A stretch of DNA of 27,501 nucleotides from a virus: positions 1 through 27,501 of IMG/VR virus record IMGVR_UViG_3300020731_000070; one strand, 5' to 3'. The position numbers and the translations under genes are program-made. The notes under the pieces are model-generated. The model was given only the letters and a program-made list of their open reading frames with translations. It did no database searches and was not told where the DNA came from. Position 1 is the stretch's first letter, and each line of letters opens with the position of its first letter. Below, piece by piece: positions 1-27,501 of the stretch.

Positions 1-183
1 ATTCAAACTATTGTAATAAGGTTGATAATACCTTAACACATCAGTCATAATATAAATCAACTCTAACCTATCCGTTTCATCTACCCAATTATAATACTTT
101 TCTATCTCATACTCATCAGCTCCTAGGAACAATGAAATATCAGAGTATTGAAGTATGGAGGTTATTTGGTCGTTAGTATGCAT
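1..183 (-). CDS. Partial hypothetical protein, 3' end outside window
   Basis: An open frame starts with ATG at 183 and runs off the left edge without a stop (61 codons seen). The start overlaps the stop of the preceding gene as TAATG, a usual sign of translational coupling. The visible part is acidic and rich in Tyr and aromatic residues (for example EYEIEKYYNWVDETDR), with no signal peptide or membrane segment. I do not recognise the family. Its position after a tail-associated gene suggests a tail or tail-assembly role, but this is only inference from context. Confidence 0.6.
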   Translation of the reverse strand, partial: MHTNDQITSILQYSDISLFLGADEYEIEKYYNWVDETDRLELIYIMTDVLRYYQPYYNSLN

Positions 184-725
184 TAGAATCTAATACTTGA
201 TTGTGAGATAATAGTAGCTGCTCTTGATAGGGCTGCCTGAGAGGAAAATTGGTCTCCATAACTTCCTGCATTCACTGCTGTAACCTTTTCTCTTTGTAGC
301 TGAACTAAACTATCCTTAAACACAGGGTCAGATAATCTTATAGGATTACTTGCCAAAATCTGCGCAGCATTATAAATAGCCTGATTAGTAAAACCAACCA
401 TGGTAACCACATTAGTAGAGCTATATACCGAACCTGTAACAGGACTTGTCTTATTTAAACTCAACTGAATACTTAAGGCTAAGTCGGCAGTAAAACCTGT
501 GATAGTAATAGTATCAGCACCACCAATAGGGAAGTCTACATAACCTGAGGTGTTGCCGGCAGGGAAAACCAATGGCGTACCATCTACATAATAAATATAT
601 AATCTTCTCCAATTAAAACCACTTTTAGGCTCACTAGAAGCGGTATAGTTAGAAGTATCTGTAATCGTTAAGGATGTTCCATTAGCTGATTGCTGTACAG
701 TATATGAAGCTACAAAAGTACCCAT
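183..725 (-). CDS. Beta-rich probable tail or fibre-associated protein (180 aa)
   Basis: The first about 100 residues are rich in Thr, Ser, Val and Ile in alternating patterns (SLTITDTSNY near residue 18, DTITITGFTADLALSIQLSL near residue 71), as expected for an all-beta, immunoglobulin-like or fibre-type domain. The last about 70 residues look helical (AIYNAAQILA, VQLQREKVTAVNAG). There is no signal peptide. It has its own upstream TATATTTG box 14 nt before the start and follows the structured intergenic region, so it probably begins a new transcription unit. Similar small beta proteins occur near tail genes in phages of Bacteroidota, but the exact role is unknown. An adhesin or head/tail decoration protein is a reasonable guess. 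Confidence 0.7.
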   Translation of the reverse strand: MGTFVASYTVQQSANGTSLTITDTSNYTASSEPKSGFNWRRLYIYYVDGTPLVFPAGNTSGYVDFPIGGADTITITGFTADLALSIQLSLNKTSPVTGSVYSSTNVVTMVGFTNQAIYNAAQILASNPIRLSDPVFKDSLVQLQREKVTAVNAGSYGDQFSSQAALSRAATIISQSSIRF

Positions 726-736
726 AGAAATATTTT

Positions 737-747
737 ACACAAATATA
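737..747 (-). promoter_or_regulatory. Bacteroidota -7 box TATATTTG for the 180-aa gene
   Basis: The minus strand reads TATATTTGTGT here, matching TAnnTTTG. It ends 14 nt before the ATG, giving a leader of only about 9 nt. A good TTG at -33 is not present at the 19-nt spacing, so promoter strength is uncertain. The surrounding 19 bp (729-747) are identical to 17192-17210, upstream of the 229-residue adaptor gene. Confidence 0.5.
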
Positions 748-752
748 CTAAA

Positions 753-1083
753 ATAATCGGTTAGGTACATATCAGGTTTTATATCCAAGGAAAAGTATTC
801 ACTGGATTTTCAACTACTTTATTTACAACTTGTAGTATCATAGCCTTTCAATGCGCCCCATATCCTAAGGGTATATCAGTTTAATACTTAGTTTCCTTGT
901 CGGCAGTCGTCAACCTGTAAGACGTTGCTACCACTTTTACTGATATATATGTCTCCACTTATTTAAAAGGTCGGCTATTCAGCTCCCGAAAATATAAGTG
1001 TTAAGCACCAAAGACAGCAAACTTTCATTTAGAAGGCAGTTGTGCCTTAATAGGGAAAAACGTGTTAAAACCTAACCGATTAT
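753..1083 (-). ncRNA. Putative large structured RNA, about 331 nt, closed by a 13-bp helix
   Basis: No ORF of note lies in 726-1249. The two ends of this segment are perfect complements: ATAATCGGTTAGG at 753-765 and CCTAACCGATTAT at 1071-1083. Nested helices are visible inside: 1033-1038 with 1043-1048 (6 bp, 4-nt loop), 956-962 with 994-1000 (7 bp), 872-880 with 939-947 (9 bp), 908-911 with 921-924 (4 bp), 813-817 with 832-836 (5 bp) and 783-787 with 803-807 (5 bp). The stretch 865-869 can pair with 887-891 across one strand of the 9-bp helix, which would make a pseudoknot. I assign the minus strand because a terminator just upstream ends the previous unit and all genes run this way; the helices themselves do not prove the strand. 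It does not match tmRNA, RNase P or group I intron signatures that I know. Confidence 0.5.
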
Positions 1084-1088
1084 GGGAA

Positions 1089-1121
1089 ATAAAAAACCCA
1101 CCAAATGAGAGTTGATGGGTT
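1089..1121 (-). terminator. Intrinsic terminator after the ejection-protein block
   Basis: On the minus strand AACCCA (1121-1116) pairs with TGGGTT (1100-1095). After one mismatch CAA/TTG adds 3 bp (1114-1112 with 1104-1102), leaving a 7-nt loop CTCTCAT. A T-rich tract follows (T6 opposite 1096-1091). It lies 130 bp past the stop of the 1263-residue gene. Its loop is exactly complementary to the loop of an upstream hairpin at 1185-1213. Confidence 0.75.
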
Positions 1122-1213
1122 GATTAAAACACTTCCATTGGAAGCAGAACAATAATACTGAGACTATTGCGGGGATTATTCAACCCGATAACGTACTCTC
1201 ATTACCTTATCGG
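1095..1213 (-). ncRNA. Three-hairpin 3' element with complementary loops
   Basis: In transcript order, hairpin 1 (1213-1185) has a 7-bp stem CCGATAA/TTATCGG, a mismatch, then GTA/TAC and a 7-nt loop ATGAGAG. Hairpin 2 (1168-1154) has stem AATA/TATT and a 7-nt loop GTCTCAG. Hairpin 3 is the terminator with 7-nt loop CTCTCAT. Loop 1 is fully complementary to loop 3 (7 bp) and also to TCTCA of loop 2 (5 bp). A small 5-bp hairpin CTTCC/GGAAG lies between hairpins 2 and 3 (about 1131-1143). The design suggests a kissing-loop fold or a switch affecting termination or 3'-end stability. Function is inference. Confidence 0.5.
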
Positions 1214-1249
1214 ATTTGCAATACAAAATTAGTAATTATTTTTAAATTA

Positions 1250-4200
1250 TCAAAACTTGTTTTTACTTATTTTATTTTTTTTATTGTCTTCTTCTAAGGC
1301 TGTATTAACTACTCTTTCAGCTAAATTTTGCATAGGGATGGCATATCCATTAAGCATTAACACAAACTGTAAGGTAGAAATACTTGTTTTTAAGGCTAAA
1401 TAAGTATCCTTTTCTTTATCTGGAACTTCATTAGGAGATTTAGTTAAAAGCTTACCAGCAGCTTCCATACCACCAGCAAGGTCAACTATACTAGAACTAA
1501 CCTCAGACAAGGCAGCAACATTCTGTAATAACAAATGGTCTATTTCTTTTTGAGAAGTAACCTTACTTACAGCCGCTCCTCTCTTTGTTTCTAACTTAGG
1601 AATCTTATGATAAGTAATATTATTCATGATATTTTCAGACCAATCCATTATCTGAGCATTCTCCTTCGGAGTAAGCACCTTATCAGCCCAATTTGAATTA
1701 GCGGCATAGTAAGCTGATGTAGCTAATCCATCTGCCATTGCTCTACCTAATGAACCATATTGGCTAAAGGCAAGCTGACCCATGTTAGCTATTAATTCTT
1801 GAGCTGCTCCTTGTTTGTCAAACTTAGACATTAATTGGTCCTTATAGTAATCAGCTGAACTGTCATCCTTACCTACTGATTTAGCAATAGCTAATTGTTG
1901 TAAATAACTTGTTACGTTGTTTAAATATCCCATCATAGTGATACCAGCCATAATACCTAATGGCTTAGATAATTCGCTTACTGCTCCAACATCACCTTTA
2001 GCTGCTCTATCTTTAAAATCTTTCATACCTTTTATGAATGATTCATACTCTCTATTAGTATAACCTCCAACGAATCCAACAATTTTACCAATCGTACCAG
2101 AAGCTTCTATTTGTCCAAAAGGGACTGCTACAGTTCTTCTTCTTGCTCCAGTAGTAGTAGCACCTATGATTTCTTCTGTTTCTTGGTCAGCAATTGAACC
2201 AGCATCATTTAATGCTTTCTTAAATTTATTTCTATAAGAAGCATCGCTGATAAATTTATTACCATCGAAATTCTCTCCAGTAATTTCCTTGAATGAATCT
2301 CTAAACGTAGGCATCCAAATCATGTTATTAAAATGAGCCTCGGTAAATCCACTCAACCATTTTGCACCTTCTTGTAACCATCCATGTCCAGTAGTTACTT
2401 TACCAGTATCAATATCAAAGTTTGCATTAATATTCTCCTTGATTCTTATTGGACTTTTTGTAAACTCTTTAACTGCATCTGATATTTTATTTCCTTTAAA
2501 TACCTCAGCATAACCCTGGAATCCAGTTTTACCTCTTATAGGATATGTTACAAATCCAACAGCCGCTTCCTTGAATGCTCTAATTGGGTCAAAGAATATT
2601 TTAACAGAAGTAGCTGATAATAGCTTATCTACAAACTTCTGTCCAGCATCAGACTTAACACCTTGTAATTGAGATTTTAATCTTTCACCAAGCTCTTGTT
2701 CTGTAGCTATTAAAACATCTTTATTTTCAGGTCTTAATAGCTCTAGGTTTGTATTAATAACTTTTCTTGCCTGACTAAGCATCTTTGTTAAATGATAATC
2801 CTCAAATGTATTCTTAGCAGCGGTATTCATTAGGTAACCAAAATCTGTCATAGGTAAATCAGACTTCATTACATCCTTTATAATACGTTCTTTACCAAAT
2901 GGACTAGCTATTCTAAGAGGAGTCTTACCAACCTCAGATGCTGCTGTTGGAATTACCTTGTCCTTATAATACATTCTAGGCATATAAAAAGGAACCTTCT
3001 CAAGACTCTTACCTCTCAAGCTATTAGCATACTCTTGTTTATCTGTTACATTATTTTCAAATAAATTTGTAACAGCATCTAATGCAGCTCTTTGTTCTTT
3101 GGTTAAATATTTATCTCCTCCGTTTATAAAATCGTTATACACATCCTCTAAGTCAACCATTCCATCAGCACCTTTTGGTATTGATTCGTAAGCATCTTTC
3201 ATTCTTGTTTCAGTATCCTTATATCCTAATAATTTCTTAAAGTTAGATACCTTATCTGGGATGCTTCTTGTTTTATCTTTATTATTTAATTTCAAGCCAA
3301 ACTCATCTACAGTACCTACATCTTTAATGTTCTTATATCTCTCATCAAACTTTTTAGAATACTCTTGAAGATAATGTACAATCATACCCATTTTATGGGA
3401 GTCCTGGTTCTCTATTTTGTTTGCCTTGAATATATCAGCAACTGCCTTACCAAAATCCTTTGAATCTTTTGTGTAATCAGCAAGACCTTTATTGAAAGGA
3501 GATATAAGTTTTAACCAAAAATCATTACCTAATTTATTTGCTTTTATTCCTAACTTACTAGCCCAATATGTAATGTCTGTTTTAGCTAATTTTTTAGCTG
3601 CTGCAGATACTGTAGTTTCTTTTAAACCACTTAATTCATCAGCTATACCAGTTGAGTTTTTAGCCTCAAGAGATGTAACAACATCATGAAATTTAGCGAC
3701 ATCTATATAGCCATCATTAGCAACCCCCATAGCCTCATTTAATACATATAAATCTTCTATTGATAAAGATTTTAAATCCTCATCTGATAAACTATTTATT
3801 TGGTCAATAAGTTCTTTTTGCTCTGGCGTTACTTCGTAATCTGGTTCTATCTTGTTGCCTCTTATATCATTGATGAAATCATCTTTTATCTTAGATATTT
3901 GGTCCTTATATTTTTCTTCAAACTTAGATTGCTCAAAAGCAACACTACTTGCTATGTCATCATATTCCTCTTGAGTTATATCCTCATTTTCTAATAGCTG
4001 ATTAAGTCTTCTTTTAAGCTTGTTTGTATCACCTATTATTTTTACATAATCCTCTATTGTTTCAACCTTGTTATTATGTATGTCATTTAATAAATCTAAT
4101 GCTTGTTCTGATGTTTTTACATTATCAAAAACCTTATCCTCTTTTGATTCAGCTTTTATTCTTTCAATGTCAGCAGACATTTCAACCATTAATCTAGGAT

Positions 4201-5041
4201 TAGGAACCTTACCAGTTAATAAGTCTAATGCTTGCTTATACTTAGTAAGCATATCTAATGGTAGGTCTTCTGGATTAATGCTTGTAAATGATTTTATTTG
4301 AGCACTTAATGGAGACTTATTTCCTTTAGCTGATTTTTGCATTTTTTTAATGTCAGACATCTCATTTGCATAATCAGCTCTTTCTACAACCTTATCTACA
4401 TAGTCAGAAAATCTTTTGAATGCAGCCTCACTTGTCCCAACCTTAGCAGCCTTTCTAGCTATTGTTTGAGCTTGTATATTATCAATCTTCCCTTTATCTG
4501 TTAGTTCAGCAAGATATTCAGATACCCTAGCAGCAAATTCTTTTTGATAGCTTTTCTCTTCTGCTCTACCTTCTTTTCTGCCAGCCTTCTTACCTTCTAT
4601 TTCTCCTGCTAATTTACCCTCAGCTTCTTTAAATCTTCCTTCGTATTCTAACTCTTTAATTCTATCCTTATATTCAGCCTCGCTAATTTTATTCTCCTCA
4701 AGTTGTTTTTTAAGCTTGCTGATTTCTTTAGCCATATCTCTTCCTTGAGACATTTGACCAGCAAGTAATCCTTCTTGAAAACCTCTTTTAATATTCTTTT
4801 TGAAATCGTTAAATACCTTTTTTAATCCTTTCTTAACTATGTTTTTTTCTTTTGGAAATAAAATATCAAAAGCCTGTTCTGGAGTAGGAATTAATCCTTT
4901 GCTTTCAGGTTTATTTGCATGTTCATCAAATGCAACAAAAGCCCATGTCTCAACGTCATTGTCGCTAAGATTAGGTTTCTTTTCTTTAATACCTTCTTTT
5001 AATTTTTCCCACTCTGGGCCAAAAGGACATAATTCTGCCAT
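1250..5041 (-). CDS. Large internal virion / ejection-type protein (1263 aa)
   Basis: This soluble, mostly helical, Lys/Glu-rich protein is the largest of the four following the nozzle gene. Residues about 90-170 form a charged coiled coil with repeated short Glu/Lys motifs (KLKKQLEENK, RIKELEYEG). A segment near 195-235 (QTIARKAAKVGTSEAAFKRF) resembles a helical module found in large polyvalent phage proteins. The C-terminal half has Gly/Ala-rich stretches with weakly hydrophobic segments (GIMAGITMMGYLNN) typical of proteins that cross the host envelope during DNA ejection. Position, size and composition resemble T7 gp16-like internal proteins, but I see no lytic transglycosylase or protease motif. 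Its start is 1 nt from the stop of the 50-residue gene upstream. Confidence 0.65.
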   Translation of the reverse strand: MAELCPFGPEWEKLKEGIKEKKPNLSDNDVETWAFVAFDEHANKPESKGLIPTPEQAFDILFPKEKNIVKKGLKKVFNDFKKNIKRGFQEGLLAGQMSQGRDMAKEISKLKKQLEENKISEAEYKDRIKELEYEGRFKEAEGKLAGEIEGKKAGRKEGRAEEKSYQKEFAARVSEYLAELTDKGKIDNIQAQTIARKAAKVGTSEAAFKRFSDYVDKVVERADYANEMSDIKKMQKSAKGNKSPLSAQIKSFTSINPEDLPLDMLTKYKQALDLLTGKVPNPRLMVEMSADIERIKAESKEDKVFDNVKTSEQALDLLNDIHNNKVETIEDYVKIIGDTNKLKRRLNQLLENEDITQEEYDDIASSVAFEQSKFEEKYKDQISKIKDDFINDIRGNKIEPDYEVTPEQKELIDQINSLSDEDLKSLSIEDLYVLNEAMGVANDGYIDVAKFHDVVTSLEAKNSTGIADELSGLKETTVSAAAKKLAKTDITYWASKLGIKANKLGNDFWLKLISPFNKGLADYTKDSKDFGKAVADIFKANKIENQDSHKMGMIVHYLQEYSKKFDERYKNIKDVGTVDEFGLKLNNKDKTRSIPDKVSNFKKLLGYKDTETRMKDAYESIPKGADGMVDLEDVYNDFINGGDKYLTKEQRAALDAVTNLFENNVTDKQEYANSLRGKSLEKVPFYMPRMYYKDKVIPTAASEVGKTPLRIASPFGKERIIKDVMKSDLPMTDFGYLMNTAAKNTFEDYHLTKMLSQARKVINTNLELLRPENKDVLIATEQELGERLKSQLQGVKSDAGQKFVDKLLSATSVKIFFDPIRAFKEAAVGFVTYPIRGKTGFQGYAEVFKGNKISDAVKEFTKSPIRIKENINANFDIDTGKVTTGHGWLQEGAKWLSGFTEAHFNNMIWMPTFRDSFKEITGENFDGNKFISDASYRNKFKKALNDAGSIADQETEEIIGATTTGARRRTVAVPFGQIEASGTIGKIVGFVGGYTNREYESFIKGMKDFKDRAAKGDVGAVSELSKPLGIMAGITMMGYLNNVTSYLQQLAIAKSVGKDDSSADYYKDQLMSKFDKQGAAQELIANMGQLAFSQYGSLGRAMADGLATSAYYAANSNWADKVLTPKENAQIMDWSENIMNNITYHKIPKLETKRGAAVSKVTSQKEIDHLLLQNVAALSEVSSSIVDLAGGMEAAGKLLTKSPNEVPDKEKDTYLALKTSISTLQFVLMLNGYAIPMQNLAERVVNTALEEDNKKNKISKNKF

Positions 5042-5042
5042 A

Positions 5043-5195
5043 TTATTTTTTCTTTTTAGCAGCTGATATTGCTATAGCCACTATTTGTTTTTGACTTCTT
5101 GGTTTAGTTCCCTTGTGAGCTAACTCATGAATATTAGAGCTGATAGCTTTTTGAACAGACTCTTTACTTTTTCCTTTAGCAGATTTGAGTGGCAT
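5043..5195 (-). CDS. Small basic protein, DUF6496-like (50 aa)
   Basis: This short frame reads MPLKSAKGKSKESVQKAISS at its start, then SSNIHEL, KQIVAIAISAAKKKK and a stop. The pattern of a Lys/Ser start, a 'SSNI.EL' segment and an 'AIAIA..A.KK' tail is one I associate with the DUF6496 family of tiny phage proteins. It sits between the ATP-grasp gene and the 1263-residue gene with gaps of 1 nt on each side, so it is clearly in the operon. It is strongly basic. Its function is unknown; nucleic-acid binding or packaging into the head would fit the charge. Confidence 0.7.
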   Translation of the reverse strand: MPLKSAKGKSKESVQKAISSNIHELAHKGTKPRSQKQIVAIAISAAKKKK

Positions 5196-5196
5196 A

Positions 5197-6498
5197 TTAC
5201 TTTTTTTTAGATAATTTAATCATTGTGTTAAACGCCTCGATAGCCTCATCAGCACCTTCTGTTTTGATATTCAAATCATATCCTTCAATCAACTCAGCCA
5301 TCTTCTCAATCTTTCTCTTACATTCCTCATGGCTCTTACCTACAGCAACTAAACTACCAATAGTAGAAGAGTCACCTAAACGTAATACATGGTATGTTCC
5401 GTCAATCTTAATTGGATTAATCAACTTAACCCACTGACGAATACTCTCTGGGAAGTAAACTGTTTGGTGATTACCACTATGCCATCCTGAGCTGATTAAT
5501 ATTTCCATTCCATAAGGGTTATCTGTTTCAGGGTCTACCAACTCTCCATTAGCTCCCTTCCAAATAATGTCCCCTAAATTCTTATATATCTCTTGATATA
5601 ACGCATTTGGAGGCAATCCTAGACGCATACAAGGGTCAATAAAGTAATGTTTACCATCTTTGGTAGTTCTTACTTCTGTAGAGAAAAAACCATTGTGGTC
5701 ATACTTCTTTAATAGTATTCCGAATTTCTCATTTACAGCCTTATTACCGACACTTAAATCTTTATCATCTATTAACTTACCTGCGTAAGAAACGTCCTTA
5801 ATTTCGCATCCTGTGAACATCTTAGAAGGCAATACACCATCAATAGCATATGCATCTATACCTTCCTCAACCTCAGCAGGAATAGAATCAACCACCACAA
5901 ACTCACAAATAGTTTTTAATGGCCCAAGTGTTGACTCAAGGTTATCCAATAAAGGCTCGGATAACTTGTAATTAATATGATGAAATGTTTCAAATGTCTT
6001 TCTATATTTAGAAATTTTAACATATTTATCTTTGTTCTTTTTAAGGTGCTCTCTTAATGCAGGAAGACCTACAACCTTAACTGTCGGTGCTACATCCATA
6101 CCAAGTTTCTTCATCTCAACTGCAGTCTCGTATCTGTTCAATTCAAGACGCTCAGCCTTACCTGAACCAAAACAAGGAATACCTGAAGCCTCTAATAACT
6201 CTAATAAGTCACCATCGTAAATATCTGGGGTAAAGAAACAATCAATCTTATCCATTACCTCAAATAGATTCTCAATACGTTCAATGTTTTTACCATCAAA
6301 TGTATTTAGTTTCTTCCCATTCTTCCATTCAGTTCCTATAACGGCTTCTGCCATACCAGGGTAGGCATCTTTCCATTCTGTATAATAATATACTTTCTTG
6401 AAGTAATCAGCTAGTTTTAAACAGAACTCAAAAAAAAGTCCATTGTCTACACACAATATTACCTTGTCTTTGGCGTTTCCTAAAGTTATTTTTTCCAT
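5197..6498 (-). CDS. ATP-grasp ligase, PurD-like (433 aa)
   Basis: The fold order matches glycinamide ribonucleotide synthetase (PurD). An N-terminal Rossmann-like part has IDCFFTPDIYDGDLLELLEA (86-105), GIPCFGSGKAERLELNR (106-122, like the 'fGP...lE.SK' of PurD) and a linker to the ATP-grasp domain (MDVAPTVKVV, 134-143). Lys161 is a candidate ATP-binding lysine and Glu199 a hinge residue. NGFFSTEVR (269-277) followed by YFIDPCMRLGLPP (285-297) corresponds to the metal-binding segment, although the usual E-x-N is read here as D-P-C. The C-terminal part (GSLVAVGKSHEECKRKIEKM) matches the last PurD domain. The length is that of PurD. The gene lies inside the virion operon, so a role in purine synthesis is not obvious; ATP-dependent ligation to a virion component or a small metabolite is possible. 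I am sure of ATP-grasp, not of the substrate. Confidence 0.75.
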   Translation of the reverse strand: MEKITLGNAKDKVILCVDNGLFFEFCLKLADYFKKVYYYTEWKDAYPGMAEAVIGTEWKNGKKLNTFDGKNIERIENLFEVMDKIDCFFTPDIYDGDLLELLEASGIPCFGSGKAERLELNRYETAVEMKKLGMDVAPTVKVVGLPALREHLKKNKDKYVKISKYRKTFETFHHINYKLSEPLLDNLESTLGPLKTICEFVVVDSIPAEVEEGIDAYAIDGVLPSKMFTGCEIKDVSYAGKLIDDKDLSVGNKAVNEKFGILLKKYDHNGFFSTEVRTTKDGKHYFIDPCMRLGLPPNALYQEIYKNLGDIIWKGANGELVDPETDNPYGMEILISSGWHSGNHQTVYFPESIRQWVKLINPIKIDGTYHVLRLGDSSTIGSLVAVGKSHEECKRKIEKMAELIEGYDLNIKTEGADEAIEAFNTMIKLSKKK

Positions 6499-6523
6499 GT
6501 GCTAAAGTTACTATTTTTTCTTT

Positions 6524-8788
6524 TTAAAGACCTTTGCAATATTTTTTACGAAGGAACTGTTCTTCAGTCTCTCCGATATCTTCATTCCGTTCTCCTGACT
6601 TGAGTCTTCGTTCAAGTTCTTCTCGGTTGTCATTTCTCCACTTTTCAAATCCTGAGAGTTGTTCATCTGGGACTTCTCCGAACCCAAACTCTTTGACAGG
6701 TTTTGATAATACATCTTTTGGAACTTCGGTGGGAGTTTCTCCAACTCCTTCTCCACTTCTTGAGGTGTCATAATCTTGTTTTGTTTTATTTAAGGCATCT
6801 ACTCTTTGTTCAGGTGTTGCTTCCTGATGAAGTCTAGTCTCTTCTTCTGTAGGAGATGTTTTTAATTTGGATACTTTTTGTAAATCTTCTTCAGGTATTT
6901 CCTGTATTGTTTTATAATTAGTTCCTAATTCTTTATTAACTGAATTTATAGCATGGGTAACATTATCAAAACCCATGTCTTGAACTTTCTTATTAGCTGA
7001 TTTACCTTCTTCTGTTTCACCATATTTACTTTTTTCACCTACCTCAATCATAGGCATTTCTTCACCTTCAGAAGGTCTTCTTACAGTAATACCATCTTTT
7101 GTAGTTTCCAATGGTTCTTCCTTGCCATTAATAATATCCTTAATTTGCTGATTTATACCATCTCTTCTATCCTCTAACATCTTTATATCATTTTCAGAAT
7201 CTGTTTGGAATGCATCATCAATTGTTTTTTTAACCTCTTGTTTTAATTGAATTTCTTTTTCAATTTCTTTTCTATTCTTAATTAAAGGAATTATTTTAAC
7301 TTGATTTTCAGCTGATACATGGTCTGGTATTGTCTTTTTGATTTCTGAATATAAATCTATATTGTTATAGATTATTTTTTTCTCATCAATACCCAATCCA
7401 TTCTTGTCCATTAATTCAGTAAAATCATTTTTTATTTTTTGTAATTGCTCAGGTGTTTTAGCACTTGCAACTTCACCTAATATATGATTATTAGTATTTT
7501 CAAATAAATTAACTGTACTACCAAGAACTCCACTCATTGCTGCACCACTAAAGGATGAGTTTGCCAAATTCTTCCAAAAATGTTCTTTAATATCTTTAGG
7601 GTCAAATACATTTTCTTTTTGCATTAAATTAGTAGCTAATTTAGCTGCATCTTTTTCTACCCCCATTGCAGCTCCTGTTACACCCCCAACAACAATAGGC
7701 ATACCATATCTCTTGGTTACATTTCCTAAACTAGAAACTGCTTTCTTAGTTTCACTTGTAACTAAATCTTCAAATGCTTTTGCAGTATAGGTCTCTCCTG
7801 ATTGCTCAATTTTACTTATAACATCAAGTACTACTTTTCTTTTTATATTGTCAAGCATTTTAGGTGCTCCATGGAATATTTTGTCTACAGTAAACTTTTG
7901 CAACAATCCATTAATAGTACCATTAACTAATCCAAAAAATTCTCTTGAATTAGGGTCTGATTTTAAATTTGAATTTTTAACTGCCTCATCATATTCTTTT
8001 ATACCATCACCATATCCTTGCAAGAAAAATGTAGCACCTCCAGTCAATTCTGCTTGAGCAATATCTGGAATCATTCTTGCTGCTAAAATACCAACCCCTT
8101 TTAATGTCTTCATTGAAAAAGGGTCTGATACATCTATTTCAGATTTTTCACTATCTGGTACCGTAAATTTAACCTTCCCAAAAACATCCTTTTCTAATTC
8201 TTGCCTCATTTTTCTAGCATCTTCCATTTGTTGCTTAGAGGTCTTATGTTCAATTGGCTGTGTACTTGGAGCACCAACACCAGCTGATGGTAACATTTTA
8301 GCTGATAATTCAGCCATAGCACCAGTAGTTGATTCAAAACTTTCCATTAATCCGTTCCATAATTGAGCACCAAAATAATAGTTGTTCAACATGTCTTTAG
8401 CCATAGAATCCTCAAATCTATTTTTAGATGTCTTAGGTTCTTGATTTACATCTGCTTGTTTAGTTTGAATTCCTTTTCTTATATCTTCATAGGTAGATAA
8501 AGGCCCTTTATCCTTAATAGCAGTAATACCTATGCCAGTAGATTTTGGTTCTGGTTTACCTTCAGGTTTAGGTTGTTCTGTTTGTTTTGGCGCAGAAAAA
8601 AATTGATTTATAAAATCAACCTTACCTTTTGTATATAATCCCTTTTCAGCTAAAACATCATGTAATTTGTTAACAGAATTGTCATTGCTAAATTGCTTAC
8701 CAAAATCATCGTAAGATTTAGTATACAAATTCTTATCAACAAGAGTTTGCCAAAGTTTATATTTATTATCACTTGGTTGTTCAGGCAT
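6524..8788 (-). CDS. Internal virion / ejection-type protein with N-terminal repeats (754 aa)
   Basis: The N-terminus holds two copies of a short repeat: LWQTLVDKNLYTKSYDDFGK (12-31, continuing to QF) and LHDVLAEKGLYTKGKVDFIN (42-61, continuing to QFF). Such 'LY.aL..kgLYTKs.deF..qF' units are common at the start of large phage proteins in Bacteroidota. A Pro/Lys linker follows, then Gly/Ala-rich weakly hydrophobic stretches (GGATFFLQGYGDG, GMPIVVGGVTGAAMG) and a charged C-terminal half rich in Glu/Lys. There is no signal peptide. Position between the 538- and 433-residue genes and the composition support an ejection or internal core protein. The last 248 nt are overlapped by an out-of-frame 86-codon ORF. 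Confidence 0.65.
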   Translation of the reverse strand: MPEQPSDNKYKLWQTLVDKNLYTKSYDDFGKQFSNDNSVNKLHDVLAEKGLYTKGKVDFINQFFSAPKQTEQPKPEGKPEPKSTGIGITAIKDKGPLSTYEDIRKGIQTKQADVNQEPKTSKNRFEDSMAKDMLNNYYFGAQLWNGLMESFESTTGAMAELSAKMLPSAGVGAPSTQPIEHKTSKQQMEDARKMRQELEKDVFGKVKFTVPDSEKSEIDVSDPFSMKTLKGVGILAARMIPDIAQAELTGGATFFLQGYGDGIKEYDEAVKNSNLKSDPNSREFFGLVNGTINGLLQKFTVDKIFHGAPKMLDNIKRKVVLDVISKIEQSGETYTAKAFEDLVTSETKKAVSSLGNVTKRYGMPIVVGGVTGAAMGVEKDAAKLATNLMQKENVFDPKDIKEHFWKNLANSSFSGAAMSGVLGSTVNLFENTNNHILGEVASAKTPEQLQKIKNDFTELMDKNGLGIDEKKIIYNNIDLYSEIKKTIPDHVSAENQVKIIPLIKNRKEIEKEIQLKQEVKKTIDDAFQTDSENDIKMLEDRRDGINQQIKDIINGKEEPLETTKDGITVRRPSEGEEMPMIEVGEKSKYGETEEGKSANKKVQDMGFDNVTHAINSVNKELGTNYKTIQEIPEEDLQKVSKLKTSPTEEETRLHQEATPEQRVDALNKTKQDYDTSRSGEGVGETPTEVPKDVLSKPVKEFGFGEVPDEQLSGFEKWRNDNREELERRLKSGERNEDIGETEEQFLRKKYCKGL

Positions 8789-8798
8789 AACTTATGTA

Positions 8799-10415
8799 TT
8801 ATTGTATACCAACATTATCTAATAATCCACCTTCAGACATACCTAATTCTTTACCCATTTGAGATTTAGATTCAAACTTAGGATTAAGTATATTTTTCAT
8901 TTTATTTCTACCTTCAGCAGTACCTACATCTAAATAAACATGTTTAGTCTGTTGTGTTGTAACACCTTTTTCATTAGTAGTTTTTGAAATATATGGAACA
9001 GAAACGATGTTGCCTTCATTTAAAGATTTTGCAGTTACAACGAAATCAGAATAATCATTTGCATTTTCCTGATTCATTTTTTTAACAACATCAGCAGTAT
9101 TAACCTGACTACCTTTAAATCCTAATTCTTCAATTATTTTATTTGATGCCTTGTAAACACCTTTTTCATCTTTTGGTAAATTTGTAAACTTTCCTTTATC
9201 ATCCATTTTAGCACCAGCAGGTAATTTCACAAAGTGTACATAATTACCTTCTGCTAATGCACCAGAGGTATTTATTTTATTTACAAATTCTGATTTAGTA
9301 TTTTCTAATCCAGAACCTAATCTATCTACTAATCCTGATACATTACCTAATTTTTCTAATTGACCTTTCTTCCAAGTGAAAAATTCTTTTTGTTTACCTA
9401 ATGCTCTATTAGCTGCTGCTATCTGAGCTTGTTCTTGAGATGCATAAGTTCCTTCTCCTATCTTAACTGATACTGCATCATAATCATTAACAAATTTTTT
9501 CATCGCCATAAACTTTGCAGCAGTAGTAGCAACTCCATTTTTTCTTAAGTCTTTATTGATATCAGTAATCCAATTGTCTGGAGTTAAATCTTCAGGTAAA
9601 CCAATTCTTTTTTTATCTCCTTTAGATGATGCAATTTTATTAAACTTATTTATAACATCATTAAGTTCTCCATTTTGTTGTGCATCCTGTAAATACTTTT
9701 CAGCAAAATGCATTCCTTTTTTAATACCGCCTTGAGATGTTATAGCATCCTTAGCTGCATTAAAGTATTGTCCATATACTGGAACATTTTTAACATCTAC
9801 TTGTCTTATACCAGAACCAAATTTTTCAGTAATAGGCATATTTACTGTCTTAGCTTTCTTTTCAAAACCTTCTAAGAATTTATCATAATTTGGAGTTTCA
9901 CTTAAGTATGTATTAGGGTCATCCAATTTTTGTTTTTTAATTTCAGACAATGGCATATCCTTAACTTTTGTCCAAGCCTCTAATGCATCATCTTTATATA
10001 AATGAGGATTTTCTGCAATTTTTTGACCAAATGTTTTATGCTCATTTGCAAATTCACTAGACTCTTTTGCAAGACTCATAGCAGTTGAATATGCTTCATC
10101 TATTTTGCTTTGATATTGAGACCATTTTTCTGGGTCCTTTTCAATTAACCTAGGGTCTGAATCTCTCATCTTAGTTAAACTTCTCCATTCATTAGTAGCT
10201 TTCATTATATCATTCATATCACCATGTCTAGCTCCTTTTTGAGCCTCAGCCATTTTGCTTGATGTTTGAGCAAACTCTCTTGCATTTTGTTGTCTATATG
10301 CTTTTTCTTCAGCATACAATTTATTCATGCTATTTTGAAGATTCTTATAAACGCCACTAAAGTCCTGTGGACCATAAGCTTGGGCTATTGATTTTTCAGA
10401 TATTCCTAACGGCAT
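8799..10415 (-). CDS. Internal virion protein candidate (538 aa)
   Basis: This soluble, mainly helical protein has many Lys, Gln, Ala and Asn residues. Residues 20-120 (YKNLQNSMNKLYAEEKAYRQ onward) look like a long helical bundle, and the C-terminal 150 residues look more beta-like (GNYVHFVKLPAGAKMDDKGK, NIVSVPYISKTTNEKGVTTQ). No catalytic motif, signal peptide or membrane segment is seen. It starts 6 nt after the 246-residue gene and ends 10 nt before the 754-residue gene. In podoviruses the genes following the nozzle protein encode proteins packed in the head and ejected with DNA, so this is the likely role. I do not recognise a named family. Confidence 0.6.
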   Translation of the reverse strand: MPLGISEKSIAQAYGPQDFSGVYKNLQNSMNKLYAEEKAYRQQNAREFAQTSSKMAEAQKGARHGDMNDIMKATNEWRSLTKMRDSDPRLIEKDPEKWSQYQSKIDEAYSTAMSLAKESSEFANEHKTFGQKIAENPHLYKDDALEAWTKVKDMPLSEIKKQKLDDPNTYLSETPNYDKFLEGFEKKAKTVNMPITEKFGSGIRQVDVKNVPVYGQYFNAAKDAITSQGGIKKGMHFAEKYLQDAQQNGELNDVINKFNKIASSKGDKKRIGLPEDLTPDNWITDINKDLRKNGVATTAAKFMAMKKFVNDYDAVSVKIGEGTYASQEQAQIAAANRALGKQKEFFTWKKGQLEKLGNVSGLVDRLGSGLENTKSEFVNKINTSGALAEGNYVHFVKLPAGAKMDDKGKFTNLPKDEKGVYKASNKIIEELGFKGSQVNTADVVKKMNQENANDYSDFVVTAKSLNEGNIVSVPYISKTTNEKGVTTQQTKHVYLDVGTAEGRNKMKNILNPKFESKSQMGKELGMSEGGLLDNVGIQ

Positions 10416-10421
10416 ATTTTA

Positions 10422-11162
10422 TTATTTTCTTGGTCTATATCCCAATAAAGCTCCAGAGTAAGGACTAAAACCAGATTCATCTTCAGATGAAGGTATTAAA
10501 TCTTGATTTAACAAATTTTTACCTTGACTTAATGTTGTTGCAAAATCCTGTTGCATTAACCCCATATTAACAGGAGAACCTTTTTTCTTAAATAATCCAG
10601 ATAATGGATTCTTTTCTCCCATCATTGCTCCCATACCTAATCCACCAGCAACAGCTCCTAACCCTTGAGAAATAGCTGAACGCTTAGCAGCAACATCTTG
10701 CAAAGCTATATTAGTTTTAAGAGATTGTTTTTCTTGTTCACTCTTAAATGCTTTTTCTTTTTCTCTTGCTTGCAATCCTGCAGCCTGAGTTAATGCACCT
10801 TGATTTTGTCTTTGAGCAGCCTCTTCTTGAGCACCTAATTGTAAAGCACCTTTTTGTCTTTGAGCCTGAACTGAACCAATCATACCAAGTGCAGCTTTTC
10901 TATCTTGAGCAGCATTCATAGCAGCCTGAGCACCTGCTTCTATACCTTGAACAGCAGATTGTCTTGCAGCTCCACCTAGTCCTTTTGTAGAACGCATTTT
11001 AGCACTTTCGTATACACCTGCTATTTCTTGAGATGGTCTATAAGTAGCCATAGCATCAACAGCAGCATTTGCTTTTCGTTTAGCCTTACCCATTCCAATT
11101 AATCCTGTAAGTGCTTGAGCAGCACCAACACCTGCCTCTAACATTCCTAGTCCTAATGCCAT
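10422..11162 (-). CDS. Ala/Gly/Gln-rich small ejection protein candidate (246 aa)
   Basis: The N-terminus (MALGLGMLEAGVGAAQALTG) and residues about 165-185 (ISQGLGAVAGGLGMGAMMGE) are Gly/Ala-rich hydrophobic stretches, separated by a long Ala/Gln/Lys helix (QAQRQKGALQLGAQEEAAQR). This pattern is that of T7 gp14 and P22 gp7 type proteins, which are packaged in the head and form part of the channel through the host envelope. It begins 2 nt after the nozzle gene and is the first of the ejection set, as in other podoviruses. The assignment rests on composition and order, not on a clear sequence signature. Confidence 0.65.
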   Translation of the reverse strand: MALGLGMLEAGVGAAQALTGLIGMGKAKRKANAAVDAMATYRPSQEIAGVYESAKMRSTKGLGGAARQSAVQGIEAGAQAAMNAAQDRKAALGMIGSVQAQRQKGALQLGAQEEAAQRQNQGALTQAAGLQAREKEKAFKSEQEKQSLKTNIALQDVAAKRSAISQGLGAVAGGLGMGAMMGEKNPLSGLFKKKGSPVNMGLMQQDFATTLSQGKNLLNQDLIPSSEDESGFSPYSGALLGYRPRK

Positions 11163-11164
11163 AT

Positions 11165-14100
11165 CTATAAGTTTCTGTTTGACAATTGGTAACCCAAATA
11201 TAATCCCGACAAATATACTAAATTAGTGGCACTATTAGAAAATTTTGTCTCTAACCAAGTACCCTTAAGGTAATCTCCATTGATAACACCACCTAAACTG
11301 TTATTGTCTCTTAACAATGCTCCATGATATAAACCTTCGTGAATTTCATAATCACCCTGAACAAGGTTGCTCATTTGACCAAGAGAGGTATTTACATTTC
11401 CAATGGTAGGAGATGTCCAATAATCAGTAGCATCAATAGTTAAATAATCAAATGTCTTTTTAAGTATGTTATCCTTATTGAATACAAAAGTTATGCTTGA
11501 GCTATATTGAGTGCCGTAAAAATTATTTTGGGTACTAGAATCGTGAATATATAATTGACCATTCTTGAAGCTTGCAAGCTTATTTTCAAAGTTTAAAATA
11601 GCCTCTGGATTAAAACTATAAAAGCTTGTATAGCAATTTTTAACTTCATTAAATGCCAAAGTATATCCAGTCAAGCCTGTTCCTGGTTGTAATATTGATA
11701 TAAACTCACCATCTCTATCCTTTGAAAAATGAAAGACTCCTAAAACCTTAGCTGAACCTCCTGTAGAATAAGAATGAGAAGAAAGATAGTTTGGCAAATT
11801 ATTACCTGAAAATGTTTGCATTTTATACAACTCACTAATAGGCGTTATACCATCCTGAGAAAGTCTTACAAAATAGCCCTTAACAGGGTCAGCAAAATAA
11901 TCAGCGTATCCTGAGGTAGCCAAGCTAGTTGGTTGATTACCAATGCCAAAGTCACCTTCATAGTATCTAATTTGGTTTATTATTTTAGAAGAAGCAACCA
12001 AGTTATTAGTTCCATCTTGGTTTAAGGTCTCCACAGAAAATACAGGAGCTACCCCACACTTCTTATATTGGAATATTCTTAAATCTCTATTGTGAAGCTT
12101 CATTCTAACAATATCCCCAAACTTCTTATCATAAGTATCTGAGTCTAGATAATAGAATCTATTTGTTCCATTAATACTTGTTCCTTGCTGATATGCCTGA
12201 GAATATCTAACCAAGGTAGAATAATAAGCTTGCTTAGCATTAATATCTACAACCAATGGTCTTGAATTAGAATTAGTTTGTAGATTAAACACATCGCTAA
12301 ATGATGGGTCATCTACAACTATATTAATATTATTTAATGGAGTTATTTCAATATTAAATGGAGCTACATGCAAAGCGTTTGAGGTATAGTCATTTGTAAA
12401 TATTAAAGAAGCTCTACATCCTGCAGGAACCTTTACAATAGCATCTACATTAATATCAACATTGACATATGGATTGCTATTAGATTGTGGCTGAGGAATG
12501 ACAACAGGATTTAATATTTTAGTAAGAGAGTAGTTTGTTGCACTACCATTACTTGCATAAACCTTTACATATATTGATAATGAACCTGTTTTACCTGCAT
12601 TAATATCATTGTTAAATGCAGTAAATGAAAACTTAAATCTAACATTGTAATCAACGGCAGACAAATTACTATAGTTATAATAAGCATCAGCTGAACTAGG
12701 GAATTGGTTATAAACCAAACTAGATACAGTTTGATTGGTACTATGACCTATTATATAGTTTGTTGTTGTTACATCTTGAGATGAGTCACCAATCTTAGGT
12801 GTAGCATATTGCACCGCATATTGGTCGATACCCTGAGCTGTAATTAATTTTGGAGGAGTAACCAATACGTTTCTATTTCTATAAAACACATCACCATCGC
12901 TAAAGTATAATATAGCTGATTGAGATGATGTTTGATTTTGATAGTTACCACTATGGTAACCATTTACTACAGGATACTTTTGACCAAACTCAAAATATGT
13001 TTGTTCATTAGCTGATGTAGTTAATGCAGGATTATATATAAATATTTCGTAATTCTGATAATCAGGTGTTCCATCAAAAGCAATACCACTTCCAATATCT
13101 GATGTAGGATATGCTATTTTTAAATAAGAACCCTCCTTAACAACGCCAGTCATAACCGGATTTTCTTCTAAACTTATAATTGGATAATCAAAATTACTCG
13201 CAGAAACATCTTGACCAACAGCTCCTGTAGATGAATATCTTTTTATAAATTTAACTCTATCTCCCTGAGCAAATGTATATCCTATAACACCCTCGGTAGC
13301 CTTGATAGATAAGTTGTAATCATAAATGTTATCTATTCTTATGTATGCATACTTCTGATTTACAGATACATCCTTGTCTGAAAACGCCCCGCTAGATACC
13401 CAGTACAAAGCCTTGTCTCCGTAAGTCAAATTATTTGTTCTTACAATTTGATAATAAGCAGCCCAACTTGGAGGCGTATTTGTTATTGTTAATTGTCTGT
13501 AAGAATATAAAGCCTGATTTAATGGGTCAGGAAAAAGATTACTCTTATTTGTTCCTAACTTTAAGGCTGATATAGTGTTTACTCCATTTGTTTTTCCATT
13601 TGCATCATAGTAAACAATTCCATACTGATAAGCAGCATTTGAATATAAACTATATATTACCTCCCAATTATTATTAGTAAGACTAACAAAATTATATTGG
13701 CATTGAGTGGAGTTTAATAAAGCTCCTGTTTTAGTTATTGTTAAAAAGTTTCCACTAATTGAAGTAGAAAACCCTTTAGCTGATGCAGCACTAGCCAATC
13801 CTGAAAGCAATGCTGAGGTTGTATTGCTAGTTGCAGTATATGTAAAAGATAAATTTGTATTAGATGAATCAGTAGCATTAACATTAAATACTACTCCTCC
13901 TCCTGCGCTATCGTAAATAGATGCAAGAGTTCCTGCAGAGCTGCCAATAGTTCCATCAACAAATATTTTAATTGTATTACTTGCTATTTGTTCAGCACCA
14001 AATAATAAGCCATTTCTACATGTAAATAAAGAACCAGATGATGCGTTTTGAGCTATGGTAGCATTCAATGGGACATTTGCATATCCTTCAGTAATACCAC

Positions 14101-15094
14101 CATAAATTAATGTTGAACCATTAAGTAGTTCTTGAGCATTTGCTTTTTGAGGCACATAATCAAACAACAATATTTGTTCAACCTTATCTACATAGGTATA
14201 CACACTATTCTTGTAAAAATTATAGTTGTATACATCATTACTATTAATACTTAAATCAGACTTAACTAAAGACGTAATCAAGCTGTAATCACTTGTTGCA
14301 CCATCCCTAGTCTCTCTAAATGCTATCTCAATTTTTTTAACATTCACATCTCCTGTAGGGAAATATAAAGCTATGTAGTTGCTTAAATATTTAGCATTAG
14401 TTATTGAGCCATCGTTATTAGGCATAAATGGCAAAGGAACTTCACTACCTGTACTCCATACGCTCTTTTCATTATCATCATATACATAACGATAAATAAA
14501 CTGAAATAAGCCGTTGTTTAGATTGTTGGTATTAGTTGTAGTATCAGCTCCGTAAGCTGCCTTAATCGGACTGCTAGGTGGAATTTTAGCTACATCTAAA
14601 TAACTTCTTTGAATTGAGGTATATGTGCCAGCTAAATATCTTTCTATGTTTATTTTTGTTGGTCTACCTATACTATCTATAAAGTATAAAATATTACCAT
14701 CTGTATTGGTATCTCCGTATATAATATTTATAGATGTAATGGGACTTGTTGTAAATCCTAAAACATCACCTACAGTATTTGTTCCACTTTGTATTAAAGT
14801 TTGGAATGTACCTGCTTGGGTATTATAAATATATATTCCATGAGTTCCATTTGAATTATAGTTGAAATAAAATATTCTATTATTCAAAGAATCATAATGA
14901 GTGCCTATAGTTTGGTTGGTACCACTAGGCAAGGTATTAGACACAAGTCTAGTTCCAGGAAGGTTCTCTGCCTTCATGTTAACCCCATTACCCCTAAAGA
15001 TAATATTCAATGCATCCTTATGATGATGAGCAGGAAGTATGTCGTTACTATCATCTGTATTTAAAATTCCACCAAATTGCTTTTGTTGAATCAT
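11165..15094 (-). CDS. Tail nozzle / muzzle-type protein (1309 aa)
   Basis: This very long, almost entirely beta-rich protein begins with FGGILNTDDSNDILPAHHHK, then a 'NLPGTRLV' segment and a series of repeated strands such as NNRIFYFNYN and GIYIYNT that suggest propeller blades. Residues 126-150 read YGDTNTDGNILYFID then GRPTKINI, and 199-214 read FIYRYVYDDNEKSVWS; these two segments recall the large 'stabilisation' or muzzle protein of crAss-like phages. T7 gp12-like nozzles are related in role but shorter. Neighbours agree: three adaptor/ring-type genes precede it and ejection proteins follow. It probably forms the distal tube that seals the short tail and opens on host contact. Confidence 0.75.
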   Translation of the reverse strand: MIQQKQFGGILNTDDSNDILPAHHHKDALNIIFRGNGVNMKAENLPGTRLVSNTLPSGTNQTIGTHYDSLNNRIFYFNYNSNGTHGIYIYNTQAGTFQTLIQSGTNTVGDVLGFTTSPITSINIIYGDTNTDGNILYFIDSIGRPTKINIERYLAGTYTSIQRSYLDVAKIPPSSPIKAAYGADTTTNTNNLNNGLFQFIYRYVYDDNEKSVWSTGSEVPLPFMPNNDGSITNAKYLSNYIALYFPTGDVNVKKIEIAFRETRDGATSDYSLITSLVKSDLSINSNDVYNYNFYKNSVYTYVDKVEQILLFDYVPQKANAQELLNGSTLIYGGITEGYANVPLNATIAQNASSGSLFTCRNGLLFGAEQIASNTIKIFVDGTIGSSAGTLASIYDSAGGGVVFNVNATDSSNTNLSFTYTATSNTTSALLSGLASAASAKGFSTSISGNFLTITKTGALLNSTQCQYNFVSLTNNNWEVIYSLYSNAAYQYGIVYYDANGKTNGVNTISALKLGTNKSNLFPDPLNQALYSYRQLTITNTPPSWAAYYQIVRTNNLTYGDKALYWVSSGAFSDKDVSVNQKYAYIRIDNIYDYNLSIKATEGVIGYTFAQGDRVKFIKRYSSTGAVGQDVSASNFDYPIISLEENPVMTGVVKEGSYLKIAYPTSDIGSGIAFDGTPDYQNYEIFIYNPALTTSANEQTYFEFGQKYPVVNGYHSGNYQNQTSSQSAILYFSDGDVFYRNRNVLVTPPKLITAQGIDQYAVQYATPKIGDSSQDVTTTNYIIGHSTNQTVSSLVYNQFPSSADAYYNYSNLSAVDYNVRFKFSFTAFNNDINAGKTGSLSIYVKVYASNGSATNYSLTKILNPVVIPQPQSNSNPYVNVDINVDAIVKVPAGCRASLIFTNDYTSNALHVAPFNIEITPLNNINIVVDDPSFSDVFNLQTNSNSRPLVVDINAKQAYYSTLVRYSQAYQQGTSINGTNRFYYLDSDTYDKKFGDIVRMKLHNRDLRIFQYKKCGVAPVFSVETLNQDGTNNLVASSKIINQIRYYEGDFGIGNQPTSLATSGYADYFADPVKGYFVRLSQDGITPISELYKMQTFSGNNLPNYLSSHSYSTGGSAKVLGVFHFSKDRDGEFISILQPGTGLTGYTLAFNEVKNCYTSFYSFNPEAILNFENKLASFKNGQLYIHDSSTQNNFYGTQYSSSITFVFNKDNILKKTFDYLTIDATDYWTSPTIGNVNTSLGQMSNLVQGDYEIHEGLYHGALLRDNNSLGGVINGDYLKGTWLETKFSNSATNLVYLSGLYLGYQLSNRNL

Positions 15095-15096
15095 AA

Positions 15097-15864
15097 TTAT
15101 CCTTTAACGCCATATGTGGCTGCTTCTCTAATATATTGTTCAGCTACCTGTAATCTAAATGGTTTCAATCTCTTACGAGCTAATTTCTTTTGAGCATAAT
15201 ATTCTCTTTCTCTCATAGTCTTTTCGCTGATGTTTACCAACTTTGTTGCTGGTAAAGACTGAATGTCTTTCCATCTTAAATAAGAGATAAGAGCCTCTTG
15301 ACATCTAAAATCTATTGTGTAATCATCATCCATAATAGGACTAGATATGTATTCAAATACTATAGAAGAATAAGCAAATTGAGGGTCAAATATAACCACA
15401 CCATTAGCTGAATCTAATCTACACTCTCCTGCTTGCACAAGACCAGAACCTACACCAAAGTAATGTTCATAATCCTCATCCCAATAACCAAACCAATAAG
15501 GATAGTTAGGTACAGTCATACCTGCACCAATCTGACTAGCAGTATCAGCAAGTCTTGTAGGAGTTGTATCTCTATATCTTGTTAAAGACTCATTCACCTT
15601 TAAGGTAGCTACCTCACCTGATTCATTAAATAAACCTACCCTAACATACTCTAAATAGTCATCAGGTATATTTGCTGTAAGGTTTGCATTAACAGGCAAT
15701 ACCGTAATCTTAGGAGTCCAAGATACATCCATACCAATTTCTTGAAGACCTCTAAAAGCCATAGCCCAAAGTCTTCTAAAATCTTTTGTAGTAAGTCTTG
15801 CTTCGTCAATATACATATTAACAGCATCAGACAACTTGATATTTCTTTCTAATTTGTTACTCAT
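15097..15864 (-). CDS. Tail ring / tubular-type protein (255 aa)
   Basis: The segment DEARLTTKDFRRLWAMAFRG (16-35), followed by a 'PVNANLTANIPDDYLEYVRV' stretch, resembles a conserved ring-protein pattern in crAss-like phages (a helix with R-LW-x-AFRG, then strands ending in P-x-D-Y). A basic helical C-terminus (REYYAQKKLARKRLKPFRLQ) follows. The size fits tail tubular or ring proteins that sit between portal and nozzle. It ends 2 nt before the nozzle gene. The resemblance is from memory; the exact ring position is not determined. Confidence 0.65.
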   Translation of the reverse strand: MSNKLERNIKLSDAVNMYIDEARLTTKDFRRLWAMAFRGLQEIGMDVSWTPKITVLPVNANLTANIPDDYLEYVRVGLFNESGEVATLKVNESLTRYRDTTPTRLADTASQIGAGMTVPNYPYWFGYWDEDYEHYFGVGSGLVQAGECRLDSANGVVIFDPQFAYSSIVFEYISSPIMDDDYTIDFRCQEALISYLRWKDIQSLPATKLVNISEKTMREREYYAQKKLARKRLKPFRLQVAEQYIREAATYGVKG

Positions 15865-15869
15865 AATTT

Positions 15870-16499
15870 TTAGCTTTCAACGCCATCTGAAACATGGTCT
15901 TGTTTAATATTTTTACGAGCCATAATTCTTTGTGTAACTATATCAAACACCATACCTATTGCATCAGGAGGCACATTAATAGGAGCACTTAAATTATTAG
16001 TTACATGTGTAGCCATTCTCACACTAACCTTTGTACCTGCAGGCAATAATGATTTAACCCACATATATAATGTAGAACCTTCAATCCAATAATAAGCTGC
16101 CTTAGGAAGATGCGGCATGTCTCTAAAGTAATCTATTTCATTTCCTGAAACATAAAGAACTGGTCTGCTTTGACCTTTAAGTCCTGTAAAGAATACAGAA
16201 TTAACCCCACTACTATTAGGAAGCCCTAATGGAGGGTGAGGAATAGAAGTATAATAGTATCCTGTATCAGCATCTCTTGTAAAAGATGTTATTTTAAAGG
16301 TAGTTAAATAACCATCAGGAACAGATAAAATTCCTTCAACAGCATAAGCATCATTAGCCTGTTTAGTGGCAACCTGTGCTACTGCATCATTAATATGTAA
16401 TAATAATTCATTATCCGTTAATACTGCTGCATCATCTGGATAATCATTATAGTATTGACGCCTAATCCTGTCAATCATTTGTTGAGTAGTAACAATCAT
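15870..16499 (-). CDS. Tail ring / tubular-type protein (209 aa)
   Basis: The N-terminal helix (MIVTTQQMIDRIRRQYYNDY) and the segment LTDNELLLHINDAVAQVATK fit the helical N-terminal part of T7 gp11-like tubular or adaptor proteins. A beta-rich middle follows (GYLTTFKITSF, SRPVLYVSGNEIDYF, YYWIEGSTLYMWV). The stop codon overlaps the start of this gene's upstream neighbour region by one base with the 229-residue gene, showing tight coupling. No enzymatic motif is seen. It probably belongs to the neck between portal and nozzle. Confidence 0.6.
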   Translation of the reverse strand: MIVTTQQMIDRIRRQYYNDYPDDAAVLTDNELLLHINDAVAQVATKQANDAYAVEGILSVPDGYLTTFKITSFTRDADTGYYYTSIPHPPLGLPNSSGVNSVFFTGLKGQSRPVLYVSGNEIDYFRDMPHLPKAAYYWIEGSTLYMWVKSLLPAGTKVSVRMATHVTNNLSAPINVPPDAIGMVFDIVTQRIMARKNIKQDHVSDGVES

Positions 16500-17188
16500 T
16501 ATTCTCCAGTATTAATAACTCCTTGCCCAAATTGAGTTAGAGTTGGTTCTTTAAATGAAACTCCAATTATTTTAGCTGCTCTTGCAACAATTTCATCAAT
16601 ATCATTATTGTACCATAATGGGTCAACACTTCCTGTTGAATTATATACAGGTCTACCATTACCATCTGTTGTGTAATTCCAAACAACATCTGTAGGTACA
16701 GTTAAATATTTTAAGGTAATATTTGTTAAGGTATTTGGATATATTCTCCAGTTTGTATTTTGTTCTACAAAGAACGCATTTGCCTCATTAATTGGGTCAA
16801 TAGAATCCTGAATACGCTCAGCATATCTATTTTCTTCAAGTCTATATATTCTATAAATATTATCGGTATACATACCAATAAGCTTATTAAAACCTGTTGG
16901 TTTTGTTCCTAATAAAGTTCCAGATGTCAATGTAAGGCCAGAACCAATAGTCAACACAGCTGATTGTTCAAATGGCATTAATCTAGAAACCACATTATCT
17001 GTCATAGATAAACCTACTCTTGGAACAGGTCTTCCATACTGATATTGTTCTACACGACCAACTAAAAAATCATAATAATTTCTTTGAGCCGTATTAAAAG
17101 CGTATTGAAAATCTGCAGGGCTTAAACTTCCTAGCTGATTCTTTCTAACAATAAATCTAAGTATGGAATATACTTGGTCGACAGTCAT
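16499..17188 (-). CDS. Head-tail adaptor-type protein (229 aa)
   Basis: The first 45 residues are helical (MTVDQVYSILRFIVRKNQLG, SPADFQYAFNTAQRNYYDFL), then strands dominate, and a helical tail (DEIVARAAKIIGVSFKEP) ends the protein. This layout, size and place right after the capsid region are those of adaptor proteins that bind the portal ring. It starts a new unit: a terminator and a TATATTTGTGT box lie in the gap just upstream, with only 11-14 nt between box and start. It shares one base with the next gene. Confidence 0.6.
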   Translation of the reverse strand: MTVDQVYSILRFIVRKNQLGSLSPADFQYAFNTAQRNYYDFLVGRVEQYQYGRPVPRVGLSMTDNVVSRLMPFEQSAVLTIGSGLTLTSGTLLGTKPTGFNKLIGMYTDNIYRIYRLEENRYAERIQDSIDPINEANAFFVEQNTNWRIYPNTLTNITLKYLTVPTDVVWNYTTDGNGRPVYNSTGSVDPLWYNNDIDEIVARAAKIIGVSFKEPTLTQFGQGVINTGE

Positions 17189-17199
17189 CGGAATATTTT

Positions 17200-17210
17200 A
17201 CACAAATATA
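17200..17210 (-). promoter_or_regulatory. TATATTTG box for the adaptor/nozzle operon
   Basis: The minus strand reads TATATTTGTGT, a match to TAnnTTTG, immediately after the T-tract of the preceding terminator. The 19 bp 17192-17210 are identical to 729-747. The best upstream TTG is at a 14-nt spacing, shorter than the usual 17-19, so the -33 element is weak. Confidence 0.5.
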
Positions 17211-17212
17211 AC

Positions 17213-17242
17213 AAAAAAGCCCCACAATAGAAATTGTAGGGC
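17213..17242 (-). terminator. Intrinsic terminator after the 303-aa gene
   Basis: On the minus strand GCCCTACAAT (17242-17233) pairs with ATTGTGGGGC (17228-17219), 10 bp including one G-T wobble, with loop TTCT and a T6 tract (17218-17213). It lies about 30 bp after the stop of the 303-residue gene. Confidence 0.9.
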
Positions 17243-17272
17243 GTTACATCTAAAACTAAATCAACATGAGAA

Positions 17273-18184
17273 CTATAATTGCATTCTTAATGTACTAACA
17301 AATCCTGAACCATCTTCTGTAGAGGCAAATTCTGTTAGAGCATCTATTTCTTTTTGGTTGGCTGGCAACTGAGTAATCATTTGCTTTGTAGCCACCCAAT
17401 GAGCTTGATTTTTTACTAAACCTGTAGTAATGATACCTTTCTCTAATCCTTTTTCTACTAGGTATCTTAACTTCAATTTAGGGTTGTTTGCCATCAATAA
17501 AAACTTCTCTGGCTCAGCTAATGCTCTTGCCTTGTAGTCTTCTCTGATTGCGTCCATATCTCTTTCTTCTCCTGTGCTTGCATGTATAAAAGGGATGCCT
17601 AAGAACTTAGCGTGTGGTATCATATCATCCTCAGATGCTGAACGCGCTAAATCATAAGCTCTATCCTTTTTCTTTCCTAATTCTACTACATTATCATCAT
17701 TGTTACCGTAATCTAATAACATGTAGGTATTACTAATCATCTTAAACTTGTTTGTGTTTTTGCTACATTGATTATTCAATGTCAAGAACTGAACAAGTGG
17801 TTTGTTCCAAGATGGAACTCTTAAGAATCCGTTATTAAACTGAATTACATTCGTTTGTTTGTTAATAACATTGTCTGCTAATGGGCCATGTACTTCTTGC
17901 TCATCAACAAAAATGCTCTTCATTCCGTCAATGTATCTGATTTCTCTTGGTTGGAAATCCGGCTCTTGCTCTGTACCGTAATTCCACAGAATAGTATCTG
18001 AGTTTGGAATTAAAAAGTTAGGAGGGAAAATGCTAGCCCCCTCGTGGTACTTTGGATGTTCCTTAATAAGTCTGAAGATGTACATCTCAGGCTCTTTCTT
18101 AGCTTTTTTCGCAGTTATCTTCTTGCTTGAAGTTACTGGCGAATCTAATGTTGGTACGCTTGCCAACTCAGTTGCTTTTGCCAT
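17273..18184 (-). CDS. Uncharacterised virion-region protein (303 aa)
   Basis: The N-terminus is flexible and lysine-rich (SKKITAKKAKKEPE, 20-33). The central part is mixed alpha/beta (EMYIFRLIKEHP, REIRYIDGMKSIFVDEQEVH), and the C-terminal third is helical with DDMIPHAKFLGIPF and LKLRYLVEKGLEKGI. There are no enzyme motifs, signal peptide or membrane segment. The gene stands alone as a unit: it has the best promoter of the window, a hairpin over that promoter, and its own terminator. Standing between the capsid and adaptor genes, it may be a decoration, cargo or neck protein. I do not recognise the family. Confidence 0.6.
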   Translation of the reverse strand: MAKATELASVPTLDSPVTSSKKITAKKAKKEPEMYIFRLIKEHPKYHEGASIFPPNFLIPNSDTILWNYGTEQEPDFQPREIRYIDGMKSIFVDEQEVHGPLADNVINKQTNVIQFNNGFLRVPSWNKPLVQFLTLNNQCSKNTNKFKMISNTYMLLDYGNNDDNVVELGKKKDRAYDLARSASEDDMIPHAKFLGIPFIHASTGEERDMDAIREDYKARALAEPEKFLLMANNPKLKLRYLVEKGLEKGIITTGLVKNQAHWVATKQMITQLPANQKEIDALTEFASTEDGSGFVSTLRMQL

Positions 18185-18198
18185 AGTTTATTTTTTTA

Positions 18199-18228
18199 CA
18201 AATTTAGGTAATAATACTACCTAAACAA
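18199..18228 (-). promoter_or_regulatory. Bacteroidota promoter TTG-N19-TAAATTTG for the 303-aa gene
   Basis: On the minus strand TTG (18228-18226) is followed by exactly 19 nt and then TAAATTTG (18206-18199), the classical -33/-7 arrangement of Bacteroidota. The ATG at 18184 lies 14 nt after the -7 box. This is the only site here with both boxes at ideal spacing. Confidence 0.7.
18203..18225 (-). repeat. Perfect 8-bp inverted repeat inside the promoter
   Basis: TTTAGGTA (18203-18210) and TACCTAAA (18218-18225) are perfect complements separated by 7 nt. The repeat fills the spacer between the -33 and -7 boxes and covers part of the -7 box. It could be an operator for a dimeric regulator; as it lies upstream of the expected start it is less likely to act as an RNA hairpin. 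Confidence 0.6.
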
Positions 18229-18267
18229 TAAAAATGCCAAACTTTTTTTAAACTATAATATCCCTTT

Positions 18268-18466
18268 TATGTCACAATTTTTTAAATATTTGTGCATTTT
18301 ATGACACATTATGCAAGTTTTGTTACTTTTTTATATAAATATGTAACAAGTTGAATGATATTTAATTCATTATAACTCAATTTGTCTTTTATGAATGATA
18401 AGTCATACAAAAATATCCCTAACTATATTACAATATTTGATAAAATTAACCCTAACTATGTTACAA
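18268..18466. repeat. Array of five TATGTnACAA-like decamers
   Basis: Near-identical decamers occur at 18268 (TATGTCACAA), 18300 (TATGACACAT), 18340 (TATGTAACAA), 18424 (TATATTACAA) and 18457 (TATGTTACAA). The last two are part of a 17-bp direct repeat CCCTAACTATrTTACAA at 18417 and 18450, 33 bp apart. The pair TTGTTAC (18320-18326) and GTAACAA (18343-18349) also forms an inverted repeat. The region has no gene and is very AT-rich. Operators, upstream promoter elements or origin-type iterons are possible. Confidence 0.45.
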
Positions 18467-18468
18467 GT

Positions 18469-18496
18469 TGCATGAAAATTCAGAAAAATTCATGCA
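18469..18496. repeat. 8-bp inverted repeat after the capsid gene
   Basis: TGCATGAA (18469-18476) and TTCATGCA (18489-18496) are perfect complements with a 12-nt spacer. It lies between the capsid terminator and the decamer array. It may be a protein-binding site or a second 3' hairpin. Confidence 0.4.
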
Positions 18497-18506
18497 GATT
18501 ATACAC

Positions 18507-18534
18507 AAAAAAAGCCCCCCATTTCTGGAGGGCT
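18507..18534 (-). terminator. Intrinsic terminator after the major capsid gene
   Basis: On the minus strand AGCCCTCC (18534-18527) pairs with GGGGGGCT (18520-18513), 8 bp with one wobble, loop AGAAAT, followed by seven T (18513-18507). It lies about 20 bp after the capsid stop, so the very abundant capsid message ends here. Confidence 0.9.
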
Positions 18535-18554
18535 CTATATTCAATCAGCTAAGA

Positions 18555-19940
18555 TTAAACACCTTGGAAGATTGCATATTGGTTAGCAGCAAATGTTCTA
18601 ACACCTGGGAAAGACAACATAGAAATGGTCTTTTGCGCAGTTGTAGTTTTGTTGCTTGGAGCCAACATACCAGTCTCAGTAGTCAAGACTCTTTGACCGT
18701 TAACCTCTTGGAACACGATTTGGAATGAAGGGAATTGCTTACCTGTCTTCGCATCGTTGTTAATCTTTTGAGGAATTAACACACCATAGTTTCTCTTCTC
18801 TGGAACTTGAGCACCTGGGTTGATTTGGTATACAGACTCAGGAGAGAATCCGTTGTTTAAGAAGAAGTGGAATGTGTAACCGTCAATAGAGAAGCTATTG
18901 AAACCGTAGCTTACTGAAGCCTCTTCGTTTCCACCTACTGAAGCGTAACGGATAGCGCCATTGTTATACTTACCGAATAACAAATCGTTAACCGCTTGTC
19001 TTTGATAGATGTCTTGTAACCAATGGTACTCACCAGCACCACCGTAGAAGTTCAAAGTACGAGTTAATGTATGGATATCAGCGATTGCTGGACCAGCAGA
19101 AGCTGTATACTGAATTGTAGAACCTGCAGCAGACACACGTGGTAAAACACCAGTTGTACCTACTGTACCGTTAGATAAGTTGTCGATAGCAACACCCTCT
19201 AACATCTTAAACCAAGCTTGGTTCATGTAACGTTTGTTCATGTCGTCCATAGCTAAGTAGTAATAGTAGTGTTGTCCGTTACCGAAGTCAACCTCGTTTT
19301 TCTCGATGTCAGCACGGTCAGTGATTGTGTAGTCATCACGGTGTTCAGTAGTTGTGTTAGTGATTTTATCCAATAATGGAGAAATACCATCTAATACAGT
19401 TGATTGCTCACCAATGTTAACCGCACCTCTTAATAACAAGAATTCACCTGCTAATAAGTTAGCTGAACCTGCAGATACGAAAGCAGCTGTAGATTGTACT
19501 GGAGTGATTGTTGCAGTATGAGCGTTAGCTGTACTCTTGTTGATTGCAGTAACCATACCCTCAATACCTGAAGTCATGATACGAACTACCTCACCTACAC
19601 GGATTGGAGATTGAGTACCAGACGCATAATAAGAACCTGTACCTAAAGTTACTGTTACAGCAGCACCAGCAGCAGGAGCTGTAATTTGAGTGTTAACAGT
19701 TACTGATTGGTGTAAGCCTCTTTTTTCATAGTGGTAGAAAGTTCTGTTGTCAGATTTTGCTTCCATTACTGAGTTACCTAAAGCCATTTGTACGATTGCA
19801 TAGTTTTCTGCACCGTAGATACGAACCAAGTTCTTTTCAAAAGAACGGTCGAAGATGTTCAAGTTATTCAACAGGGTTCTGTTGGTAGCTGAACTAGCAA
19901 TACCCGCAGGTGTAGGGGTACTTGGGAAAGTGTTAGCCAT
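18555..19940 (-). CDS. Major capsid protein (461 aa)
   Basis: The length and layout fit an HK97-fold capsid protein. A helical N-terminal arm includes LLNNLNIFDRSFEKNLVRIY (24-43), an extended strand region has KSDNRTFYHYEKRGLHQSV, a Thr/Ala-rich beta domain lies at about 80-170, and the rest is mixed alpha/beta. It follows the scaffold-like gene by 13 nt and is followed by a strong terminator. Codon use is visibly different from neighbours: Asn, Asp, Tyr and Phe are mostly written with C-ending codons and Arg often with CGT, as expected for the most highly expressed structural protein. Direct homology was not tested; the call rests on order, size and composition. Confidence 0.8.
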   Translation of the reverse strand: MANTFPSTPTPAGIASSATNRTLLNNLNIFDRSFEKNLVRIYGAENYAIVQMALGNSVMEAKSDNRTFYHYEKRGLHQSVTVNTQITAPAAGAAVTVTLGTGSYYASGTQSPIRVGEVVRIMTSGIEGMVTAINKSTANAHTATITPVQSTAAFVSAGSANLLAGEFLLLRGAVNIGEQSTVLDGISPLLDKITNTTTEHRDDYTITDRADIEKNEVDFGNGQHYYYYLAMDDMNKRYMNQAWFKMLEGVAIDNLSNGTVGTTGVLPRVSAAGSTIQYTASAGPAIADIHTLTRTLNFYGGAGEYHWLQDIYQRQAVNDLLFGKYNNGAIRYASVGGNEEASVSYGFNSFSIDGYTFHFFLNNGFSPESVYQINPGAQVPEKRNYGVLIPQKINNDAKTGKQFPSFQIVFQEVNGQRVLTTETGMLAPSNKTTTAQKTISMLSFPGVRTFAANQYAIFQGV

Positions 19941-19953
19941 TTTTTATTATAGT

Positions 19954-21165
19954 TTAAATTTGTCTTTGTTTATGCCCTAAAAATAATTGGTCAAAAAGAT
20001 TTCTCTCTTCGTCCGCGGCACTAGGGCGATATGTACCGCTTTGTTCAACGTCTGTAGTGATGTTTTTTCTTTGCTTTAACATTTCAAGTCTTGTTTGATT
20101 TGCCGTTTGGCTAATCACAGATTGAATTATCTTGTCAAAGTTATCAGCAATATACAAGTCTTTTAAAAGCCTATCAGATTGGTACTTACCATCTTGGTAG
20201 TATCTCTCTGCATAATATTCCTGTAAGCTTTCTGCAGCATCTCGGTATCTTGAAGCTTCCTGCGCAGGGATTTCAAATTTACCATTAATACTTAAACTTG
20301 CCTTGTCGTCCTTCCAATTAAATTGCAAGGCTCCCAAACGATTCTCTACACCATTTAGACTCTCTAGAAACTTCTGCCTTTCTTCTTGGGCTTCTGCATC
20401 TACTTGAGTGTCAACCTGTTGTGTAGGTCTTTCGTACTGCGGAAATTTAATATCCTCAGACATTCTTTCAAAAAACTCTCTTGCCTCAGATACATCATTC
20501 TTGATTTTCTGAGACAATTTTTTTTGTTCTCTTTTGAGCTTGGATTCGTCAAACGCAAACTCATCAATAGAATATTTTTCTTCGTATTCAGCCTGTACAT
20601 CATCGTTGTCAAACTCTGGGTTTTGAAACTTAATGTATGACTTTAATACGTCTTCATCAGGTTTGTCTTTAATCTCATCAGCTACCTTTTTATTATAAAG
20701 GATTTCTGCCACCTCATTAATCTTTCCTTCAGCTATAAGATTATATAATGCCTCTGAGGTTTCGTTTTCAAACTTTACTTGTTGAGCTGCTTGTTCCGCT
20801 AAGGCTTGTTGCAACTCTTCCCAAGATGAAAACTGACCATCAGTTCTTTGTTTTATAAAATCATCCTCGTCTAATACCTCATCATCATCATCTGTAGGTA
20901 AAGGTTGTTCCTCTATAATTTCCTCATTTTGTGATTGAGCATCCTCAATTTCTTTTAGTTGCTCAGCTGATAATGTTTTTGCAAACTCTTGCAAAGGGTC
21001 TAACTCCTCTACAGGTATTTGTGGTTCTACAGGAGTAATTGTATCATCTGCATTTACTGCTGTAGTTGTATCAACTGGGTTTAAACTTGGTTGTTGGTCT
21101 GTCAAAGAACTGGCGCTTTCTTTTTGCTCAGCAGCCCATTGCTGCATGAAGTCTGTGTTTTCCAT
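19954..21165 (-). CDS. Acidic scaffold-like head assembly protein (403 aa)
   Basis: The first 100 residues are extended and very acidic (QPLPTDDDDEVLDEDDFIKQ near 87-106). The middle and end are helical with coiled-coil character (FDESKLKREQKKLSQKIKND, QEERQKFLESLNGVENRLGA). It lies between the portal and capsid genes, the normal place for a scaffolding protein, which guides capsid assembly and then leaves the head. No protease motif is seen. A promoter-like box lies 36 nt before the start. The scaffold call comes from position and composition. Confidence 0.7.
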   Translation of the reverse strand: MENTDFMQQWAAEQKESASSLTDQQPSLNPVDTTTAVNADDTITPVEPQIPVEELDPLQEFAKTLSAEQLKEIEDAQSQNEEIIEEQPLPTDDDDEVLDEDDFIKQRTDGQFSSWEELQQALAEQAAQQVKFENETSEALYNLIAEGKINEVAEILYNKKVADEIKDKPDEDVLKSYIKFQNPEFDNDDVQAEYEEKYSIDEFAFDESKLKREQKKLSQKIKNDVSEAREFFERMSEDIKFPQYERPTQQVDTQVDAEAQEERQKFLESLNGVENRLGALQFNWKDDKASLSINGKFEIPAQEASRYRDAAESLQEYYAERYYQDGKYQSDRLLKDLYIADNFDKIIQSVISQTANQTRLEMLKQRKNITTDVEQSGTYRPSAADEERNLFDQLFLGHKQRQI

Positions 21166-21200
21166 ATATTTTGTTTTTAGGATTTACTTGTCCGAAACTA

Positions 21201-21211
21201 ACACAAATATA
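21201..21211 (-). promoter_or_regulatory. TATATTTG box upstream of scaffold and capsid genes
   Basis: The minus strand reads TATATTTGTGT 36 nt before the scaffold ATG and after the portal terminator. A TTTTG lies 15 nt upstream, shorter than ideal. It would give the scaffold and capsid genes their own transcript. Confidence 0.5.
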
Positions 21212-21239
21212 AGGATTTTTATATTACAAAATTTTTTAT

Positions 21240-21268
21240 AAAAAAAGGGCACGGTAGAAACCGCACCC
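21240..21268 (-). terminator. Intrinsic terminator after the portal gene
   Basis: On the minus strand GGGTGCGGT (21268-21260) pairs with ACCGTGCCC (21255-21247), 9 bp including two G-T wobbles, loop TTCT, then seven T. The wobbles become mismatches on the plus strand, which supports the minus orientation. Confidence 0.9.
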
Positions 21269-21304
21269 CCTTCAGCCATGAAAACACACACAAAGAAAGC
21301 TATG

Positions 21305-23647
21305 TTATTCAGAACCCTGTTCAGGCTCTTGAGATTGTTCTTGTTGTTGTGCCTCCTGTTGTTGTGCTTGTTGTTGAGCCATTGCTTCTTGCTGTTGCTT
21401 TTGCATCTTCTCTTGAACGGCTGTGCCCAAAATAGAATCAGCAAGTTGTTTTATTTCATCTGGTAATGGTTGTCCTGTTTTCAAAGATTCCATATACATA
21501 GTTGTTGCAAACTTAATCAACTCTAATTCTTTATCAGAATCTCCCTTGGTCTTATTAACTGCCATCTTACCTTGAGACTCAAGTTGAGTAAGCTGAGCGT
21601 CTTGTTGCATTTTTTGTTGAGAAGCCTGAGCCTGAATTTGAGCATTCATTTGGCTATTCTTTTGAGCAGCCTCCTCAGCTTCTTTCTTAGCTCTCTTCAT
21701 GCTCTTAGCTAAATACAACTCAGCTAATTTAACATCCTCAATATTCTTAATCTTAAATACCTGCTCGTAAGTAATACCACCTGCCTGTAAAGCCTGCATC
21801 ATTAAGTTATTTAACTCTGCTTTCTTTTGGTCATCAGGTAACATTTCAACCTTAACATCAAAGGTCATATCTAAAAGACTTAGGTCATAACCTTCCATCT
21901 CCTTATATTTGGTAGCCTTGAATACAACTGAATCCCACAACATCATAGAAACCTTTTCTGTTGTTTCTTCCATTAGGTTTGTAAAGGCATCATAGATATA
22001 TTCTGTAGCTGAGTTAGAGCTTTGGATTTGTTGTTGCATTACCCCAAGACCAGTCTTAACAGGAACACTTGAACCATCTCTATATTCAGAGATACCCATC
22101 TCCTCTCTTAATCTATCTAGGTTAAAATTGTACTGACTAATCAAGGTATTCAACTGAGCTACGTTACCATTGTTAGGTAATTGCTGAATAGGAAATGCTT
22201 TTGGCTGACCATCATCTCCTGTTGAATCCCAAAACACTCTACCTGTTTGGTCGTATATCTTCATCAACTGAAGTGGCTCTACGCTATTACCAGTTCCCAA
22301 ATCAACATCTCTAAATCCTGAAATATCTACAGAGAATCCATCTGGCTTCATCAAGGCAATCAATTGTTGCATCTTCATTCTGATAAGAAGCATTGCTCTG
22401 ATTGGTCCCATAGCCTTCTCAATCATAGAAGGTACTAAGGCTCCTGTAGCGTTAGGACAAATAATAGAATAGCTGAACATAGCATCTACCCCATTATTAT
22501 AAGGTCTAATAGTATTTGAATTTAGGTTCCACTCTAACATGATTTCGGTATCACATACCCAAACACCATGGTAGATGTTCATTACTTTTGATTCAATAAC
22601 TTCTCCAGCCAGCTCTTGCCCTTCTGGAGCAACTGGCCTACCTTGTTTAGGTATTGCAAGAATGTTGCCATATTTATTTTCTGTTTTAACTGTGTATTCT
22701 ACATCCGTAGTTTTTACCTCAAAGTCGAAGACCAATACCGCGTAATCATCATAGGGCCTAAGCTCTGTGTATTTATATGAATCTTTCCAATAAAGGTTTT
22801 CAGCTCTCTTAAGTTCACGAGAAGCCTTCTGCGCCAACTTGAATAGGGTCTCTTCATCTAGATTGTATTTTTTTCTGATTACTGAAATCTTCATTGGTTT
22901 AACCTCACCAATATATCCTAAATCTTTTCCGTTGTCAGTTTCAAATACATTATAGATTAAGTTTTCTGGCTTAACCCTTTTAATCTTGATGTTATGATTG
23001 CCATCAAAGTAAACCTTTGTTGCGGCAAAGTTTACATCAATAACATCTCTAATTAATGTTCTTTTAAGAATACCATAATCATTCTCATCCAAGATTTTTT
23101 TAAGCTTGGTTTCAAATAATATTTCTTCTGGTAATCTATATTCTAAATCAAAGTATAATGCTAAATCATCCTCATCCTCAGGCATAAACTTCTGAGACTC
23201 AACTTGATGTCCAATTTGCTCTTCAAGGGCTTGTATTTGCTCCTTGTTCTTCATTCTAAAAGTAGCCTCTTGTTTTTCCATTTCTTTGATAGAAAAACTC
23301 ATATCATCGGTAGCTTTAACCACAGGCTTTTCTCTTCTTGATAAATATGTTCCAAGTAATATCTCAACAAACTTAGGCGCAATCTTAATGGTACTCCAGT
23401 CTAGGTTTACATAGGTTTGGTTTCCCTCAACTCTTAATAAATCCATAAACTCTTTCATAGAGTTAGTACCCATAGAAAACTCTCTATTAGCACGCCATAC
23501 TCTATAACGCTTACCATAGTACCCATCTGAATTTCTATCAGCTGAATTAAATATACCCTGTGCCACCTTCAAGCCATAATCTTTAGTCCTTTTTTTGGAC
23601 GGCTTTTCCATGTGCATTTGCAATAACCTGTCTATACTTGAAAACAT
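21305..23647 (-). CDS. Portal protein (780 aa)
   Basis: Size and order fit a portal of the crAss-like/podovirus type. The N-terminal part contains YVNLDWSTIKIAPKFVEILL (79-98), typical of the portal base, followed by the wing region with acidic helices. The segment about 400-440 (VPSMIEKAMGPIRAMLLIRM) is a long hydrophobic-amphipathic helix, and REEMGISEYRDGSSVPVKTG with QQQIQSSNSATEYIYDAF is like the crown-side helices of other portals. The last 120 residues are a Gln/Glu/Ala-rich helix with glutamine runs (EAMAQQQAQQQEAQQQEQ). The portal forms the ring through which DNA is packed and leaves. No large terminase gene is next to it in this window. Confidence 0.85.
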   Translation of the reverse strand: MFSSIDRLLQMHMEKPSKKRTKDYGLKVAQGIFNSADRNSDGYYGKRYRVWRANREFSMGTNSMKEFMDLLRVEGNQTYVNLDWSTIKIAPKFVEILLGTYLSRREKPVVKATDDMSFSIKEMEKQEATFRMKNKEQIQALEEQIGHQVESQKFMPEDEDDLALYFDLEYRLPEEILFETKLKKILDENDYGILKRTLIRDVIDVNFAATKVYFDGNHNIKIKRVKPENLIYNVFETDNGKDLGYIGEVKPMKISVIRKKYNLDEETLFKLAQKASRELKRAENLYWKDSYKYTELRPYDDYAVLVFDFEVKTTDVEYTVKTENKYGNILAIPKQGRPVAPEGQELAGEVIESKVMNIYHGVWVCDTEIMLEWNLNSNTIRPYNNGVDAMFSYSIICPNATGALVPSMIEKAMGPIRAMLLIRMKMQQLIALMKPDGFSVDISGFRDVDLGTGNSVEPLQLMKIYDQTGRVFWDSTGDDGQPKAFPIQQLPNNGNVAQLNTLISQYNFNLDRLREEMGISEYRDGSSVPVKTGLGVMQQQIQSSNSATEYIYDAFTNLMEETTEKVSMMLWDSVVFKATKYKEMEGYDLSLLDMTFDVKVEMLPDDQKKAELNNLMMQALQAGGITYEQVFKIKNIEDVKLAELYLAKSMKRAKKEAEEAAQKNSQMNAQIQAQASQQKMQQDAQLTQLESQGKMAVNKTKGDSDKELELIKFATTMYMESLKTGQPLPDEIKQLADSILGTAVQEKMQKQQQEAMAQQQAQQQEAQQQEQSQEPEQGSE

Positions 23648-23662
23648 ATTCTTGTGTTTCTA

Positions 23663-23670
23663 CAAATGTA
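23663..23670 (-). promoter_or_regulatory. Possible weak -7 box TACATTTG before portal
   Basis: The minus strand reads TACATTTG in the 28-nt gap before the portal ATG (15 nt downstream). No TTG is found at suitable spacing, so the site may be chance. Confidence 0.25.
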
Positions 23671-23675
23671 AGATT

Positions 23676-24416
23676 TTATTTGGACATTGAACCCCACTTG
23701 AATATCAATTTGGTGTACCAATCATCCTGTATATTATTCTTTTTAATCCAATTTACAACTATATTAATTCTCTTACCTTTATCCTTTGGCATAATCTTAT
23801 AACCAGATTCCCAAAAAGGAGTCATCAATCTTGAGTAGGTAATTCTTCTTCTTTTGATTTCCTCCTCAGAATACTTACTAGGTTTTTTTAAAGATTCATT
23901 AGGGTCCTTAATTTGAGTTACATCTTGTTTAATTTTTGCCATATGAAAAAACTTTCTCAACATGTTCTTTTCATAATACTCTACAACCTCCCTGCCCTTA
24001 TCTAATAAATAATAAAATCCCCTTCCATCTTTTGTGGCCAAATTAATTAACATTAAATAATTCATGTCTTTTATTACTGTTGTAGCAGGTATACCTAAAT
24101 CCTTAAAGTCTTTTTTAATTTTTTCTACAGAGGTAAAATTCCTTTCATACATATAAAATAAAATCATCATACGCTTTATGTTTAACTTGCTAGGCAAGGG
24201 CTTCATAAGTATATGTGATATATATCCTAAATACACAATCCACTTTTTTCTTTTAAGTTGAAAGTGCATATTCTTAATATAGTAATCTCTTTTTTTTACA
24301 ATGGCTTCTAGGTACTTTATTCTTTCTTTGTATGGTGCGAGTAAAGTCTTTTCAAGCTCATCGGTATTAATAAAGGCTGATATATTAATTCCGTTACCTT
24401 GACTTTTTATTTTCAT
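23676..24416 (-). CDS. Winged-helix-like DNA-binding protein (246 aa)
   Basis: Residues about 28-60 form a basic helix (APYKERIKYLEAIVKKRDYY). Residues 80-150 have the order helix, helix (SVEKIKKDFKDLGIPATTVI), helix (KDMNYLMLINLATK) and a beta wing (DGRGFYYLLDKGREVVEYYE), as in MarR-like winged-helix proteins. The C-terminal 80 residues are basic (SKYSEEEIKRRRITYSRLM). It overlaps the preceding gene by 23 nt and precedes the portal gene. A small terminase subunit, which binds packaging sites, would fit the position; a transcription regulator is the alternative. No ATPase motif is seen. Confidence 0.55.
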   Translation of the reverse strand: MKIKSQGNGINISAFINTDELEKTLLAPYKERIKYLEAIVKKRDYYIKNMHFQLKRKKWIVYLGYISHILMKPLPSKLNIKRMMILFYMYERNFTSVEKIKKDFKDLGIPATTVIKDMNYLMLINLATKDGRGFYYLLDKGREVVEYYEKNMLRKFFHMAKIKQDVTQIKDPNESLKKPSKYSEEEIKRRRITYSRLMTPFWESGYKIMPKDKGKRINIVVNWIKKNNIQDDWYTKLIFKWGSMSK

Positions 24417-24711
24417 TTATAAGTTGTTCTATAAGTGGTATCCCTTTCTTTTCTGCCTCCTTAGTTTCACTCTCATCCATTTTTAAATAATTAACTCTCA
24501 ACCAATTAACTGACTCTACCATGTCCTTTAGACTAGAGGTCAGCTTTTGGAAACGCTCAAATGTTTTATCGTCTCCATTAAGGTCAAGTGTAATACTATT
24601 TAAAGAGGCTGATAGTTCGTTAATCTTTCTGTTAAGTGCAAAGAACAAGGCATACATGCCATCTTGCTTGTATAATAATAATTCTTCCTTAAGTGTTTCT
24701 AATTCAGACAT
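24394..24711 (-). CDS. Small coiled-coil protein (105 aa)
   Basis: The protein is almost fully helical with heptad-like leucines (MSELETLKEELLLYKQDGMY, LNRKINELSASLNSITLDLN, FQKLTSSLKDMVESVNWLRV). It overlaps the genes on both sides by 13-23 nt, showing translational coupling. No enzyme or membrane motif is seen. An accessory packaging or assembly protein is possible; the family is not recognised. Confidence 0.55.
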   Translation of the reverse strand: MSELETLKEELLLYKQDGMYALFFALNRKINELSASLNSITLDLNGDDKTFERFQKLTSSLKDMVESVNWLRVNYLKMDESETKEAEKKGIPLIEQLINENKKSR

Positions 24712-25046
24712 ATCGTTGCTTGTATTTGTTCTTCATGATTTATAATATGAATGGAAAATTTATTATTAATAATTCCCTCATATATATTATCTAATTCATA
24801 TTCAGTTAATGGATTTTTTGTATCTTTTATAATGTGGTAAAAAAATGCATCTTCTGGTTCTATATCCTTGGCTAATCCTTCTACATCATCTAGGCTTTCT
24901 CCAAACATTATAATCTCATAGTGCTTGTCAAAAAATAATACAACTCCCGCATTTACCTGTGACTCGTAATACAAATCTTTAATAGGTTTTATTTCTATTA
25001 TATAATTTGCTGCATTGGTAAGGTTGATTATTAATGCTCGGCTCAT
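24699..25046 (-). CDS. Hypothetical protein (115 aa, start uncertain)
   Basis: I choose the ATG at 25046 (MSRALIINLTNAANYIIEIK), 8 nt after the stop of the co-chaperonin gene. In-frame ATG codons also exist at 25061 and 25097, but they lie inside that gene. The protein is mixed alpha/beta (AGVVLFFDKHYEIIMFGESL) with an acidic middle (DDVEGLAKDIEPEDAFFYH). No known motif is recognised. It overlaps the next gene by 13 nt. Confidence 0.5.
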   Translation of the reverse strand: MSRALIINLTNAANYIIEIKPIKDLYYESQVNAGVVLFFDKHYEIIMFGESLDDVEGLAKDIEPEDAFFYHIIKDTKNPLTEYELDNIYEGIINNKFSIHIINHEEQIQATICLN

Positions 25047-25054
25047 AGCCAAAT

Positions 25055-25654
25055 TTAGCATACTTTGTCGAAGACCCCAAGAATGTCTTCCCTCCATATT
25101 CTGATTGCTCTTTTCTCCTCGTTGTTAAAGTGATATACCATTTCATAATCAGAATACTTATAACAAAGCACCCTGTCTCCTGCCTCTACAAATGCATCAT
25201 CAGGTACAGCAATAATATCAAATACTGTATCTAATGTTTCTTCAAATGGAGAGTAGATTGTTTTGCTGACTGACTCCTTAGGTATTCTTTTACCTATGTA
25301 GTTTCCATTTAATGGAATCAGTTCACCTGTTTCTTTGTTAATCTTAGCATAGACTGTCATGTCAAAATGAATTGCTAGAATAGTCCACTGTTCTGCTAGA
25401 TTAGTCTTGATAATCTGACCTTCGTTTGTTAGGATGTTATGATGTACAATAAGTAGGTCTCCAACCTCTACGGTTGATATACCTTCTCCTACACTCATCA
25501 CCTCACATACTACTGGATTTTGTTCACGGCTATTTTCTCCGTACTTTCTACCAATGTAAAGTCTAATAGACTTACCATCTGGCATTTTGATTTCATGCGT
25601 TTCTTTTTGCTCATTGAACGACTTAACAATGAGTTGTTTTCTTTTGGCTTTCAT
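25055..25654 (-). CDS. GroES-like co-chaperonin with two Cpn10-type halves (199 aa)
   Basis: Residues 48-70 (VVCEVMSVGEG, then VEVGDLLIV) match the core of Cpn10/GroES ('GeVvaVG.G....vkvGD.Vlf'). The C-terminal end EEKRAIRIWREDILGVFD (179-196) matches the family's last strand ('e.liire.DILavve'). A second core-like segment occurs at 144-164 (VFDIIAVPDDAFVEAGDRVL). The length is twice that of GroES (97) and T4 gp31 (111). A mobile loop would lie at about 20-45 (MPDGKSIRLYIGRKYGENSR). It probably binds the host GroEL and helps fold a virion protein such as the capsid, as T4 gp31 does. It follows a tRNA and precedes portal-side genes. Confidence 0.65.
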   Translation of the reverse strand: MKAKRKQLIVKSFNEQKETHEIKMPDGKSIRLYIGRKYGENSREQNPVVCEVMSVGEGISTVEVGDLLIVHHNILTNEGQIIKTNLAEQWTILAIHFDMTVYAKINKETGELIPLNGNYIGKRIPKESVSKTIYSPFEETLDTVFDIIAVPDDAFVEAGDRVLCYKYSDYEMVYHFNNEEKRAIRIWREDILGVFDKVC

Positions 25655-25668
25655 GTCTTTGTGTTTGC

Positions 25669-25739
25669 ACCGATTATTAGAATCGAACTAATGCCTTTGG
25701 TTTTGGAGACCAATATTCTACCCCTAAACTAAATCGGAT
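25669..25739 (-). tRNA. tRNA-Trp (anticodon CCA), 71 nt
   Basis: In order on the minus strand: acceptor CCGATT paired with AATCGG (6 bp; position 1-72 reads T-T), TA at 8-9, D-arm GTTT/GAAT with loop containing AGGGGTA, anticodon stem TTGGT/ACCAA with loop CTCCAAA (anticodon CCA), a 4-nt variable loop AGGC, and T-arm ATTAG/CTAAT with loop TTCGATT. The discriminator base is G. The 3' CCA is not encoded (GCAA follows). It lies between two genes and is probably processed from their mRNA. Confidence 0.85.
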
Positions 25740-25743
25740 ATGT

Positions 25744-26007
25744 TTATTTTTTTGTTGAACCTCCGTCCTTCCCATTACGGGCTCTGTTAGCTGATGCGCT
25801 TTCCTTCACCAGCTTTCCAGACTTTGTATGGCTCATATCCTTACCATCACCATTTCCGTATGTACCTGCATCTCTGTTAGCCTTGTTAAGTTTAACACGA
25901 TACTTTTTACGCTCGGGAGTAGCATGATACTTTGTATTGTAATCATTCTTCTTCTTACGAGCCTCAGGATTATTACGGAAATAAATTGCTGATTTGGATA
26001 GTGCCAT
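25744..26007 (-). CDS. Small basic conserved phage protein (87 aa)
   Basis: The sequence MALSKSAIYFRNNPEARKKK, then ATPERKKYRVKLNKANRDAG and SHTKSGKLVKESASANRARN resembles a small phage protein seen widely in environmental and Bacteroidota phages, for which I know no function. It is strongly basic, without Cys motifs or membrane segments. Its start overlaps the stop of the preceding 57-residue gene (TAATG). Its charge suggests nucleic-acid binding or a place in the capsid. Confidence 0.75.
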   Translation of the reverse strand: MALSKSAIYFRNNPEARKKKNDYNTKYHATPERKKYRVKLNKANRDAGTYGNGDGKDMSHTKSGKLVKESASANRARNGKDGGSTKK

Positions 26008-26180
26008 TATTTCTTCTTTGTTTTTCCTACAGATGCCATTTTGATTTCACTCTTCTCGTAGTCAGGACGAAGCTTACGACCCATCTCTCCGTAACCAGGC
26101 TTTACAATATCACTTGACTTTACTGGTACGTTGATTGTTTTTTTAGCAGGCTCCTGCTTCTTCATTTTAACTTTAGCCAT
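26007..26180 (-). CDS. Small basic protein starting MAKVKMKK (57 aa)
   Basis: The frame reads MAKVKMKKQEPAKKTINVPV, then SSDIVKPGYGEMGRKLRPDY and KSEIKMASVGKTKKK with a TAA that overlaps the next start. It is coupled on both sides (1-nt gap upstream). The N-terminus MAKVK is shared with two other small genes of this cluster. No known domain; function unknown. Confidence 0.7.
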   Translation of the reverse strand: MAKVKMKKQEPAKKTINVPVKSSDIVKPGYGEMGRKLRPDYEKSEIKMASVGKTKKK

Positions 26181-26181
26181 A

Positions 26182-26475
26182 TTATGATTTTTTATGTTTG
26201 TTTGCGAATGACCTTGCAGCTGCTGGTGAACTGAATCCCCATGCCTTTAATGCCAAGGCTTTTCTTGTTGGTTCTCCGTTTGGCTTTTTCATTGGACCTG
26301 CCATAGCCGCAAAACGAGCAGCAAAAGAAACCCTACGAGGGTTAGTCCCTGACTTAACTGGCGCTTTTAAATTACCACCATGAGCTTTGTTATAAGAGGC
26401 TCTACCTTTAGCATTCAATCCTCCTTCTTTATTTTTACCTTCAGAACGCTGCCATGCAGCTGTTTTATAAGCCAT
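26182..26475 (-). CDS. DUF6321-like small basic protein (97 aa)
   Basis: The segments AYKTAAWQRSEGKNKEGGLN and AKGRASYNK, then PVKSGTNPRRVSFAARFAAM and KPNGEPTRKALALKAWG, match what I know of the DUF6321 family ('W.r.eGKn..GGLnakGRa', 'NPRR.SFaaR'). It is common in phage genomes and of unknown function. Its ATG lies inside the end of the HNH gene (11-nt overlap). Confidence 0.75.
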   Translation of the reverse strand: MAYKTAAWQRSEGKNKEGGLNAKGRASYNKAHGGNLKAPVKSGTNPRRVSFAARFAAMAGPMKKPNGEPTRKALALKAWGFSSPAAARSFANKHKKS

Positions 26476-26998
26476 GTTTATTAGTTATTAATTTACACAT
26501 ATTTAAAAACTCATCATTAGATAAATTATGTTTTGCAATGTTTACCATTCTGCAAACTAATTGCACATTTCCTTTTATATATCCTAAATTTGAATCTATC
26601 CTATCTATTGATACATTTGTATTTACAACTCCATCTCCAAGTATCATTGACATTTTTATTCCAGTCAAAGCGCATCTTCCATCTTGATTTATATACAAAT
26701 CTTCTAAATCATCTAATGATATGCAATCACCTTTTCTATTTATAGCTTTGCTTCTTAAGTAGCATAAATAGCTTCTTTTGTTTTTTGTTCTTTTATGATT
26801 TACATATGTAAGCTTATCTTCTCCATATGTTTTTTTATGGTATGATTTCATTTTAGATGAAATACATTTTTTACACCATGATTGATATTTTTTAGTACCA
26901 TCAGCTTTATTACCAGTAGTATAAAAATTATCCATATCGCAATAAGTATTGCAATGAGAACAAGATTTACCATGAATAATTTGCCATGCTTCCGACAT
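26465..26998 (-). CDS. HNH endonuclease with N-terminal zinc knuckle (177 aa)
   Basis: Cys13, Cys16, Cys42 and Cys45 form a likely zinc site (KSCSHC and WCKKC). The C-terminal part has RCALTGIKM (108-116) and SIDRIDSNLGYIKGNVQLVC (130-149), the typical order of HNH homing-type nucleases ('C.lTG', 'sidRid...GY..gN'). It cuts double-stranded DNA in related phage proteins, usually as a free-standing mobile element or in packaging. Here it lies in a cluster of tiny genes, away from any terminase, which favours a free-standing homing-type role. The 3' end overlaps the DUF6321-like gene by 11 nt. Confidence 0.8.
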   Translation of the reverse strand: MSEAWQIIHGKSCSHCNTYCDMDNFYTTGNKADGTKKYQSWCKKCISSKMKSYHKKTYGEDKLTYVNHKRTKNKRSYLCYLRSKAINRKGDCISLDDLEDLYINQDGRCALTGIKMSMILGDGVVNTNVSIDRIDSNLGYIKGNVQLVCRMVNIAKHNLSNDEFLNMCKLITNKHGL

Positions 26999-26999
26999 A

Positions 27000-27143
27000 C
27001 TATTTACCTTTTATTTTCTTTTCTTGTTTCAACATTTCCTTGGTAGGCTTTTTACCACTACCTGCGGCAGCACGAATATTATCCCATAGACCTCTCTTGG
27101 AATAATGACCATCAGCTCTTTTAATCATCTTTACTTTTGCCAC
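27000..27143 (-). CDS. Small basic protein, GTG start (47 aa)
   Basis: With the GTG at 27143 the protein begins MAKVKMIKRADGHYSKRGLW, the same MAKVK as two neighbouring genes, which supports this start over the ATG at 27128. The motif RGLWDNIRAAAGSGKKPTKE is one I have met in many small phage proteins of Bacteroidota; its function is unknown. It overlaps the preceding gene by 13 nt in another frame. Confidence 0.65.
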   Translation of the reverse strand: MAKVKMIKRADGHYSKRGLWDNIRAAAGSGKKPTKEMLKQEKKIKGK

Positions 27144-27298
27144 TTGCCTTTGATTTGATTCTCTAATCTTTTCTTTAATAACCCATCAGTCATAGCAATT
27201 TCTCTAGCTGATATCATTGCCATCTTCTTTTCATGAGCAGGTGTACCTTGTTCAGGTTTGTCACCCATGCCTGTCTTCTTTAGTTTAACTTTTGCCAT
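27131..27298 (-). CDS. Small basic protein starting MAKVKLKK (55 aa)
   Basis: The frame reads MAKVKLKKTGMGDKPEQGTP, then AHEKKMAMISAREIAMTDGL and LKKRLENQIKGKWQK. It is helical in its second half. A TATATTTGTGT element abuts the ATG directly (no gap between GTGT and ATG). Function unknown. Confidence 0.7.
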   Translation of the reverse strand: MAKVKLKKTGMGDKPEQGTPAHEKKMAMISAREIAMTDGLLKKRLENQIKGKWQK

Positions 27299-27309
27299 AC
27301 ACAAATATA
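27299..27309 (-). promoter_or_regulatory. TATATTTGTGT element abutting a start codon
   Basis: This is an exact copy of the 11-mer found upstream of three other genes here. The box is only 3 nt from the ATG, so transcription from it would begin inside the start codon. It may instead act as a start-proximal translation element, or drive a slightly truncated or leaderless message. Confidence 0.35.
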
Positions 27310-27501
27310 CTATTTATATTTATTAATTATATCCTCTAACTCTTGACGCGTCCACTTCTTTATTCGCTGATTCATGTATATAAACTCTAGTTCATTTACA
27401 GCTCTATCTCCTATCTTTTTAACAAGTCCTACTCTGTACATAACCTGATTACCATGCAAATAAAGATTACAGCCGGCACACTGTAGGTTCACATTCCATT
27501 C
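27310..27501 (-). CDS. NinG-like protein, 5' end outside window
   Basis: The visible C-terminal 63 residues read WNVNLQCAGCNLYLHGNQVM, then YRVGLVKKIGDRAVNELE. The pattern 'QC..CN...hGN...Yr..l..kiG...v..L' matches the C-terminal part of lambda NinG/Rap, a structure-specific nuclease involved in phage recombination. The frame continues through the right edge; codon GTG at 27492 is an internal Val, not a start. The zinc site residues Cys-x-x-Cys are present. Confidence 0.65.
   Translation of the reverse strand, partial: EWNVNLQCAGCNLYLHGNQVMYRVGLVKKIGDRAVNELEFIYMNQRIKKWTRQELEDIINKYK

Follow-up and report, generated by a model that had tools for sequence, protein, structure and literature searches.

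A conserved, pseudoknotted RNA structure with complementary, hypervariable loops in metagenomic phage contigs: a candidate for an undescribed family of stand-alone non-coding RNA genes

To our knowledge, only few large structured RNAs have been described from phages, chiefly GOLLD and ROOL, whose functions are not known. The pRNA of phage phi29, which is 174 nt long and part of the DNA packaging motor, carries a pair of loops that are complementary to each other and vary from phage to phage. In the fold of purine-type riboswitches, kissing loops hold two adjacent hairpins together beside a third helix. GOLLD contains a conserved and a variable region, and copies of GOLLD and of ROOL are joined by kissing loops (PMC12286853). 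In the attenuators of pT181-type plasmids kissing hairpins take part in control, the loop together with the stem setting the specificity (PMC3753616).

The window (the whole stretch of DNA analysed here) is a virus record of 27.5 kb with its long ORFs on the minus strand, among which a portal protein and further virion-structure proteins were found by matches; the nearest named relatives of the portal, at less than 30% identity, are mostly from phages of Flavobacteriia. The RNA that it appears to encode shares with phi29 pRNA two mutually complementary, phage-specific loops but differs from it in size and structure. With the fold of purine-type riboswitches it shares paired hairpins, here predicted to kiss, beside a third helix; unlike in these riboswitches the loop sequences are not conserved, the downstream genes are unrelated and a conserved junction of the ligand-binding type was not identified. 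Like GOLLD and ROOL it would be a phage-encoded, stand-alone, large and pseudoknotted RNA of unknown function with loop-loop contacts, and like GOLLD it combines a conserved with a variable region (PMC12286853). It differs from both in having no sequence or Rfam match to them, in size (450–480 nt vs. 659 nt for ROOL env-120 and more than 800 nt for GOLLD members), in that its complementary loops are hypervariable and lie inside a terminator-like 5′ module, and in the lack of an adjacent tRNA, the nearest in the window being a tRNA-Trp gene at a distance of about 24 kb. With the pT181 attenuators it has in common kissing hairpins (the kiss being a prediction here) beside a terminator and, putatively, a loop sequence that is part of a specificity code (PMC3753616), but both loops are on one transcript, with a large structured RNA rather than a rep mRNA downstream of them.

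At the gathering score no Rfam family matches the RNA region, and a permissive Rfam search with positions 700–1300 and with L004–L008 (L-numbers are our labels for the homologous loci or records found) gave only chance-level matches to unrelated families. The Rfam covariance models of GOLLD, ROOL and OLE do not match, and Rfam likewise gave no match to the catalytic core that is conserved in group I introns or in RNase P; tRNA-like ends with a tag ORF, or a match by ARAGORN or Rfam, as for tmRNA, were likewise not found. An earlier note on this DNA had set these last three RNAs aside from the sequence. ARAGORN finds no tRNA cloverleaf within the RNA. A riboswitch is not indicated either, the downstream genes being unrelated and Rfam riboswitch matches absent. 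Literature searches (phage, Bacteroidetes, Flavobacterium, Cellulophaga) yielded no description of the RNA.

The earlier note had proposed that a gene-free segment of 331 nt (753–1083) is an undescribed large structured RNA. The gene-free stretch extends from 726 to 1249, between the minus-strand ORFs 183–725 and 1250–5041; the longest sense ORF within the RNA has 17 aa and no ORF is conserved among the members, in agreement with the note. (A 60-aa ORF inside the RNA of L066 and L089 was discarded, since it is absent at that length from the other members examined.) On both strands the predicted fold of the 331 nt is more stable than those of dinucleotide-shuffled versions (z = −3.97 for the plus and −3.13 for the minus strand; 0 of 100 shuffles each), which, taken alone, is weak evidence.

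Upstream lies a putative promoter (1224–1255, minus strand) with a −33 box TTTTGA (1250–1255), overlapping the stop codon of ORF 1250–5041, and a −7 box TAATTTTG (1224–1231). The pattern TTTG-N18-20-TAnnTTTG, which we take to be the Bacteroidota-type promoter consensus, is present, exact or one base off, in 22 of 23 distinct upstream regions at a constant distance from the RNA start; some members have a −7 box with one deviating base, and L025 has a weak −33 box. The promoter type and the protein relatives suggest that the hosts of the carriers are Bacteroidota. From the upstream promoter, the polarity of the terminator, the direction of the genes and the G-U pairs we place the RNA on the minus strand; a plus-strand RNA was rejected, since the promoter, the U-run and the G-U pairs all agree with the other strand. 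The unit would be read from 1219, near which the start probably lies, to 753, giving about 450–480 nt. The segment of the earlier note is genuinely structured, but on this comparison is just the 3′ domain of the larger RNA.

This 3′ domain of type A (753–1083, minus strand, 3′ end approximate) contains the helices Pa (1071–1074/1051–1054) and Pb (1044–1048/1033–1037), helices 1 and 2 of an alignment of 13 sequences, and helix Pc (1005–1015/843–854), which closes the core and shows compensatory changes in 8 of its 11 pairs. Within the core are the hairpin CACTTAT/ATAAGTG (994–1000/956–962), present with 7–8 bp and differing sequences in 9 of 9 members examined; helix Pd (940–947/872–879), 100% paired and with compensatory changes in 6 of 8 pairs; hairpin Pe (928–933/901–906 and 921–924/908–911), formed by the near-invariant GTGGTAGCAAYGTCTTA...GACAACTGCCG (helices 5 and 6 of the alignment); and hairpin Pf (869–871/857–859, helix 8). 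Hairpin Pg (832–836/813–817) is helix 9. A pseudoknot is formed by CAAGGAAA (892–899) with TTTCCTTG (786–793); it is 100% paired, and one of its positions is G-C, C-G or U-A depending on the clade.

In a first alignment of nine sequences the nine helices comprise 54 pairs, which are 98.6% paired and of which 28 show compensatory change; none of 500 shuffles reached the observed number of paired cells, of double changes or the covariation score. In the second alignment, from which L025 was omitted as a near-copy of L012 and to which L110, L111, L112, L145 and L148 were added to give the 13 sequences, the 54 pairs are 95.9% paired, 28 again with compensatory change (0 of 500 shuffles). When the partner was slid by 1–3 columns, pairing fell to 34–48% in the first alignment; the slid controls of the second gave 33–48%. 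L145 and L148, found after the helices had been drawn from the nine sequences, keep 52 of the 54 pairs and bring new pair types, e.g., U-A at a pseudoknot position that is elsewhere C-G or G-C. In the clade of L088 and L110–L112 most of Pb is disrupted, and two mismatches occur in Pc. Comparison thus shows type A as a conserved secondary structure with a pseudoknot. Such covariation in homologues was what the earlier note had made the test of its proposal, and together with the lack of an Rfam match it bears out an undescribed large structured RNA. Of the pairings that the note had listed, the one of 9 bp (872–880 with 939–947) is Pd, among the best covarying helices, whereas the pseudoknot 865–869/887–891 is not conserved in the alignment by inspection, L066 and L089 lacking it, and 892–899/786–793 is supported in its stead. 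The helix of 13 bp thought to close the segment is present in the window, in fact with 14 bp, but complete only in the window's phage and broken or re-registered in the other members; its own partner (−11.9 kcal/mol) is hardly better than swapped ones (−10.4 kcal/mol), and it was dropped as a defining element.

With the downstream 180-aa protein as query five related loci were found. One of these contigs carries an identical RNA, and in the other four a different sequence replaces the 331 nt; the upstream part was matched by blastn in three of the four and is kept, by eye, in all four. Scans of viral contigs with patterns for the upstream hairpin, the core motifs of the 331-nt region and hairpin hp1 (see below) raised the number of distinct 5′ modules to 29, about half of them followed by type A and the rest by type B, an unrelated 3′ domain that occupies the place of type A in sister phages. 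That type B is a divergent homologue of type A was considered and rejected, since the type A model R2 misses it. Type B, too, shows covariation (the shuffle control covers type A only), namely in a hairpin (UGAAUGGU/ACCAUUCA, UGUAUAGU/ACUAUACA or UGACUGG/CCAGUCA), in a second hairpin GUAGUC/GGCUAC and in a domain-closing helix UAUUGGA/UCYGAUA. It has no Rfam match; a group I intron, suggested by the resemblance of its end AAGTTATAGTCC to an S element, was dropped for that reason. Further features of type B 3′ parts (e.g., L004 4682–5000) are a stretch rich in G, GGGGGAGGGGG, and, as a degenerate direct repeat, CTCATTAACTCGGTGGTAAG/AATCTATTAATCTGGTGGTAAG. In L006 (4674–4800) the 5′ module is 95% identical to that of the window, the first ~110 nt of the 3′ domain are unlike both types and the remainder is type B, so that L006 may be a recombinant or have a third kind of domain start. 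Ten records contain type A, each in a single copy; it is absent from all type B records searched, and no type B DNA was found in type A records; this mutual exclusion is provisional, since many records are fragments.

At least three neighbourhoods can be distinguished. In the first, the RNA lies in the virion-gene region before a gene of the 180-aa protein family (window, L004–L006, L009, L012, L025, L047, L091, L092; to these may be added L007 and L033, where an HNH-like ORF lies in between); in the second between the genes of the major capsid protein (Phage_capsid) and a gp6-like connector (L062, likewise L015 and L082); and in the third before an ERF recombination gene (L066, L089, L143–L146; called by Pfam on sequences from L066/L089, L143, L144 and L145 and by eye for L146). 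The position in the middle of a late operon given in the earlier note therefore applies to the window's phage group but not to the others. In view of these unrelated settings, and of portals that share as little as 40% identity between carriers, the RNA is bound to no particular gene, operon or phage genus, and its occurrence in both late (structural) and early (ERF) neighbourhoods argues for a stand-alone gene. The varied places, the domain swapping among close relatives and the HNH-like ORF after type B in L007 and L033 would also suit a mobile RNA element, intron-like or homing, inserted between genes. This we consider very improbable, as no gene is interrupted, the RNA has its own putative promoter, no record contains more than one copy of type A, and Rfam detected neither a group I intron nor any other family. 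The HNH-like ORF, of 112–116 aa and with residues resembling those of HNH endonucleases, directly follows the type B RNA (L007, ~4626–4961, plus strand; L033, 405 nt past the RNA start); that of L007 has no Pfam match. All carriers are metagenomic contigs, none being found among the isolate phages searched. In bacterial genomes from the class of Cyclobacterium (Bacteroidia) strict filters left 0 of 295, a search in which weak matches could be missed; pattern matches in bacterial genomes (L105–L108) were judged to be chance, having no model match.

The 5′ module (1087–1219, minus strand; 29 distinct homologues) extends from the putative RNA start GCAAATCC (1212–1219) to a U-run. Hairpin hp1 (1184–1214) has the stem TCCGATAA/TTATCGGG plus GTA/TAC and the loop ATGAGAG (1196–1202); in the L088/L110–L112 clade another stem is substituted. 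Helix P3 (1120–1183; TTGA/TCAA), immediately 3′ of hp1 and 5′ of hp3, encloses one or more variable hairpins (hp2). Its own partners form 3.9 bp vs. 2.0 when swapped (0 of 20,000 permutations), and its sequence is GATTCTT/AAGAATC in L088, L110 and L111. Hairpin hp3 (1087–1120) consists of ACCCATCA/TGGTGGGT with the loop CTCTCAT (1105–1111), followed by TTTTTTATTT (1087–1096). Its stem sequence varies among members with the pairing kept, and a CCC-rich stem plus U-run is present in all aligned 5′ modules, marking hp3 as a putative intrinsic terminator-like element. In every member the loop of hp1 is complementary to that of hp3 over 6–9 nt, even though the loop sequences differ among members: own loops pair over 8.3 bp on average (8.3–8.6 bp with a repeat on 25 members included) vs. 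4.3 bp when swapped, and no permutation reached the observed total (0 of 100,000; 0 of 20,000 in the repeat). In the L088 clade, where both stems differ, the loops still match (GTAGAGA/TCTCTAC in L088, TTGGAAG/CTTCCAA in L110 and TTGGACA/TGTCCAA in L111). Pairing of the RNA 5′ end with sequence past the U-run, good in many type B but weak in type A members, is not claimed; the permutations (1385 of 20,000 with G-U allowed, 13 of 20,000 with Watson-Crick pairs only) make it only marginal. That all this is an ordinary spacer between genes, in which a plain terminator is joined by fortuitous folding, is scarcely credible: hp3 does resemble a normal intrinsic terminator, but the covariation (0 of 500 shuffles), its out-of-sample confirmation and the complementary loops speak against it.

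Hp1, hp3, P3 and the loop pairing could coexist in a kissing-loop fold, or loop pairing and P3 could instead replace hp1 and hp3 as an antiterminator. In pseudoknot-free energies the terminator form is ahead by about 1–9 kcal/mol in nearly all members, and the nested alternative is favoured in L062, L088 and L111; the calculated energies of the two are thus close. The reading to which we lean, at a little short of an even chance, is that of a phage gene, independent of its neighbours, for a non-coding RNA that belongs to an undescribed family, acts in trans and is made under the control of the terminator-like 5′ module; what comparison shows of the family is the conserved pseudoknotted fold, the 5′ module with complementary loops, the promoter-like sequence at fixed distance, the exchange of A and B and the unrelated genomic places. 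Host RNA polymerase would make the RNA, the 5′ module folding during transcription such that hp1 and hp3 become neighbours at the base of P3 and form an intramolecular kissing contact through their loops. The kiss would set how often transcription stops at hp3, giving a short form of ~130 nt, or reads through to the full form of ~450–480 nt, which would fold via its pseudoknot and act in trans, most likely through binding to a protein or ribonucleoprotein of the host or the phage, or to further copies of the RNA. The U-run could also mean that the 5′ module is a plain terminated small RNA, the 3′ domain being made rarely.

For gene control only the 5′ terminator-like module is a plausible candidate. 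A cis-acting leader or attenuator, governing read-through into the downstream ORF or its translation, would make use of hp3 and of the competing nested fold, ~1–9 kcal/mol less stable in most members, and such a role is possible where short ORFs follow closely (L066, L089, L144, L145, L148). As a general account it is unlikely, for the downstream genes (180-aa protein, gp6 connector, ERF, short peptides, HNH-like ORF) are unrelated and in the window group the next gene (183–725) has its own promoter-like box TATATTTG (729–753, minus strand) at the 3′ edge of the RNA.

The loops change faster than their surroundings in four close pairs: L110/L111 (5 of 33 loop positions vs. 1 of 116 elsewhere; Fisher p = 0.002), L088/L110 (12 of 32 vs. 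3 of 116; p = 5e-7), L009/L091 (6 of 24 vs. 3 of 135; p = 4e-4) and L004/L005 (10 of 24 vs. 8 of 136; p = 2e-5), the p-values being optimistic because these pairs were chosen for differing. In all four both loops change together; among other close pairs several have identical loops. The loops might pair between RNA copies of the same phage, which would then form homo-oligomers, as GOLLD and ROOL do, or sense their own concentration through attenuation in trans. Loops that are hypervariable and yet complementary, as in L110/L111, L088/L110 and L009/L091, suit such self-recognition by a private code, for which the pT181 kissing hairpins (PMC3753616) and the kissing loops joining copies of GOLLD and ROOL (PMC12286853) are precedents. 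The identical loops of several close pairs count against it, and a contact within one molecule suffices, since P3 sets hp1 and hp3 side by side; we regard pairing between copies as possible, if on the doubtful side. Self-recognition is nevertheless the most interesting open reading, because a merely structural loop pair need not change so fast. Carried further, and with equal reserve, the loops may be a private identity code by which the RNA of each lineage recognises only its own copies, be it to build a specific RNA particle or to sense dose and attenuate the copy of an incoming relative, with the swappable A/B domain as effector.

The stand-alone gene that we favour would add to the large phage RNAs a family from phages of Bacteroidota, with a tractable size, a clear promoter and a pseudoknotted core supported by covariation. 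Its function is testable via the two-loop code, which shifts in coordinated jumps between near-identical phages, and via the natural swap of one 3′ domain for another.

Directly past the RNA of L066, L089, L144, L145 and L148 start short hydrophobic peptides of 36–49 aa that look like single-span membrane proteins. The only tRNA gene of the window is the phage's tRNA-Trp (CCA) at 25667–25738 on the minus strand. A near-identical motif of 25 nt around TATATTTG, followed by a near-palindrome, occurs on the minus strand both at 729–753 and at 17192–17216, just upstream of the genes 183–725 and 16499–17188, respectively, and is likely a phage promoter or a protein-binding box.
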